Shown one piece after another: positions 1 through 62,361 of a stretch of 62,361 nucleotides of DNA. Source of the DNA: Nitrospinaceae bacterium (GTDB taxonomy: Bacteria > Nitrospinota > Nitrospinia > Nitrospinales > VA-1); the NCBI GenBank assembly GCA_023271875.1, contig JALPWY010000006.1:1-62361 (forward strand), in the 5' to 3' direction. Below the pieces are notes generated by a model. The model was not told the origin of the DNA. It was given only the letters and a program-made list of their open reading frames with translations, and made no database searches. Numbering within the stretch: position 1 is the first letter of the stretch; each line of letters starts with the position of its first letter. The translations under genes and the position numbers were made by a program.

Positions 1-17
1 CGTTCATTATAATTTTA

Positions 18-1709
18 ATGATGGCAAGTTTCACGCTCCATGCTTTCACTCGGCTTGCGTTAGCTCAAGTTCCTCTTGAAGGGCAGTCAGAGGTCATTGA
101 GAAATCGCTTCGTCAGTCCCTACCCAAAGAACTTCCTCCCAAACCCAAAGCACCAGAAATTACGAATAAGAACAAACCTTTCATCAAAAAGCCTCCCCCG
201 GGAGACCCTACATTTTTTATCAAGAAGATAAAGCTTACCGGCAATACGGTGATCAGTGATGAAAGACTAATGCCGCTGGTTGATTTAGGAGAGGGAAAGG
301 ATGTTAACTTGAGTATTTTGAACGCCATTGCTAATGAGGTTGCCGCAGTGTACGCGACAGAAGGGTATCTTCTAGTGCGCGTGTTTGTTCCCAATCAGGA
401 AGTAAAAGATGCAACAGTAGAAATGGTTATCTCTGAAGGTAGGATTAATAAAGTTTTGGTTCAGGGCAATAAGAAACTGAGTACAAAAAAATTTCAACAA
501 CGGATGAAGATGGTGCAGGAAGAACCGGTTTTAAGAGAACAGACTCTGGAACGTATACTTCTTGAATTGAACGAACTGATGGGAGTTAAGGTTAGGGCAG
601 TGCTGAAGCCAGGCGACTTGCCGGGAACCTCGGATCTGGTCATGGATGTGACCGAGTCAAGACCCTATACTTTTTCTTTTGACTCTGATAATTTTGGTTC
701 GCGTTTTACGGGGCCTGTACGTTTTGGGTTGGGCATGAGCTACGCCAATATTTTTACTTTGGGAGATCAGTTTGCGACCCGATGGACACGCTCCGAGTAT
801 GGACAGGACTCCTACACCCCTTTTTATACCGTCCCTATCAATTCTTACGGGACCCGCATGAAACTGTCGTATACCTTTTTAGAAAATGAACTCAAGGATA
901 GGCTTGAATACTTGGCAGCAGGGGGATCGCTTACTTCGGTTGGCCTGGAACTTTCCCATTTAATGCATAAAAGTCAGACGGCGAGTTTTTCAGTTCGAAC
1001 CGTGCTTGATCTGAAAAGCTTCGAAAACGAAGCACAAGGAATCAACACCACCAAGGACAACCTGATGAATGTATCGCTCGGGTTTGAAGGTAACCTGTCA
1101 GATTCTTTTCTTGGTAGAACGTTTTATGATTTAAACTTTGAGCTGGGCCTTCGTGAAGGAGACTCGTCCCGCGCTTTAGTTTCAAGAGCAGGCGGGCACG
1201 GAAAGATCTTCACGACGAACATCAATGTGATTCGCCTCCAGTCCGCGAAGATATTAAATAGTTATTTCATCCTTAAGTTTCAGGGACAGATGAATAATAC
1301 CCGTGCGCTTTCCGCTTACCTTATGGGAATCGGTGGGGTGGGTTCGGTTCGTGGTTATCCCTTATCGGCATATCAAGGTGACAAGGGCTACAACCTGTCG
1401 ACAGAATATACGGTTCCCTTTCCTTGGCAGGTCAAATGGCACCGTAACTTCCCAGACTTGAGTAAGGTTCTTTCAGTAATTTCTTTCCTCGAACATGGGA
1501 AAATATTTGTGCGTGATAAACGCTCGGGGGAAGTGGACCAGGAAATAACAACGGCGGGGGGAGGACTTAAAATCAGTATCCCTAAAAAAGAAGATAAAAG
1601 TCCAGCCGTCAGTTTTGCAGTTACTTACGGCGCACCGGTATTCAATAGTATCTTACCCGCAGACGAATCGTACGGAACGGTTTACCTAAACGGTATGATA
1701 AACTACTGA
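18..1709 (+). CDS. Two-partner secretion outer-membrane transporter (ShlB/FhaC/HecB, TpsB family), 5' end probably outside window
   Basis: This is an Omp85-superfamily TpsB protein, which exports a large TpsA exoprotein across the outer membrane. After a hydrophobic leader ending near Ala-Gln there is a proline/lysine-rich linker, a ShlB-type POTRA domain (about residues 65-145, starting FFIKKIKLTGNTVIS), a second POTRA-like stretch, and a beta-barrel with the family motif VRGYP near residue 443. The barrel ends in an aromatic-containing strand (LNGMINY). The frame is open through position 3, and the ATG at 18 falls inside the hydrophobic core of the signal peptide, so the true start is likely upstream of the window. 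No TpsA partner is present downstream, so it may lie to the left. Family assignment is firm; the substrate is unknown. Confidence 0.88.
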   Translation: MMASFTLHAFTRLALAQVPLEGQSEVIEKSLRQSLPKELPPKPKAPEITNKNKPFIKKPPPGDPTFFIKKIKLTGNTVISDERLMPLVDLGEGKDVNLSILNAIANEVAAVYATEGYLLVRVFVPNQEVKDATVEMVISEGRINKVLVQGNKKLSTKKFQQRMKMVQEEPVLREQTLERILLELNELMGVKVRAVLKPGDLPGTSDLVMDVTESRPYTFSFDSDNFGSRFTGPVRFGLGMSYANIFTLGDQFATRWTRSEYGQDSYTPFYTVPINSYGTRMKLSYTFLENELKDRLEYLAAGGSLTSVGLELSHLMHKSQTASFSVRTVLDLKSFENEAQGINTTKDNLMNVSLGFEGNLSDSFLGRTFYDLNFELGLREGDSSRALVSRAGGHGKIFTTNINVIRLQSAKILNSYFILKFQGQMNNTRALSAYLMGIGGVGSVRGYPLSAYQGDKGYNLSTEYTVPFPWQVKWHRNFPDLSKVLSVISFLEHGKIFVRDKRSGEVDQEITTAGGGLKISIPKKEDKSPAVSFAVTYGAPVFNSILPADESYGTVYLNGMINY

Positions 1710-1791
1710 TCAATATTAAAATCTTTCTTTCTTTTCCCATTTATGTATGTACTATTTCAATGAAAAAACTTTTAGGCCAACTTAAATGGAT

Positions 1792-1989
1792 TCACAAGAT
1801 AAGATTATTTTTTTTAGGGAAAACTTTCTTGGGTTCGGTTTTCTTTTGGTTATCAAGAATATTCTTTAAGTCTCTATCCCACGCTCGCATGGCAATTTGT
1901 TTTTCTTTATCATACTCATATCTATCATAGACTGTGGTAACTTCTCGGTCGGCATGATTTAGTATTTTTTTTAAGACCAATCGGTCCAC
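1792..1989 (-). pseudogene. Truncated tyrosine recombinase (phage-type integrase), C-terminal remnant
   Basis: The 65-residue reading frame matches only the last part of a phage-type integrase: a GVDRLVLKKILNHADREV stretch (the L-NH box that precedes the active-site tyrosine), then VTTVYDRYEYD with the nucleophilic Tyr, then a typical AMRAWDRDLKNIL tail. In frame, two more fitting codons (Tyr-Gly) precede the GTG at 1989 before a stop at 1999-2001. The rest of the catalytic domain (Arg, His-x-x-Arg) and the DNA-binding domains are missing. This is a decayed integrase next to the tRNA-Thr fragment at 2761, as expected at an old island end. Confidence 0.8.
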
Positions 1990-2059
1990 TCCATATTTTT
2001 AAGGGCTTATAGTTGAGAGACGATAAGTCCTTTTTCTTTTGTGTCAATTTTGTGCAAAA

Positions 2060-2173
2060 CTACCCTGCCTCACGCTTGAGGAGGATCAATTTATCATCCC
2101 GCTTACATACCCGATTTGAGTATTCCAACATTTTCTTCAACTCGGGTACCGAATAACAAGTGGTCATGCTCAT
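2060..2173 (-). CDS. Possible 37-residue ORF next to integrase remnant
   Basis: A short frame starts at an ATG preceded by GAGGAAAG and encodes MSMTTCYSVPELKKMLEYSN followed by a basic tail. It has coding-like composition and a plausible ribosome binding site, but I recognise no family. It lies between the integrase remnant and the secreted protein at 2226-2507. It may be a small island gene or the remains of a larger one. Confidence 0.25.
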   Translation of the reverse strand: MSMTTCYSVPELKKMLEYSNRVCKRDDKLILLKREAG

Positions 2174-2225
2174 CTTTCCTCAGTGACCAGTAAGGAAGTT
2201 TCGATCTTCTTCTGGCACTCCTAGC

Positions 2226-2507
2226 TTATTTGAGGGATTTAAAAACTGATTCTACTCCACGGAATACCTTTTCGATTAGACCTTTCTTTTCGCAGGATAT
2301 TCCTTTAGCAGAAAGCCCACAACTCATGTTAGCAATCTGACAATGCCAAAGATTGTGAACTGCTTCCCCTTGAAATATTGACTCAACTGCCTCAGAACAA
2401 ACAAACGGTTCCGGCTTTACTTCTGCTTTTACCTCCTCTTTCATGAGTACAAACATCAATCCCGCACCAACTAACATTGCTCCTAAACCGAATAGATATT
2501 TTTTCAT
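2226..2507 (-). CDS. Small secreted or membrane-anchored hypothetical protein with four cysteines
   Basis: The 93-residue protein begins with a Lys-Lys n-region and a hydrophobic segment (about residues 5-22, FGLGAMLVGAGLMFVLM), which is a signal anchor or signal peptide. The mature part has four Cys (near residues 37, 56, 63 and 72) that could form two disulfides in the periplasm, and ends in a short amphipathic segment. GGAG sits seven bases before the ATG, a good ribosome binding site. I do not recognise the family. It lies in the presumed island end, so it may be cargo. Confidence 0.55.
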   Translation of the reverse strand: MKKYLFGLGAMLVGAGLMFVLMKEEVKAEVKPEPFVCSEAVESIFQGEAVHNLWHCQIANMSCGLSAKGISCEKKGLIEKVFRGVESVFKSLK

Positions 2508-2542
2508 GACTCTTCTCCAGTTGAAATATGTCCATGCATTAT

Positions 2543-2635
2543 ACCCCCACCCCGATTAGGGGTCCCATTGGTGTACCTTCCTTAATATACATTAAGCAAG
2601 CCATATCAACGGGACCCCTAATCGGGGTGGGGGGT
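2543..2635. repeat. 24-bp inverted repeat with 44-bp spacer
   Basis: The left arm 2543-2566 (ACCCCCACCCCGATTAGGGG then TCCC) is the reverse complement of 2611-2634, with one extra G in the right-hand G run. The arms are G+C-rich in an AT-rich neighbourhood. No poly-T follows, so it is not a classical terminator. It could be a REP/MITE-like palindrome, the two ends of a tiny non-autonomous element, or a folded RNA. Confidence 0.75.
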
Positions 2636-2760
2636 AGAGCGATCAGCATAGAAAACACTGTGTCAGATTTGTGTCAATCTGATAGACTCTTCTTGGCACT
2701 TATTGACACAGCACGCAACGAACGTCAATGCAAGTTCAATTAAAATAAAGGTTAATAAGT

Positions 2761-2816
2761 GGAGCACCTGATTCGTAATCAGTAGGTCGGCGGTTCAATT
2801 CCGCCCGCTGGCTCCA
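2761..2816 (+). other. 3' fragment of tRNA-Thr(CGT): attachment-site-like tRNA remnant
   Basis: The sequence has the anticodon arm with loop TTCGTAA (anticodon CGT), a variable loop, a perfect T arm (GGCGG, TTCAATT loop, CCGCC), the 3' acceptor strand CGCTGGC, discriminator T and encoded CCA. The matching 5' acceptor strand GCCAGCG and most of the D arm are absent; upstream is unrelated AT-rich DNA. A 56-nt 3' tRNA fragment near an integrase remnant is the usual signature of an attR left by an element that integrated at tRNA-Thr. By the geometry, the intact tRNA and the element should lie to the left. Confidence 0.82.
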
Positions 2817-2830
2817 TATAATAAAATGGG

Positions 2831-2859
2831 TGATGAGATTATTCTCATAGCTCATTTTT
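2831..2859 (+). terminator. Possible terminator after the tRNA-Thr fragment
   Basis: ATGAG pairs with CTCAT in two alternative registers and is followed by TTTTTATT. It may be the original terminator of the tRNA-Thr locus. The stem is short, so support is modest. Confidence 0.35.
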
Positions 2860-2862
2860 ATT

Positions 2863-3387
2863 ATGTACTCGTCAACGTTAGTTCAGAAATACTCAATATT
2901 TGTGACCTTATCGCCAACATTGATTAAAGCTGTTATTTTGTTTCCACTGAACGTGATGGGAGTTATCCCTGCGCTGATTCTGTGGTTTTCTGGAAAGCTT
3001 GAATCGTATCAATTTATGACGATATCGATAGCTTCAGGAGGAATTTTGATCATGGTGGGCCTATATATTATTTGGATAACAGTTTCTTTATTCACCGATT
3101 ATGGAAAAGGAACACCGGCACCTTACTCACCGCCAAAGGTTTTGGTAGCAATTGGGATATACAGATATGTGCGTAATCCTATGATGATAGGGGTTTGGTG
3201 TGTTCTGATTGGAGAGGCAAGTTTATTTATGTCCATTGGGATATTGATATGGTTTTTAATCTTTTTCATCGCAAGCATTCTTTTTGTCACACTATGGGAG
3301 GAAGGAAATTTGGAAAGTAGGTTTGGAGAATCTTACTGTGAATACAAAAGACATGTTCCTCGCTGGATACCACGAATAAGATGCTAA
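2863..3387 (+). CDS. Isoprenylcysteine carboxyl methyltransferase (ICMT)-family integral membrane protein
   Basis: The 174-residue protein has four to five membrane segments and the C-terminal SAM-binding signature of ICMT/PEMT-type membrane methyltransferases: GIYRYVRNPMMIG at about residues 107-119, then a hydrophobic hairpin and WEEGNLESRFGESYCEYKRH. Homologues methylate small lipophilic or isoprenoid-like substrates; the bacterial substrate is usually unknown. It stands alone, just right of the tRNA-Thr fragment, and so on the presumed chromosomal side of the island junction. Confidence 0.8.
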   Translation: MYSSTLVQKYSIFVTLSPTLIKAVILFPLNVMGVIPALILWFSGKLESYQFMTISIASGGILIMVGLYIIWITVSLFTDYGKGTPAPYSPPKVLVAIGIYRYVRNPMMIGVWCVLIGEASLFMSIGILIWFLIFFIASILFVTLWEEGNLESRFGESYCEYKRHVPRWIPRIRC

Positions 3388-3433
3388 CTCTAGGCCAACG
3401 CTTAATTGTGTTTCATTGTGGTAAATGGTCGTT

Positions 3434-3832
3434 TTATTTACTATTTAGTTTTGCGGGGCAGCGTATTTCAAGGTGATTGCCGTCTGGATCCTTGAAGTGA
3501 ACGGATTCTCCTTGACCTAAAATGAGTGGGCCGTGAAAAACAACATTTTTCTTTTTTAATTCATCAATAATTTCTGGAAAATGTTCTCGATTTGTACCAA
3601 AAGCAATATGGGCGTAGCCTTGTTCACTCAGACAATCAATAGCATTTTGCATATGCAGATCAGGACTTTCAAAGAGGTGCAGAGTCGTACTTCCCGTGTC
3701 TAGCATCAGGTGACGAATTTCTTCCTCGTATCTTTTTACCACCCAAAATCCAAGCACATCGGTGTAAAAATTCTCAGCCCGGTCTATATCTAAAACATTC
3801 ACTCCAATGTGATGCACACCATCTAATTTCAT
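3434..3832 (-). CDS. VOC-family (glyoxalase/bleomycin-resistance fold) protein
   Basis: The 132-residue protein is a single-domain vicinal oxygen chelate protein with two beta-alpha-beta-beta-beta modules: GVHHIGVNVLDIDRAENFYT at the N-terminus, a central AHIAFGT strand, and C-terminal FKDPDGNHLEIR. The likely metal ligands are the His in VHHIGV, the His in YAHIAFG and the Glu of NHLEI. Such proteins act as dioxygenases, isomerases or thiol transferases, so the reaction cannot be named. An AGG lies about seven bases before the ATG. It appears to be a single gene. Confidence 0.82.
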   Translation of the reverse strand: MKLDGVHHIGVNVLDIDRAENFYTDVLGFWVVKRYEEEIRHLMLDTGSTTLHLFESPDLHMQNAIDCLSEQGYAHIAFGTNREHFPEIIDELKKKNVVFHGPLILGQGESVHFKDPDGNHLEIRCPAKLNSK

Positions 3833-3904
3833 AATGTACCTGGTAAAAATTTAAATAGTATAAGAAATATAGAGGGATGAAAATAGCTCTAGATGGAAAT
3901 TGGA

Positions 3905-3988
3905 TTAATAGAACTTTTTAAGAAGCAATGGAACCACAATCGCCAAAGCTACAATCAAGTATATAAATGTTTCCCAGTTTTGAAACAT
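3905..3988 (-). CDS. Possible 27-residue single-span membrane peptide
   Basis: The ATG at 3988 opens MFQNWETFIYLIVALAIVVP followed by LLLKKFY: one strong transmembrane helix with a positively charged end. It starts eight bases after the stop of the Lys-rich frame at 3997-4173, so the two may be translated together. No clear Shine-Dalgarno sequence is seen. It resembles the tiny membrane ORFs at 7473-8142. Coding status is uncertain. Confidence 0.3.
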   Translation of the reverse strand: MFQNWETFIYLIVALAIVVPLLLKKFY

Positions 3989-3996
3989 GATAGAAT

Positions 3997-4173
3997 TTAT
4001 TCGCAGAGATCTTCGTCCCATGTTCGAGTCAAGTCCAGCAACTCTTCAGACGGTACTTTATTTTTCGGGTTATTTGTTTTCTTTACACTCTGACGGGATT
4101 TTATTGGTGCATTTTTGGAAGCCCTGCGGTTAACGTTAATTGGTTTGTTTTTTTTGTTTGAAGATTTGGTCAT
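3997..4173 (-). CDS. Possible small Lys/Asn-rich hypothetical protein
   Basis: The frame encodes about 58 residues, very basic at the N-terminus and ending SEELLDLTRTWDEDLCE. I chose the ATG at 4173; a TTG two codons upstream is also in frame. The composition is low-complexity and no domain is recognised. The acidic Trp-containing tail looks protein-like, and the frame is close to the membrane peptide at 3905-3988. Confidence 0.3.
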   Translation of the reverse strand: MTKSSNKKNKPINVNRRASKNAPIKSRQSVKKTNNPKNKVPSEELLDLTRTWDEDLCE

Positions 4174-4269
4174 TTGCAACCAACCCCGATAAGTCAGCGT
4201 ATTAGGTTTGTATATAAACCTTATAATAAATTATTTATATAAAATATCAATTAGATTTAAAATTGTTTT

Positions 4270-4306
4270 AAACTAACTCTTAATACATAAACTAATTCTT
4301 AATACA
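4270..4306 (+). repeat. Two 19-bp direct repeats upstream of the ferredoxin gene
   Basis: AAACTAACTCTTAATACAT is followed directly by AAACTAATTCTTAATACAG. The copies differ at one internal position and at the last base, and end just before the AGGAG of the ferredoxin. They could be a promoter or operator duplication. Confidence 0.6.
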
Positions 4307-4318
4307 GGAGATACCGCA

Positions 4319-4618
4319 ATGCCGGAATTGTTTTTTGTTAACGAAAATAAAAAGATCAATGTGGATACTGGTGTGAATCTTCGTAAAGCTTCAATTGATG
4401 GCGAAGTAGGTATTTATTCTAATATTTTTACAAAATTATTTAATTGTAGAGGCAACGGTATGTGTGGAACATGTTTAGTCAGAATAGAATCTGAAGAACT
4501 TGAGTCCCCAAATGAAGTTGAGAAGAAGAAATTGAAAAAGAAATTGTCCGAGGATCCAAATTTACGATTGGCTTGTCAATTAACTGTTAATAATGATTTA
4601 AAGATATACACCCTTTAA
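4319..4618 (+). CDS. [2Fe-2S] plant-type ferredoxin
   Basis: The 99-residue protein has the beta-grasp ferredoxin fold and the cluster motif CRGNGMCGTC (C-x5-C-x2-C, about residues 42-51) plus the fourth ligand in RLACQL near residue 85. This gives the four cysteines of a plant/adrenodoxin-like [2Fe-2S] centre. It is a soluble electron carrier; its partner is not evident nearby. A strong AGGAG precedes the ATG. The usual CxxxxC..C spacing is slightly altered to C-x5-C. Confidence 0.9.
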   Translation: MPELFFVNENKKINVDTGVNLRKASIDGEVGIYSNIFTKLFNCRGNGMCGTCLVRIESEELESPNEVEKKKLKKKLSEDPNLRLACQLTVNNDLKIYTL

Positions 4619-5047
4619 GAGCAATACTTAAATTCTGAGAAGAGAAGTGACTGTCGTTAAGGGGAATAATTCCAGGTGTTTCTGGATTATTTGAACCAAT
4701 ACATGGAATTACCAGCGCGCGGAAAAAAATTATATAATCCTTATGCTTACGAAAAACCCTTTTGAGACGGAAGCCTATAAAGCTCCACCTCTACTTAAAT
4801 CTTGTTTAAATTTACAAGATAATGGAGACGGGACGATTCCTGATCCCGATGCAGATTTAATGTGGGTGTAAGCTGAAAGTCATGCTGTTTTAAAAAATTT
4901 TCAATTGGCATAATGCGCAAGTTTACGTAAAAAACCTTACAACTTACTTTGTAACAGGAATGGGTTTTATTCAAAGATTAAGCCCGTGTACAAAAAGCGG
5001 AGTTCGCGCAGTTAGATCTATCAAAAAATAAAAAAATCAGGGAATTT
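4619..5047. other. Intergenic stretch with degenerate coding remnants
   Basis: This 429-base gap holds no convincing intact gene. A 42-codon frame at 4743-4871 contains DNGDGTIPDPDADLMWV, which closely resembles the DUF1566 box (DNGDGT-x-D-x-x-TGLMW), and then a stop. The frame runs on after the stop with more coding-like codons up to a second stop near 4918. I read it as a decayed DUF1566/Lcl-type fragment. Confidence 0.4.
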
Positions 5048-6010
5048 ATGGCATCACCAGCTCCATCTAAATGGCATTCTAAAACGATTGGAACGTTACT
5101 ACCCTCGGCGACAGAGATCATTTGTGTTTTAGGCTTAGAAAAAAACCTAGTAGGTATTTCTCATGAATGCGACTACCCCGTATCGGTCAAAGGGCTTCCT
5201 AGTCTGACTTCCTCCAGCATTGGTAAACATACGAATAGCGAGGGCATTAATCAATCGGTGGAGTCATTATTAAAAAATTCACTTTCTGTTTATGACTTAG
5301 ATCTCGAGTTACTAAAATCATTAAAGCCTGATTATCTGATCACTCAAGATTTATGTGATGTGTGCGCGGTTTCTTTTGGACAGGTGACGGATGCTTGTAA
5401 TAAGGTATTGAATTCGAGTACAAAAATAATTTCCCTGCGACCACAAAATTTACAGGATATATGGGAAGATATCCGGATAGTAGCCCAAGAGTTGGAAGTG
5501 ATTCCTGCTTATGAAGAATTTAAAGCAGATGTGGATCGGCGTATTGACTATATTTTTAAAAAAGTATCGACAAGCAACTCAATAAAACAATCTGTTTTAA
5601 CAATTGAATGGTATGGTCCTGTAATGATTGGGGGTCTTTGGATTCCTGAAATGATTGAAATTGCCGGCGGAAGATACCTATTAGCAACTCCTGGGGAAAA
5701 AGCTCGCACAGTTACCCGAGAAAACCTCTCCTCTATTAATCCAGATGTGGTGATAGTCAAACCTTGCGGTTTTAAACTGGAACAGACCTTGCGCGAATTG
5801 GAAACACTAAAAAGAAATGTTCTTTTTGAGGATTGGAAGGCCTATCAGAACAATAATATTTTCATAGTAGATGGCAATGCTTATTTTAACCGACCAGGTC
5901 CTCGTATTATGGATTCATTAGAAATACTGTCATATTGTTTACACCCCAACACTTTTCCTGAATTTTTTGAAAAGTATCGCCGGTCAATAAGACAATTGAA
6001 TAAGGTCTAA
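5048..6010 (+). CDS. BtuF-like cobalamin-binding (helical-backbone periplasmic-binding fold) protein lacking a signal peptide
   Basis: The 320-residue protein begins SKTIGTLLPSATEIICVLGL and continues with VGISHECDYP, LKPDYLITQDLCDVC, and a second lobe with a VLTIEW strand and a GGRYLLATPG box. This is the cobalamin-binding, BtuF-like subgroup of type III solute-binding proteins. There is no hydrophobic leader, so it is probably cytoplasmic, as in many members annotated simply as cobalamin-binding protein. No BtuC/BtuD or TonB receptor is nearby. It may serve corrinoid salvage or sensing; the ligand is inferred from family only. Confidence 0.78.
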   Translation: MASPAPSKWHSKTIGTLLPSATEIICVLGLEKNLVGISHECDYPVSVKGLPSLTSSSIGKHTNSEGINQSVESLLKNSLSVYDLDLELLKSLKPDYLITQDLCDVCAVSFGQVTDACNKVLNSSTKIISLRPQNLQDIWEDIRIVAQELEVIPAYEEFKADVDRRIDYIFKKVSTSNSIKQSVLTIEWYGPVMIGGLWIPEMIEIAGGRYLLATPGEKARTVTRENLSSINPDVVIVKPCGFKLEQTLRELETLKRNVLFEDWKAYQNNNIFIVDGNAYFNRPGPRIMDSLEILSYCLHPNTFPEFFEKYRRSIRQLNKV

Positions 6011-6173
6011 AAGTCTCTTCGAATTAACCGGTAAATTCCTCTGGCGCAGACGTTATGTTAAATTAAACATTATTGATAAAATTTTAGAAATTTATACAAA
6101 CCGATTTGTTGCATGCGTCTTATGTGTTATTTACGGTGCCGCATCGTGGGGCATAGCATTATTTGGTTTTTAG
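6000..6173 (+). other. Coding-like frame without a canonical start codon
   Basis: Between stops at 5997-5999 and 6171-6173 an open frame reads protein-like: SLFELTGKFLWRRRYVKLN, then DKILEIYTNRF and a membrane span ACVLCVIYGAASWGIALFGF. No ATG, GTG or TTG is available; ATA at 6000 is the first codon. It overlaps the last codons of the BtuF-like gene. It could be the tail of a lost gene or a small membrane protein using a rare start. Confidence 0.25.
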
Positions 6174-6210
6174 TTTATATTTTTTAGCTTTCTTAATCTG
6201 TCTTTTGAAT

Positions 6211-7179
6211 TTAGAACTTATTAAGATAGGCTTGCGCAGAGTCGGCAAACACATCTGTTTGTTTGTACGCTTGCATTTCTGGTGGCAGAGCCAAAAGTGC
6301 TTTGGATAACCGGCGCGCAATCCCATCAAAACCAACGATATGTTTTAACTGACGTAAATGGATACGTATTGTAAAAAATATAGCACCTGTTTTTTTTAGC
6401 TTCCTTAGAGTTTGACGTTCAACCCTAAGCCATAGACGTTCCCCTGCGTTGCCAGAAGTAATGGGATTTTGGGTTATTTCACTCGGCTTTCCTGCACCAT
6501 CATGACGTAAAGATGAGTTGTCGTATAAAGACCAATTCCGCCTAGCATATATTTCATCACAAGACATCCGATTAAAAAAGTTATCCACGGTAGTCTGAAT
6601 TTGTTCTTTATAAAATGGGACAGGAGCATGAATAATATCCATAGGCTGGCCAAACTTTTCCCTTAAGCTCCATCGCGATGGGAATGCAACGCTTCCCGCT
6701 GCTAGCCACCACCCTGTCGAAGCTTGATTTTTCTTAGGGTCAGGTGGAAGCATTATGATCAGATCTTCTTGAACTAGCCTAGCTGCTAAGTCTAGAGGAT
6801 GTAGTCCATTGTTTTTTAGATCGGTCGACCAGACCTCTTCTTTAAACTGTGAATGCGATTTAAGCTTTATGGTATCTCGATTTCGTAAATACAAATCAGG
6901 TCGAAGAGCGGGTAAATGTTTGAGCATCAAATTAAGGACTTCTGTTGATGCTGCAAAGGAGGAAGGATCAGCCATAAAGATATCATCGTGGTAAATAGCA
7001 AGAAGCCTTCTTTTTTCTTCCATTTGAAAGGCTCGTTCCTCTGGGTCGAATATTTCAAACCATTCCTCAATAGGTATTTTGAGCAATCCCATAGATAAGC
7101 GAAATGGAGGTTCTTCGAATGGGAAGTGAGGAGGATTATTATGAGTAAGATGTCTTTCTTTTTTTTGACGGGGTGGCAT
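6211..7179 (-). CDS. Haem-dependent oxidative N-demethylase family protein (DUF3445)
   Basis: The 322-residue protein matches the DUF3445 family, whose founding member is the haem subunit of dimethylamine monooxygenase. Typical features are the N-terminal FRLSMGLLKIPIEEWFEI, a central WLAAGSVAFPSRWSLREKFG with HAPVPFY, and a C-terminal LWLRVERQTLRKLKKTGAIFFTIR. Family members bind haem and oxidatively remove methyl groups from amines, or act in related chemistry. The reductase subunits normally encoded nearby are absent here. The gene precedes the small-membrane-protein string on the left side of its own strand. Confidence 0.8.
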   Translation of the reverse strand: MPPRQKKERHLTHNNPPHFPFEEPPFRLSMGLLKIPIEEWFEIFDPEERAFQMEEKRRLLAIYHDDIFMADPSSFAASTEVLNLMLKHLPALRPDLYLRNRDTIKLKSHSQFKEEVWSTDLKNNGLHPLDLAARLVQEDLIIMLPPDPKKNQASTGWWLAAGSVAFPSRWSLREKFGQPMDIIHAPVPFYKEQIQTTVDNFFNRMSCDEIYARRNWSLYDNSSLRHDGAGKPSEITQNPITSGNAGERLWLRVERQTLRKLKKTGAIFFTIRIHLRQLKHIVGFDGIARRLSKALLALPPEMQAYKQTDVFADSAQAYLNKF

Positions 7180-7216
7180 CTTTTAGTTGTCAGAAAATAA
7201 GGGGATGAGAATCAAA

Positions 7217-7447
7217 TTAGTTGTCTTCTTTATTATCATTTTTTGGAAGTTTTGTTTTACGTGCTACTAAAAACATCCATATTGACAATAAAGCTAGAAT
7301 AATACCTGAAGACAACGAAGTAATAAAAGGAAGGATTTGTCCATTGACTAATATTTCAACAGGGGATAACCATCTAATAGCATGAGATAATGCAAGTAAT
7401 CCAAATACAATGCCGGATGTTATCAGGGCTATCTTTTGCATTAACAT
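7217..7447 (-). CDS. Small two-span membrane protein
   Basis: The protein of about 76 residues has two hydrophobic helices (IALITSGIVFGLLALSHAI and FITSLSSGIILALLSIWMFL), with a charged, Asn-rich C-terminus (KTKLPKNDNKEDN). I chose the ATG at 7447; a TTG at 7459 and an ATG at 7441 are alternatives. No family is recognised. It is the last and longest of a run of short membrane ORFs on the minus strand. Confidence 0.55.
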   Translation of the reverse strand: MLMQKIALITSGIVFGLLALSHAIRWLSPVEILVNGQILPFITSLSSGIILALLSIWMFLVARKTKLPKNDNKEDN

Positions 7448-7472
7448 TTCCGCGGTCAAAATTTAATTTAGT

Positions 7473-7577
7473 TCAATCTGCTAACATAGAGGGCTCTATA
7501 AAGAATTGTTTAAACCACTCATACTTTATAAAAGCAATTGCTAACAGTAGAAACACCCAAATATAAATTCTAATCAT
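7473..7577 (-). CDS. Possible 34-residue single-span membrane peptide
   Basis: The frame encodes MIRIYIWVFLLLAIAFIKYE followed by a polar end with WFKQFF. It has one transmembrane helix near the N-terminus. There is no strong ribosome binding site. It is supported mainly by composition and by its place in a same-strand series of similar ORFs (7217-8142). Confidence 0.35.
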   Translation of the reverse strand: MIRIYIWVFLLLAIAFIKYEWFKQFFIEPSMLAD

Positions 7578-7631
7578 AAGTATTTCACTTAACCTTTTTG
7601 GATGACCAAAAAGAAAGGGTGTCTTGGTATA

Positions 7632-7736
7632 TTAATAGCCAAGAACTGTGTGAAACACGGCCCCTATTCCCACACAAAGATAAATAAAAATACCCAAAAG
7701 ATTCCATATAATGTTTTTGATTAATTGTGAGGTCAT
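7632..7736 (-). CDS. Possible 34-residue single-span membrane peptide, coupled to upstream ORF
   Basis: The ATG at 7736 overlaps the stop codon of the ORF at 7733-7867 (ATGA), the usual layout for translational coupling. The peptide MTSQLIKNIIWNLLGIFIYL continues CVGIGAVFHTVLGY and holds one membrane helix. No family is recognised. Confidence 0.4.
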   Translation of the reverse strand: MTSQLIKNIIWNLLGIFIYLCVGIGAVFHTVLGY

Positions 7737-7867
7737 TTCATTATCTCTTTGATCACAAAAAAAACAAAGGCGGTCCCAGTTATCGCCGTGCTAGCACAGC
7801 TAAAAAAAAACAAGAGTTTGCGTGATAAGTTATCGATAAATTTTAAATTAATTTCTAGTTGAGGCAT
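7733..7867 (-). CDS. Possible 44-residue single-span membrane peptide
   Basis: The peptide begins MPQLEINLKFIDNLSRKLLF and has one helix (FSCASTAITGTAFVFFVI), ending KEIMK. Its TGA overlaps the next ATG by the ATGA arrangement. GAGA lies about ten bases upstream. No homologue is recognised; the coupling supports coding. Confidence 0.4.
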   Translation of the reverse strand: MPQLEINLKFIDNLSRKLLFFFSCASTAITGTAFVFFVIKEIMK

Positions 7868-7888
7868 TGTTTAATTTTTTCTCTATAT

Positions 7889-8110
7889 CTATGAAGTTTT
7901 ATTAGGTGTGGTCACCAAGCTTACGATGGATATGCCCAAAATTCCTAAGTATAGTGGAGCAAAATCATTCTTAATTGCAAGGAAAAGAACAATAAAAATA
8001 ATTACTAAAATTATTTTCTTAAAAAAAGGATATTTTTTGATATAGATTCCCCTTAACGCAAGTTGAACATCGACTGATACCCAACTAAAGCCATGGCCAA
8101 AAGCATACAT
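7889..8110 (-). CDS. Small membrane protein, start uncertain
   Basis: The frame gives up to 73 residues. The C-terminal half is clearly a membrane hairpin (FFKKIILVIIFIVLFLAI and YLGILGISIVSLVTTP). The first 30 residues overlap the ORF at 8053-8142 in another frame, so the true start may be internal. AGGGGA lies just before an ATC TAT ATC AAA stretch, but no ATG, GTG or TTG follows it. Confidence 0.4.
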   Translation of the reverse strand: MYAFGHGFSWVSVDVQLALRGIYIKKYPFFKKIILVIIFIVLFLAIKNDFAPLYLGILGISIVSLVTTPNKTS

Positions 8111-8142
8111 ATCCAGAAAATTATTTGCGAGGTTTTTTTCAT
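8053..8142 (-). CDS. Possible 29-residue single-span membrane peptide
   Basis: The ATG at 8142 opens MKKTSQIIFWICMLLAMALV then GYQSMFNLR: a Lys-Lys n-region and one helix. It is the first of the same-strand series of tiny membrane ORFs. No clear ribosome binding site is visible. Confidence 0.33.
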   Translation of the reverse strand: MKKTSQIIFWICMLLAMALVGYQSMFNLR

Positions 8143-8235
8143 TTAAGAAAGTTACGCAAGAGTTTCCTCATATTGTTGTTCTATATATAATGAGAGAATG
8201 GTAGATGAAATTATTTAACAAAATAAAAATAAAAT

Positions 8236-8694
8236 TTATTTTTTTAAAAACCCCTTCGTAAAAAGATGACGAATTTCTTCAATCCTATGTCGATTCACTC
8301 CCATATCAGAGTGTCCGATCCGAGAAGCGGATCGAAAGTGGATGACCCCAGGTTCATTAAAATAAAATTCGACATCGTCTACGAATCGAAAGATCTTTGA
8401 GGTGAACTCAACATGTAGAAAATCTTCTTTATCAGTTGCTACTTCTGCTCGAGGCATCGATTCGATAACTTTAAGTAATTTTTCTTTTGCCTCTGGAAAA
8501 CTAATCTCATAAATCAGAGGAGCAACCATATGCAAGGAGGTAGAACTTTTCGAAAAGATGCAGTTAGGTTTCTCTGGACACTCGGAGAACTGGCCGATTG
8601 AATCTGGTTTGGTGCCCGCACAACTCGTCATTATGATAAAAAGAAATAGTAAGCAGGTTACTCTTATTGAGTATGATTCTAGAATCGATGTCAA
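8236..8694 (-). CDS. DUF1499-family lipoprotein
   Basis: The 152-residue protein has an N-terminal hydrophobic segment (VTCLLFLFIIMTSC) ending in a lipobox-like MTSC, then the DUF1499 fold: CPEKPNCIFS near the start, FRFVDDVEFYF in the middle, and the conserved HFRSASRIGHSDMGVNRHR near the end. The start is a TTG with GGAG ten bases upstream. It is the last gene of the export operon running from 13801, 27 bases after the LolA-like gene. The family function is unknown; the context suggests the envelope. Confidence 0.78.
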   Translation of the reverse strand: MTSILESYSIRVTCLLFLFIIMTSCAGTKPDSIGQFSECPEKPNCIFSKSSTSLHMVAPLIYEISFPEAKEKLLKVIESMPRAEVATDKEDFLHVEFTSKIFRFVDDVEFYFNEPGVIHFRSASRIGHSDMGVNRHRIEEIRHLFTKGFLKK

Positions 8695-8721
8695 TACGAT
8701 AAAACTCCAATTATTAAGTGG

Positions 8722-9483
8722 TCAACGTTTTAAGCCACTTTGCGAAAAATAACGGGCAGGGATCTCTATATCAAACTCGATAATATCAAACTTGTAAGTG
8801 GTTTTAGTATTTTCTTTCAAAAGGTCTTTAAAGACCATTGTTCTAGGGAATTTGCGGTCACTAATTATTTCATAATCTTCAAAGAGTATTCTTTTAAGTA
8901 ACTTTCCGCTTTTAGCAAAACGTTCTTCTTTCAGTACCGTTTTGTCTTTTGGATTTACCCAGACCTTTCGAGTCTGATAAGTTGTTTTTTTATCTCTAGC
9001 AGTTAAATTTAATATGGAATATCTAACTTTATTTATATTTGTGAAACTATCAAAAGTTGCAGAATACGATTTGCTCAACTTATGATCTTCCATCATGTCT
9101 TCGTAAGACAGATCACTTCCCATCAATGATTGTCTAAGTAGGTGCCCTGCTATGAGAATTTTACGATCTGTTCGAGGAGTGTACATCCAGAGTTTTCCTT
9201 TAACCTTGAGCATTTTCGTTCCCTTTTCTCGTGCAGGTGATTTGTAGTGAGTATAAGAACGATCAATTCCTTCCATCCATGAGTCTTGAGTAAGAGTTCG
9301 TATTTTACGTCCGTTATCGACTATAAGACGACCACTAATAAACTTTGTGTTAGACCAAAGATTATCATCAACTTGTTCAAGGAGTTTTTGAGCATCAATA
9401 GCCTCGGCTGATTTTAGTAAAGGGCTTGATGCGAGACTAAAAAGGAAGAAACTAAGCAGAAATACTTTATATATTCTATCCAT
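8722..9483 (-). CDS. Outer-membrane lipoprotein-sorting (LolA-like) periplasmic protein
   Basis: The 253-residue protein has a signal peptide (cleavage near LKSAEA) and the half-barrel LolA-like fold of the larger 'outer membrane lipoprotein-sorting protein' family: ISGRLIVDNG, THYKSPAREKGTKMLKVKGK, LWMYTPRTDRKILI, LMGSDLSYEDMM, then VWVNPKDKTVLKEE. Such proteins carry lipidated or hydrophobic cargo across the periplasm. It lies three bases after the second permease, so it is almost certainly the periplasmic carrier for this ABC exporter. Confidence 0.87.
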   Translation of the reverse strand: MDRIYKVFLLSFFLFSLASSPLLKSAEAIDAQKLLEQVDDNLWSNTKFISGRLIVDNGRKIRTLTQDSWMEGIDRSYTHYKSPAREKGTKMLKVKGKLWMYTPRTDRKILIAGHLLRQSLMGSDLSYEDMMEDHKLSKSYSATFDSFTNINKVRYSILNLTARDKKTTYQTRKVWVNPKDKTVLKEERFAKSGKLLKRILFEDYEIISDRKFPRTMVFKDLLKENTKTTYKFDIIEFDIEIPARYFSQSGLKR

Positions 9484-9486
9484 TTT

Positions 9487-10788
9487 TTAACCTGCTTCTA
9501 GTTCACGAAATAAATTGGCTTCTGATCGTTTAAAAATAGTGAAACTTGCCACCAGGGTTCCCGCAACACTTGCAAAAATACCCGGAACGATACCTTGAAT
9601 AAACCCACCCAACGTAAGTCGAGCTCTTACTACGTCATTAATCATCAGCCCAGATTTAGCAAATGTATCACCCATATTTAAACCGACTTCCTGGAGATAC
9701 CAAGCAAATGTTCCGCCCAAAACACAACCAACAATAGATCCAAGAATTCCAATCAATAAGCCTTCAATGCCAAGGGTTAATATCAACTTCCAATGAGACT
9801 CTCCGAATGCGAGTCTTAATCCCATTTCTCCATAGCGATGAATTCCGCTAAGAACTCCTGCGTTCCAAAGAACAAGAATCATTAAAAAAGTAAAAATACC
9901 AACCACGGAACTTTTTATTACTGTAAATGTTCTGACCATTGATCCCATATTTTGCTGGTCTAGTATGCTAAGGGCAATGGGCTGATCATCTTTTGCCCAA
10001 TCTTTAGGAGGGTTTTCCCGCCAGATGTTTAAATTAGAATTAATATTTTTCTTCGTTTTCACATAATACTCAAAACTTAAGCTAGATGGGAGGTAACCCA
10101 GCCAGTCAGTAACCATATCGTCCATATAGAATGTACTTTGAGCATCGGCTAGATCAATCAGGACCATTTTTTTATCCATGGCAGTAACACCAAACCTTAT
10201 AAGTCCCACAACAAGATAATTATCAGCAACCAGTCCGCCATCAAAAGATTGCCCAATTACGGTAACCGATTGGCCTAAAGCTACATCCAAATCCTTAGCC
10301 AATGCATTTCCCATCAACATTTCATTTGAATCTTGAGGTAACTGCCCTTTTACGAGAGACTCTGCCAACTGGAGACGCCGGATTTCTGAAGAATTTGGAG
10401 ATTTTAGATCCAGTGCCATTCCCACTACCGGTGTTTGTGATCTGGTATCCCCATTTGCATCCGGGACATCAATAAGAGCCCCCCAGCGAATTCTAGGTGC
10501 CCATTCAATATCAGGAGTTGAATTTTTTTTAAGCCACCTTTTGGTTTCTTTCTGTGCAGATAAAGCACGATCCAGCGGATAAAGATGTTCTTCATCATAA
10601 AAAGGTTTATTAACTAACCTCAAATGACCAGCATTAAGCTTTGCGGTCATATCTATCATTCCCATGAAAACTCCTTCCATAAATCCAACCAACGCAACAA
10701 CCAACGCCACGCCAATACTTACAACAGAAAATGGAAAAAGGAATCGAGATTTATCACGAAAAATGCCGCGAAATAAAAAAAATATCAT
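9487..10788 (-). CDS. ABC transporter permease, FtsX/LolE-like
   Basis: The 433-residue permease has an N-terminal membrane helix (SVVSIGVALVVALVGFMEGV), a large periplasmic MacB-like core, and three C-terminal helices typical of FtsX/LolC/LolE proteins (about residues 290-310, 340-365 and 395-415), with the EMGLRLAFGESHWK coupling-helix segment between them. Its ATG overlaps the previous permease's TGA by four bases. With 10785-11954 it forms the heterodimeric membrane part of a mechanotransmission-type exporter that probably extracts a lipid-linked substrate from the inner membrane. Confidence 0.86.
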   Translation of the reverse strand: MIFFLFRGIFRDKSRFLFPFSVVSIGVALVVALVGFMEGVFMGMIDMTAKLNAGHLRLVNKPFYDEEHLYPLDRALSAQKETKRWLKKNSTPDIEWAPRIRWGALIDVPDANGDTRSQTPVVGMALDLKSPNSSEIRRLQLAESLVKGQLPQDSNEMLMGNALAKDLDVALGQSVTVIGQSFDGGLVADNYLVVGLIRFGVTAMDKKMVLIDLADAQSTFYMDDMVTDWLGYLPSSLSFEYYVKTKKNINSNLNIWRENPPKDWAKDDQPIALSILDQQNMGSMVRTFTVIKSSVVGIFTFLMILVLWNAGVLSGIHRYGEMGLRLAFGESHWKLILTLGIEGLLIGILGSIVGCVLGGTFAWYLQEVGLNMGDTFAKSGLMINDVVRARLTLGGFIQGIVPGIFASVAGTLVASFTIFKRSEANLFRELEAG

Positions 10789-11954
10789 TTAATTGCTCTT
10801 CCTCGGAGTGCCATAGTTGGGTCAAGCCGAGTGATTTTTTTTACAGGTAACCATGAAGAGGCCACAATCAAAATAAAGACAATAACCAAAGAATAAATGA
10901 TTTCCATTAGCTGGTAGTTTGGATAAATTGTTTCTCTTATGGGAAGGGTGGATTCGCTTAGGTGAGATACATCAAAACCTACACCTTGGAACCAAATAAA
11001 AAACGGCAACCCTAAAAGAAGAGCAACTACAAGAGCCCAGACAGCTGCAAAACAACCCTCTAAAGTGAATATTTTTACAATTCTGTTTGAATCCATACCT
11101 AGGGCCATGAGAGTTCCAATTTCTTTTTGTCTTTTAAAAATATTTAACATTTGCGTGTTGAACACGCTGATGCAAACTAAAGCCATTAGTATTGCCCATA
11201 ATATTTTAGAATTTATTCTGTCTTGGCGCCATAGAGCAAGAAGATCCGCCATTAATAATTCAACGGGCTGAAATTCAAATTCGGGAACTGGTCCAATATA
11301 ATTTTGAACGGCCACCCAACTTACTTCTCCTTTTCTATCCGTCATAAACCTTAAATGGTCTAAGCGTAACCACAAAACTCCTTCATCGACGCGGGGATTA
11401 AGCATATCTCCAACATCGGCAATTAAAACGTCTTTAGCATCGACGACACCAGATTTATCACGCCATTTTAAAGTCAAAGTGTCACCCTTTTGTAAATGAG
11501 ATTTTTTTGCCATTTTTGCCCCAACTACGGCTGGAATTAAATCATCAATATTTTTAGGAAAATTTTTCAGGTTATCCAAAGGTAATTTTAAAAGGGATTG
11601 CTTCATAGAAATACCACGAATTTGTACGGGATAAAGCCGTCTATTCGGATACAGTTGCCCTTGCAGTACAAGAACCTCAGCCTTATCTTTATTATCTAAT
11701 TGCATTAGGGTTTCAGGAATTTTTACTGTGTGGTCCTCCCATTCTGTTGGTGAAAGAATATCGAACCCTGGAGCACGATAATGTCCGCCGCCAGCATCTG
11801 TGTTCATAACATTTTTTGTGGCTTGAGCCTGAAAGCCATTGAGCAAAGAGAGCATGAATATCAAGGCAATGATGGAAAGAGCCGTAACTAAAACATTAAG
11901 CGATGCTCTTAAACCTTGACGAGAAAAATTCTTTTTGGCAATGCTCCAGTTCAT
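10785..11954 (-). CDS. ABC transporter permease, FtsX/LolC-like
   Basis: The 389-residue protein has the MacB/LolC layout: one N-terminal helix (VLVTALSIIALIFMLSLLNG), a periplasmic domain, three C-terminal helices, and the coupling motif RQKEIGTLMALGMDSNRIV before the last two helices. The C-terminal end carries LPVKKITRLDPTMALRG, common to this family. It pairs with the neighbouring permease and the ATPase at 11979-12662. Substrate specificity is not visible. Confidence 0.86.
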   Translation of the reverse strand: MNWSIAKKNFSRQGLRASLNVLVTALSIIALIFMLSLLNGFQAQATKNVMNTDAGGGHYRAPGFDILSPTEWEDHTVKIPETLMQLDNKDKAEVLVLQGQLYPNRRLYPVQIRGISMKQSLLKLPLDNLKNFPKNIDDLIPAVVGAKMAKKSHLQKGDTLTLKWRDKSGVVDAKDVLIADVGDMLNPRVDEGVLWLRLDHLRFMTDRKGEVSWVAVQNYIGPVPEFEFQPVELLMADLLALWRQDRINSKILWAILMALVCISVFNTQMLNIFKRQKEIGTLMALGMDSNRIVKIFTLEGCFAAVWALVVALLLGLPFFIWFQGVGFDVSHLSESTLPIRETIYPNYQLMEIIYSLVIVFILIVASSWLPVKKITRLDPTMALRGRAIK

Positions 11955-11978
11955 ATATTAAGGACTGAACTATGATTA

Positions 11979-12662
11979 TTATTTATCAGAAATAATTTTC
12001 CCATCTTCTAACCCGACTTCACGACGGACGTAGCGTGTTACTTTCTCATCGTGAGTAGAAAATACTACCGCGGCTTTGTACTGTTTATTTAATTCACTCA
12101 TCAACTCTAGGATTTGTAGAGAATTTTTAGAATCAAGGTTCGCGGTTGGTTCATCAGCAAGAATTAAAAGAGGATCTTTGACCAAGGCCCTTGCAATAGC
12201 AACACGCTGACATTGTCCGCCAGATAGTTGGGAAGGCCTTTTTTTAACCTGGTCGCTAAGTCCAACCTTATTTACGATATTCATAACTCGTTCTCGTGCG
12301 TCTTTTTCTTTGGAACCATTTAACAAAAGTGGAAATAAAATATTTTCATAAACAGAATAAACAGGAAATAAATTATAGGTTTGAAAAATGAATCCAATAT
12401 TTTTTCGCCTATACTGAGCCATTTGATTACGGTTCATTGATGATAACTTTGTGTTTTGAAAAAAAATATTACCTGCTGTGGGAACATCTAGGCCACCAAT
12501 AAGATTTAATATTGTTGTTTTTCCAGAACCAGAGGGCCCTACAAAGGACATAAATGAACCACCATCAATTTCAAGATTAATATCTCGTAGTGCAGTGAAG
12601 TTTTCTTCACCAACTTTGAAAACCTTTGATACTCCTTTTACTGAAATTAGATTGCTAGTCAC
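11979..12662 (-). CDS. ABC transporter ATP-binding protein, LolD/MacB-like
   Basis: The 227-residue ATPase has Walker A GPSGSGKTT (about 42-50), a FQTYNLFP Q-loop, signature LSGGQCQRVAIARA (near 146-159), Walker B LLILADEPTANLD and the H-loop FSTHD. The length and motifs fit the LolD/MacB/FtsE branch that drives FtsX-like permeases. The start is a GTG, 14 bases after the outer-membrane gene. The second Gln of the usual LSGGQQQR is Cys, a minor change. Confidence 0.9.
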   Translation of the reverse strand: MTSNLISVKGVSKVFKVGEENFTALRDINLEIDGGSFMSFVGPSGSGKTTILNLIGGLDVPTAGNIFFQNTKLSSMNRNQMAQYRRKNIGFIFQTYNLFPVYSVYENILFPLLLNGSKEKDARERVMNIVNKVGLSDQVKKRPSQLSGGQCQRVAIARALVKDPLLILADEPTANLDSKNSLQILELMSELNKQYKAAVVFSTHDEKVTRYVRREVGLEDGKIISDK

Positions 12663-12676
12663 GGTTGTATTAAAAA

Positions 12677-13801
12677 TTAGAAAAAATTGGTTAGTGTTAA
12701 TCCAATCGATGATTCGGTTCCGCTAAATGAATTCGTTCGTTGGTATAGCCGTCCGTTTGACTTATTTCCATTGATATTGCCACCAATCTTTCCATGCAAA
12801 TAAAGAAAAAGGTCATCAGTAATAGAATATTCTACCTGTGGTGCAATCTGAAAACTCCTATCACGAAAATCATAGAAGCTAAAAATCTGCCATTTGATAT
12901 CAATATCGATAGGTTGATCAAACAAGAATCCAATTTGATGATACGTTCTTTGTCCCTTTAGACCAGATAAACTGAATTCACGTTGTCGAGTAGAAAAAAA
13001 ATATTCAGTTAAAACATGAAGGCCTTTCCCAATTTCAAAAGTATAATCAACTCCTAAAACTGTATCGAACTGAAGTGGGGATGAAGGTTCAATCTCAACA
13101 TCCAGGCGGCTCTCATTCCAGAAACCAACTTCATGCTCGCCCTTCAAATGATATCCCACTTGTACCATTTCTTGATCATAACCAGAGAAATCATCCAAAT
13201 CAGACTTCGGATGATATTGGAAGACAACACCCGTTGCGATTTCTCCTAATAACAGATCTGCACGTATTCCAGAAATCCAGGCAGTCCCTTTTTTCGCAGG
13301 AATTAACCAAGTTTCAAGAAGAGATACATCAGACGAAAACCATGTGGCGCGAACACTATCTACACCGTGAGCCTGTGGGATTACACCTGAAACATCTCGA
13401 GTGTCAAACAATCCTAGGGGTTTGAAAATTACACCATCACCAAACAGAATTTCCTGGCGTCCTCCGCGAAATTGCAAAGAATCATTACTAAGCCGCAACC
13501 AAGCTCGATGAAGACCAAAATCCGTCTCAGGCCTAAGTTTTGACTGTTCACTAGGCCCATCAACATAAGATGCCTTAGTTTCCATTTCATAGTCCAAGGC
13601 CCATTTGTTTTTATTCAGAACATTACCCTCTAATCCTAGATGAACTTGTAGGTCACTATCAAAGTCTTTGTGAAGAGATGGCGAGTCAAAAATATATTGG
13701 CTCCCAGTTTTGATATATCCACCATAGTCCATATCAAAAGCCGAAACTGGATTAAGAGGAAGGAAAAAAAATATATAAATAATTAAAATAAAAAAATTCA
13801 T
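12677..13801 (-). CDS. Outer-membrane beta-barrel protein, first gene of the export operon
   Basis: The 374-residue protein has a signal peptide (IYIFFFLPLNPVSAF) and alternating amphipathic strands throughout, with strand pairs such as KTGSQYIFDSP and FRGGRQEILFGDGVIFKP. The latter resembles DUF1302/alginate-export-like barrels. It ends in Phe-Phe (GLTLTNFF), the C-terminal aromatic expected for BAM-dependent insertion. It leads the operon with the ABC exporter and LolA-like protein, so it may receive or pass on the cargo in the outer membrane. A specific family is not certain. Confidence 0.72.
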   Translation of the reverse strand: MNFFILIIYIFFFLPLNPVSAFDMDYGGYIKTGSQYIFDSPSLHKDFDSDLQVHLGLEGNVLNKNKWALDYEMETKASYVDGPSEQSKLRPETDFGLHRAWLRLSNDSLQFRGGRQEILFGDGVIFKPLGLFDTRDVSGVIPQAHGVDSVRATWFSSDVSLLETWLIPAKKGTAWISGIRADLLLGEIATGVVFQYHPKSDLDDFSGYDQEMVQVGYHLKGEHEVGFWNESRLDVEIEPSSPLQFDTVLGVDYTFEIGKGLHVLTEYFFSTRQREFSLSGLKGQRTYHQIGFLFDQPIDIDIKWQIFSFYDFRDRSFQIAPQVEYSITDDLFLYLHGKIGGNINGNKSNGRLYQRTNSFSGTESSIGLTLTNFF

Positions 13802-13914
13802 TCAGAGTTTATTTTTAAATTTACTTGGTAATTTGACTCTTATTAGAAAGGCTATCGTATAAAATGGCTTTGTTATTCAATTAAACGGAGAAAGTAATGT
13901 GGATTGGATGGGAC

Positions 13915-14103
13915 TTATTTTTTAATCCAATTTTTCACTTTTGGGGTTAGAAATAAAATCAAGGCAATGCAAGGAATAAAAACCCATCGAACATTGATGT
14001 TATATCCAGATAAGTTAAAGAAAAATGACATGAATACAGCGACTAAACCAACTATAACGATTAACCCACTCCAACCAATAATATGACGTAGGGGTGTTTG
14101 CAT
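13915..14103 (-). CDS. Small two-span membrane protein
   Basis: The 62-residue frame has two hydrophobic helices (IGWSGLIVIVGLVAVFMSFF and WVFIPCIALILFLT) and a basic end (PKVKNWIKK). It is not recognised. There is no strong ribosome binding site, so support comes from composition and from its position between same-strand genes. Confidence 0.45.
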   Translation of the reverse strand: MQTPLRHIIGWSGLIVIVGLVAVFMSFFFNLSGYNINVRWVFIPCIALILFLTPKVKNWIKK

Positions 14104-14149
14104 CGCAGAATTATAAATTTATTAATTAGAGATGAAAACGCTCTTGCTG

Positions 14150-14707
14150 TTATTTTTTGGATTCGTTTTTTGAGTGAGATGTTTCTGGTGCGGAATTAAG
14201 TTTTTCCAGGTCATATTTACTGACTAAACTATCAAGTTTTTTTTTAAATGATTGAGATTGCAGGAGCTCCTGTGTCCATTGGCTTCCTATTAGCCCGGCT
14301 TCTCTACTTATAGTGGGCATTTTTTGTTTCCATTCATCCCAGAATGGTGTGGAGAACATTGTAATTAATTGCTTGATCACCTCATGAGACATGTGCTTGT
14401 CATAGACTGCAACTACGCGGTCTAGTAAAACCTTCATTTCTTCTTTTCCGGCCAATTTATTAAAATCGTCCCAAAATTGGTCTGGAACTTTTGGGTAAGT
14501 AATAGAGATAGCTCTTGCATAAGAATTGGTAGCCTCATCTTTTATATAATCCATTTGTTTTAATAGCCCAGAAACTTCTAAAAGTTTAAAAATATCTCGA
14601 TTCTTATCCATTGGCGGGTCTGTTTCAGCAAACACAATTACATGCAAAAGCAAAAGACAACCTATGAGAGAAATTAAAGCCAATATTTGTTTATATGGTT
14701 TGTTCAT
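14150..14707 (-). CDS. Secreted DUF2059-family protein
   Basis: The 185-residue protein has a signal peptide (cleaved near VFAETD) followed by an all-helical DUF2059 domain. Its hallmark is the box DRVVAVYDKHMSHEVIKQLI then FSTPFWDEWKQKMP. The C-terminus is Ser/Lys-rich (SHSKNESKK). The function of DUF2059 is unknown; members are periplasmic. It is monocistronic here as far as can be seen. Confidence 0.78.
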   Translation of the reverse strand: MNKPYKQILALISLIGCLLLLHVIVFAETDPPMDKNRDIFKLLEVSGLLKQMDYIKDEATNSYARAISITYPKVPDQFWDDFNKLAGKEEMKVLLDRVVAVYDKHMSHEVIKQLITMFSTPFWDEWKQKMPTISREAGLIGSQWTQELLQSQSFKKKLDSLVSKYDLEKLNSAPETSHSKNESKK

Positions 14708-15094
14708 TCTTAGTTTGCATCCATGATTAAGAATAATTCAGTCCATGAAAACTTATCCTGACACACTATGGCGCAAAGTATTAATAATTTTTTTAAAATA
14801 AAATAAAATTTTAGAGGGGTAGTTGCGATGAATCGATTTTAGCTTAAGAAAACTCCAGCGTAAAAGTTATAGTTACGAATTATAATTAATTATATTGATA
14901 ATTCGGAGGAATTGCTTTTAGCAATAGTGGTAGGTTGAATCGACGTTACTACAGAAAAAAGTCCTTGCTTTGGTTGGTTGAAGGGAAGTATCCGACCTTG
15001 GAATTAACCATTGAGATTGGTCAAGATAAGGTAAAGGGAACTGACTGCCAAGCAGTCAGAAGGCATGTATTTTTTATATCCTAACTAATTTGTT
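14708..15094. other. Gene-poor stretch with one possible 49-codon ORF
   Basis: Most of this AT-rich gap shows nothing. On the plus strand a frame at 14935-15084 (TTG start, GGAGGA about 26 bases upstream) reads protein-like: LNRRYYRKKSLLWLVEGKYP and then TLELTIEIGQDKVKGTD, ending at TAA. No family is recognised. It could be a relic. Confidence 0.25.
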
Positions 15095-15274
15095 TTAGTC
15101 GTTATCGGATTTTAGCCAATGCTCTTCGGCATCTGTATTGTAAATTCTGGAAAAAATTTTTCGGTTGTTTTCCAAAACTTCTTTTTCGAAATCATTGACC
15201 CATTGAAAAGGATTATAACTCAAATTTTTCGACTGAGGTATGATTGGATGATTCTTCCAAGTACGGGTTATCAT
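15095..15274 (-). CDS. Small hypothetical protein (59 aa)
   Basis: The ATG at 15274 has AGGAG nine bases upstream, which decides this start over codons further upstream. The product begins MITRTWKNHPIIPQSKNLSY, contains a Trp-rich amphipathic middle (NPFQWVNDFEKEVLENNRK) and ends HWLKSDND. It has no signal peptide, membrane segment or recognised domain. Confidence 0.5.
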   Translation of the reverse strand: MITRTWKNHPIIPQSKNLSYNPFQWVNDFEKEVLENNRKIFSRIYNTDAEEHWLKSDND

Positions 15275-15786
15275 AATTTTATACTCCTGGCTTGCGATAG
15301 TTAAAAGAATGTTCTTGCCTCGTATCAAAAATTATCCAAAAAATAAATGCTCTCAAATAACCTTTCGTTTTTTGGAGACAAAAACTAAAGGGTGATTCGG
15401 TGGTTTTTACTCCCCAAACACCACTTACAACCAAACGAATGGATTTAATCTATGAATTTAGCAAATACTATGCCAGAAACTATTTTAAGTGTGAAAAGCA
15501 TCATAAGTAGTTTTATAATAAGGTTTATCTGATTTTAAGGAGGGTCGCGTAAGCGATTAACCTCATCAAGAATTAATACCAACCGTCTGGCTAAAATGAT
15601 AATTTGACGGTTTTTATAGGGATCCATAATAAAACTAAGTGTTGCTATTAGGGATTGAAATGGTTCTTGTTACTACGTTGAGGTGGAGAAAGTTTAATTG
15701 GGAAAGTTTTTGCTCATATCTTGAATTATTGTTACCCTTCCATTTTTTCAGTGTTAGAAACACCACAAAAAGGGTTATTTTATCTA
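15275..15786. other. Gap upstream of YdcF-like gene; one tiny minus-strand ORF
   Basis: No clear gene is seen in this 510-base stretch. A 30-codon minus-strand frame at 15535-15627 reads MDPYKNRQIIILARRLVLIL then DEVNRLRDPP; it is protein-like but lacks a ribosome binding site. Confidence 0.25.
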
Positions 15787-16458
15787 ATGGGTAAATTGTT
15801 TCGTTTAACAACTATTCGAGAGCGTCGCGTTCTTACCCCAGTAGGTTGGGTTACATTGTCAATGGCGTTTGGTTGTGTTCTGGTATTAATCATATTATTT
15901 GTTCATCCGTTTTTAGCCCCAACAAAGCCTGTTGGAGGAGATGTTTTAGTGGTTGATGTATTGAATTGGTTCTCCGATTATGATTTAAAGGAAGTGAAGG
16001 AGCAGTTTGAAAAAGGCCGCTACAAATTATTAATTACCGTTGGAAAGAAATATGAGGTTGGCCATCCGTTAGCGCATTATAAATCTGTAGCCGATGGGGC
16101 TGCGTTGCGCTTATATGCTCAAGGTGTTCTACCGGGGAAAATCATAGCGGTTCCTATAACTGTTTATCCCAGAACGGACAGGACTTATTATAAGGCGCTA
16201 GTAGTAAAAAAAAGACTTGATGAAATGGGTTTTATTCAGGTATCGATTGACGTGGCATCTATTGGTGTTCATGCTAGGCGTAGCTGGGTTTTATTTAAGA
16301 AAGCCTTCCCATTAATAGACGTCGGTGTTATTTCTCTTAGGCCCAACAGTTACGATACTTCCCGATGGTGGTTGTATAGTGCGGGCATACGAAATATTAT
16401 CTCCGAATCAATTGCCTACATATACGCGCGATTCATTTTCAGTCCACCTATTAAATAA
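15787..16458 (+). CDS. ElyC/SanA/YdcF (DUF218)-like membrane-anchored protein
   Basis: The protein of about 223 residues has a membrane anchor (GWVTLSMAFGCVLVLIILFV) followed by a Rossmann-like domain with GGDVLVVDVL, LLITVGKKYEVG, and the DUF218-type box SIGVHARRSWVLFKKAF near residue 165, then DTSRWWLYSAGIRNIISES. Family members take part in envelope or antigen polysaccharide metabolism with poorly known chemistry. I prefer the ATG at 15787 (AAAGGG upstream) to a TTG at 15721. It lies 24 bases before the DUF389 gene. Confidence 0.7.
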   Translation: MGKLFRLTTIRERRVLTPVGWVTLSMAFGCVLVLIILFVHPFLAPTKPVGGDVLVVDVLNWFSDYDLKEVKEQFEKGRYKLLITVGKKYEVGHPLAHYKSVADGAALRLYAQGVLPGKIIAVPITVYPRTDRTYYKALVVKKRLDEMGFIQVSIDVASIGVHARRSWVLFKKAFPLIDVGVISLRPNSYDTSRWWLYSAGIRNIISESIAYIYARFIFSPPIK

Positions 16459-16482
16459 AATTTAAATTTTCACAATAATACT

Positions 16483-17472
16483 ATGAAAATCATCGAAGTA
16501 ATTGCAGATGAAAGTTATATCGACAGCATTAAAAATATTGCAGATAAAAATGACGCTTCTGACTTCTGGATAGTGTCAAGCGAAGGCAAAGAACGTAAGG
16601 TTGTTCGAATTTTGGTCAAACCAGAACAACGGCAAACAATTCTGGACGCGCTTCAGGGGCTACTTTCAACTAGTCTCTCCGCTAGAGTTGTGGTCATCCC
16701 TATAGAGGCTACGTTGCCGCGAGAAGAAGAACCAGCGAAAAAAACGAAAATCATTTCCGCGGCTGAAACAACGCGCGAAGAGCTATATAACAGCATTGGT
16801 AAAAACGCTCATCTAAACCGAACCTATCTGCTATTAATTTTTTTATCAACAGTTGTTGTTGCTATTGGACTTTTGAAAGATAACGTTGCAGTAGTTATTG
16901 GCGCCATGGTTATTGCTCCTTTACTTGGGCCCAATCTGGCGATGGCTTTAGGAACAGCATTGGGTGACACGGATCTGATGTGGAAAGCGTTTAAAACTGG
17001 ACTAGCGGGTATGAGCCTAGCGCTGGTCTTATCTATCCTTATCGGTATTTTCTGGCCTTTGAATGTTGAAAGCCGGGAGCTTTTGGCACGAACATATGTT
17101 GGGCTGGACTCTGCGGTTTTAGCGATGGCTTCCGGAGCGGCGGCTGTAATATCTTTAACTTCGGGCATTCCAAGTATTCTCGTGGGTGTTATGGTGGCGG
17201 TTGCTTTGTTGCCTCCGGCTGCAACCATGGGATTAATGTTGGGCGCGGGGCAAACTGAGTTAGCATACGGAGCAGCGTTTTTGTTGGCGGTTAATATTGT
17301 GGCCATAAACCTTTCAGCTAAGCTAGCGTTCTTAGTCCAAGGAATTAAGCCAAGAACTTGGCTAGAGAAAAAAAAAGCTAAACAATCAATGCTGTCTTAC
17401 ATAATTATCTGGGTTCTAACTTTGGCTGCTCTTCTGTTTGTTATTTACTTTCATCCTGATTTTATAAAATAA
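16483..17472 (+). CDS. TIGR00341/DUF389-family membrane protein
   Basis: The 329-residue protein has a cytosolic ferredoxin-like N-terminal domain (MKIIEVIADESYIDSIKNIA) and then a six- to seven-helix membrane domain with the family boxes VVIGAMVIAPLLGPNLAMALG and ILVGVMVAVALLPPAATMG. Its function is unknown, with a transporter-like topology. It probably shares a transcript with the YdcF-like gene upstream and the MOSC gene 41 bases downstream. Confidence 0.87.
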   Translation: MKIIEVIADESYIDSIKNIADKNDASDFWIVSSEGKERKVVRILVKPEQRQTILDALQGLLSTSLSARVVVIPIEATLPREEEPAKKTKIISAAETTREELYNSIGKNAHLNRTYLLLIFLSTVVVAIGLLKDNVAVVIGAMVIAPLLGPNLAMALGTALGDTDLMWKAFKTGLAGMSLALVLSILIGIFWPLNVESRELLARTYVGLDSAVLAMASGAAAVISLTSGIPSILVGVMVAVALLPPAATMGLMLGAGQTELAYGAAFLLAVNIVAINLSAKLAFLVQGIKPRTWLEKKKAKQSMLSYIIIWVLTLAALLFVIYFHPDFIK

Positions 17473-17513
17473 TATTCTCAAATAGATTTATTTGAAGGAA
17501 ATAATTAATTCTA

Positions 17514-18137
17514 ATGAAAGTTTTGTCTGTCCATGTTGGATCCTTACAAGAAATGCTACGAAATGGAAAAAAAATTCGGACAGGAATTTTTAAACAGCCG
17601 ACTGAGGGGCCGATAAAAGTCACACGACTCGGATTAGAAGGAGATGACCAAGCAAATAAGAAACTGCATGGTGGAATATATAAAGCAATCTGCGTTTATC
17701 CTTCAGAACACTATGACCTATGGAAAGAAGAATTAGGAAAACCGGATTTGTCCTTCGGAGATTTTGGTGAGAACTTAACCACTGTCGGATTGATGGAAGG
17801 TGATATTTGCCTAGGCGACCGACTGCGTATTGGGTCAGTTGAAATGGTTGTGACTCAGCCGAGAGAGCCTTGCATTACCCTTAACGCACGGCTGGATGCA
17901 AAAGACTTGTCGGTGCGTATTCTTAAATCGGGTCGTAGCGGTTTCTATTGTTCGGTCCAGCGAGAAGGAACCATAGAAAATGGTGATTCCATTGGGTACA
18001 TAAGTAGAGATGAGAATAAGGTTTCGGTATCAGATTTTAATTGCATAATTAATGGGGAGACAGAGGTTGCGGATATTATTTTTCGAGCTTCTAAAATAGA
18101 TGCCTTACCGTCGAGGCTAAAAAGTCAATTTTTATAA
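17514..18137 (+). CDS. MOSC-domain protein (YiiM-like)
   Basis: The 207-residue protein carries a MOSC domain: RLGLEGDDQANKKLHGGIYK, FGDFGENLTTVGL, GSVEMVVTQPREPCITL with the conserved Cys (near residue 120), and SGRSGFYCSVQREG. MOSC proteins handle molybdenum cofactor-linked sulfur; YiiM-type members reduce N-hydroxylated compounds together with an electron donor. There is no partner nearby. The C-terminal 35 residues are more variable. Confidence 0.85.
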   Translation: MKVLSVHVGSLQEMLRNGKKIRTGIFKQPTEGPIKVTRLGLEGDDQANKKLHGGIYKAICVYPSEHYDLWKEELGKPDLSFGDFGENLTTVGLMEGDICLGDRLRIGSVEMVVTQPREPCITLNARLDAKDLSVRILKSGRSGFYCSVQREGTIENGDSIGYISRDENKVSVSDFNCIINGETEVADIIFRASKIDALPSRLKSQFL

Positions 18138-18226
18138 AGACGAATTGGTTGAAAGTTTAAGTGATAACGCCTTTTTTAATTACAATATACTCAATTGTCC
18201 AAAAAAGCTTTCTAGAGCCTCACGAG

Positions 18227-18646
18227 CTACTCCCCAATTAAATGAAGATGAATTTTACGCGTGTGCGCTTGTCTTCGATGTTCGAATAGATAAATATCCT
18301 GCCAAGTCCCTAGAGAGGGGCTCCCTGAATTTACTGGAATTGATATCTGGGTTTGTGTGAGAGCAGACCGAATATGTGCGGGCATATCATCGAGCCCCTC
18401 CGAGCGGTGAAGATAGCTCGCACTGCCTTCTGGAACCAGTTGCTGAAAAAACTTCGTTAGGTCATGCAACACATCTGGATCTGCATTTTCCTGAATGATA
18501 ATCGATGCTGAAGTATGGGGAACAAAAATAGTTAATAATCCTGTAGAAAATTTTTGTTGGGTCACCCAAAGCTTAATTTTTGGGGTGATATTGTAGAGGC
18601 CTTTGCCCTTTGTTGAAGTGGACAATTTGTGGTTTGCTTGCTGCAC
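18227..18646 (-). CDS. yjbQ: YjbQ family (UPF0047; secondary thiamine-phosphate synthase-like)
   Basis: The 139-residue protein matches UPF0047: FVPHTSASIIIQENADPDVL, a central RSEGLDDMPAHIRSAL, and a C-terminal LGTWQDIYLFEHRR. The conserved His and Asp residues of the putative active site are present. YjbQ can partially replace ThiE in E. coli, but its natural substrate is unsettled. A proper thiE lies at 32296, so it is not the main thiamine-phosphate synthase. Confidence 0.87.
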   Translation of the reverse strand: MQQANHKLSTSTKGKGLYNITPKIKLWVTQQKFSTGLLTIFVPHTSASIIIQENADPDVLHDLTKFFQQLVPEGSASYLHRSEGLDDMPAHIRSALTQTQISIPVNSGSPSLGTWQDIYLFEHRRQAHTRKIHLHLIGE

Positions 18647-18904
18647 AGGAATCTCAGTGGATGAGTATAAACAATTTGAAGCTGACTTAAGATATCAGCA
18701 TATCTGCTTTAAAGTAAGGTGTCTACGGTCATTGAAAAAACATAGGAACAGAACATTCCAAAACCAACTATTATTAAAGAAACATTTTTGATTACCACTT
18801 TAGAAAACCGTGTCACACTGATAGTATATGCAAACGCATACTCTATAAAGGAAATACCAAAAACTGGACGTAGTCTTTATTGAAACTAAAAACAGGAGAC
18901 AAAT

Positions 18905-20335
18905 ATGGCTGTGCCCCCTGATAAGGAAGTGAGCTTTCTTGAAAGTGTAAACCTTTCGTTTGATACGGCTTTGGCTACTCTTGATATCCCCGAAGGCATG
19001 GCTCAATACATAAAAAATGTAAATAATGTATATCAAGTTCGTTTTCCAGTAAAAATCAATGGCCAGGTGGAAAACTTCGTTGGGTGGCGTTCAGTCCATA
19101 GTGATCACCAACTTCCCGCCAAGGGTGGCATCCGATTTGCCCCTAATGTTAATCAGGATGAAGTAGAGGCCTTGGCTGCGCTTATGAGTTATAAATGCGC
19201 ATTAGTTGATGTTCCTTTTGGTGGTTCTAAGGGTGGATTACTTATCAATCCGAGACAATATGATCGTGAGGCTATGGAAAAAATCACCCGCCGTTTTGCG
19301 TACGAATTAATTCAAAAAGATTATATTGGATCAGGTGTTAACGTTCCCGCACCCGACATGGGCACAGGGCAGAGAGAAATGTCGTGGATAGTGAGTACTT
19401 ACGCAGCTCACGGTCCCAAAGATACAGATTATTTTGGTTGTGTTACTGGCAAACCCGTTTCTTTAGGTGGTATTCATGGTCGTGTTGAGGCGACTGGGCG
19501 TGGAGTTGTGTTTGGGCTTCGAGAGTTTTTTCGTCATCCCGAGGATGTTAAGTATGCACGCTTGGAAGGAGATACCCTAGAGGGCAAAGAAATCATTATT
19601 CAGGGTCTCGGTAACGTGGGTTACCATACTTCAAAAATTCTGGAAGAAGAAGACGGTGCTAAGATCATTGCTATTTTGGAATGGGATGGTGGTATTTATG
19701 ATAAAAAAGGTCTCAATGTAGAAGAGGTTTATCAATATAAAATAGCAAATAAGGGTGGGATCAAAGGATTTGCGAAAGGACAATATTTTGAAAAGAGCGA
19801 AAAACTTTTAGAGCAAGAATGCGATATTCTTATTCCGGCAGCAAGGGAAGGAGTTATTAATCAGTCTAATGCTCTACATATTAAAGCTAAACTCATTGCA
19901 GAGGCAGCGAATGGGCCGGTAACTTTCAAAGCGGAAACTATTCTTAATGAGATGGGAGTTGTGATTATCCCAGATGTGTATCTTAATGCTGGAGGGGTCA
20001 CCGTTTCGTATTTTGAGTGGATCAAAAACCTCTCACACATTAGATTTGGCCGAATGGGAAGGCGGTATGAAGAAAATAAAAATAATTTATTTATAAAAGC
20101 TATTGAGCAGTCTGGCAAAAAATTATCAGAAAAATTAGTTTCACAGATCGGGCAAGGTCCTGTTGAGCTTGATTTGGTTCGGTCGGGACTCGACGATACA
20201 ATGCGGAACGCCTTCCAGGAAATTCGTGAACGTTACTGGAAAGAAAAGAAGGTGAAAAGTTATCGAACGTCGGCGATGTCAATCTCTATAGAAAAAATTT
20301 ATGAGCGTTATAGTATCATGGGTATCTATCCATAA
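18905..20335 (+). CDS. Glu/Leu/Phe/Val dehydrogenase (glutamate dehydrogenase-type)
   Basis: The 476-residue enzyme has the dehydrogenase dimerisation domain with PAKGGIRFAPNVNQDEVEAL, the catalytic-lysine box DVPFGGSKGGLLINP, and VPAPDMGTGQREMSW, followed by the NAD(P)-binding domain with GLGNVGYHTSK (GxGNxG). This catalyses reversible oxidative deamination, most likely of glutamate, linking nitrogen and carbon metabolism. It is longer than hexameric bacterial GDH (about 420-450) because of a longer C-terminus (RERYWKEKKVKSYRTSAMSI). The gene stands alone and precedes purM by 89 bases. Confidence 0.88.
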   Translation: MAVPPDKEVSFLESVNLSFDTALATLDIPEGMAQYIKNVNNVYQVRFPVKINGQVENFVGWRSVHSDHQLPAKGGIRFAPNVNQDEVEALAALMSYKCALVDVPFGGSKGGLLINPRQYDREAMEKITRRFAYELIQKDYIGSGVNVPAPDMGTGQREMSWIVSTYAAHGPKDTDYFGCVTGKPVSLGGIHGRVEATGRGVVFGLREFFRHPEDVKYARLEGDTLEGKEIIIQGLGNVGYHTSKILEEEDGAKIIAILEWDGGIYDKKGLNVEEVYQYKIANKGGIKGFAKGQYFEKSEKLLEQECDILIPAAREGVINQSNALHIKAKLIAEAANGPVTFKAETILNEMGVVIIPDVYLNAGGVTVSYFEWIKNLSHIRFGRMGRRYEENKNNLFIKAIEQSGKKLSEKLVSQIGQGPVELDLVRSGLDDTMRNAFQEIRERYWKEKKVKSYRTSAMSISIEKIYERYSIMGIYP

Positions 20336-20424
20336 CCTTTTTTTAGGTATCATCTTCGTTACTCCGGAATAGTGGTATATTGACCCCCCGGTGGTTTTTT
20401 GTTTAAAACTTTTTAAGGTCCAGC

Positions 20425-21528
20425 ATGCCCGACCCGCAAGACAACTTCCAGTCTCAGTATGAACAAAGCGGTGTTTCTAGTCGAGGAGCAGAGGATGCGC
20501 TTTCCAGACTTTTGGAACATGTTCTTCCTACAAGAAAATTTAGTAAACGTTTTCCTTTAGCAGCCGATATCGGATATTTTGCAAACGTTATAAATATTGG
20601 TGGCGGGCAAGGTATTGCTTTTGGTACCGATGGTGTTGGGACTAAGGTTATTATAGCGGAACTTATGGATCGTTACGACACGATTGGTATTGACTGCGTA
20701 GCCATGAACGTTAATGACCTGATTTGCGTTGGCGCGAGACCGGTGAGCATGGTTGATTACATTGGTTGTTCGTTTACCGATGCAAGAATCTTTTCAGAAA
20801 TTGGAAAGGGTCTCGCCGAGGGGGCTAGGCAGGGAGAGATCAGTATTTCTGGTGGTGAAATTTCGCAGATCAAAGAAATTATCAATGGTGTGGATCTCAT
20901 TGGTGCATGTATAGGACACGTTTCGATCGATAAAGTTAATACAGGAAAAGATATCCAGCCGGGTAATATAATTGTTGGTCTTGCTTCAAGTGGAGTGCAC
21001 TCAAACGGGCTGACTCTGGCGAGGAGAATTTTACTTGGTGAAACGTGGGAAGAACAAAAAAAGAATATCAATAAATTTGAAGAGCGGCTTGGGCGTACTC
21101 TTGGAGAGGAATTGCTAGAACCTACTCGCATCTACGTGAAACCGATTATGGAAATACTTGGTGAGGGCATTGACCTTAAAGCAATGGTTCATATAACAAG
21201 TGGGGGCTATAGCAATCTGAATCGTGTGGAAAATGATAACATTCGTTTCGTGATTGATCCGTCGCCACCTGTCCCCGAGGTATTCAAACTTCTTCAGGAA
21301 AGAGGTGAAGTTTCTGATGCGGAGATGTATGAGGTATTCAACATGGGAACTGGATTTATTGTTATTGTGAATGGAATGGAAGAACTAAATAAAATATCAG
21401 CAATTTCTAAAAAATATGGCGTAGTTGCTCAAATGATTGGGTGTGTCGAATCTTGTCAGGGCAAAGAAGTTACCATTCCGGAATTTGACCTGATAGGTAG
21501 AGGACAAAAAATTACAAAAATTAAATAG
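20425..21528 (+). CDS. purM: Phosphoribosylformylglycinamidine cyclo-ligase
   Basis: The 367-residue enzyme is AIR synthetase of purine biosynthesis, which closes the imidazole ring of FGAM using ATP. Family motifs are the N-terminal YEQSGVSSRGAEDALSRL, FGTDGVGTKVIIAE, the metal/nucleotide box DCVAMNVNDLICVGARPVS, SGGEISQ, and VGLASSGVHSNGLTL with GGYSNLNRV in place of the usual GG-x-x-NLPR. The length is slightly above the usual 345-350. It is convergent with the transporter at 21606. Confidence 0.93.
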   Translation: MPDPQDNFQSQYEQSGVSSRGAEDALSRLLEHVLPTRKFSKRFPLAADIGYFANVINIGGGQGIAFGTDGVGTKVIIAELMDRYDTIGIDCVAMNVNDLICVGARPVSMVDYIGCSFTDARIFSEIGKGLAEGARQGEISISGGEISQIKEIINGVDLIGACIGHVSIDKVNTGKDIQPGNIIVGLASSGVHSNGLTLARRILLGETWEEQKKNINKFEERLGRTLGEELLEPTRIYVKPIMEILGEGIDLKAMVHITSGGYSNLNRVENDNIRFVIDPSPPVPEVFKLLQERGEVSDAEMYEVFNMGTGFIVIVNGMEELNKISAISKKYGVVAQMIGCVESCQGKEVTIPEFDLIGRGQKITKIK

Positions 21529-21605
21529 TCTGTAAACTGTTTCCGTATAAATAAATATCCTAAGATATGCGGGAGGTTTAGAAAGATTTACCTATAAAAT
21601 TGTTG

Positions 21606-22964
21606 TTAGACAAACTTCGCGCAGAAAACCAAAAAAACTGCAACTGGACTGATATAGCGGATGAGAAATCCCCACACATGTCCCCAATGAAATTTTGTTT
21701 CATATTTTTCAATTTCTTCTTCCGCAGATTTTGTTCCCCATACCCAACCGACAAAAATTGCTGTTAGCATTCCGCCTAATGGTAATAAGTAGTTAGAGGC
21801 AATATTATCGACGTGGTCAAAAAAATTCATATCAAATAGTTTGGCCTCTGAAAGCACTCCAAAAGACAAACCAGAAGGTACCCCGAAAGCAAAGATAGTG
21901 ACAGACGTAACAAGCACAGCTTTTTTTCTGTCCCATTTTCTTTGGTCGATAAAGTAGGCCACTACTACTTCCAAAAGGGATATACCCGAAGTTATTGCTG
22001 CGATGGCAAGTAAGGTAAAGAAAATGATTGAAACCAGATTACCAAATGGCATACCCACAAAAACAGCCGGCAAAACGCTAAACACAAGACTAGGTCCTTC
22101 GGTTGGCTCGAGTCCCATGGCGAATACCGCAGGGAATATAACCATACCGACCAGTAGTGCGATTACAGTGTCAAAGATAACCACGTACACCGTTGCGGAG
22201 GTTAAGTTTTCTTGTTCAGGAAGGTAGCTTCCATAAGTGAGCATGCAGCCCATGCCAAGGCTGAGTGAAAAAAAGGCCTGTCCTAATGCGATTAAAATTG
22301 TTTGAGGGCCAATTTTACTAAAGTCGGGTTTTAAGTAAAATTCAATACCTTCCATTGCACCTGGGAGTGTCAATGCGCGAAACATAAGAAAGATAAGGAT
22401 AATCACCAGGGTTGGCATCAAAACTTTGCAGGCCTTCTCAATACCACCGTGAATACCGCGTAAAACAATGCCAACGCAAATTGCCATGAAAAGAGCGTGA
22501 TAAAAAAGAACTTCCCATGTATTACCAATAAAGGAACCAAAAAATTGTCCCGCTTCTTTTGGTGAAGAGAAATTACTCATTGTATGAGTGAATGCTTTAA
22601 CAACATAAGCTAGTGTCCATCCACCCACCACTGCATAAAAGGAAAGGATAAAAAAACCAGCTAGTACTCCCATGTAACCGATCTTAACCCAATGGGATTT
22701 AGGTTTTAATGACTGAAATGCTCCAACTGGATTGAGGCAGGTTTTTCTGCCAATGGTAAATTCGGCGAGCATAATTGGGAGTCCTACAGCGATAGTGCAA
22801 AGAATATAAATTAAAACGAAAGCACCTCCCCCATTTTGACCTACGATATATGGAAATTTCCAAATGTTGCCGAGTCCCACGGCAGAACCTGATGCCGCCA
22901 AAATAAACCCTAGGCGGGTATTCCACAGTCCGCGTGATTTTTTATGGTTATTTCTTATTACCAT
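21606..22964 (-). CDS. Sodium-dependent transporter, neurotransmitter:sodium symporter (SNF/NSS) family
   Basis: The protein of about 452 residues has the LeuT fold with 11-12 helices. The first helix carries the Na+- and substrate-binding signature LGFILAASGSAVGLGNIWKF PYI, and helix 6 the GQAFFSLSLGMG unwound segment. Bacterial members take up amino acids with Na+. The downstream ATG at 22964 (MVIRNNHKK) fits family N-termini; a GTG at 22997 would add 11 residues. A Na+ gradient could come from the hppA pump at 46119, but that is inference. Confidence 0.88.
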   Translation of the reverse strand: MVIRNNHKKSRGLWNTRLGFILAASGSAVGLGNIWKFPYIVGQNGGGAFVLIYILCTIAVGLPIMLAEFTIGRKTCLNPVGAFQSLKPKSHWVKIGYMGVLAGFFILSFYAVVGGWTLAYVVKAFTHTMSNFSSPKEAGQFFGSFIGNTWEVLFYHALFMAICVGIVLRGIHGGIEKACKVLMPTLVIILIFLMFRALTLPGAMEGIEFYLKPDFSKIGPQTILIALGQAFFSLSLGMGCMLTYGSYLPEQENLTSATVYVVIFDTVIALLVGMVIFPAVFAMGLEPTEGPSLVFSVLPAVFVGMPFGNLVSIIFFTLLAIAAITSGISLLEVVVAYFIDQRKWDRKKAVLVTSVTIFAFGVPSGLSFGVLSEAKLFDMNFFDHVDNIASNYLLPLGGMLTAIFVGWVWGTKSAEEEIEKYETKFHWGHVWGFLIRYISPVAVFLVFCAKFV

Positions 22965-23078
22965 GTAGAAATAAAAGATAGTGGTGGAGAATGCCACGGT
23001 ATCATAAAAATTAATGTAAAATAAATTTAAGAGTTATTAATGTAAAAACCACATTTTTACACCTTCCAAGTATTTTTG

Positions 23079-23110
23079 GATGAAAAGATGAAAAGATGAA
23101 AAGATGAAAA
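23079..23110 (+). repeat. Four tandem GATGAAAA repeats forming the uvrC leader and start
   Basis: Four perfect 8-bp units run directly into the uvrC ATG, which lies in the fourth unit. Each of the first three ATGs reads Met-Lys-Arg-stop, and each stop (TGA) overlaps the next ATG. Because the unit is eight bases, a gain or loss by slippage changes the number of mini-ORFs and the distance from the promoter without changing UvrC. Confidence 0.85.
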
Positions 23111-24948
23111 CAGATATTACTAAAATTTTAACTACAATTCCTAAATTGCCCGGTATTTATATCATGAAGGATTGTCGAGGGGAAATTCTTTACATTGGCA
23201 AGGCAAAATCCCTAAAAACCCGGGTCGGTTCCTACTTTCAAAAATCTCGCCACATGCCGATTAGAACAAGAATTTTCACCGATAAGGTGCAAGATATTAA
23301 ATTCTTAACGACCGAAACAGAAGCAGAAGCATTGATTCTTGAAAGTAATTTTATTAAAAAACATCAGCCTAGATATAATGTTTTACTCAAAGATGACAAA
23401 CATTATCCATATCTTCGTCTGACCACGCAGGAAAGATTTCCAAGGCTGGAAGTGGTTCGTCGTGTTAAAAAGGACAGTGCTACCTATTTCGGACCCTATA
23501 CCATGGTCAAAGAAATAAGGGAAACTATCCGGCTGATATATAAAATTTTTCCACTTCGGCAAAGCAAGGACCGTTTGGATGGCACGGCAATAAGAAGGCC
23601 ATGCTTAAACTACCAAATGGGTAGATGCCTAGCTCCCTGCGCAGGATACCCTTCAGAGATGGAGTACAATCAAATTGTTCAAGACGTAGTGCTTTTTTTA
23701 AAGGGTAAAAATAATGCGTTAGTGAAAAGTTTAGAAAAAAAAATGAAGTTGGCAGCGCATCAATTAAATTATGAAGAGGCGGGAGTTTATAGAGATAAAA
23801 TTTTAGCGGTAAAAACAGTTTTAGGCAAACAAAAGATCATATCCACCTCCCTCGAAGATCAGGATATTCTTGGCTATTGCCGTGATCATAGTCAGGCAAT
23901 GGTTCAGGTTCTTGTTGTGCGAAACGGGAAAATGGTTGGTGAAAAAATATATAAAATAAAAGGCCTGACAGATATTGATGATAATGAGATTTTATCATCG
24001 TTTCTTAAGCAGCATTACATTGACCAAATTCTTCTTCCAAAAGAAATCCTTTTGCCACATTCAATAGATGATGTTTTGCTCATATCAGATTGGTTGTCGA
24101 AAAAAAAGAAAGGTCGTGTTCGTATAGAGATTCCTTCGAGGGGAAAAAAGAAAGATCTTGTGCGGATGGCAGAGGAAAATGCTAACTTTGCATTGAGAAC
24201 AGAATTGGATAAGGGAGAGCTTGGCCTTCGAAGCCTCGATGAACTGAAAGAAACTCTAGGGCTAAAATATTTCCCAGAAGTAATCGAAGGATTTGATATA
24301 TCAAATATTTCTGGAAAGCATGCGGTGGGGTCAGTTGTGGTTTTCAAAAATGGTGTCGCAGAAAATTCAAAATACCGACGATATAAAATAGCTGATGTCA
24401 AAAGCATTGATGATTATGCGATGTTACGAGAAATAATCAATAGAAGGTACCGTCGTCTTTTGAGAGAGAAAAAAGCGATCCCAAACCTCATTTTAATTGA
24501 CGGCGGACTGGGGCACCTGTCCAGTGCTGAAAAAGTAATCCGCGAATTGGGTCTTTTAGGGAAAATTGACTTGGCCTGTATCGCAAAAGGAAAATTTCGT
24601 AATACTATTGAGACTGACGAGATATTATTGCCTGGGAAAAAACAGCCAATTTATTTTCGGGAAAATGCTCCCTCTCGGTTTTTACTACAACGTATTCGAG
24701 ACGAGTCCCATCGATTTGCAATATCATACCACCGAAAACTACGTGATAAGAGCTCGCTGAGCTCACCGTTGGAGTTGATTTCAGGAATAGGAAAAAAAAG
24801 GCGCTTGCTGCTTCTTAAAAGTTTTGGAAGTCTTGATGCTATAAGAAAATCTTCAATAATTCAGTTGCAAACTGTGCCGGGAATCACAGAAAACCTAGCT
24901 AAAAAAATAATAATCAGTTTGGGATCCGATCAGGCCAAAAATAACTAA
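23104..24948 (+). CDS. uvrC: Excinuclease ABC subunit C
   Basis: The 614-residue UvrC makes both incisions in nucleotide excision repair with UvrAB. Domains in order: GIY-YIG nuclease (PGIYIMKDCRGEILYIGKAK, about 14-33), a cysteine-containing RRPCLNYQMGRCLAPC segment, the UVR domain that binds UvrB (about 200-235), the RNase H-like endonuclease domain (EGFDISNISGKHAVGS and LILIDGGLG), and C-terminal tandem helix-hairpin-helix. Length is normal. The ATG at 23104 is the last of four repeated ATGs; no clear Shine-Dalgarno is seen apart from AAAAG in the repeats. Confidence 0.95.
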   Translation: MKTDITKILTTIPKLPGIYIMKDCRGEILYIGKAKSLKTRVGSYFQKSRHMPIRTRIFTDKVQDIKFLTTETEAEALILESNFIKKHQPRYNVLLKDDKHYPYLRLTTQERFPRLEVVRRVKKDSATYFGPYTMVKEIRETIRLIYKIFPLRQSKDRLDGTAIRRPCLNYQMGRCLAPCAGYPSEMEYNQIVQDVVLFLKGKNNALVKSLEKKMKLAAHQLNYEEAGVYRDKILAVKTVLGKQKIISTSLEDQDILGYCRDHSQAMVQVLVVRNGKMVGEKIYKIKGLTDIDDNEILSSFLKQHYIDQILLPKEILLPHSIDDVLLISDWLSKKKKGRVRIEIPSRGKKKDLVRMAEENANFALRTELDKGELGLRSLDELKETLGLKYFPEVIEGFDISNISGKHAVGSVVVFKNGVAENSKYRRYKIADVKSIDDYAMLREIINRRYRRLLREKKAIPNLILIDGGLGHLSSAEKVIRELGLLGKIDLACIAKGKFRNTIETDEILLPGKKQPIYFRENAPSRFLLQRIRDESHRFAISYHRKLRDKSSLSSPLELISGIGKKRRLLLLKSFGSLDAIRKSSIIQLQTVPGITENLAKKIIISLGSDQAKNN

Positions 24949-25061
24949 GATTTAATATCCCAAATGACGACAAGATGGTTAGGATGAATTGGCTCCCTAG
25001 GGGCCAAAAACCGTTTAAATTTGCTAAATCATTGATTATTATTAATTTTTAATGTGGATAA

Positions 25062-25823
25062 ATGAAAATGAAAAAAAAACAAAAAGAAAATTTTAATCTT
25101 CAGTTAAAACGAGGATTCATCACGGTAATTCTTGGACTTTTATTTGCTGTTAGCTCGACACAGTTAATCTATGCCAAAAATGCAATCAAACCTCAATTAA
25201 CTGAGGAGGCCCGAGTTCTTTTTGATATGGAGAAGCAGTTGTTTAATGCCCGTATGAATGTTGACTGGGAGAAAATGCATAGTTTGCAGCACCCGGAATT
25301 TAGAAAAAAGGTCTCTGTGACTGAAATGCTATACTTTGAAGGATGGGCGCCGACGGATTATAGAGAAAAGGCAAAACAGAATGCGCATATTTCAGGTGCT
25401 TATGTTCCTAGCGTGGATTATATGAAAAAAAATATATATAAAAAAGATCCTCTAGGCTTTCCTGTGAAAAGAAGATATGTGTGGAGCGGGAATCCCTACC
25501 TAAGAATAAAAACGTATTCTTTAGAAAAAATTTCTATAAGCACAGATGGGAAATACGCTAAGCTGAAGGTGATGCTAAAAGGCCGGGAGAGATTAAACCC
25601 GGCTATAGTAAGAGGAGGGCATTACGAGTTTCCTGCACAGTATTCCAAGACCGATTATTGGGAAAAAGTAAATGGGAACTGGGTAATTACATTATTATCC
25701 GCACCAGCTAGCGTGAGTGGAACAGGAACTCTTAAGTTTTTTGTTCCTAATGATAAAAGCGGTTGGGGGAAAGCAGAATTCGTGGAAATAAACCCCTTAG
25801 ATCTCAAGCTTTCATTAAAATAG
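25062..25823 (+). CDS. Secreted hypothetical protein
   Basis: The 253-residue protein has a long basic n-region and a signal peptide (FITVILGLLFAVSSTQLIYA). The mature part starts as a helix (LTEEARVLFDMEKQLFNARM) and then has beta-rich segments such as KYAKLKVMLKGRERL and TDYWEKVNGNWVITL, which suggests an NTF2-like/SnoaL-type fold. No catalytic motif is recognised. Its C-terminal end lies just before the aminotransferase ATG at 25856, 32 bases on, so the two could be co-transcribed. Confidence 0.7.
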   Translation: MKMKKKQKENFNLQLKRGFITVILGLLFAVSSTQLIYAKNAIKPQLTEEARVLFDMEKQLFNARMNVDWEKMHSLQHPEFRKKVSVTEMLYFEGWAPTDYREKAKQNAHISGAYVPSVDYMKKNIYKKDPLGFPVKRRYVWSGNPYLRIKTYSLEKISISTDGKYAKLKVMLKGRERLNPAIVRGGHYEFPAQYSKTDYWEKVNGNWVITLLSAPASVSGTGTLKFFVPNDKSGWGKAEFVEINPLDLKLSLK

Positions 25824-25855
25824 AGCCTAGCAAGGATTTTTCTTCAGAATTGTTT

Positions 25856-27013
25856 ATGAGTATCGATCTCCCCTTCCATAGATCTTGGTTCGATGACGAT
25901 GAAATTAATGAAGTTGTTGAAACCTTAAAATCCGGTTGGCTTACTACGGGTCCGCGAACAAAACGATTCGAAGATGACTTCAAAGAGTACGTTGGGTGTG
26001 ATTATGCCATCGGGTTAAATTCCTGCACAGCGGGTCTCCATTTAGCTTTGGCGACACAAGGATTCGCGCCTGGCGATGAAGTTATAACTACAACAATGAC
26101 ATTCCCCGCAACGGCGAATGTAATACTCCATGAGCGTCTTTGCCCGGTTTTTGTAGATGTGGAACCAGGAACGCTGACGATGGATGTCAGTCAAATCCCA
26201 GAAAAAATAACACCCAAAACAAGGGCAATTATTCCAGTTCATTTTGCAGGGCATCCGTGTGACATGGATCCCATTATGGATCTAGCTCAGAAGCACAAAC
26301 TTCTAATTATAGAAGATGCGGCCCATGCTCTGGAAACAAAATATAAAGGTCGTAAAATAGGCAGCTTGGGAAACCCAACCGCGTTCAGTTTTTATGCAAA
26401 CAAAAATATTACGACTGGTGAAGGTGGAATGTTAACAACTAACAACGAATCATTCGATGGAATGGTTCGGGTCATGCGCTTGCATGGCCTCAGTCGAGAT
26501 GCCTGGAAACGCTTCGGGAAAGGCGGTTTTTCTCAATGGGAGCTTACGCTGCCCGGGTTCAAATACAATATGGCAGACATAAATGCCGCGCTGGGAATAC
26601 ATCAGCTAAAAAAAATTGGTCGCTTTTTAGAAATTCGAAAAAAATATGCAGCAATGTATGATGAAGCGTTTTGTCAGATTCCAGAATTAGAAATACTTAA
26701 AACAAAAGATTATGCCGAGTCATCACACCATCTGTACATTATTGCGTTGCGCTTGGAACAATTATCGATAACTCGTGACCAGTTTATTGATGCGATTCAA
26801 TCGGAAGGTATAGGGGTAGCTGTACACTATCAGGCACTTCATCTACAACCTTTTTACAAAAAAGAATTTAATACTCGTTTGGAAGCGTACCCTGTTGCTA
26901 CTAGTTACTCAGATAGAATTCTTTCCATTCCTCTTTATCCACGTATGTCAACTCAAGATGTTGAACGAGTATCCAATGTGGTTGTGGATCTAGTTTTACG
27001 TAACCGTAGGTAA
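25856..27013 (+). CDS. DegT/DnrJ/EryC1/StrS-family PLP aminotransferase
   Basis: The protein of about 385 residues is a sugar-aminotransferase-type PLP enzyme: GWLTTGPRTKRFEDDF, GLNSCTAGLHLAL, VFVDVEPGTLTMD, VPVHFAGHPCDMD-like segment, EDAAHALE, and the PLP lysine in SFYANKNITTGEGGM (about residue 183). These enzymes place an amino group on keto sugars for polysaccharides or glycolipids. I chose the ATG at 25856 because the family N-terminus starts there (IDLPFHRSWFDDDEI); a longer frame from 25763 overlaps the previous gene. No other sugar-nucleotide genes are adjacent. Confidence 0.9.
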   Translation: MSIDLPFHRSWFDDDEINEVVETLKSGWLTTGPRTKRFEDDFKEYVGCDYAIGLNSCTAGLHLALATQGFAPGDEVITTTMTFPATANVILHERLCPVFVDVEPGTLTMDVSQIPEKITPKTRAIIPVHFAGHPCDMDPIMDLAQKHKLLIIEDAAHALETKYKGRKIGSLGNPTAFSFYANKNITTGEGGMLTTNNESFDGMVRVMRLHGLSRDAWKRFGKGGFSQWELTLPGFKYNMADINAALGIHQLKKIGRFLEIRKKYAAMYDEAFCQIPELEILKTKDYAESSHHLYIIALRLEQLSITRDQFIDAIQSEGIGVAVHYQALHLQPFYKKEFNTRLEAYPVATSYSDRILSIPLYPRMSTQDVERVSNVVVDLVLRNRR

Positions 27014-27064
27014 AATATAGCAACTTTTTGAGTACTTGCAAAAATATCAAAGCAAACCCAATTT

Positions 27065-27670
27065 TTAATAGTTAGCAATTTTTTCTTTTATGCGGCGAAC
27101 AAGTTCCTGATAATTATTTTTAGAAATTACTTTATAGAGTTGCGACCGCATATTATTTCTCATGCTGATTTCATCTAGATCAACATCTACTACCTGCCAT
27201 TGATCGCGGTATTTTTGTAAGTGGAAATCAATATTGATTTCTCCTTCCTTTTCATGAACAACAGTAAGTGGAACATTGGATTTTGATTCATTAATAGTGG
27301 TTTGACCATAAATCAATTTGAGCGCAGAAAAGAATTGCCCAGAGTTTGGGAAGGCTTCCTTGATAAACATACGGCTAAGAAGATCGATAAACACTTTTTG
27401 TTCAGTTAAGGAACGTTTCTTCCAGTATTTTCCTAGTGCCTTGCGGCTTATTTCTCGTATATTCAGAAGTGCAAGTGCACGATAAGAGAGAATAGCGTTT
27501 TCTTTAACTTCCTCGGGAGTTAACGGTTTCCCTGTTTTTAAATTGGTAATAGAATTCAGCAATATTTCCACTGTATTGCGGGGTGATGCTTCTTTAGCAA
27601 TAACCGGGGAAAACTCAAATAAAGCCAAAATAAAAACCGTTAAATAAATCCAATTTTTACGAGAAAGCAT
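27065..27670 (-). CDS. MlaC/Ttg2D-type phospholipid-binding ABC transporter periplasmic protein
   Basis: The 201-residue protein has a signal peptide (cleavage near VIAKEA) and the MlaC fold: an N-terminal helix, SRKALGKYWKKRSLTEQKVF, then FIDLLSRMFIKEAF, and a C-terminal beta-sheet ending WQVVDVDLDEISMRNNMR then a terminal helix. MlaC shuttles phospholipid between membranes in the Mla pathway. The MlaFEDB genes are not nearby, so it may work with a remote system. Confidence 0.86.
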   Translation of the reverse strand: MLSRKNWIYLTVFILALFEFSPVIAKEASPRNTVEILLNSITNLKTGKPLTPEEVKENAILSYRALALLNIREISRKALGKYWKKRSLTEQKVFIDLLSRMFIKEAFPNSGQFFSALKLIYGQTTINESKSNVPLTVVHEKEGEINIDFHLQKYRDQWQVVDVDLDEISMRNNMRSQLYKVISKNNYQELVRRIKEKIANY

Positions 27671-27777
27671 AGTTATGATAAATTAGTAATTAGAAATTGA
27701 ACGGGGGTTTAATACCGATTTTCCCAAAAATTAAGTATAGCCTGTTTTACTTAAACTAAAAAAATAATTTTCTTTAG

Positions 27778-28518
27778 ATGAGTCTAGCTTTGTCAGGGAA
27801 GGGTCTTTTATTTTCGATACTTTTTGTAGGTTTGGCGAGTCAGGAAACGGGTTTAATTAAAGAACTAGACCACAATTACAGTTTGGCCAAATCAACGGAT
27901 GATTTATACACGTTAGAAGCATTGATCAAGAAGTCCTTAAAGACCTTTCCAGAGTCGGACAAGCTTTTCTGGAGGTTGGGAAGAGTTTACTTCAAGCTTG
28001 GTGAAACATTTCCATCTGAATCCAAAAAAATCTATTTTTTTTCGCTATGCATGGCGCAGACAAAAAAAACGATTGGAATTAATTCACAGTCCGCCAATGG
28101 ATATTTTTTTAACGGCCTTTGCAGCGGAACTCTGGGTCAGACTCAAGGTATCTGGAGTAGTTTGGGAACCATTGCACCGTTTAAAAAAGATATGGAAACG
28201 GCCATTAATTTAGACCCATCCATTGAAGAAGGTGGGCCGCACAGAGCGTTGGGAAACCTTTATTTAAAGCTCCCTTTTGTATTAGGGGGGGATCTAGAAC
28301 GTTCAATTGCACATTTTCAAAAAGCTATTCAACTTGGCTCTGAATTTGGAGAAAATTATCTTGGCCTTGCTGAGGCCTATATCGAAAACGGAGATTTTAT
28401 TTTAGCAAAGGGTATACTACACACACTTCTTAATATGAAATTAAGTTCGCAAAAAGAGGAGTCCGTTCTTGAATGGAAGACTCAAGCCTTAGGCTTCTTG
28501 AGGAAAATACAGAATTGA
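27778..28518 (+). CDS. TPR-like protein resembling the TRAP-associated TatT family
   Basis: The 246-residue protein has a hydrophobic N-terminus (GLLFSILFVGLASQ) and helical repeats: FPESDKLFWRLGRVYFKLGE, a GTIAPFKKDMETAINLDPS box, and GGPHRALGNLYLKLPFVLGG. The last two segments match TatT-type proteins (TPR-like partners of some TRAP solute systems). No TRAP transporter is nearby. It lies 15 bases before recN on the same strand, so the two may be co-transcribed. Confidence 0.65.
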   Translation: MSLALSGKGLLFSILFVGLASQETGLIKELDHNYSLAKSTDDLYTLEALIKKSLKTFPESDKLFWRLGRVYFKLGETFPSESKKIYFFSLCMAQTKKTIGINSQSANGYFFNGLCSGTLGQTQGIWSSLGTIAPFKKDMETAINLDPSIEEGGPHRALGNLYLKLPFVLGGDLERSIAHFQKAIQLGSEFGENYLGLAEAYIENGDFILAKGILHTLLNMKLSSQKEESVLEWKTQALGFLRKIQN

Positions 28519-28533
28519 TAAACGCTGAATATA

Positions 28534-30228
28534 ATGCTGAAAGAATTAAGGATAAATAATTTTGCTATTATTGATAACCTGAATGTCGAATTCACGTCTG
28601 GTCTTACAGCGCTGACGGGGGAAACGGGTGCCGGGAAGTCAATTATTATAGACGCTCTCAACCTAATTCTTGGGGGTAGAGCTGATTCCAATTTTATTCG
28701 CACAGGAGAATTATCGGCAACCGTTGAGAGTGTGTTTGAGATTACAAATCTACAAACGTTAGATATCCTTTCAGAATTGGGCATCAACGATAATAACGGA
28801 GAGGTCGTTTTAAGGCGAACGATATCTAATACGGGGAAAAATCGTTGCATGGTTAACGACTGCGCGGTTACTGTTGGTGTCTTAGCGAAGCTAGGAGACC
28901 GGCTAGTTGATATTCATGGCCAGCATGATCATCAGGCATTACTCAATTCGGAAATTCATGTTGACCTTCTCGATTTGTATGGGAAAACCATGGATGAAAG
29001 AAACAAGTTTTCTAAAAAATATTTTACATATCTAGAAAGTCTAAAGAAATTAGAAGATTTAAGCTCTAAAGAAAGTGATCGCATGCAACGAGAGGATTTA
29101 CTGCGGTTTCAAATTAATGAAATTGATAAAGCCAGTCTTTCACTGAACGAGGAAGATCTCCTCAAATCAGAAAAAAATAAATTGCAATATGCAGAAAAAA
29201 TTCACGAGTCGGTGAAATCAGTTCTCAACTTAATTGCAGAAAAAGAAGGAGCGGTCCTTGAAGAATTGGGTGTAGTGAAAAGAGAATTAGAGTCGCTTCC
29301 TTCTTTGGATCCGGAGTTGGGAAAACAGGCACAACGAGGGCAATCCGCTTTTTGTGAGATTGAAGAACTAATTGGAGAGTTGAGAGACTATGCTCATAAG
29401 ATAGAATTCAATCCATCTCGTCTTGAAGAAATAGAAGATCGTTTATCGGAAATCAACGGGCTAAAACGTAAATACGGCGGGGGTATTAATTTGGTTTTGG
29501 ATTACCGTGAGAAAATTTCTACCGAACTCGATACTCTCTCTTGTTTCCATGAAAATATGGAAAAGGTTCAAAAAGAGATAAAGCTACACCAGACCATTTT
29601 GTCAGAGCTTTCTGTGGTGTTGGCAGAAAAAAGGGAAAAAACAGCCGGTGTATTTAAAAAAGATGTAGAGAAGGAACTTTGTGACCTTGGCATGAAAGAT
29701 GTGAGGTTGAAAGTGCAATTCAACTATGAAGGGGATGACACCAATTTTGTGAAATTTCGAAACCAAAAGGTGAAATTAAATTCAACGGGGTTGGGCACAA
29801 TAGAATTTTTATTTTCTCCTAACCTGGGAGAAGACCTAAAGCCTCTCGCTAAGATAGCTTCAGGGGGAGAACTTTCCCGGCTTATGCTGGCATTAAAATC
29901 AAACCTCAATAAGCAAGATACTATTCCTGTAATGGTTTTCGATGAGGTCGATACGGGGATAGGTGGAAAAATTGCCGAGGTGGTGGGGAGTAAATTAAAA
30001 AAAATTGCTACCGAAAAACAAGTGTTCTGTATTACACACCTACCCCAAATTGCGGGCAAGGCAATTTCACACTTTGTGGTGTTTAAAACAGTGAAAGCGA
30101 AACGGACTTATTCCAGCATTCGTGAACTTTCGGAGCAAGAAAGAGTAGAAGAAATTGCAAGGATGTCCGGTGGGAAAAAAATCACCGAGACTACTCTCAG
30201 CCATGCCAAGGAAATGATCCAGCCTTAA
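28534..30228 (+). CDS. recN: DNA repair protein RecN
   Basis: The 564-residue SMC-like ATPase acts in double-strand-break repair. It has the N-terminal LRINNFAIIDNLNVEF, Walker A GETGAGKS (about 29-36), IHGQHDHQALL, two long coiled-coil arms, the signature ASGGELSRLMLALK, Walker B VMVFDEVDTGIGG, and the D-loop/His FCITHLPQIA. Length fits the family. It is convergent with thiC across a 130-base gap in which I see no clear terminator. Confidence 0.95.
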   Translation: MLKELRINNFAIIDNLNVEFTSGLTALTGETGAGKSIIIDALNLILGGRADSNFIRTGELSATVESVFEITNLQTLDILSELGINDNNGEVVLRRTISNTGKNRCMVNDCAVTVGVLAKLGDRLVDIHGQHDHQALLNSEIHVDLLDLYGKTMDERNKFSKKYFTYLESLKKLEDLSSKESDRMQREDLLRFQINEIDKASLSLNEEDLLKSEKNKLQYAEKIHESVKSVLNLIAEKEGAVLEELGVVKRELESLPSLDPELGKQAQRGQSAFCEIEELIGELRDYAHKIEFNPSRLEEIEDRLSEINGLKRKYGGGINLVLDYREKISTELDTLSCFHENMEKVQKEIKLHQTILSELSVVLAEKREKTAGVFKKDVEKELCDLGMKDVRLKVQFNYEGDDTNFVKFRNQKVKLNSTGLGTIEFLFSPNLGEDLKPLAKIASGGELSRLMLALKSNLNKQDTIPVMVFDEVDTGIGGKIAEVVGSKLKKIATEKQVFCITHLPQIAGKAISHFVVFKTVKAKRTYSSIRELSEQERVEEIARMSGGKKITETTLSHAKEMIQP

Positions 30229-30361
30229 TTAGATCATCTATTTCTTTTTGAAGTTATTTATCAATTAGTACAATTGAGAAAGACTTCACTCAATTATATT
30301 TTTTAATAAAGCTGGAGTGTGGTTTTTTATTTAGCAAGTCGTCTATGACTCAGTCAAAAGA

Positions 30362-32973
<2,612 letters not shown>

Positions 32974-32988
32974 GATTTGTTTCGTCTA

Positions 32989-33765
32989 TTAAATATCTAT
33001 CAAGCCATCGAGCGGGCTGCTAGCAGATGCATAGAGTTTCTTTGGTATGCGCCCTGCTTCAAAGGCCTGGCGTCCACATTCCACAGCAGCTTTCATAGCG
33101 CAGGCCATTTTAATAGGATCTTTTGCCCCTGCAATTGCGGTGTTCATGAGAAGTCCGTCTATTCCAAGTTCCATGGCCCTGCAGGCATCAGAAGCAGTTC
33201 CAACACCTGCATCGACAATGACTGGTACTTGCACAGCCTCAAGAATTAGTTTTATAGTAAATGGGTTACACACCCCGAGCCCTGATCCAATGGGCGCAGC
33301 TAGCGGCATAACGGCAGAGCAACCCACTTCCTCTAGTTTTTTACAAAGAACCACATCATCTGTGCAGTAAGGAAGTACCTGAAAGCCATCTTTTACCAGA
33401 ACTTTTGAGGCTTCTAGAGTGGCTTCATTATCGGGGAATAACGTTTTTTCATCACCAATAACTTCAACTTTAACCATATTTCCCAGCCCCGCTTCACGCG
33501 CAAGCTGACAAGTCATGACTGCCTCTTTGACCGTATAGCAACCAGCAGTATTGGGTAGAAAACAGTATGTTTTTGGATCGAGAAAATTAAGAATAGAGTC
33601 CTTGGTTTTATCTAGTTCGATACGGCGTACCGCTAAGGTGATCATTTCTGCCCCTGAGGCGGCTATGGCATCACGCGTTTCCTCAAACGACGCATATTTC
33701 CCTGTTCCAACAATCAAGCGAGAAGTGAATGTTCTGTCGCCTATCTTCAACTGTGATGAATTCAC
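32989..33765 (-). CDS. thiG: Thiazole synthase
   Basis: The protein of about 258 residues forms the thiamine thiazole ring from DXP, dehydroglycine and ThiS-thiocarboxylate. Motifs: [18 protein letters not shown], the active-site Lys in [10 protein letters not shown], the phosphate-binding [14 protein letters not shown] and [19 protein letters not shown] with [14 protein letters not shown] chose the GTG at 33765 ([13 protein letters not shown]), since known ThiG proteins start there. A frame from 33834 would add 23 unusual residues and overlap thiS. No good ribosome binding site is seen at either, so coupling to thiS is likely. Confidence 0.93.
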
Positions 33766-33820
33766 TTTAAAGTCGTCAGAAAAATTTAGAAAGAATCTTA
33801 TAAAAAATACATTTTTAAAA

Positions 33821-34024
33821 TCAGAGTCCACCACCTACGGCATGAACAATTTCGACATTGTCTCCATCATGAATTTTGGTTTGCTTGAGTTTTGAGCTGG
33901 GTACAACTTCCTGATTCAGTGCTACGGCACAATGAGGTGAAACTATTTCCAACTCAAGCAACAATTCTGCTAAGTTGATACTGGAAGAGATATTTTTTTC
34001 TTCACCATTTATTTTAAGTACCAT
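33821..34024 (-). CDS. thiS: Sulfur carrier protein ThiS, with one residue beyond the Gly-Gly end
   Basis: The 67-residue ubiquitin-like protein carries sulfur as a C-terminal thiocarboxylate to ThiG. It has [32 protein letters not shown] and [12 protein letters not shown]. The ATG at 34024 gives the usual length; an upstream start at 34045 is possible. The frame ends GGGL, so a Leu follows the functional glycines. Either the extra residue must be removed or the protein is activated differently. It is the first gene after the TPP riboswitch. Confidence 0.9.
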
Positions 34025-34116
34025 CGTTAGGAAGCCCTGGCTCAATCAAACTAAAATAAAGTTCAATCGAAATTTAAAACCATAACTAGGTGGGGCTGAG
34101 TAAAGAAAGGGAACGC

Positions 34117-34152
34117 AAAAAAAAAGCTACAACCAAGTAAGGGATCATAGCT
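34117..34152 (-). terminator. Rho-independent attenuator below the TPP riboswitch
   Basis: On the minus strand AGCTATGA pairs with TTGTAGCT (two wobbles) around a 12-base loop, followed by nine T. It lies between the TPP aptamer and thiS, as expected for transcription termination when TPP is bound. Confidence 0.75.
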
Positions 34153-34171
34153 ATGCTAAAAGCTCTATCCA

Positions 34172-34250
34172 CTTCCCTTCGCTGGTATTAGCCAGATCAG
34201 GTTCAAAGGGTTGCCCTTTAAAGACTCTCAGAAAATCACCCCTAGGGAAC
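34172..34250 (-). promoter_or_regulatory. TPP riboswitch (THI element) of the thiSGEC operon
   Basis: Read on the minus strand, the sequence holds the THI-box landmarks: a P1 strand TTCCCT, GGGGTGATTTTCTGAGAG, a short P3 arm (GGGCAACCC), the highly conserved TGAACCTGATCTGGCTAATA and CCAGCGAAGGGAA, closing P1. It precedes thiS by about 150 bases with a terminator between. When TPP is plentiful, the terminator should form and switch the operon off. Confidence 0.95.
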
Positions 34251-34338
34251 TACTTTTGACTTTGTACAGCAGACTAACGTAAAAAAAAAACATGTCAAGA
34301 TATATTGACCTTAAAACAATATTTGGTATAGTTCGTCC

Positions 34339-35019
34339 ATGAATTTTTTCAAGTTTGGTGTTATTGGTTTTATCATATTGAATTATATTGTTTTGGGTTG
34401 TGGAAAAGCTCCTAGTCAGTTCTCCAATATCCCTTCTCAGTCTCTGTCAAAATTTGACCGAGAATTATTCGCAAAGGCCACATTGCACCAGCTGAAGGGG
34501 CAAATCGACTCTGCCATTGTGCTGTGGAAAAAGTTTTTACAAAGAAACCCAAATTCTTTCGAAGCCAGAAATAATTTAGGTTTGCTTTACTACGCTAATG
34601 ACGAGATTGTACAGGCCATCTACCACTACGATCAGGGGCTCAAATTGAGACCGAGAGAAGATAAACTTAAAATGAACTTGGTGCGCGCACTAAAAGTTCA
34701 GTCCGCTATCCTTGAAGAAAATAGGGAATATGATGAGGCAATAGTGGGTCTCAGTAGAATACTTCAATTGTCTCCGGCTAAAGAACAGGAAGCTATTGAG
34801 AGGCAGATAGAAGGTTTAGAGGATCAAATTTTTAAACAAGTTAAAAAATCTGACTCGATGGGAGAATATCAGGAATTCCTGAAAAAATATCCACGCAGCC
34901 CTGGAAATTCGGATGAGGCTAGGCTATGGATTGAAAATAAGTTGAAAGCTAAAAAAATGGGTAACCAAGGGTCATTGTCTTCTGATTTTCAACCCAATCT
35001 AGCAACCGAATCGAGATAG
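34339..35019 (+). CDS. TPR-containing lipoprotein
   Basis: The 226-residue protein has a lipoprotein signal (GFIILNYIVLGC, lipobox VLGC at residues 18-21) and at least three TPR units: LKGQIDSAIVLWKKFLQRNP, SFEARNNLGLLYYANDEIV, and EYDEAIVGLSRILQLSPA, with a Lys-rich tail. It is likely a scaffold on the periplasmic face of a membrane. The partner is unknown. It lies 65 bases before the cyclase-like gene. Confidence 0.78.
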   Translation: MNFFKFGVIGFIILNYIVLGCGKAPSQFSNIPSQSLSKFDRELFAKATLHQLKGQIDSAIVLWKKFLQRNPNSFEARNNLGLLYYANDEIVQAIYHYDQGLKLRPREDKLKMNLVRALKVQSAILEENREYDEAIVGLSRILQLSPAKEQEAIERQIEGLEDQIFKQVKKSDSMGEYQEFLKKYPRSPGNSDEARLWIENKLKAKKMGNQGSLSSDFQPNLATESR

Positions 35020-35084
35020 ATTGTAAAATTTATTAATAATTTGTTCTTTCTTCAATGTGATACGGATAAAACGGGAGATTGAAG

Positions 35085-36062
35085 GTGGGTTTAACTACTC
35101 AAATTGATCAAAGTGAACTAGCTCGAGTTATTGAACGCGAGTGGTCTTATTTGCTGTCTGAGGCTGACCAGTGGAGTCTTCTTCGCGGTGAACAGGATAT
35201 GGAAATTTTGGAGCATGTCCTGCGATGTATTTTACATGTTGGCAATACACTTGAGTACGCTGAAGACTTTGCCGAGTGCACAAATGTACAAAACTCTGAT
35301 GGTGGATGGTCTAAGATATCTCATGCAGACAAAACGTCCATATGGATAACAACCTTCGTTGGTTTGAAGCTCTGCCGCGGGAACCTTATTCTAAATAACC
35401 CAAAAGTTGAAGAGTCAATCCAGCGCGCTCTGGAATATATCTTGTCTAGCCAGGAAGATGACGGGCATTGGTCGGACGTCGAATGGTCGCACTTGGATAC
35501 TACCTGTTCGGTGACAGTATTTCTTACAGTGTACCAGGTTACACACGATAAAAAAAATGATGATCGGATCAACAAAGCCCGTAAACAGGGATACGATTTC
35601 ATTATGAATTGGCAGCGTGACACGGGTTTATGGAAGGATGATATATTTCATCCCGCAGGGATCGAAACAACCGCGCACCTTATGCAATATACCTTGATAC
35701 CAGCATATTTTATGGATGGAATAGAAGATGCCCAAAAAATATGCCTTGAGGCAGCTGATAGTATGGTTGACGAGCAAGCAGAGAATGGATCGTGGGATGG
35801 TGAGAATATGGATCACACAATGGATGCCTGCCGCAATCTGATCTTGGTGGCAGATACGTTTAACCAAAAAGAAAAATACTCCTCTGTTATTCAAAAAGGA
35901 GTCCGTTGGCTTTTGGATGAAAAAAATGAACTGGGCTGGGGTGACTTTAAGGAAGAACCCAGTAATGTCGAAAGGACAGCGGACGGCTTGGATACGCTGC
36001 TAAAATACCGAAGGTTTTGTTCTAACGAACCGATGTCACATTTTTGGGCGTATAGCAAGTAG
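35085..36062 (+). CDS. Prenyltransferase/squalene-cyclase-like alpha/alpha-toroid protein
   Basis: The protein of about 325 residues has repeated QW-like/alpha-toroid units: NSDGGWSKISHADKTSIWIT, SSQEDDGHWSDVEWSHLDTT, NWQRDTGLWKD, DEQAENGSWDGENMDHTMDA and LDEKNELGWGDFKEEPSNVE. This matches short bacterial proteins of the terpenoid-cyclase/prenyltransferase superfamily. The DxDD motif of squalene-hopene cyclase is not seen, and the protein is half the length, so it is not a standard hopene cyclase. The GTG at 35085 has GGGAG seven bases upstream, preferred to a TTG at 35079. It precedes a nucleotidyltransferase by 46 bases. Confidence 0.72.
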   Translation: MGLTTQIDQSELARVIEREWSYLLSEADQWSLLRGEQDMEILEHVLRCILHVGNTLEYAEDFAECTNVQNSDGGWSKISHADKTSIWITTFVGLKLCRGNLILNNPKVEESIQRALEYILSSQEDDGHWSDVEWSHLDTTCSVTVFLTVYQVTHDKKNDDRINKARKQGYDFIMNWQRDTGLWKDDIFHPAGIETTAHLMQYTLIPAYFMDGIEDAQKICLEAADSMVDEQAENGSWDGENMDHTMDACRNLILVADTFNQKEKYSSVIQKGVRWLLDEKNELGWGDFKEEPSNVERTADGLDTLLKYRRFCSNEPMSHFWAYSK

Positions 36063-36108
36063 CAAAAGTTTTTATCATTTACCTTTCTTTATTAACTATA
36101 ATCGCTTA

Positions 36109-36858
36109 ATGCAAGCAGTTATTCTTCTCGCTGGATATGGATCCCGCCTCGGCCGTGACGATATCCCCCACAAAAGTCTTTTACCTTTTGATGCAGAGAC
36201 TTTGCTTTCAAGGCATCTTGCCTGTCTGGATTCTTTAGACGTAAGCTGTGTTTTTCTAGTGGTAGGTCATAACAAAGAGCATGTGAAGCTATATGTTGAG
36301 GGTCTTAATCTAGGGCTTGAATGCAAATTTATAGATAATGATTTGTATCGTACCACTGGAAACACTTTGTCCATGGTCATGGGTTTACGCTATTGCAGCG
36401 AAAATGTCGTCATCCTTGATGGAGATGTATTTTATCCTAAATCCGAGTTTTGCAAGTATGTGAAAAACTCAGAACCAACATCCTTCGCATTAATTCCTTC
36501 AGATATAAACGATACAGAATCAACCAAGGTATTGATTCGATCCGATGGTAAAATAGGAATGTTTGTTACTAAAAGGGACCCGACGCTCGAAGAGAAAACT
36601 GATTTTGATTTCATAGGAGAGGCCATTGGTTTTTTTAAACTCTCAACCGAAGATTGTAAAAAATTTATTGCGCACTATGAAAAGTTTGAGCCTGAATATG
36701 TTGAACTTTTATGGGAAATTCCTTTCAGTGATTTCGCTAAGACTGTAGACCTTGATGTCTGGTTGATTCCTCAAGGGCCAGATTGCTTTGAAATAGATAC
36801 TGAGGTTGACTACGAACAAGCATTATCGTCCTTCCAAAAATACAAAAATAGTTATTGA
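36109..36858 (+). CDS. NTP transferase (LicC-like phosphocholine/sugar-phosphate nucleotidyltransferase)
   Basis: The 249-residue enzyme starts with the nucleotide-binding motif MQAVILLAGYGSRLGRDDIP HKSLLPF, and has FIDNDLYRTTGNTLSMVMGL, the metal-binding VVILDGDVFYP, and near the end DCFEIDTEVDYEQAL. The NT-TN-spacing of the middle box resembles LicC-type CTP:phosphocholine cytidylyltransferases. It should activate a phosphorylated alcohol or sugar as a CDP or related derivative. The partner kinase or transferase is not adjacent. Confidence 0.8.
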   Translation: MQAVILLAGYGSRLGRDDIPHKSLLPFDAETLLSRHLACLDSLDVSCVFLVVGHNKEHVKLYVEGLNLGLECKFIDNDLYRTTGNTLSMVMGLRYCSENVVILDGDVFYPKSEFCKYVKNSEPTSFALIPSDINDTESTKVLIRSDGKIGMFVTKRDPTLEEKTDFDFIGEAIGFFKLSTEDCKKFIAHYEKFEPEYVELLWEIPFSDFAKTVDLDVWLIPQGPDCFEIDTEVDYEQALSSFQKYKNSY

Positions 36859-36957
36859 TCAACTTCCAGCTTCATTTGTTTTGCTTTCCTCACTACTTAA
36901 AACCCAATAAACGTGGTTTAATGAAAAATATTCAATTGTAACCATTTACGTTTTTAG

Positions 36958-37662
36958 ATGGAGATGCCGGTGCTGTCTAACTATAAAGCAGTTCTTTTTG
37001 ATGTTGGTGGGACACTTCTTCGGGTTGAACCTTCTGTGGGGGAGGTTTACGCAATCTATGCCAGACCTTTTGGATTTAAGGGATCAGGAAAAGAGCTGGA
37101 TCAACTTTTCCATAAAGAGTGGGTTAATTCCGGAGGAATTGAATCTTTAGGTAAAAAGAGTGGCGAACAAGCGGAAAGAGATTTTTGGAAGAGTCTTGTT
37201 TTTCAAGTTTTTGAACACTCTGGCGGTCTTGAAAATTTCGAACATTATTTCGAGATCATTTATGAGGCGTTTGCACGTAAAGACCACTGGCATGTTTTTG
37301 ATGATGTTATTGATTCAGGTATTTTAGAGAAGTTAAAAAAATCTCGTGTTATATTAGGAATTGTTTCTAACTGGGATTCCCGTCTTCATGCAATTTTGAA
37401 AGACACCGGTCTTGCGGAGCATTTTGATTTTATTTTAGCTTCTGCGGAAGTGGGATCAGCCAAGCCAGATAAAAAAATCTTTATTGAAGCCATTAGAAGA
37501 AGCGGGGTTAACCCGACCGAAGTTTGCCATATTGGTGACGACCTTCGCGCAGATATTCAAGGTGCCAACAGCGTAGGAATAGAAGCGATACTCATAGATC
37601 GTGATAACAAGCACAAAAAAAATGGTCTTACTACCGTGAGTTCTTTTCAAGAGTTGCTGTGA
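36958..37662 (+). CDS. HAD-superfamily hydrolase, REG-2/HDHD3-like
   Basis: The 234-residue protein is a subclass IA HAD protein: motif I VLFDVGGTLL, the cap beginning SVGEVYAIYARPFGF, motif II GIVSNWDSR, motif III Lys in SAKPDKKIF, and motif IV HIGDDLRADIQGA. Motif I lacks the second Asp (DVGGT rather than DxDxT), as in the REG-2/HDHD3 group; that Asp is the general acid, so activity may be altered. The substrate is unknown. It follows the nucleotidyltransferase by 99 bases. Confidence 0.85.
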   Translation: MEMPVLSNYKAVLFDVGGTLLRVEPSVGEVYAIYARPFGFKGSGKELDQLFHKEWVNSGGIESLGKKSGEQAERDFWKSLVFQVFEHSGGLENFEHYFEIIYEAFARKDHWHVFDDVIDSGILEKLKKSRVILGIVSNWDSRLHAILKDTGLAEHFDFILASAEVGSAKPDKKIFIEAIRRSGVNPTEVCHIGDDLRADIQGANSVGIEAILIDRDNKHKKNGLTTVSSFQELL

Positions 37663-37835
37663 AAAGTAATTTAGAATTTGTTTAAACCAGTTTTTCTTGA
37701 GTAAGCGTTTATGTATAGTCAGGACTCACAAATCAACCGATTCGATCGGCACAATCTTTGCGTTGATCTTCTCTTGCCTAATTGTGGATCTAAAAAATAA
37801 CAAAAGATAGGAAGGTTTCTTTGGAAGTCAGCAGT

Positions 37836-39338
37836 TCACTCTGTGGTTTTCCAAATCTTTTTTGACCTAAAAAGCTCCCAAAGCAAATAGACATAAAATG
37901 GGGTGTATTCTAGCCAGGCAACCAAAACTGAGTATTGGGTGATATCCTGATAGTCGAGATAAAAATCGAGATAATATAATCCGATTAGCCCGGTTAAAAA
38001 GATCAACGATCTCGAATGGAAAATGCATAGAAAGGGAACAGTCCAACATAGATACCAGGGGTTTTGAACAGGACTCAGAAGGAATACCAGAACCATGACC
38101 AGAAAAATATTTCGTACCCATATCTCCGGAGAGTTTGTTTTAGGAGCCCGTTTAAGAATTAAATAGGCAACCGCTGCTAAAATGACTAGGGTCATGATAC
38201 TTTTCGCAAGTATCATGCTATTGCCAAAAATCGGAATTTCTGTAGACATTCCTTTTAAAATATTTTTAAGAGTATATAGCAAGATCGCGAACAAGCTGTC
38301 ATTGCTTTGCCAATAAACGCTATATGCTTTTAATCCATCAAAAGCTCTCTCGCCTATATCAATAAAAGGTAGGTAGAAAACTGTAATTACAGTGCAAAAT
38401 AAAATTAAGTGAATGGTTACAGTTACCGTGCCGGATTGCCTATTTTCTTGCGCGAGAAACCAGACTCTTTGAAAGTAAAAAGGGAGAAGAACTGCGGAAT
38501 AAAATTTTCCAAGAACGCTCAAAGCTAGAAAAAAAATGGATCCCACCATACGTTTTCGTATAAGAAAATATATAGATACACAAAGACAGGATATCCCGAT
38601 TATATCCAGATGAGTTGAGTTATAAGTTTCTTTGATCATTAGGGGCGACCAAAAATAAACTAGACTAAAATTTTGGTTCAGGTTTAAGGCCCTTAACGCA
38701 AGTATAATGAAAACCGTACCCATTAGATCAAATGCCAAAAATATTATTCGTAAGGTGAGTAGACTATCTACATTTATTTGCTGCGAGAAGCGAAACACGT
38801 ATTGGGCCAAAGGTGGATAGATAGTGGGAATATCAGGGTGGTTAATTCGCTCCATATACTGAAGGGTAATGTCATTTTCCCATTTTAAATCATTTAGAAT
38901 AGCTAACTCATTTTGGTCATTTTCCCCATAATGTGAGTGAAAATATACTGGGTCTTGTATTTTTAAGGATTTATATTTGTTAATTTCTTCCGGAGCGAAT
39001 TTGAAGGGATTAATTCCATGAGCAAACACCTTGCCATCCCAAAGATAACGATATACGTCATCTTCTTGAATCTGTTGAGAGGGGAGCATTGCAAAACGAA
39101 ATAATAATCCGAAGGCGATCAGGACCCAGAATGTTTTTTGAGACCAGTTGGATTTAAAAACGGAACGACAGGCCAGTGTATAAAGAAAAAATAAAGAAAA
39201 ATAGATGGCAAGATATTCAAGAATAGGACGTTTGGAGTAACCTTCACCCCAGTTGAAATCTTTAGATAGGTCTGTTAACCCTAGATAGAGGGTCAAGCTC
39301 AATAGGCCAAGAACTGCAAGATAAATATGTGATCGCAT
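37836..39338 (-). CDS. GT-C fold membrane glycosyltransferase (GT87/DUF2029-like)
   Basis: The 500-residue protein has about 11 membrane helices. After the first two helices comes the acidic catalytic loop QEDDVYRYLWDGKVFAHGIN PFKF, followed by HPDIPTIYPPLAQYVF. This arrangement is typical of polyprenyl-phosphate-sugar-dependent GT-C enzymes of the GT87/DUF2029 type. It probably transfers a hexose onto a lipid or polymer on the periplasmic face. It is transcribed against its left-hand neighbours and is separated from the DciA fusion by 189 bases. Confidence 0.82.
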   Translation of the reverse strand: MRSHIYLAVLGLLSLTLYLGLTDLSKDFNWGEGYSKRPILEYLAIYFSLFFLYTLACRSVFKSNWSQKTFWVLIAFGLLFRFAMLPSQQIQEDDVYRYLWDGKVFAHGINPFKFAPEEINKYKSLKIQDPVYFHSHYGENDQNELAILNDLKWENDITLQYMERINHPDIPTIYPPLAQYVFRFSQQINVDSLLTLRIIFLAFDLMGTVFIILALRALNLNQNFSLVYFWSPLMIKETYNSTHLDIIGISCLCVSIYFLIRKRMVGSIFFLALSVLGKFYSAVLLPFYFQRVWFLAQENRQSGTVTVTIHLILFCTVITVFYLPFIDIGERAFDGLKAYSVYWQSNDSLFAILLYTLKNILKGMSTEIPIFGNSMILAKSIMTLVILAAVAYLILKRAPKTNSPEIWVRNIFLVMVLVFLLSPVQNPWYLCWTVPFLCIFHSRSLIFLTGLIGLYYLDFYLDYQDITQYSVLVAWLEYTPFYVYLLWELFRSKKIWKTTE

Positions 39339-39527
39339 GATCTATAAAAATATAGAAGGGTGTGGGGCCGTTTTAATTAGGTGGTCCCAGCTAGCCCTTT
39401 CGTTTTAAGAGTAATTTCTATAATGTGGTTTTAATTAACTGGTACAAAGGTAGAGACGTAATACATCTCAAAAATATCTTTATATTGCCGGACAACATAG
39501 CTAAAATAAATCCAATATTTAAAGAAT

Positions 39528-41765
39528 GTGAGTCTAGGCCTAATGAGTAAACAAATGCACACAAGTTGGGAAACTATACGCTCTGTGCTTGGGAAATCAA
39601 TAGTTAGGATCGATTCTAACGACCCCCAATCCTTCGCTTGGTTCGACTTTCAGTGGAAGCTTATAGTAGGTAAAGACTTGGCACTTGCCACACGGGTCAA
39701 CAAATTTTCGAGTAAAAGCTTGTTTGTCACGGTGTCAGACAGAGTATGGTTTCCAGCTTTGGAACCCTTACGTGAAAAAATTATCAAAACGATTAATGAA
39801 CGCGCAGGATCGGCCTTAGTGAACAGAATTGTTTTCCAAGAAGGTCCTATTGTAGAATCTATTAAAAAAAATTCTTCCGAAGAGGAAAAGCACTATTCGT
39901 TGAAGCAAAATAAAATGCAAGCACCAGAAATAGGAATGAAGGATGAAAGTGTGAAGAATATACTTGATCGTATCAACTGTAAGCTAAAAGTGATTTTACC
40001 TGTTGCAATACTAGTGTTCATCTCCAATTGTAACACCTTTCCAATAGACCAAGTTTCCCGGGGCATTGATTTTTCTAATTCATATGCAGTTAAGGTTGTT
40101 GAGAAGCTATCCGCAAAAAAAAGTAACGAGAATGTTAGGGATCCACGAGCGTACTACTATTATCTAATGGCTTTGCAAGCGGTTCGAGAACATCAGTTTG
40201 AGCAAGCTTCAGAGAATTATCGCCTGGTGGTTCAGTTTGCCCCAGGTAATTATGAATTTTATACTCAATTGGCGATTAATCTCATTCGTGCAGGGGAAGT
40301 AGAAGATGCCTATAAGACACTGCAGGAGTCTTTGATTCATTTTCCTGATAATCCCGAATTGAATATGATGATTGGAGATATTCTCGCCGGGCGGCTCGAA
40401 TATGAGCGAGCTCTAAGTCATTATCAACGCGTAATTCAGGCTAAGTCGGGGTTAGCAAGAGCCTACCTTCTTAGCGGTGCAATTTACGAAGTTCGTCAGC
40501 AATATGATCTTGCAGAAGATATGTACAAGAAGGTACTTCAGGTAGAATCAACGAATCCCTTGGGATACCACTACCTTGCGAGAGTTAATATTGTTGCAGG
40601 GAAATTAGACGATGCCAAAAGATCCTTAAATCGAGCTTTGGAGTTACGTCCTAATTTTTTGAAGGCTCGAGAATTTCTTGCATGGACCTTGGAGGCACAG
40701 GGGAAGCCCGATGAGGCTAAAAAACAATACAAGATTCTTTTAAAGCTAGACCCCTTGAATGAAAGCATTCATAAGCATATGACCACTATGAAAGGATCAA
40801 CTTTACGAATGGATGTAGACTCGAGCAAATACCGAGCAAATGCAAAAGAAGTTTTGGGCGCGCCAGATGTGCATATAAAAATTGGAGTCATTTACTATGA
40901 ACAGGGAATTTACTTGAAAGCGCTTGATGAGTTTCAGTTGCTTCAGGCGAAGAAACCTAAAAAAGAAATTTTAATGGTGCTTGGGCGTGTTTATGAATTT
41001 CTTGGGCGTATAGATAGAGCCATTCAAGAAATAAATAGTTTACTGAAAATAGAGCCTAGGTCCGTACATTTAATGATTTCCTTGGCTAGGTTACATAGTA
41101 TGAATAAACGCCCTGAAAAAACAGTTCAATTGATTGAGGAAGCTATCAAGGTAGATCAAAATAATGACACCCTTTATCATTCTCTGGCCCTTGCCTGTAT
41201 CGCGGTTAATCGATTAGATGAAGCCATTGACGCAATGCAAAAAGCAATTGCCATAGACAAAGATAAAGATTCTTATTATTTCGAACTGGGAGCTCTCCTA
41301 GAGCGGAAAGGTGAATTTGAGCTAGCTATAAAAAATATAAAGCACTCTATCGAGCTTAATCCCATGCATTCTAATGCGCATAATTTTCTGGGGTATATTT
41401 ATGCTAGGGAAGGGAAATCACTAGATAAAGCTCTAGGGCATTTGGATAAGGCACTTTCTATTCAGCCTAAAAATGGTTATTTTCTTGATAGTTTGAGCTG
41501 GATTTATTTTAAGAAAGGAGAATCGGGAAAAGCCCTTAAAGAACTTAAAAAGGCTATGGTTTATACGTCCCCGGATCCAGTTTTATATAGCCATTTAGGA
41601 GACATCCACTTTTCATTGATGAACTATATAAAAGCTAGCAAGGCATGGGAAACAAGTCTTATCCTCACTTTAGAAAAAAAAGATAATATTGATAACGAGT
41701 TACCTGATCCTAAAGAGCTGGAAAAAAAGATTCAAAAGGTGAAGAAACTTCTGAGTAATAATTAA
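39528..41765 (+). CDS. DciA (DUF721)-TPR lipoprotein fusion
   Basis: The 745-residue frame joins two unlike parts. Residues about 10-110 are a DUF721/DciA domain (FDFQWKLIVGKDLALATRVN, SLFVTVSDRVWFPALEPLRE), the DnaB helicase loader/operator of many bacteria. After a 30-residue linker comes a lipoprotein-like signal (LKVILPVAILVFISNC, about 152-167) and then some 14 TPR units to the end. An in-frame GTG at 39951 with AAGGA upstream would give a clean lipoprotein (MKNILDRINCKLKVIL). So this may be one fused gene, two overlapping products, or a lost stop codon. Start is GTG 39528 or ATG 39543. It begins the lolB-ispE-prs-like cluster. Confidence 0.75.
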   Translation: MSLGLMSKQMHTSWETIRSVLGKSIVRIDSNDPQSFAWFDFQWKLIVGKDLALATRVNKFSSKSLFVTVSDRVWFPALEPLREKIIKTINERAGSALVNRIVFQEGPIVESIKKNSSEEEKHYSLKQNKMQAPEIGMKDESVKNILDRINCKLKVILPVAILVFISNCNTFPIDQVSRGIDFSNSYAVKVVEKLSAKKSNENVRDPRAYYYYLMALQAVREHQFEQASENYRLVVQFAPGNYEFYTQLAINLIRAGEVEDAYKTLQESLIHFPDNPELNMMIGDILAGRLEYERALSHYQRVIQAKSGLARAYLLSGAIYEVRQQYDLAEDMYKKVLQVESTNPLGYHYLARVNIVAGKLDDAKRSLNRALELRPNFLKAREFLAWTLEAQGKPDEAKKQYKILLKLDPLNESIHKHMTTMKGSTLRMDVDSSKYRANAKEVLGAPDVHIKIGVIYYEQGIYLKALDEFQLLQAKKPKKEILMVLGRVYEFLGRIDRAIQEINSLLKIEPRSVHLMISLARLHSMNKRPEKTVQLIEEAIKVDQNNDTLYHSLALACIAVNRLDEAIDAMQKAIAIDKDKDSYYFELGALLERKGEFELAIKNIKHSIELNPMHSNAHNFLGYIYAREGKSLDKALGHLDKALSIQPKNGYFLDSLSWIYFKKGESGKALKELKKAMVYTSPDPVLYSHLGDIHFSLMNYIKASKAWETSLILTLEKKDNIDNELPDPKELEKKIQKVKKLLSNN

Positions 41766-41812
41766 CTATCAATAGTTTGTCCCCGCTTTTAACCATACTG
41801 ATACCTAATTCT

Positions 41813-42595
41813 ATGCGAATTTTCCTGCGCCAGTATGTAGTAGGGTGCCTGCTGGTTTTCATTGTTTCCTGCCAACCCAAGGTTTTGCCTTTATCAACAG
41901 AAGCGAAGCCAGAAATGAAGTCTTTGACCTCTTTATTTTCAGCACTCGAAGCTCGTAAATCTGCTATTCGAGACGTAAAAGCATTTGTACGTACAAAAAT
42001 TTCTGGAAAAAATTTAAATCAATCGTTTCGCCAAACATTGATTGTCCAAGGGGATGAAGCAATGCGAGTGGATACTTACAGCTTATTTCGTCAGGTTTTA
42101 GGTGTGCTGATTTATGAAGGGGGAAAAACTTTAATGTATGATCCGCGAGAAAATCGAGTCATCTCTGGAGAAGCGGTTTGGGAAAGTATGCACCGGGTTT
42201 TTGGGACTTATATAGACTTCGGAGATTACATCAGTGTGTTTTCAGGAGGAATACCGCACCTTTCTCATTTACAGACGAAAGTGGCAAAATGGAATAGCGA
42301 CCAAACAGTTTTGCAAATCGAAACGATCAACCAAAAAACAGGAGAACGGGTAGATATTGGAATCGACGCTTATACGTTGTTGCCAAAATCATTACTCTTG
42401 ATTCGAGGTACCCGGGAGATTTACAGAATATATTGGGACGATTACAAGAAGATTGATGAATTGGACTTCGCTCACAAAGTTGTAATCGAGATTAAGCCAA
42501 AAAATCAATCTATTGTAGTAAGTTACTCAGACGTGATGATCAATCAAGGTATTTCTCTCGATGCATTTGAGTTGGCATTTGGATTGATGAACTGA
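41813..42595 (+). CDS. LolB/DUF4292-like outer-membrane lipoprotein
   Basis: The protein of about 260 residues has a lipoprotein signal (VGCLLVFIVSC, lipobox IVSC) and a LolA/LolB-type half-barrel: VKAFVRTKISGKNLNQSFRQ, MRVDTYSLFRQVLGVLIYEG, TLMYDPRENRVISG and a C-terminal VVIEIKPKNQSIVVSYSDV. It sits directly upstream of ispE, the classical place of lolB, and the upstream TPR partner fits the same order. I take it as the LolB-type lipoprotein receptor, but the sequence is diverged. ATG 41813 is preferred to a TTG at 41777. Confidence 0.75.
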   Translation: MRIFLRQYVVGCLLVFIVSCQPKVLPLSTEAKPEMKSLTSLFSALEARKSAIRDVKAFVRTKISGKNLNQSFRQTLIVQGDEAMRVDTYSLFRQVLGVLIYEGGKTLMYDPRENRVISGEAVWESMHRVFGTYIDFGDYISVFSGGIPHLSHLQTKVAKWNSDQTVLQIETINQKTGERVDIGIDAYTLLPKSLLLIRGTREIYRIYWDDYKKIDELDFAHKVVIEIKPKNQSIVVSYSDVMINQGISLDAFELAFGLMN

Positions 42596-42622
42596 AGAGT
42601 AATTGGTGAGGTGGTAAAAAGT

Positions 42623-43516
42623 ATGAAAATAAAATTTAAAACCCCGGCCAAAATTAACTTAGGTCTTCATATCCACGGAAAAAGGGAAGATGGGTTTCAT
42701 GAATTGGAAACAATTTTTCAAATGGTATCTTTATATGATGACGTGGAGTTAGAACTTTTGTCCTCGGGGATTAAACTGGAGTGTGATACGCCAGGAGTAC
42801 CCACGGATGATACTAACCTTGTTTGCAAAGCGGCAATTCTATTACAACAGTCTTATCAGGTTAAAGGTAAAGGAGTCAGCATTCGGTTGGGAAAAAAAAT
42901 TCCTTTCGGTGCTGGACTTGGGGGTGGTAGTGGTAATGCTGCCGGCGTACTTATGGGTCTGAATCGTTTGTGGAATTTGAATATAGAACGAGAGAAACTA
43001 CTTATATTGGCTGCTGAATTGGGTTCCGATGTCCCATTTTTTCTTAACTCGCCTTGCGCGCTTGGAATGGGGCGTGGGGAGCAGTTAAAGACCCTGAAAC
43101 CTTGTACCAAGTTTCAGGTTTTATTGGTGTTTCCTGGGTTTCCTGTTGCGACTTCTTGGGTGTATCAAAATCTAAAATTGAAGTTGACAAAACGGGAAAA
43201 TAATATTAGCATCCTGCGGAAAAACCTATCCTTATCGGACATCACAAGCTTAGGGTCCCGGTTGTACAATGATTTAGAACATGTTGTTATTCAAAGGTTT
43301 CCTGAAATCCAAGTTGTTAAAGACGAGTTGGTGGCTTGGGGTGCTTTGGGTGTTCTTTTATCTGGGAGTGGGTCCACCGTATTTGGAATTTTTGATAATC
43401 CGGAGAAGGCTCGGATTGCATGCACAGGTTTGAATGGGACTTGGGAAAGAGTTATTGTAGAAACGATTGAAAGTTTGACTGAATTCTGTCCGGAGGATAT
43501 CCTGAACTACCCCTAA
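42623..43516 (+). CDS. ispE: 4-(cytidine 5'-diphospho)-2-C-methyl-D-erythritol kinase
   Basis: The protein of about 297 residues is the GHMP kinase of the MEP isoprenoid pathway. It has the N-terminal FKTPAKINLGLHIHGKREDG, the ATP-binding PFGAGLGGGSGNAAGVL (about 93-109), SDVPFFLNSP and the C-terminal LLSGSGSTVFGIF. The start at ATG 42623 is backed by GAGGTGG eight bases upstream; a GTG at 42611 is in frame. It is followed by tRNA-Gln and prs, a well-known order. Confidence 0.95.
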   Translation: MKIKFKTPAKINLGLHIHGKREDGFHELETIFQMVSLYDDVELELLSSGIKLECDTPGVPTDDTNLVCKAAILLQQSYQVKGKGVSIRLGKKIPFGAGLGGGSGNAAGVLMGLNRLWNLNIEREKLLILAAELGSDVPFFLNSPCALGMGRGEQLKTLKPCTKFQVLLVFPGFPVATSWVYQNLKLKLTKRENNISILRKNLSLSDITSLGSRLYNDLEHVVIQRFPEIQVVKDELVAWGALGVLLSGSGSTVFGIFDNPEKARIACTGLNGTWERVIVETIESLTEFCPEDILNYP

Positions 43517-43765
43517 CTAATGAAGTCTAGGAATGGGTGGTCTTGGAAAATTTTAATTAGCAACGAAAATTTAAGTAGCGTAACCCCCAGTTTACCCTCC
43601 ACTTTTCGTCGCTCAAAACCTAATAACGAAATTAAAGAAGATCTGACTTTTAAATTTTAGATCGATTCAGAAGTGAATATTGTTCGTATATTTAAGAGTT
43701 TTGCATAGCGTGCGTATTGGTTGTTGGTCACGAGATTAAGCTAAATATAGGTAGCGAATACAGAT

Positions 43766-43838
43766 TGGGGCGTCGTCAAGCGGTTAAGACACAGGTTTTT
43801 GATGCCTGCATTCGGAGGTTCGAATCCTCCCGCCCCAG
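43766..43838 (+). tRNA. tRNA-Gln(TTG)
   Basis: The acceptor strand TGGGGCG pairs with CGCCCCA, the anticodon arm CAGGT-TTTTGAT-GCCTG shows anticodon TTG, and the T arm GGAGG-TTCGAAT-CCTCC is perfect. The discriminator base is G and the 3' CCA is not encoded. It lies between ispE and prs, where many bacteria also keep tRNA-Gln. Confidence 0.95.
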
Positions 43839-43884
43839 CTTTTAATGGTAAAAAGGTTTTTTAAGTTTATCTGGTGGATATCGT

Positions 43885-44841
43885 ATGGAACAGAATCTAA
43901 ACGGGAGAGTCCTTATTTTTTCTGGGAGGGCTAATGTTGAACTTGCAGAGGACATTTGCAAGTATATGAAAATAGAATTGGGCCGCACTGTAATCAAAGA
44001 TTTCTCTGATGAAGAAATTTATGTGCGCATTGAAGAAAATGTTCGAGGTGGCGATGTTTTTTTAATCCAGCCAACTTGTTATCCAGGAAATAAAAACTTG
44101 ATGGAACTATTGATCATGATTGATGCTCTTAAGCGTTCCTCTGCCAGACGTATAACGGCCGTGATACCTTATTACGGTTACGCTCGCCAAGATCGCAAGA
44201 GTGAACCACGGGTTCCCATTACTTCCAAACTAGTAGCAGACTTACTAGTGACTGCGGGGACAGATCGTGTATTGACAGTAGATCTTCATGCAGGGCAGAT
44301 ACAAGGTTTCTTTAATATTCCCGTGGATCATCTTTTTTCTATGAAGGTATTGATTCCTTATCTGGAAAATCTAGCATTGAAGGATATGATAGTTATTTCT
44401 CCAGATGCAGGCGGAGTGGAACGCGCTAGGGCTTTTGCAAAGCGTCTAGGGGTCAGCCTTGCTATTATTGATAAGCGTCGAGAGGCAGCGAATGAGGCTA
44501 AGGCGATGAACATCATTGGAGATGTTGTTGACAAGGTGTGCTTCGTCGTTGATGATATGATCGATACCGCTGGAACTCTTGTGGAAGGTACAGCTGCTTT
44601 GTTGGAAGCGGGGGCCCGTGAAGTACATGCTTGTTGCTCACATGCTGTTTTGTCTGGACCAGCGATAGAGCGTATTTCTAAATCAGAAATTAAGTCTATT
44701 GTGGCAACCAACACGATTCCAGTTCGTGATGCCATGAGAAACCATCCAAAAATTAAAATTTTATCCGTGGCGCCTTTATTGGGCGAGGCCATTTTGCGGA
44801 TCAATCGAGAAACCTCGGTAAGTTCACTATTTGATTTATAA
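43885..44841 (+). CDS. prs: Ribose-phosphate pyrophosphokinase
   Basis: The 318-residue PRPP synthase has DFSDEEIYVRIEENVRGGDV, the ATP-binding VIPYYGYARQDRKSEPRVPI, the catalytic DLHAGQIQGFF, the regulatory/flexible loop before MKVLIPYL, SPDAGGVERARAFAKRL, and the PRPP loop VVDDMIDTAGTLVEG. PRPP feeds nucleotides, histidine (hisG here) and thiamine (thiC uses AIR). It is normal in length and sits 13 bases before rplY. Confidence 0.97.
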   Translation: MEQNLNGRVLIFSGRANVELAEDICKYMKIELGRTVIKDFSDEEIYVRIEENVRGGDVFLIQPTCYPGNKNLMELLIMIDALKRSSARRITAVIPYYGYARQDRKSEPRVPITSKLVADLLVTAGTDRVLTVDLHAGQIQGFFNIPVDHLFSMKVLIPYLENLALKDMIVISPDAGGVERARAFAKRLGVSLAIIDKRREAANEAKAMNIIGDVVDKVCFVVDDMIDTAGTLVEGTAALLEAGAREVHACCSHAVLSGPAIERISKSEIKSIVATNTIPVRDAMRNHPKIKILSVAPLLGEAILRINRETSVSSLFDL

Positions 44842-44854
44842 GGAGTAGATAAAA

Positions 44855-45544
44855 ATGTCTGAAGTGTTGAGCGGTAAAATAAGAGAAAAAACGGGTAAGG
44901 TCGCCACTAAAGAGGTGCGAAGAAACGGAGAAATACCGGCTGTTTTATATGGGTTGAAAGACAATCTCTCCTTTTCTGTTTGCCCTGACAACCTTAAGGA
45001 TATTTTAACAGCCAAAGGACAGAACGCTTTGATTGACCTTAACTTAGGAGGAAAGAAGAAGCATAAAGTTATTTTAAAAGAATTTCAAAGTCACCCACTG
45101 AAAGAACGTTGGGTTCATGTGGACTTTTTAGAAGTTGATGTTACCAAGGTGGTTAAGGTCAGTGTCGATGTGAACTTGGTTGGAAAATCTGCTGGAGAAA
45201 AAATGGGTGGTCTGGTTAACCAGGTGCTCAAATCTCTCCAGGTAGAATGTTTGCCTGTCGATATTCCGCAGTCAGTCGACTTGGATGTGACGGCTGTTGA
45301 ACTTGGGCAGGTGTTACATGTGTCAGACTTTAGCCTTCTGGACAAGGTAAAAATTTTAAATCAACCTAATGAGGCCGTTGTCAGCGTCTATATGCCAAAA
45401 GTTGAAGAAGAGAAAGTCGCTGATGAAGAAGAGTTGGCAGAAGGCGAAATGGCGGTTATGGGCGATACTCCAACCGCTGAGGAAGATTTGGATAAGAAGG
45501 AAGATTTGGATAAGAAGGAAGATTCGACTAAGAAAGAGGGCTAG
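44855..45544 (+). CDS. rplY: 50S ribosomal protein L25/general stress protein Ctc
   Basis: The 229-residue protein is the long, two-domain (TL5/CTC) form of L25, which binds 5S rRNA: KIREKTGKVATKEVRRNGEI PAVLYG at the N-terminus, the VHVDFLEVDVTK strand, and the C-terminal beta domain VNLVGKSAGEKMGGLVNQVL. The last 35 residues are an acidic-basic tail (EEDLDKKEDLDKKED) made of 18-bp repeats. Its TAG at 45542 overlaps the region where pth translation must begin. Confidence 0.94.
   Translation: MSEVLSGKIREKTGKVATKEVRRNGEIPAVLYGLKDNLSFSVCPDNLKDILTAKGQNALIDLNLGGKKKHKVILKEFQSHPLKERWVHVDFLEVDVTKVVKVSVDVNLVGKSAGEKMGGLVNQVLKSLQVECLPVDIPQSVDLDVTAVELGQVLHVSDFSLLDKVKILNQPNEAVVSVYMPKVEEEKVADEEELAEGEMAVMGDTPTAEEDLDKKEDLDKKEDSTKKEG
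45485..45538 (+). repeat. 18-bp tandem repeats in the rplY tail
   Basis: GATTTGGATAAGAAGGAA occurs twice exactly (45485-45502, 45503-45520) and a third, diverged copy follows (GATTCGACTAAGAAAGAG). It codes for the repeated D-L-D-K-K-E tail of L25. In-frame repeat-number change would alter tail length only. Confidence 0.85.
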
Positions 45545-45546
45545 CC

Positions 45547-46125
45547 ATATCCAATGCATATTTAATAATTGGACTAGGCAATCCTGGTCCGCGTTATGAG
45601 CTGACGCGCCATAATATTGGTTTTCTTGTGGCCGATAGCTTGGCTGATAAACAACGGATTGCGCTTTCCAAAAGCAAACACAAGGCTCTCTATGGTGAAG
45701 GGGAAATAGGAGGCTGCAAGGTCATGATCGCCAAACCCATGACCTATATGAATAATAGTGGTCAAGCGGCAAAGTTAATTCTTTCTGCCTCGGGGATTTC
45801 CCCCAACCAGGTTCTTGTTATTCATGATGACATTGACTTGCCGCTTGGAAAAATCAAAGTAAAAACTAAGGGCGGTGATGCCGGTCAGTTGGGAGTGCGG
45901 TCGATTACCGAGAAAGTTGGGACAGACCAGTATTGTCGTATTCGGGTAGGGGTGGGTCGACCCGATGATCAAGGTGATATTGTCGACTACGTATTAACCT
46001 CGTTCACCGAGGCGGAAACTCAGTTATTAAACGAGGTTATTGAAGAGGCGATAATTAAAGTTGAAGAAACATTGATGGCAATGAATAAACGTAATAATAA
46101 AACGGAGGAAAACGGAGAATGTTAA
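45547..46125 (+). CDS. pth: Peptidyl-tRNA hydrolase, start codon apparently non-canonical (AUA)
   Basis: The protein of about 192 residues recycles peptidyl-tRNA. Its N-terminal catalytic region, [23 protein letters not shown] (with the family's Asn and His), lies upstream of the first GTG at 45628 and has no ATG, GTG or TTG after the in-frame stop at 45529-45531. An ATA at 45547, with AGAGGG six bases before it, would give [14 protein letters not shown]. Other residues fit: PMTYMNNSG and [12 protein letters not shown]. The usual GGHNGL is GQLGVRS here, so the conserved His-Asn pair is changed. It overlaps hppA by seven bases. Confidence 0.88.
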
Positions 46126-48194
46126 AGGAGTATAAAGGAGAACTGTTGTTTCTGGTCATTGCGATGGGAGCTTATGTTTTTATGGCTACCTTAAACATAT
46201 CGCAGAATTATTCATATTTTGCGGTGGTGTTCGGTATTTTCGGTTTGATTGTGGCTTGGAAGATTTATGAAAAAGTTGATGATCAATCAGATGGTAATGA
46301 GAAAATGAGAGAAATTGCAGAATCCATCCATGAAGGCGCGATGGTTTTTCTGTCACGAGAATATAAAATTCTTGGTTATTTTGTTGCAGGAGTTTTCATT
46401 CTTCTTATGATCGTTATTTCATCTCAAAAAGGATTTTGGATAGGTTTGTGGACATCAGTGTCTTATGTCATAGGTGCTGGTTGTTCCATGCTTGCAGGCT
46501 TTTTTGGAATGAATGCAGCGACTACCGCAAATGTACGTACTGCCCAAGCAGCTTCCGATGGAGGAAAGGCTAAGGCGCTTAATATCGCGTTTAATGGTGG
46601 GGCAGTTATGGGTTTGAGCGTCGCTAGTTTAGGCTTAATAGGAGTTGGTGGGCTTTTTCTTTTGTTTGGCAAGGGTGAATCGGCAAGTGTTATTAGCGGA
46701 TTTGCCATGGGAGCAAGTTCGATTGCTCTCTTCGCTCGTGTAGGGGGTGGAATCTATACAAAAATAGCGGATGTTGGTTCGGACCTTGTAGGTAAGGTTG
46801 AAGCGGGAATTCCTGAAGACGATCCAAGAAATCCTGGAGTTATTGCGGATAATGTAGGAGATTGTGTTGGCGATACTGCTGGTCTGGGAGCAGATATTTT
46901 CGAGTCTTACTGTGGTTCGATGATCGCTGCTATTGCCATAGGTGCCAGCATGTCAGCTATGAAATTTGAGTATATGGCACTTCCTCTCATTGTTGCCATG
47001 GTGGGCCTTATTGCATCGATTATAGGTATTCGGGCAATGGATGCGCTGGAGGATCAGGATCCATCAGCTGCATTACGTAATTGCACATTTGTCAGCGCAG
47101 GAGCAATGCTATTTGTAGCATTTTTTGTGATCAAGGTTATGGGTTTATCGTCTGGTGTTTTTGTCGCGCTAGCAGTTGGTTGTTTTGCTGGTATCGCTAT
47201 CGGACTGGTCACCGAATATTATACGGCAGGTTCTCCTGTTGTGAAAATTGCTGAATCGAGCAACACTGGCGTAGCTACAGTAATGATTACGGGGCTCGCT
47301 GTTGCGATGGAGAGTTGTGCCATACCTGTAATCATCATAACGATTGCGATATACTTCGGTTCGGTGTTTGCTGGTCTTTATGGCGTTGCCTTGGCTGCCG
47401 TCGGAATGTTGGCTACTGTTGGTATTACCATGTCGGTTGATGCATATGGACCAATTGCTGATAACGCGGGCGGTATCTCTGAGATGGCCGGCCTGGGTGA
47501 GGAGACGCGGAAAATTACTGATGGATTGGATGCAGTTGGTAATACCACCGCGGCTATTGGTAAGGGATTTGCTATCGGTTCTGCAGCCCTAACCGCATTG
47601 GCACTATTCGCAGCATTTACTCAGGCAGCAAACATTGAGTCCATTGACATTACTCAGCATAAGGTTGTTATAGGAGTATTCATAGGAGGAGTCATTCCAT
47701 TTTTTGTTGCTGCGCTTACTATGACGTCAGTAGGTAAGGGTGCTATGGATATGGTGAATGAAATTCGCCGGCAGTTTAAAGAGATCCCCGGCCTAATGGA
47801 GGGTACTGGGAAACCGGATAGCGCTAAGTGTATTGACATCAGCACTCAGTCAGCCTTAAGGGAGATGATCCTTCCTGGTGTTATTGCTATTGTTATGCCC
47901 ATATTGATAGGGCTTGTGCTGGGAGCTGAGGCTTTAGGTGGCATGCTTATGGGTGCTACTCTGGTAGGTGTGTTGCTGGCATTGTTTATGTCTAACGGGG
48001 GCGGTGCTTGGGACAATGCCAAAAAACATGTCGAAGCCGGGAATTTAGGTGGTAAAGGATCTGATGCTTATCATGCAACGGTTGTTGGTGATACAGTGGG
48101 TGACCCGCTTAAGGATACTTCCGGACCAGCGATGAATATTCTGATTAAGCTGATGTCTATTGTAGCTTTGGTGCTCGCACCGATGTTTATCTGA
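46119..48194 (+). CDS. hppA: Membrane-bound proton/sodium-translocating pyrophosphatase, K+-stimulated type
   Basis: The 691-residue ion pump hydrolyses pyrophosphate to drive H+ or Na+ across the inner membrane through about 16 helices. Substrate motifs are [40 protein letters not shown] and, near the end, [18 protein letters not shown]. The residue that decides K+ dependence lies in [10 protein letters not shown]: Ala rather than Lys, which marks the K+-stimulated class (many of these pump Na+). It overlaps the pth stop, so it is probably expressed with the ispE-pth cluster. Confidence 0.96.
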
Positions 48195-48213
48195 CTGTTT
48201 TAAGTTTTTTTAC

Positions 48214-48252
48214 AGGGGTGAGGGGCCTTAGTGTCCTTCGCCCCTTTTTTTT
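48214..48252 (+). terminator. Rho-independent terminator after hppA
   Basis: AGGGGTGAGG pairs with CCTTCGCCCCT around a short loop, followed by eight T. It ends just before the mqnA ATG, so mqnA probably has low read-through or an internal promoter. Confidence 0.8.
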
Positions 48253-48255
48253 GCT

Positions 48256-49059
48256 ATGACCAAACCAATGCTTAGATTTGGAATCCATAATTTCCTGAAT
48301 GCAGGCCCTCTTCTTTTACCTTTGAAGGAACAGGGTGTGAATATGGGGTTTCAAGTAATAACAGATTCACCTGCTGTTCTTGCAGATCGGTTAAAGTCGA
48401 GTGACTTGGATTTAGCCATGATCCCTTCGGTTGAGTATTTTAGGTCGGCCGATAGCTACCGACTAGTTCCAGGTGTGTGTATTGCTTCAAGAGGTGAAGT
48501 GGGAACAGTACTGTTTTTAACAAAAAAACCTATTGACGAAATCCGTTCGATTGCTGCAGATAATCGTTCTCGAACTTCGGTGGTTCTGCTTAAAATATTA
48601 TTTTCATTTAGATCGGATCTTTCTATTCATCCTTTTCCTCCAGATCTAGAATCAATGTTGGTTGATCATTCAGCCGCACTGATAATAGGAGACTCAGCTT
48701 TTAAATTGAGTGACCTCGACTCAAGCATAACTGTTTATGACCTTAGTGAGAAATGGTTTCGGCAGACAGGTAAAACCTTTGTTCATGCGGTGGTAGCAGC
48801 AAGAAAAAACATTCGCTTGAGTCAATCTCAAAAAAAATTCATTCAGCAGGTCAAAGCAGAAGGGTGTGGGAGAATTAAGGAAGTTGTGCAAGATTACAAA
48901 AGGTTGTCTAATGTGGATATTGAAGTGCTGGAAGACTATTTGGAAAAAAAAATTAGCTATGATTTAGATGAGGCGGCAACAGATGGTTTGGTTCATTTTA
49001 GAAACCTATGCTATCAACATGGAATGATTTTAAAAAAACATTCTATTAAATTTTTTTAA
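48256..49059 (+). CDS. mqnA: Chorismate dehydratase (menaquinone biosynthesis, futalosine pathway)
   Basis: The 267-residue solute-binding-protein-like enzyme removes water from chorismate to give 3-enolpyruvyl-benzoate, the first step of the futalosine route. It has the N-terminal FGIHNFLNAGPLLLPLKEQG, LDLAMIPSVEYFRSAD, LVPGVCIASRGEVGTVLFLT and the NRSRTSVVLLKILF box. Here the typical YLN is replaced by NFLN. The other mqn genes are not in this window. A second ATG four codons downstream is another possible start. Confidence 0.9.
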   Translation: MTKPMLRFGIHNFLNAGPLLLPLKEQGVNMGFQVITDSPAVLADRLKSSDLDLAMIPSVEYFRSADSYRLVPGVCIASRGEVGTVLFLTKKPIDEIRSIAADNRSRTSVVLLKILFSFRSDLSIHPFPPDLESMLVDHSAALIIGDSAFKLSDLDSSITVYDLSEKWFRQTGKTFVHAVVAARKNIRLSQSQKKFIQQVKAEGCGRIKEVVQDYKRLSNVDIEVLEDYLEKKISYDLDEAATDGLVHFRNLCYQHGMILKKHSIKFF

Positions 49060-49157
49060 ATGAGATTATTCCCTCAAGATCGAACCTGTTTTAAGTTAGG
49101 CAGGGGGTTATTTATAAAATCACTTGATATGCACAAAAAAATACTTTCAACATTCTT

Positions 49158-50111
49158 TTAGTTATTTTTTCTATATTCCATAACTGATGTTTGCAAGCGA
49201 GTCCACCCTTTTTCAGTCCACTCAATAAGTTTCCCCCCAGTGCTTTCTACAAAATCAAGATAGGCTTGCACTTCTTCACTTCTTTTTTGCGAAGATTTTT
49301 TTTGCAGATGGCTTTGTTGGTTCAGCGGTTCCCTTTTAGAGGGCGAAGGGATTGCTGGTAAAGTTATCATTGTAGATGTAGGTTCTTTTTTCTCTTGTTG
49401 AGTTGTTTCTTCAGGTTTTTCTTCTATAAAACCACCACTGATATGTGGTCTTTTGATTCGAAAGTTCTGAGAAGTTGAGGATTTTTGTTTAAGCTCGGCC
49501 TTGAGAGATTGTATCTCATTACGTAGAAGGTCAATAGTTTTTTCATTTTCGTTGGTTGTTTTGTCAAAAAGGGTTGTCCTTTTGGTTTGCTCAACGATTT
49601 CCCCAGAAAATTTAGCAGATATTTCTTTAGACTGCGTATCAGAAGAGGTTGCTTCTTGAATTTTCTTGATGACTTCCTCAGGTGGTCTAGCGAGTGTCTC
49701 TTTGGACTGAATATCAGGAAGATTTTTTAATTGGGGCGCTGTTGAAAAAAATTTCATTAAACTATCAGGCAAGGTTATAAAAAAACTGCTATCTTTTTTA
49801 TAGGTATAAAAATAGAAACCCGCGCCCAATACAATCAATAAAACTAGTAATAAGAGCCAACCTTTTACACTAGAATCTTTATTTATCGGATCTTCTTTAT
49901 CGGACTCTATTGATTGTTCTGATGCGAAGGTATTTTTTTCTTTTGGGGAAGAATTGACTTCTTCATCAGGCTCTATTGATTGTTCTGGTGCAAGGATATC
50001 TTTTTCTTTGGGGGAAGCATTGCCCTCTGTAGAGGAACCTTCGGAACTCGATTGGATATTTGAATTGTCTCGGTCGTCGTTCATAGTCGGCGACGATTTA
50101 GTATCCGCCAA
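49158..50111 (-). CDS. Membrane-anchored, repeat- and coiled-coil-containing hypothetical protein
   Basis: The 317-residue protein has an acidic, Ser/Glu-rich N-terminal region containing a 22-residue repeat (SPKEKDILAPEQSIEPDEEV and SPKEKNTFASEQSIESDKED), one membrane helix (GWLLLLVLLIVLGAGFYFY), then a charged stretch with a coiled coil (ENEKTIDLLRNEIQSLKAEL) and a Pro/Ser-rich linker before a C-terminal helical end (YLDFVESTGGKLIEWTEKGW). It is a single-pass protein of a cell-envelope type. No family is recognised. It lies nine bases after hisG on the same strand. Confidence 0.65.
   Translation of the reverse strand: MADTKSSPTMNDDRDNSNIQSSSEGSSTEGNASPKEKDILAPEQSIEPDEEVNSSPKEKNTFASEQSIESDKEDPINKDSSVKGWLLLLVLLIVLGAGFYFYTYKKDSSFFITLPDSLMKFFSTAPQLKNLPDIQSKETLARPPEEVIKKIQEATSSDTQSKEISAKFSGEIVEQTKRTTLFDKTTNENEKTIDLLRNEIQSLKAELKQKSSTSQNFRIKRPHISGGFIEEKPEETTQQEKKEPTSTMITLPAIPSPSKREPLNQQSHLQKKSSQKRSEEVQAYLDFVESTGGKLIEWTEKGWTRLQTSVMEYRKNN
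49906..50037 (-). repeat. Two 66-bp tandem repeats inside the coiled-coil protein gene
   Basis: Two copies (near 49906-49971 and 49972-50037) share TCTATTGATTGTTCTG and TTTTTCTTTTGGGGAAG, with scattered differences. They code for the 22-residue acidic repeat. Confidence 0.75.
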
Positions 50112-50120
50112 GATGCTCTT

Positions 50121-50999
50121 TCAATGAATGATTTTATTGATGGAGTACTCCACAATATCTTCAACGCCAATTGCTTTAAGGTCAGGTGCTATCTCACGCA
50201 CTAACCGTTCCTCTAAAATCACAGTGAGATCCATCCAATTAGAATCAGTCAACTCGGCAATCGTGGGTTTTTTCCCTTCCGGAAGAATTTTTATGACTTC
50301 ATCAAGCTTATTTTTGGGCACGTTCATCATAAGCCCAACTTGTCCATTAGCGGCCATTGCGCTTTGAAGCATAAGTACAAGCCTTTCAACTTTTTGTTTT
50401 TTCCAGGGATTGTCATAAGCCTCTTTGTTCATAACAAATTTTGTGTTTGATTCCATGAGGGTTTCGATAATTCGTAAATTGTTAGCTCTGAGAGAACTGC
50501 CAGTTTCTGTGATTTCGACGATAGCATCCACAAGTTTTGGTGGCTTGACTTCGGTGGCCCCCCAAGAAAATTCAACTTCTGCTGTTACCCCGTGTTTTTT
50601 AAGATAATCAACAGTCATGTTAACAGCTTCAGTGGCTATACGTTTCCCTTGCAAGTCTTTAACTGATTGGATTGGTGATTCGTTGGGAACGGCAAGCACC
50701 CAACGAACAGGTAGTGATGAAGTTTTGGAATAAACTAGATCGGCAATTTCGATAACATCCGCACGGTTTTCTTGGATCCAATCTTTACCTGTTAGTCCTG
50801 CATCAAGGACACCATTTTGGACATAACGTGCGATTTCCTGAGCACGAATTAACATGCATTCGATTTCATTATCGTCAACAGATGGGAAATAAGAACGGTT
50901 CTTTATTTTTATATTATATCCAGCTCTGGCAAACAGTTTAACTGTAGCCTCTTCAAGACTCCCTTTTGGAATACCTAGTTTTAAAATATTACTACTCAT
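50121..50999 (-). CDS. hisG: ATP phosphoribosyltransferase, long form
   Basis: The 292-residue enzyme performs the first committed step of histidine synthesis (ATP + PRPP). It has [19 protein letters not shown], the periplasmic-binding-like catalytic halves ([13 protein letters not shown], the [17 protein letters not shown] loop), and a C-terminal HisG_C domain ([20 protein letters not shown]) that gives feedback inhibition. The long form does not need HisZ. hisI follows in the same direction, 61 bases upstream on the minus strand. Confidence 0.95.
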
Positions 51000-51060
51000 A
51001 AATTTCTTTCTTCAATAAATTAAATCAAAATGAATCGGTAGATCGGCTTTATCGATACTT

Positions 51061-51435
51061 TTAAGATTTTTTATAAACTGTGTCAGGATCAAATATTTTT
51101 TCATCAACGATTTTTACCTCACCATTGATTTTTCTGAAAAAGCAACTCACATAGCCTTTGTGGCAGGCGGCTTTACCAACTTGTTCCACCTTAAGTAAAA
51201 CAGTATCGTTATCACAATCTATAAAGACTTCTTTTACAATCTGAACGTTACCGCTTTCTTCACCTTTCATCCACTGTTTATCTCTGGATCGGCTATAAAA
51301 CCAAGCTTTCCCTGTTTCTAGCGTTTTGTCCCATGCAATTTCATTCATATACGCCAGCATTAGAACTTTCCCAGACTCAGCATCCTGTATAATGGCTGGA
51401 ACAAGTCCATCCATTTTTTCGAAATCTAGCTCCAT
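51061..51435 (-). CDS. hisI: Phosphoribosyl-AMP cyclohydrolase
   Basis: The 124-residue enzyme opens the adenine ring in step three of histidine synthesis. It has [31 protein letters not shown], the metal-binding DCDNDTVLL and the zinc ligands in [14 protein letters not shown]. It is monofunctional: there is no HisE domain fused. hisG is 61 bases downstream, and the rest of the his genes are absent. Confidence 0.95.
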
Positions 51436-51598
51436 TATAAAACCCCTATAGTAAAACCCAGAAATTTAAAATATTATTGATTTTCTGTCAACCTTATAAT
51501 AGCCTATTTGAAAAAAACACGACACGCTCTATCCTTAACAGCGTTATTTTTTTGTTATTTAGGTCGTTATTAACGTTAAATGGTGGAGGAGATGTCAT

Positions 51599-52240
51599 TT
51601 GTTGAAAAAGGGACTTATTATGCCATCTATTTCTCACTTTCAGATATACAAACCGGCTGAACCTTGCGGCTTGACTGGGGAAAATTTAAAACAAACAATG
51701 GAAAAAGTTATTTTGGAGCGTCTATCCTCGAATGGGAGGGATTTTGATCTCAAAGGGTACTGCGTTGGAAGTAATGGAATGACAGTTTTTTCAAAGGACG
51801 ATCGCCTATCTAGTTTAAAGCGATTGAATCTTGGGGGGAATCGAATTGGTGATGAAGGGGCAAAACTTCTGGCCGAATCACCTATTTTTTCTAAATTACA
51901 ATGGCTCGAGTTGGGTGGAAATGATTTGGGTCCAGAGGGTATCCGAGCAATTTGCCGGTCTACTACGTTGAAGAAATTAAAAACACTAAATGTTTATCGA
52001 AATTTAATTAAAAGTGAGGGAGTTAGATTTATTGCAAAAGAAAATTGTTTAAGCCAATTGGAGGAGTTAGATTTGGCTCAAAATGAAATCGGAGATGAAG
52101 GAGTAATGGCACTCGCTGTATCCAAGTTATTTCCAAACTTAGTAGCACTTTATATGGACAATAACTTTGCATCGGCGGAAGCTAAAGAAGATGCTAGGGC
52201 TTGTCCCAACTTTCATAAACTCGAGTCATTAAATTTATAA
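51599..52240 (+). CDS. Leucine-rich-repeat protein (ribonuclease-inhibitor type)
   Basis: The 213-residue protein has five LRR units with the RI-type spacing: LKRLNLGGNRIGDEGAKLLA, LQWLELGGNDLGPEGIRAIC, LKTLNVYRNLIKSEGVRFIA, LEELDLAQNEIGDEGVMALA and LVALYMDNNF. There is no signal peptide, so it is cytosolic. A TTG at 51599 lies nine bases after GGAGG and is the best start; an ATG in another frame at 51592 is too close. Partner unknown. It is 25 bases before the AlgH gene. Confidence 0.8.
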   Translation: MLKKGLIMPSISHFQIYKPAEPCGLTGENLKQTMEKVILERLSSNGRDFDLKGYCVGSNGMTVFSKDDRLSSLKRLNLGGNRIGDEGAKLLAESPIFSKLQWLELGGNDLGPEGIRAICRSTTLKKLKTLNVYRNLIKSEGVRFIAKENCLSQLEELDLAQNEIGDEGVMALAVSKLFPNLVALYMDNNFASAEAKEDARACPNFHKLESLNL

Positions 52241-52265
52241 CCTTAATTGCGGTATTTTGTAAGTT

Positions 52266-52850
52266 ATGGAGTTCCCTGAAGATTTTAAAAATAAGCAATA
52301 TGGAAAAGGCTCGTTGCTTATTGCCAACCCGGTTTTGCCTGATCCAAATTTTTCACGAGCCGTGATTTTGTTATGTAATCATGACGAGCAGGGATCTTTC
52401 GGGTTAGTCATAAATCGTTCGGCTCAATTGAAAGCACCGGATCTGTTTTCTAGTATTGATATTCTTAAGTCTTATAATGAAAAGATCTACATAGGTGGTC
52501 CTGTTTCTCAAGCGATGGTTTTCTATCTTTATCGGTCGACCAAGGGCATTGATGGTTTAGATGAAGTCTGTTCTGGAGTTTATTTTGGGAGTAGTTTAGA
52601 AACGCTTGAATCGCTTTACCTCGATATTGCAAACCCAAAGGAGAATATTCGTTTCTATCTGGGATATTCTGGGTGGTCAAATAGTCAATTAGATGGAGAG
52701 ATGGAACAAAATAGCTGGTTAATTCAAAGTGCCGATGAACGATTTATTTTTCTTGAATCGGAGGATCTAATATGGCCCCAAGCGGTCAACTCCTTGGGAG
52801 AAAAATATCAATATCTAACCAAGGCCCCAGTGAACCCCCAGTGGAACTGA
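52266..52850 (+). CDS. AlgH/YqgE family protein (UPF0301)
   Basis: The 194-residue protein matches UPF0301: KGSLLIANPVLPDPNFSRAV, LLCNHDEQGSFGLVINRSAQ, YIGGPVSQ and RFYLGYSGWSNSQLDGEM. YqgE is widespread in Gram-negatives; its function is unsettled, and AlgH was linked to alginate regulation in Pseudomonas. It is followed by the RNA-modification genes, 63 bases on. Confidence 0.9.
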   Translation: MEFPEDFKNKQYGKGSLLIANPVLPDPNFSRAVILLCNHDEQGSFGLVINRSAQLKAPDLFSSIDILKSYNEKIYIGGPVSQAMVFYLYRSTKGIDGLDEVCSGVYFGSSLETLESLYLDIANPKENIRFYLGYSGWSNSQLDGEMEQNSWLIQSADERFIFLESEDLIWPQAVNSLGEKYQYLTKAPVNPQWN

Positions 52851-52913
52851 TGATGCAAGATATACTCATCTCCTCTAAATAAATTTTTACCGTTAGTTAG
52901 ATTTGATTTTGTC

Positions 52914-53819
52914 ATGAATCGATTACATGCGCTTCCTCCAACTGAGCAGATTTACCGGTCTCATGTTCCGCCCCAATACGATAATTTCCCCATCGAGAAA
53001 TATTTTGCAACGCGATTTTCTTATCAAGATGAGGAAGAATGGTCACGTCAGATTCGTGCAGGTAAAATTATTGTCAATGGCAAGGTAGCATTAATTGGTC
53101 AGAAATTACGTGCAAGCGACCTTACCATTACAAACGGGGGCTTCCGAATAGAGCCAGCGGCAGATAGAACATTAAATGTTATCTACGAGGACAAAAATAT
53201 CCGTGCATTTAATAAAAGTGCTCCTATTCCGGTGCATCCCTGTGGTCGATATTTTAAGAATTCAATGACCGAGGTTTTAAAGGATGTGTATCCCGATGAA
53301 GTGCCTCGCCCGATTCAGAGACTTGATGTTATGACAACGGGAGTAATCGTGTTTGCTCGGACACAAAAAGCAGCAGCTTTTCTCATGCAAGAATTTAAAA
53401 AGAATAGAGTTGAGAAAGAATATTTTGTACTGGTAGAAGGTGTTCCACGATCAAAGCAATTTACGATAAATAAACCAATCGGAAAACTCACAGCGTCGAA
53501 ACGGGTTGCAGGGGAAGAGATGCCTGGCTCCCAACCGGCGCGTACGGATGTTGAATGGCTAACATCAATCAAGGGACGATCTTTGTTGAGAGTAATTCCA
53601 CGCTCGGGTCGTACAAACCAGATAAGAGTTCATTTGGCCAGTGAGGGACTTCCTATTTATAATGATTCTGTTTATGGTAACGGGAAAGTTTCTGATCAAG
53701 AGTTTAACCTGCATCATCGTCGTATGCAGTTTCAATGTTTTGATACAAAATTTCAATTAACAGCAATTTATCCTCCTCACTTCCAACCTTATATTAATAA
53801 GGTCGGAGAGAACAAATGA
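52914..53819 (+). CDS. RNA pseudouridine synthase, RluA family
   Basis: The 301-residue enzyme has an N-terminal S4-like domain (AGKIIVNGKVALIGQKLR) and the RluA catalytic domain with VIYEDKNIRAFNKSAPIPVH, the active-site Asp in PIQRLDVMTTGVIVFA, EKEYFVLVEG and TNQIRVHLASEGLPIYND. It isomerises uridine to pseudouridine in rRNA or tRNA; the exact site cannot be told. It overlaps the dihydrouridine synthase start by four bases (ATGA). Confidence 0.9.
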   Translation: MNRLHALPPTEQIYRSHVPPQYDNFPIEKYFATRFSYQDEEEWSRQIRAGKIIVNGKVALIGQKLRASDLTITNGGFRIEPAADRTLNVIYEDKNIRAFNKSAPIPVHPCGRYFKNSMTEVLKDVYPDEVPRPIQRLDVMTTGVIVFARTQKAAAFLMQEFKKNRVEKEYFVLVEGVPRSKQFTINKPIGKLTASKRVAGEEMPGSQPARTDVEWLTSIKGRSLLRVIPRSGRTNQIRVHLASEGLPIYNDSVYGNGKVSDQEFNLHHRRMQFQCFDTKFQLTAIYPPHFQPYINKVGENK

Positions 53820-54880
53820 ACCGTCCAAACTCATATATAAGTAATAATCAAGATGTTCTTGCCGCTGAATCTTTACGTGGTAAATTGATCGATGGCGCGC
53901 GCAACCCTTTTTGGTTGGCGCCCATGGCCGGGATTACTGATATTTGTTTTCGTCAGTTAATGGATGAAATGGGAGCAGGAGTTTTGGTTTCCGAATTAGT
54001 TTCTGCTAAAGGTCTCCTTTATAATTCAGGGAAAACTCATAAAATGATAGAGGTTCACCCAAAGTCTAAATCTTTGGTAGGGGTTCAGCTCTTTGGTGAA
54101 TCTGAAGAAGATATAATAAATGCAGCTCATCATGTTAAGGAGGCAGGAGCTTCATTCGTTGATATCAATCTAGGATGCCCAGTTAAGAAGGTGGTAAAGA
54201 AAGGTTGCGGCGCAGCACTGATGCGTGATCCGGCTTACCTAGAAACGTTTTTAACAAAAATAAAACACGGAATAGAGCTTCCTCTTACTGTTAAAATGCG
54301 TACTGGATGGAGCCATGATGAACTGACTATCCATGAATGCGTGAGGGCAGCAAAGAACTCTGGGTGTGAATGGGTTGCAATACATGGGAGAACACGTGCG
54401 CAAGGTTATGAAGGTAAGGCTGATTGGGATTTGATAGCTAAAGTCAAACAAAGGGCGCAAATTCCGATTATTGGCAACGGTGATATACGGACGGTGGATC
54501 AAGCTCAAAAATTATTAAGTGATTCAGGAGTCGATGCGGTAATGATAGGTCGCGGAGCGTTGAGAAATCCATGGATATTTAAAGAATGTATAGGTTTGGA
54601 TAAAAATGATTTTGAATCGTCTTGTGAAGTTCTGGATCGCTATCTTGAGTTATTGAGAGCTAAATATGATTTGCGCAATACACTCATCTGTCTACGTAAG
54701 TTTGCTTCATGGCTTGTTTATGGTTATCCAGGGGCTGCTTCATTTCGGAGTTCTATGTATCATTTGCTTACGATTGATGAGCTGCTCCAGAGTGCTCGAA
54801 TTTTTTTTAAGAGAGTTGCCCACTTACCAAAACCTAAATTTAAATTTTCCGAAAGCTTTATGGCGAATGGTCATGGATGA
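53816..54880 (+). CDS. tRNA-dihydrouridine synthase, DusB-like
   Basis: The 354-residue flavoenzyme reduces uridine in the tRNA D-loop. It has WLAPMAGITDICFRQLMDEM, FGESEEDIINAA, the INLGCPVKKVVKKGCGAALM box with the catalytic Cys, KMRTGWSHDE, IHGRTRAQGYEGKADWDLI and GNGDIRT. The gene is tightly coupled to the pseudouridine synthase before it. Length is slightly longer than average because of a 30-residue N-terminal extension. Confidence 0.92.
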   Translation: MNRPNSYISNNQDVLAAESLRGKLIDGARNPFWLAPMAGITDICFRQLMDEMGAGVLVSELVSAKGLLYNSGKTHKMIEVHPKSKSLVGVQLFGESEEDIINAAHHVKEAGASFVDINLGCPVKKVVKKGCGAALMRDPAYLETFLTKIKHGIELPLTVKMRTGWSHDELTIHECVRAAKNSGCEWVAIHGRTRAQGYEGKADWDLIAKVKQRAQIPIIGNGDIRTVDQAQKLLSDSGVDAVMIGRGALRNPWIFKECIGLDKNDFESSCEVLDRYLELLRAKYDLRNTLICLRKFASWLVYGYPGAASFRSSMYHLLTIDELLQSARIFFKRVAHLPKPKFKFSESFMANGHG

Positions 54881-54916
54881 TTCAGAGTAATTTGCGTTAA
54901 TTAATTTTCTAATAAG

Positions 54917-55699
54917 ATGACAAACCAATCTGCGCCGTTAGAGTCTAAGCGTCTAAAAGATACAGAATTCACGTTATATGGTTGGAATACCTGTATGCAG
55001 TTTTTTAAGAATCGCCCAGATGATCTTTGCCGTTTATTTTTTTCTAGACAACGTTCTTCTGCGTTAGGATCTGTGAAAAAATGGTGTGCCGTTAAAAAAC
55101 TACCATACAGAGAGTTAGACTTAGGGTCTTTGAATAAAGTAGCATCTGCTACCCATCATGAAGGTGTCGTTATGGTGGTCCGTCCCATTATTCCATCTTC
55201 TATATACCCTTTTATTAAGGCTGGGTTGGGAAAGGAGGGCATTGCTGTAGCGCTAGATTGTATAGGGAACACACATAACTTAGGAGCAATTTTAAGGACC
55301 TGTGCATTTTTTGGTGTAGAAGGCATGGTAATTCCGAATCAAGAAGGTCAGGCAAGACTGACTTCATCTGCAGCAAGAACAGCAGAAGGTGCGATGGAAA
55401 TAACTCCTATATATCAATGTACGGATCTCGCTTCTACTTTGCGAGATTTTATGTTGAAAAATATTTATGTTATAGGAACAGACCTAAATGCTAAACAGTC
55501 GCTTTATGATATTGAAATACGTCTTCCCTGCGTAGTTGTATTTGGGAATGAACAGGACGGACTTTCTTCAAGTGTGAAAAAACGATGTGATCAAGTAGTA
55601 CGAATACCTGGTACAGAAAAAATTCAATCACTAAACGTTGCTGTTGCCACGGGAGTAATTCTTTCGGAATTGACCCGTCGCCGCGGCTCAAAAAAATAG
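54917..55699 (+). CDS. TrmH/SpoU-family RNA 2'-O-methyltransferase
   Basis: The 260-residue SPOUT enzyme has an N-terminal substrate-binding domain (FTLYGWNTCMQFFKN) and the catalytic knot with motif 1 NTHNLGAILRTCAFFGVEG, motif 2 VVFGNEQDGLSSSVKKRC and motif 3 RIPGTEKIQSLNVAVATGVI. It methylates ribose in rRNA or tRNA. It is part of the RNA-modification run from 52914 and precedes the DUF2231 gene by ten bases. Confidence 0.92.
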   Translation: MTNQSAPLESKRLKDTEFTLYGWNTCMQFFKNRPDDLCRLFFSRQRSSALGSVKKWCAVKKLPYRELDLGSLNKVASATHHEGVVMVVRPIIPSSIYPFIKAGLGKEGIAVALDCIGNTHNLGAILRTCAFFGVEGMVIPNQEGQARLTSSAARTAEGAMEITPIYQCTDLASTLRDFMLKNIYVIGTDLNAKQSLYDIEIRLPCVVVFGNEQDGLSSSVKKRCDQVVRIPGTEKIQSLNVAVATGVILSELTRRRGSKK

Positions 55700-55709
55700 G
55701 ACAGAATAA

Positions 55710-56135
55710 ATGTTTTTTGCCAAGCTACACCCTCTGCTAGTTCATTTACCAATTGGTCTTTTGGTGACCGGGACTTTATTTGAACTGTATGGAAATTTTA
55801 GGGGAGAAAAAATTGTAGCTAAAGCGGGTTCATTTAACATAAAGTTTGGCTTCTGGTGCTCGATTCCAGTTGCAGTGATCGGATTCTTTGGCTTGATGAG
55901 TCTTGAATTAAAGGACGAATTTAAACCGTTTGTCGCGAAACACCTGCTTTTCACTTTTTCGACTATAATTATATTTTTTTGCGTGATTTTGTTGTCCAGG
56001 TTTAGATATAAAACATGGTGCAATGTGCTTCACCACTTTTTGTTGATGGTAGGGTTATTCACTGTTTTGAACGCAGGTTTCTATGGTGGAGAATTAGTAC
56101 ACAGATTTAATCTTCCTACTGGAACAGGAAACTAA
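55710..56135 (+). CDS. DUF2231-family membrane protein
   Basis: The 141-residue protein has four helices and the DUF2231 opening LHPLLVHLPIGLLVTGTLFE with the conserved His residues. A second helix pair follows (CSIPVAVIGFFGLMSLEL) and a C-terminal VLNAGFYGGELVHRF. The family has unknown function, and its His residues may bind haem or metal. It faces a related protein at 56155-56538 across 20 bases. Confidence 0.87.
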   Translation: MFFAKLHPLLVHLPIGLLVTGTLFELYGNFRGEKIVAKAGSFNIKFGFWCSIPVAVIGFFGLMSLELKDEFKPFVAKHLLFTFSTIIIFFCVILLSRFRYKTWCNVLHHFLLMVGLFTVLNAGFYGGELVHRFNLPTGTGN

Positions 56136-56154
56136 ATAAGATATTAGTAAGCTT

Positions 56155-56538
56155 TTATGAAAATACTAACTGGTATCCAGAATATACACATGCCAACATA
56201 GCTAAGGTGCACATAATATAAATAAATAAAGCTGTTTTTGAAAAAGGTTGGGTGTAGGACCAGCCAACAGCAAATCCAAACAATACGGTCACAAGAAAAG
56301 AATAGCCCTGATGGGATAAGATTGTTACCGTACTCCAAGAATGTATATCCACAGAGAGCATTCCAGAAAAATCGGCCATCAGAGCGGCGATAAATCCCAT
56401 ACTTAGATTGAAAGAGGCAACACCTGTATTATTACTTTCTCTCCTTCTATGGGCTAGTAATAAAAGTAATAGTCCAGAAAATAATAATGCTATTGGAAGA
56501 CTTGATATGAAGGGATGGAATGAGACAGAGCTTATCAC
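56155..56538 (-). CDS. Small four-helix membrane protein, DUF2231-like
   Basis: The 127-residue protein starts SFHPFISSLPIALLFSGLLL, which parallels the DUF2231 entry motif (His, Pro, then PIALL), and ends AMLACVYSGYQLVF, which parallels the YGGELV of the neighbour. It has four membrane helices. It may be a diverged paralogue. It points toward the plus-strand DUF2231 gene. Confidence 0.6.
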   Translation of the reverse strand: MISSVSFHPFISSLPIALLFSGLLLLLLAHRRRESNNTGVASFNLSMGFIAALMADFSGMLSVDIHSWSTVTILSHQGYSFLVTVLFGFAVGWSYTQPFSKTALFIYIMCTLAMLACVYSGYQLVFS

Positions 56539-56575
56539 TAAGCATGCAGACCTTAATAGGCCGTTTTAAAAAAGT

Positions 56576-56875
56576 TTAGGGTTTTTCTTGATCCGATGGT
56601 TTAGGATCGTAGTTGATATCATTCATACTTAGATTAACGTCGACATCAACTTTGGTGGCAGCTCCAATATCTTGCTCTAATTTATCGATATCGGTTGTTT
56701 GTCTCAAGCCCTCAGCTTCGTCCATAACATCTTTTTTAAGGTCATTGAAGGTGCTCTGAAATTCACCCCAGCCTTTTCCAATTGATTTAGCTAGGCGCGG
56801 CAGGTTTTGCGGTCCGATAACGACTACCGCAATACCCATAATAATTAGCAACTCAAAAAATCCGATATCAAACAT
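56576..56875 (-). CDS. tatB: Sec-independent protein translocase subunit TatB
   Basis: The 99-residue protein starts MFDIGFFELLIIMGIAVVVI then GPQNLPRLAKSIGKGWGEFQ, the Tat membrane helix, the GP hinge and the amphipathic helix. It is TatA/B-type; the FDIGF-x-ELL start and Glu residue favour TatB. The ATG at 56875 has GGAG seven bases upstream, which excludes an upstream frame start at 56965. tatC is not nearby. Confidence 0.85.
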   Translation of the reverse strand: MFDIGFFELLIIMGIAVVVIGPQNLPRLAKSIGKGWGEFQSTFNDLKKDVMDEAEGLRQTTDIDKLEQDIGAATKVDVDVNLSMNDINYDPKPSDQEKP

Positions 56876-56995
56876 TAGGGAACTCCGTTGTTTATGGGAA
56901 ACAAAAGTGTAGCAAACTATTCTTTGAATTTCTACCAATACTAGACTGGGAGTCCGAAGCTTCATTTTAAAAAGATTTTAAGAGTAAAACCGAGA

Positions 56996-57925
56996 ATGAA
57001 AATAATTCGTGGCACGAAAAATATTTCAAATCTAATTCCTTATCCGGTTGTGGCCATAGGTAACTTTGATGGTGTGCATGTGGGCCATCAAATTCTTTTC
57101 AGAAAAACAGCACAGTTGGCCAAGGAAAATGGAGGAACTGCTATCGCGTTCACTTTTGAGCCACACCCGCTTAAGATTCTTGCTCCGGATAAGGTGCCGC
57201 CACTACTAACAACGTTTCGAAAGAAGATGGAGTTGATTGAGGAATGTGGTATTGATCTGGTTGTCTGTGCCGACTTTACACGCCAATTTTCTGATCAGCA
57301 CCCGAGAGAATTTGCCCATGATATTTTGGTTAAGCGCATTGAGGTCAAGGAGGTAGTGGTTGGGTTTGATTATGCTTTTGGAAGAGGGAGAGAGGGAACG
57401 GTTCGTTATCTAAAGCAAATGGGCGAAGAATACGGGTTTCGTACGCACATTATTGACCCGGTCAAGCTCAATGGGCACCTTGTCAGCAGTTCTTACGTCC
57501 GGGAACTTGTAGAAGATGGAAAGGTGGAAGCAGCAGGTGAGTTTTTAGGTCGTCATTACTCCATTCCTGGTCCTGTTATAGAAGGTTATAAGACGGGTCA
57601 GAAAATTGGGTTTCCAACAGCTAATTTGGATACCAGTCGAGTGCAAATACCAGGGATCGGAGTGTATGCGGTTTCTATTAAACATCAAGATGCGAAATAT
57701 AATGGTGTGGTAAATGTTGGGTTCAATCCCACTTTTAATCGTGATACCTTGAGTGTCGAAGCGCATATTTTTGATTTTGAGGGGAAAATATACGGCCAAG
57801 AAATAGAGGTTATTTTTATTCGTCGCATACGAAGTGAAGTGAAGTTCAAATCAGCAGACCAATTGGTCGAACAGATTAAAAAAGATATTCACGCCGCAAA
57901 AATAATTCTAGCGGACCTGCCTTGA
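56996..57925 (+). CDS. ribF: Bifunctional riboflavin kinase/FAD synthetase
   Basis: The 309-residue enzyme makes FMN and FAD. The N-terminal FAD synthetase domain has VAIGNFDGVHVGHQILFRKT (HxGH-type motif), TFEPHP and VVVGFDYAFGRGREGT; the C-terminal riboflavin kinase domain has SIPGPVIEGYKTGQKIGFPT and VNVGFNPTFNRDTLSVEAHI. The length is typical. Its TGA overlaps the next gene's TTG start by four bases. Confidence 0.95.
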   Translation: MKIIRGTKNISNLIPYPVVAIGNFDGVHVGHQILFRKTAQLAKENGGTAIAFTFEPHPLKILAPDKVPPLLTTFRKKMELIEECGIDLVVCADFTRQFSDQHPREFAHDILVKRIEVKEVVVGFDYAFGRGREGTVRYLKQMGEEYGFRTHIIDPVKLNGHLVSSSYVRELVEDGKVEAAGEFLGRHYSIPGPVIEGYKTGQKIGFPTANLDTSRVQIPGIGVYAVSIKHQDAKYNGVVNVGFNPTFNRDTLSVEAHIFDFEGKIYGQEIEVIFIRRIRSEVKFKSADQLVEQIKKDIHAAKIILADLP

Positions 57926-58959
57926 AACAATATCGACAACTTATCTTTGGGCTAGTCATAGCATTGATTGCGCTTTATTACACATTGCGCAATGTGTCTT
58001 TCAGTGAAGTGATCTCTTCATTCAAGGAGATGGACTATATTTATATCCTTCCTGCCGTCGCAATAATTTTATTGGGTTATGTTTTTCGAGCTTACCGTTG
58101 GCAAGCGCTTTTAGAGTCTTCCTTGAAGGTAACAGTTGGCGGATTATATTCGCCGATGATGGTTGGGTTTATGGGAAATTTTTTACCGGCACGCGCTGCC
58201 GAAATACTGCGTCCTTATCTTCTTTCCAAAAAATATAACATTACCTTTACTGCTGCATTCGCCTCCATCGTCATGGAGCGACTATTCGATATGATAATTC
58301 TTTTGCTTATTTTTGTATGGGTTTTTTGGTTTGAAGCGGATGCATTTTCCTCAAATATCGAATTTTCAGGGTTTTCAGTACAAGAAATGGCAATCAAGTT
58401 TGGTCAAATTTGTGTGTTGGCGGTCATTGCGCTCATGGTCTTTATATATTTACTGTTAAACCACAAAAAAAAGGTAATGAAAATAGTCGGCTGGTTTTTA
58501 GGTTTCATGAATGAAAAATGGGCGGATAAAATTAAGCACCTTCTTGATGAATTTACCATGGGTTGTGAGGTTGTCAAAAGCTTTGGAGCCTTAGCAAAAA
58601 TCAGTGTTTATTCGGCTCTTGTTTGGGTCTCGAATATTTTTTGGGTATATCCGCTTTATTTTGCATTTGATTTGCAATATAAGACCATTCCTTCACTTCT
58701 TATTCTTGGCGTTATGGTGGCGATTATAATTTCTATTTTCCCTACTCCTGGATTTTTGGGGTCATATAATGCGGGAATTGTAATTGCATTGCATGAGATT
58801 ATCGGTGAATCTGAAATTAAATCTGTCAGTCTAGGAATGGTTGGGTGGGTCTTGTTTTCTGGAGCAATCCTTGCGGGAGGACTCTATTTTATATTTCATG
58901 AGCATATGTCATTAAAGGACTTAGCTAGCGTCAAAAGGGAGAGTGATACTTTTTTATAG
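57922..58959 (+). CDS. UPF0104/lysylphosphatidylglycerol synthase-like (YbhN/AglD) membrane protein
   Basis: The 345-residue protein has about eight helices and the family boxes LLGYVFRAYRWQALLE and FMGNFLPARAAEILRPYLLS KKYN, with a later GFLGSYNAGIVIALHEIIGE. UPF0104 proteins act as flippase- or synthase-like membrane factors for phospholipid or polyprenyl-linked compounds. There is no catalytic MprF C-terminal domain. The start is a TTG overlapping the ribF stop (TTGA). Confidence 0.85.
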   Translation: MKQYRQLIFGLVIALIALYYTLRNVSFSEVISSFKEMDYIYILPAVAIILLGYVFRAYRWQALLESSLKVTVGGLYSPMMVGFMGNFLPARAAEILRPYLLSKKYNITFTAAFASIVMERLFDMIILLLIFVWVFWFEADAFSSNIEFSGFSVQEMAIKFGQICVLAVIALMVFIYLLLNHKKKVMKIVGWFLGFMNEKWADKIKHLLDEFTMGCEVVKSFGALAKISVYSALVWVSNIFWVYPLYFAFDLQYKTIPSLLILGVMVAIIISIFPTPGFLGSYNAGIVIALHEIIGESEIKSVSLGMVGWVLFSGAILAGGLYFIFHEHMSLKDLASVKRESDTFL

Positions 58960-59075
58960 TTAAAATGAGTGAGATTAAAATTTAAATTAAACTTACATAC
59001 ATCAATTGTCCTTAGTATCATAAAGACTAACTCTGATCTTAGGTGTTTAGTTAGGTGCTGGGAGTGGCAAAAAAT

Positions 59076-59210
59076 ATGAATAAAAAAAATCAAACACTAA
59101 TTTTCACGATCGCTTTGTTATTATTTTTGAGCAGTCCATCAATTGCCATGATCGACGATTACCAAAGCGTAACCTCTGCCAAAGTTTATTGTGTTGGAAA
59201 TATTAGTTAG
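59076..59210 (+). CDS. Possible 44-residue secreted peptide, perhaps truncated
   Basis: The ATG at 59076 (GGGAG eleven bases upstream; a GTG four codons earlier is also in frame) gives a typical signal peptide MNKKNQTLIFTIALLLFLSS ending near PSIA, and then about 20 residues (MIDDYQSVTSAKVYCVGNIS). It ends 92 bases before tRNA-Leu. It may be the start of a gene cut off by island insertion. Confidence 0.35.
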   Translation: MNKKNQTLIFTIALLLFLSSPSIAMIDDYQSVTSAKVYCVGNIS

Positions 59211-59302
59211 GTAGTATATCCCTAGGGTAGGATGGTTATTCGAAAACAGTGCAAAATTGTTGAAGGTCCAACATCCTTCTTGTAACCATTTGGAAGTAAT
59301 AT

Positions 59303-59389
59303 GCCGAAGTGGCGGAATTGGTAGACGCGCATGATTCAGGTTCATGTGAGGGCAACCTCGTGGAAGTTCGAGTCTTCTCTTCGGCACCA
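59303..59389 (+). tRNA. tRNA-Leu(CAG)
   Basis: The acceptor GCCGAAG pairs with CTTCGGC, followed by A and an encoded CCA. The anticodon loop TTCAGGT shows CAG, and the variable arm (TGAGGGCAACCTCGT) marks a class II tRNA-Leu. The T arm is AAGTTCGAGTCTT-like. It is intact and probably marks an island attachment site. Confidence 0.95.
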
Positions 59390-59483
59390 ATAATTTCAGG
59401 AACTTAAAGGATTTTTGTTTTTCTGAAAGACAGGAAATAGCACAAAAAAGACTTATACTAACGTCTACGAAAAATATGACATA

Positions 59484-59526
59484 AAAAAGTACCCCAAAAA
59501 TTATCCCAAAGGGTCCCAAATGAGAC
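59484..59526 (+). repeat. Short direct repeats beside tRNA-Leu, possible integrase arm sites
   Basis: Three spaced copies of a CCCAAA-type word occur within ACCCCAAAAATTATCCCAAA and GGGTCCCAAATGAGACC. Such regularly spaced words next to a tRNA 3' end are common in arm-type sites of tyrosine recombinases. No integrase is seen in the window to the right. Confidence 0.45.
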
Positions 59527-59557
59527 CAACTTGGAAACCAATTAGAAACGAAATTAA

Positions 59558-59591
59558 ACGAGGTGATTCTGTCGAGTCATCTCGTTTTTTT
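59558..59591 (+). terminator. Possible terminator between tRNA-Leu and the protease gene
   Basis: ACGAGGTGA pairs with TCATCTCGT (one G-T) around a ten-base loop and is followed by seven T. Confidence 0.6.
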
Positions 59592-59605
59592 GTTTTTGGT
59601 GAAGT

Positions 59606-61531
59606 ATGAAAACCAAACTACTCACATTTTTACTCGCACTCACTTTTTTGTTTAACACAACTGCAATCACTGAAGTATCTGGTGAAACTAAAAAAGTCAA
59701 TATCGCAACGGGAACTGGTTTCTTTTTGGGTTCTTCAAATTATGTTGTCACCAACTACCATGTGATTCATGGTGCGAAAAAAATTCAAGTGAAACTTATT
59801 AATGGAGAGATTCTAGTTGCAGAAGTTGCATTAAAAAGTCCAGACAAAGATATAGCAATATTAAAACTCAATGGAACTCCAAGTGTTAAAAGAATGAATG
59901 TGAGATTAAGTAATTTTTCTGAAATAAGAACTGGAGACAAAGTCTTTACTTATGGTTTTCCAATTGCGGTTATTTTGGGTGATGTTTCATCCATATATTC
60001 GGAGGGAGTCATTAATTCTCTTAAAGGGATGAGAAATAAACAAGACGAATTCCAAATGAGTATTCCAATTCAACCGGGAAACAGTGGAGGACCAATTTTT
60101 AATACACAGGGAGAATTGGTTGGGATCACATCTAGTACTCTTAGTCCATTAGGGTCAATGGAAGCATTGGGTATAGTTCCGCAAAATGTCAATTTTGGAA
60201 TTAAGTCATCAGTGCTAGCAAATTTGTTGTCAGAGATACCAGAAATACTGAAATTTGATATGGGAATTGTTGTAGTTCCATCTGAACCATTTACACTTCG
60301 TGATTTCAAAGAAGATATTAAAAAAAATATTGTGTTTGTCACCGGTTTAATTGAAAAAGAAGTTGGTAATTTTCAAGTTGCAGAACAAGCAAAAGAAAAA
60401 GGTGACTACAAAATAGAAATTGAGCAATGGAAAATATTAGCAGAACAGGGAATTGCAGGAGCACAATACAACTTGGGACAGATGTATCTCAGAGGACAAG
60501 GAGTTCCACAAGATTATAAAGAAGCAGTCAAATGGTACCGACTTGCCGCAGAACAGGGAAATGCTAATGCACAATTCAACTTAGCACAGATGTATGCCAA
60601 CGGAGACGGAGTTACACAAGACTATAAAGAAGCAATCAAGTGGTGGAAACTCGCAGCAGAACAAGGAGATGCTAAGGCACAATTCAACTTGGGGGTGATG
60701 TATGAAAAAGGTGAAACAGTTCCACAAGACTATAAAGAAGTAATCAAGTGGTATCGACTTGCTGCAGAACAGGGATTTGCTGAAGCACAAGACAACTTGG
60801 CACAGATGTATCGGCAAGGAGACGGAGTTACACAAGACTACAAAGAAGCACTGAAGTTGTGGAAACTCGCAGCAGAACAGGGAATTGCAGGAGCACAATA
60901 CAACTTGGCACAGATGTATCAAAATGGAGACGGAGTTACACAAGACTATAAAGAAGCAATCAAGTGGTGGAAACTCGCAGCAGAACAGGGAATTGCAGGA
61001 GCACAATACAACTTGGGGGTGATGTATGACAACGGACAAGGAGTTCCACAAGATTACAAAGAAGCACTCAAGTGGTATCGACTTGCTGCAGAACAGGGAG
61101 TTGCTGAAGCACAAGACCAGTTGGGACAGATCTATTTAACTGGGGTCAAAGGAATCCTACAAGATTATAAGGAGGCATTTAAGTGGAACCGACTCGCAGC
61201 AGAACAGGAAAATACCACGGCACAATATAACTTGGGATGGATGTATAACAGAGGACATGGAGTTCCTCAAGATTTAAAAGAAGCAGAAAAGTGGTACCGA
61301 CTCTCAGCAGAACAGGGGTATGGCATAGCACAAAACAATTTGGGAGTGATATATGAATATGGAGATGTATTTCTGCAAGACTACACATTAGCACATATGT
61401 GGTACAACCTTGCCGGCTCTAATGATTATGAAAAAGGTGTAAAAAATAGAAATAAAATAGAAAAGAAAATGACCCCTCAACAAATAGAAAAAGCACAAGA
61501 GATGGCAAGAAACTGGAAACCGAAGAAATGA
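59606..61531 (+). CDS. Secreted trypsin-like serine protease fused to Sel1 (TPR-like) repeats
   Basis: The 641-residue protein has a signal peptide (LLALTFLFNTTAIT) and an HtrA-like S1C protease domain with the triad His in YVVTNYHVIHG (about 52), Asp in SPDKDIAILKL (about 92) and Ser in PIQPGNSGGPIF (about 159). A 50-residue linker follows, then about nine Sel1 repeats of 36 residues (for example DYKEAIKWWKLAAEQGDAKA then QFNLGVMYEKG), and a divergent last unit. No PDZ domain is present; the Sel1 array may select substrates. It follows the tRNA-Leu island border and is probably island cargo. Confidence 0.9.
   Translation: MKTKLLTFLLALTFLFNTTAITEVSGETKKVNIATGTGFFLGSSNYVVTNYHVIHGAKKIQVKLINGEILVAEVALKSPDKDIAILKLNGTPSVKRMNVRLSNFSEIRTGDKVFTYGFPIAVILGDVSSIYSEGVINSLKGMRNKQDEFQMSIPIQPGNSGGPIFNTQGELVGITSSTLSPLGSMEALGIVPQNVNFGIKSSVLANLLSEIPEILKFDMGIVVVPSEPFTLRDFKEDIKKNIVFVTGLIEKEVGNFQVAEQAKEKGDYKIEIEQWKILAEQGIAGAQYNLGQMYLRGQGVPQDYKEAVKWYRLAAEQGNANAQFNLAQMYANGDGVTQDYKEAIKWWKLAAEQGDAKAQFNLGVMYEKGETVPQDYKEVIKWYRLAAEQGFAEAQDNLAQMYRQGDGVTQDYKEALKLWKLAAEQGIAGAQYNLAQMYQNGDGVTQDYKEAIKWWKLAAEQGIAGAQYNLGVMYDNGQGVPQDYKEALKWYRLAAEQGVAEAQDQLGQIYLTGVKGILQDYKEAFKWNRLAAEQENTTAQYNLGWMYNRGHGVPQDLKEAEKWYRLSAEQGYGIAQNNLGVIYEYGDVFLQDYTLAHMWYNLAGSNDYEKGVKNRNKIEKKMTPQQIEKAQEMARNWKPKK
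60430..61345 (+). repeat. Near-identical 108-bp repeats encoding the Sel1 array
   Basis: Units of 108 bp recur with high nucleotide identity, for example GGAATTGCAGGAGCACAATA appears in three copies and CAAGACTATAAAGAAGCAAT in two. Such similarity indicates recent unit duplication and allows changes of repeat number by recombination. Confidence 0.9.
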
Positions 61532-61557
61532 AAACCAAACCACTCACATGCTTACTC

Positions 61558-61758
61558 TCACTCACCTTTCTTTTGTTGCCCCTGTTTATACTCATTCCGT
61601 TCTTTATCTACATTACGTTTCCACTCACTGATCATAATATGTAATCCTCTTTTAAAATTCACTTCATTCAAACCATTTGTGTTCCACATAATTCTTGTAA
61701 GAACAACACAAGCATAAAACAGAAATATAAGTTGTAAGTAGTCTACAGTTGTGCTCAT
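61558..61758 (-). CDS. Small hypothetical membrane protein
   Basis: The 66-residue protein has one N-terminal helix (YLQLIFLFYACVVLTRIMW) and a charged C-terminus (KRNVDKERNEYKQGQQKKGE). AGGAGG stands six bases before the ATG, a very strong ribosome binding site. Its start overlaps the end of the next upstream gene (61755) by four bases (ATGA). No family is recognised; the style is phage- or island-like. Confidence 0.65.
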   Translation of the reverse strand: MSTTVDYLQLIFLFYACVVLTRIMWNTNGLNEVNFKRGLHIMISEWKRNVDKERNEYKQGQQKKGE

Positions 61759-62045
61759 TTCAAACCTCCTGACTTATTTTTGTCCCTTAATCTTTCCAAC
61801 GCGCACTCATTTTCATTTCTTAAGATACGCATAACTTTTTCATGAAAGTTTATTTCGTATGGATAAAAAATAGTAGGGTCAAGGTTAACCAAGCTTTTTA
61901 AATGGTTATGGAGTAAAGTTAAATCTTCATAATCAGAACTAAATTCTAAATCTGGATCACCTTCAAAATCCTGTTGGAACAATTCCCAGGTATCTCGCAC
62001 AATATCGTATAAAGTTTCAAGATGTTCCTTGTTCACAATTTTCAT
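61755..62045 (-). CDS. Small hypothetical protein (96 aa), acidic
   Basis: The ATG at 62045 has AGAGG upstream and starts MKIVNKEHLETLYDIVRDTW; a longer frame to 62108 lacks such a site. It is acidic and helical (FQQDFEGDPDLEFSSDYEDL) with a basic end. No domain is recognised. It is coupled to the small membrane gene that follows it (61758). Confidence 0.65.
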   Translation of the reverse strand: MKIVNKEHLETLYDIVRDTWELFQQDFEGDPDLEFSSDYEDLTLLHNHLKSLVNLDPTIFYPYEINFHEKVMRILRNENECALERLRDKNKSGGLK

Positions 62046-62080
62046 ATCACCTCTTAACAAATCAAGAAAATTTCCACATA

Positions 62081-62161
62081 TCAAAAAGCATCTTGGTAAA
62101 AATACCACATAGCAATAGCACCCAAAATTGGAATGAGTAGGAATAGTATCCGTCCGATCAT
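62081..62161 (-). CDS. 26-residue single-span membrane peptide
   Basis: The ATG at 62161 has AGAGGAT upstream and encodes MIGRILFLLIPILGAIAMWY then FYQDAF. The strong ribosome binding site and its place between two small genes of the same strand support coding. Confidence 0.55.
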   Translation of the reverse strand: MIGRILFLLIPILGAIAMWYFYQDAF

Positions 62162-62163
62162 TT

Positions 62164-62361
62164 TTATCCTCTTCGTTTTTTTAACATATCCTCCAAGCGG
62201 GACTCTTTACTTGGGTTCTTCTTGGGTCGTTTGGGTCGCTTGTCAACTGACATTTTGCGTGCTTGTTCGAGGTTCCGCGATTGCATCTTCCTTCGACTAA
62301 ATGAAATCGTCCCTGAAAATCGATTAATTGGTGGTGGAGCATTTTTTTGGTCATCATCTTC
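62164..62361 (-). CDS. Basic hypothetical protein, 5' end beyond window
   Basis: The last 65 codons of a frame that runs off the right edge. It is acidic at the visible start (EDDDQKNAPPP), then very basic (KRPKRPKKNPSKESRLEDML KKRRG). Its stop lies two bases before the next ATG. No family is recognised; a nucleic-acid-binding or phage structural accessory protein is possible. Confidence 0.55.
   Translation of the reverse strand, partial: EDDDQKNAPPPINRFSGTISFSRRKMQSRNLEQARKMSVDKRPKRPKKNPSKESRLEDMLKKRRG

Follow-up and report, generated by a model that had tools for sequence, protein, structure and literature searches.

A helicase-loader gene (dciA) fused in frame to a TPR lipoprotein gene in Nitrospinota, with a putative internal start

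DciA normally helps to load the replication helicase inside the cell, where it is usually essential and cytosolic. Two proteins made from one gene and separated at an internal export signal are known from the fbcH cytochrome b/c1 polyprotein of Bradyrhizobium. The genes dciA and dna[CI] are reported to be mutually exclusive, dciA being lost when dna[CI] arrives (PMC5109545). In-frame internal starts that give rise to differently located proteoforms have been reviewed, and mapped in Salmonella (PMC11005335), and the gene order lbcA-lolB-ipk has been described in Pseudomonas (PMC6050968). Our literature search returned no clear precedent for an internal-signal polyprotein, and no papers linking Nitrospina with helicase loaders.

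The window (the whole stretch of DNA that was analysed, 62,361 nucleotides of contig JALPWY010000006.1 from a Nitrospinaceae bacterium, assembly GCA_023271875.1) belongs to a Nitrospinota MAG with Nitrospina and Nitrospinaceae as its named relatives. It contains an open reading frame at 39528-41765 that comprises 745 codons without a stop and was reported from GTG 39528. From alignment with relatives, ATG 39543 is the likely first start of the fused gene. The parts of the frame, and the two genes that follow it, are as follows:

39543..41765, + strand: fused dciA-TPR lipoprotein gene; start aligned with those of G003, G001 and G005, with a weak Shine-Dalgarno sequence
39621..39836, + strand: DciA KH-like (DUF721) domain; PF05258, AlphaFold pLDDT above 90, top Foldseek matches DciA, low dN/dS (0.07-0.55)
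39837..39935, + strand: variable, disordered linker; pLDDT under 50, dN/dS 0.28-1.24, gaps among relatives
39936..39983, + strand: DciA C-terminal tail MKDESVKNILDRINCK, also the n-region of the signal; motif common to the ends of outgroup DciA proteins (families f5, f6, f8 and f9)
39939..39943, + strand: AAGGA, Shine-Dalgarno sequence of the putative internal start, 7 nt before GTG 39951
39951..39953, + strand: putative internal start GTG, 26 codons before the lipobox Cys; GTG in G003, ATG in G001, and the ATG start in split G004
39990..40028, + strand: hydrophobic core of the lipoprotein signal, VILPVAILVFISN, a 13-residue h-region
40029..40031, + strand: lipobox Cys168, invariant in 25 of 25 fused proteins
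40104..41702, + strand: TPR superhelix of about 14 repeats (TPR models, AlphaFold model), LbcA-like by gene order
41777..42595, + strand: next gene, DUF4292 / LolB-LolA-like lipoprotein (PF14125, E 8e-7)
42611..43516, + strand: ispE-like GHMP kinase (PF00288, PF08544)

The open frame, the Pfam matches and the AlphaFold and Foldseek results together confirm the original prediction that a DciA domain runs into a lipoprotein signal and TPR units without a stop. When the whole ORF was searched, the DciA family model matched residues 33-103 (E 3e-10), and the N-terminal part alone scored 44 bits against a curated cut-off of 24. Modelled with AlphaFold, the first 166 residues show the confidently predicted KH-like domain, then the disordered linker, and one lower-confidence helix that spans both the pre-signal segment and the signal core. 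The best three Foldseek matches were V. cholerae DciA complexed with DnaB (two chains) and Deinococcus DciA. Judged by sequence and predicted fold, the N-terminal part is a genuine DciA domain, with putative roles in DnaB binding and loading. Matches to many TPR models begin at about residue 200, and the AlphaFold model contains about 14 TPR-like helix pairs. Structures of PA4667 (LbcA) match at E 4e-14, among many TPR matches. Identification as LbcA by structure was uninformative, as all TPR superhelices match; PA4667 lies outside the top 50 by fold. By its gene order the TPR part resembles LbcA and would be an outer-membrane lipoprotein, with a CtpA-type protease as its putative partner. The best explanation of the locus overall, which we hold with moderate confidence, is an old fusion whose full-length chain is cut at the internal signal, supplemented by a second start, with helicase loading taken over by another protein.

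DciA and the TPR lipoprotein share a single frame in 24 complete loci, distributed among families f1-f4 of one marine Nitrospinota order, as the original prediction had proposed should be checked. Most of the genomes compared are MAGs; two one-contig genomes (G008 and G037) carry the fusion, and the chromosome of one fused genome is closed. The frame is also open across the junction in two loci at contig edges (G007 and G053). Two separate genes occur in the f1 genera g3, g4, g6, g7 and g8, in G004, which belongs to the genus of the window, and in the outgroup families. On a tree of the TPR part (built by a quick method, rooted by the outgroup and with g4 left out) the fusion state changes six times, each change being forced by well-supported branches. 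Since the outgroups are split, these changes fit a single old fusion in the ancestor of the order, with four later splits within f1 (g3; g7; g6 with g8; and G004), and a further, separate fusion in G069 (family f8). This last DciA-TPR fusion (L082, G069:C31:1200-5200) is found without a detected DnaC-like gene, and its sister genomes G058 and G070 have stops immediately upstream of the TPR start.

The separate DciA proteins of the outgroups end in a motif such as SIKDADLKKTIQRIISK. The fused proteins bear this motif as MIKDQELKEILTRLSAK, directly before the hydrophobic stretch, and two of its positions are almost invariant. The fusion thus left the whole of DciA in place, the tail serving as the n-region of the signal; on this comparison the pre-signal segment is DciA's own conserved tail and not a new linker. 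Derivation of the segment from the TPR gene was considered and dropped in view of the outgroup tails. In V. cholerae the C-terminal part of DciA forms a hairpin that stacks on DnaB (PMC9912922), to which the tail motif may, by analogy, be equivalent. In the split genera g3, g6, g7 and g8, DciA stops at or soon after the KH domain and lacks the tail motif (loci L013-L021, L062, L069, L072 and others of f1), and in g7, g8 and G004 the TPR protein begins with tail-like remnants.

All 24 fused relatives have an h-region of 13-16 residues followed by the invariant Cys, and the signal of the window combines a basic n-region with its 13-residue core and Cys168, with no Asp at +2. An Asn occupies position -1 of the lipobox (window 40023-40031; SNC or ANC) in each of the order's 24 fused proteins as well as in many split ones, which places them outside the strict [AGS] lipobox; Asn at this position is tolerated in some phyla. 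Signal peptidase II (Lsp) is visible in 18 of 21 genomes. With its short h-region and basic n-region, its invariant Cys and no Asp at +2, the sequence fits an internal lipoprotein signal of N-in/C-out orientation that signal peptidase II would cut. The signal sits at an N-terminus only if the internal start is used, and its n-region would then comprise about 20-25 residues and be partly acidic; this length and charge, like the Asn at -1, speak against the explanation that we favour. The original prediction regarded a signal near residue 150 as difficult for a single chain to accommodate; the position is indeed unusual, but it is workable, since both parts would be served by an N-in/C-out chain open to cutting by signal peptidase II.

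The internal GTG at 39951 lies behind AAGGA just as first described. This site scores -4.8 kcal/mol, start-codon penalty included, better than all 25 other ORF windows. In the split genome G004 the only good start of the TPR gene is an ATG at the very codon of GTG 39951. Fused genes of g2, g5, g10, g16, g12 and g15 carry the site as an ATG that precedes the Cys by 33 codons and mostly follows GAAGGA or AAAGGA, and the separate TPR gene starts at exactly this -33 position in all five split g7 genomes and in at least six g8 genomes, starts in split genomes having been chosen by Shine-Dalgarno score. Some g7 genomes have a spacing that deviates by about one base from that of the fused site, and in split g3 and part of g6 the TPR start is located elsewhere. 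The interpretation in the original prediction is largely borne out, and its choice of internal start has held up: split relatives usually begin the lipoprotein at the same codon (-26 in this genus, -33 elsewhere). The start at GTG 39951 is a well-supported, though putative, one, and the coincidence of internal sites in fused genes with the starts of split relatives suggests a working second start more strongly than any other evidence.

The strongest competitor, which we consider rather unlikely, is that the locus encodes a polyprotein only, all TPR lipoprotein being released by signal peptidase II and the start-like site being a by-product of the amino-acid sequence of the tail. A synonymous-shuffle test revealed no extra Shine-Dalgarno strength or selection (combined p 0.51), as would be expected of such a by-product; this is because the peptide around EGN-x-x-M already implies the site. 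Shuffling of codon order gave a different picture, with 18 strong sites against 5.5 expected (p 0.002, kinship ignored). Scoring detected no internal site in fused G002 and G038, which keep the fusion all the same, and only weak ones in G043, G044 and G042; these cases, the short h-region of cleavable type with its invariant Cys, and the presence of Lsp all agree with a polyprotein. Against it stand the start codons of split relatives, which land on the same codon, and the Met at -33, which replaces the S, P, L or V of outgroup tails and is therefore derived. G002 (L005) has ATT at the internal-start codon, still behind AAGGA, and would either lack an internal start or use a rare start codon.

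The same junction could also belong to a stable bitopic protein, in which the chain stays intact with DciA inside, the TPR part in the periplasm and DciA tethered at the inner membrane through the signal of an LbcA-like periplasmic scaffold. Such a bridge would physically couple helicase handling or replication to envelope remodelling, the DnaC-like ATPase described below doing the ordinary loading. It would accord with the lack of a stop between the parts, with the age of the fusion and its retention in many lineages, and with the conservation of both tail and signal, but a stable anchor would usually need more than the 13-16 residues of this h-region, after which the invariant Cys comes, and the fusion has been undone at least four times. 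We judge a persisting bridge to be distinctly improbable.

The regions of the fused gene differ in their dN/dS values (Nei-Gojobori, close pairs, with noise in the short regions): values lie at 0.07-0.55 in the KH domain and 0.06-0.28 in the TPR part, at 0-0.49 in the tail and 0.10-0.44 in the signal, and at 0.28-1.24 in the linker. The low values in the KH domain, tail and signal indicate purifying selection and show that these have been retained, the linker hardly so. DciA Pfam scores are 30-54 bits within the order against 59-73 in the outgroups; DciA has thus diverged, yet is retained, and almost every genome keeps it, also where the two genes have separated again. A second DciA gene was sought in each genome and not found, so that each has a single detected DciA.

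The genomes of the order also encode a relative of DnaC/DnaI, an AAA+ protein of 289 residues with a Cys-rich N-terminal region (G000:C78:3790-4656; L102 / L113). It matches PF01695 with 40 bits (cut-off 24), falls under the NCBIfam equivalog cut-offs, and finds Aquifex DnaC as its best PDB match (E 5e-22). The gene was detected in 51 genomes of the order, including 26 of the 28 better ones, and in none of the 13 outgroup genomes searched. Its neighbourhood is common to several genomes and adjoins what, from reading the sequences of the neighbours, we take to be an argH-like gene. A prophage origin was rejected, the best phage matches being only about 28% identical and the neighbours conserved. 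DciA is accordingly found here together with a resident dnaC/dnaI-type gene, contrary to a rule that concerns distribution and is not a property of the protein. The DnaC-like ATPase may have taken over helicase loading, so that the fusion was tolerated; the fused genome G069, with no DnaC-like gene detected, counts against this link.

If the takeover were complete, DciA might be a mere passenger, a decaying leader of the lipoprotein gene. The restriction of the DnaC-like gene to the order relative to the 13 outgroup genomes, the lower DciA scores and the loss of the tail in split genera point in that direction, but the dN/dS of the KH domain and the keeping of DciA in nearly all genomes after the splits make a passenger very unlikely. 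An assembly or sequencing error that joined two genes, conceivable in a set composed mostly of MAGs, is rejected as extremely improbable given the 24 complete loci, the one-contig genomes G008 and G037 and the clade-consistent pattern; the relatives with two genes, which the original prediction would have taken as a sign of error, are secondary splits and outgroups.

In the explanation that we favour, an old fusion with a cut chain and a second start, the dciA gene of the order's ancestor, complete to its C-terminal tail, would have been joined to a TPR lipoprotein gene at the hydrophobic core of its signal. Ribosomes that start at the 5' end would make a DciA-signal-TPR chain. Since no stop and no separate DciA gene were found, cytosolic DciA must come from this full-length chain. 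The internal signal would insert N-in/C-out while DciA remains cytosolic, and signal peptidase II could cut before the Cys and release the TPR lipoprotein. DciA would be left with a short hydrophobic end, which a site-2 protease may trim; RseP-type proteases of E. coli clear away remnant signals and also cut membrane proteins of type II (PMC8144685), and DciA could be freed in the same manner. The second start, inside the DciA tail, would yield the TPR lipoprotein alone, probably in larger amount. Takeover of helicase loading by the DnaC-like ATPase would have made the arrangement tolerable. Both initiations, the processing, the topology and the amounts are what we infer from the locus and its relatives; on these grounds one frame probably makes two differently located proteins.

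A lineage in which DciA and a DnaC-like ATPase coexist offers a natural intermediate for the study of helicase-loader replacement. Furthermore, one frame may encode both a cytosolic and an exported protein, its second start having outlasted the fusion and the repeated splits. Standard annotation will call a single protein at such a locus, and may miss both the coexistence of loaders and the dual product.

Compared with described systems, the N-terminal part is like other DciA proteins (DUF721, PF05258) in its KH-like domain, in a fold shared with V. cholerae and Deinococcus DciA and in a tail shared with outgroup DciA. Unlike them, it is followed in the same chain by an export signal and a TPR lipoprotein, and it coexists with a DnaC-like ATPase. 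As with LbcA (PA4667), the TPR outer-membrane lipoprotein that is the CtpA partner in Pseudomonas, a large TPR lipoprotein precedes a lolB-like gene and ispE, whereas here DciA stands in front and the sequence likeness is of the generic TPR kind. Genes with internal-start proteoforms likewise have one frame, two starts and possibly two locations, but here unrelated proteins were joined by fusion, and the second start would be the retained start of the lipoprotein. In fbcH both parts are membrane proteins of one complex, whereas the present parts are a replication factor and a lipoprotein. The novelty of the locus lies in the fusion of a known loader to a known type of exported protein, in the internal start kept within it and in the DnaC-like partner, which was not expected.
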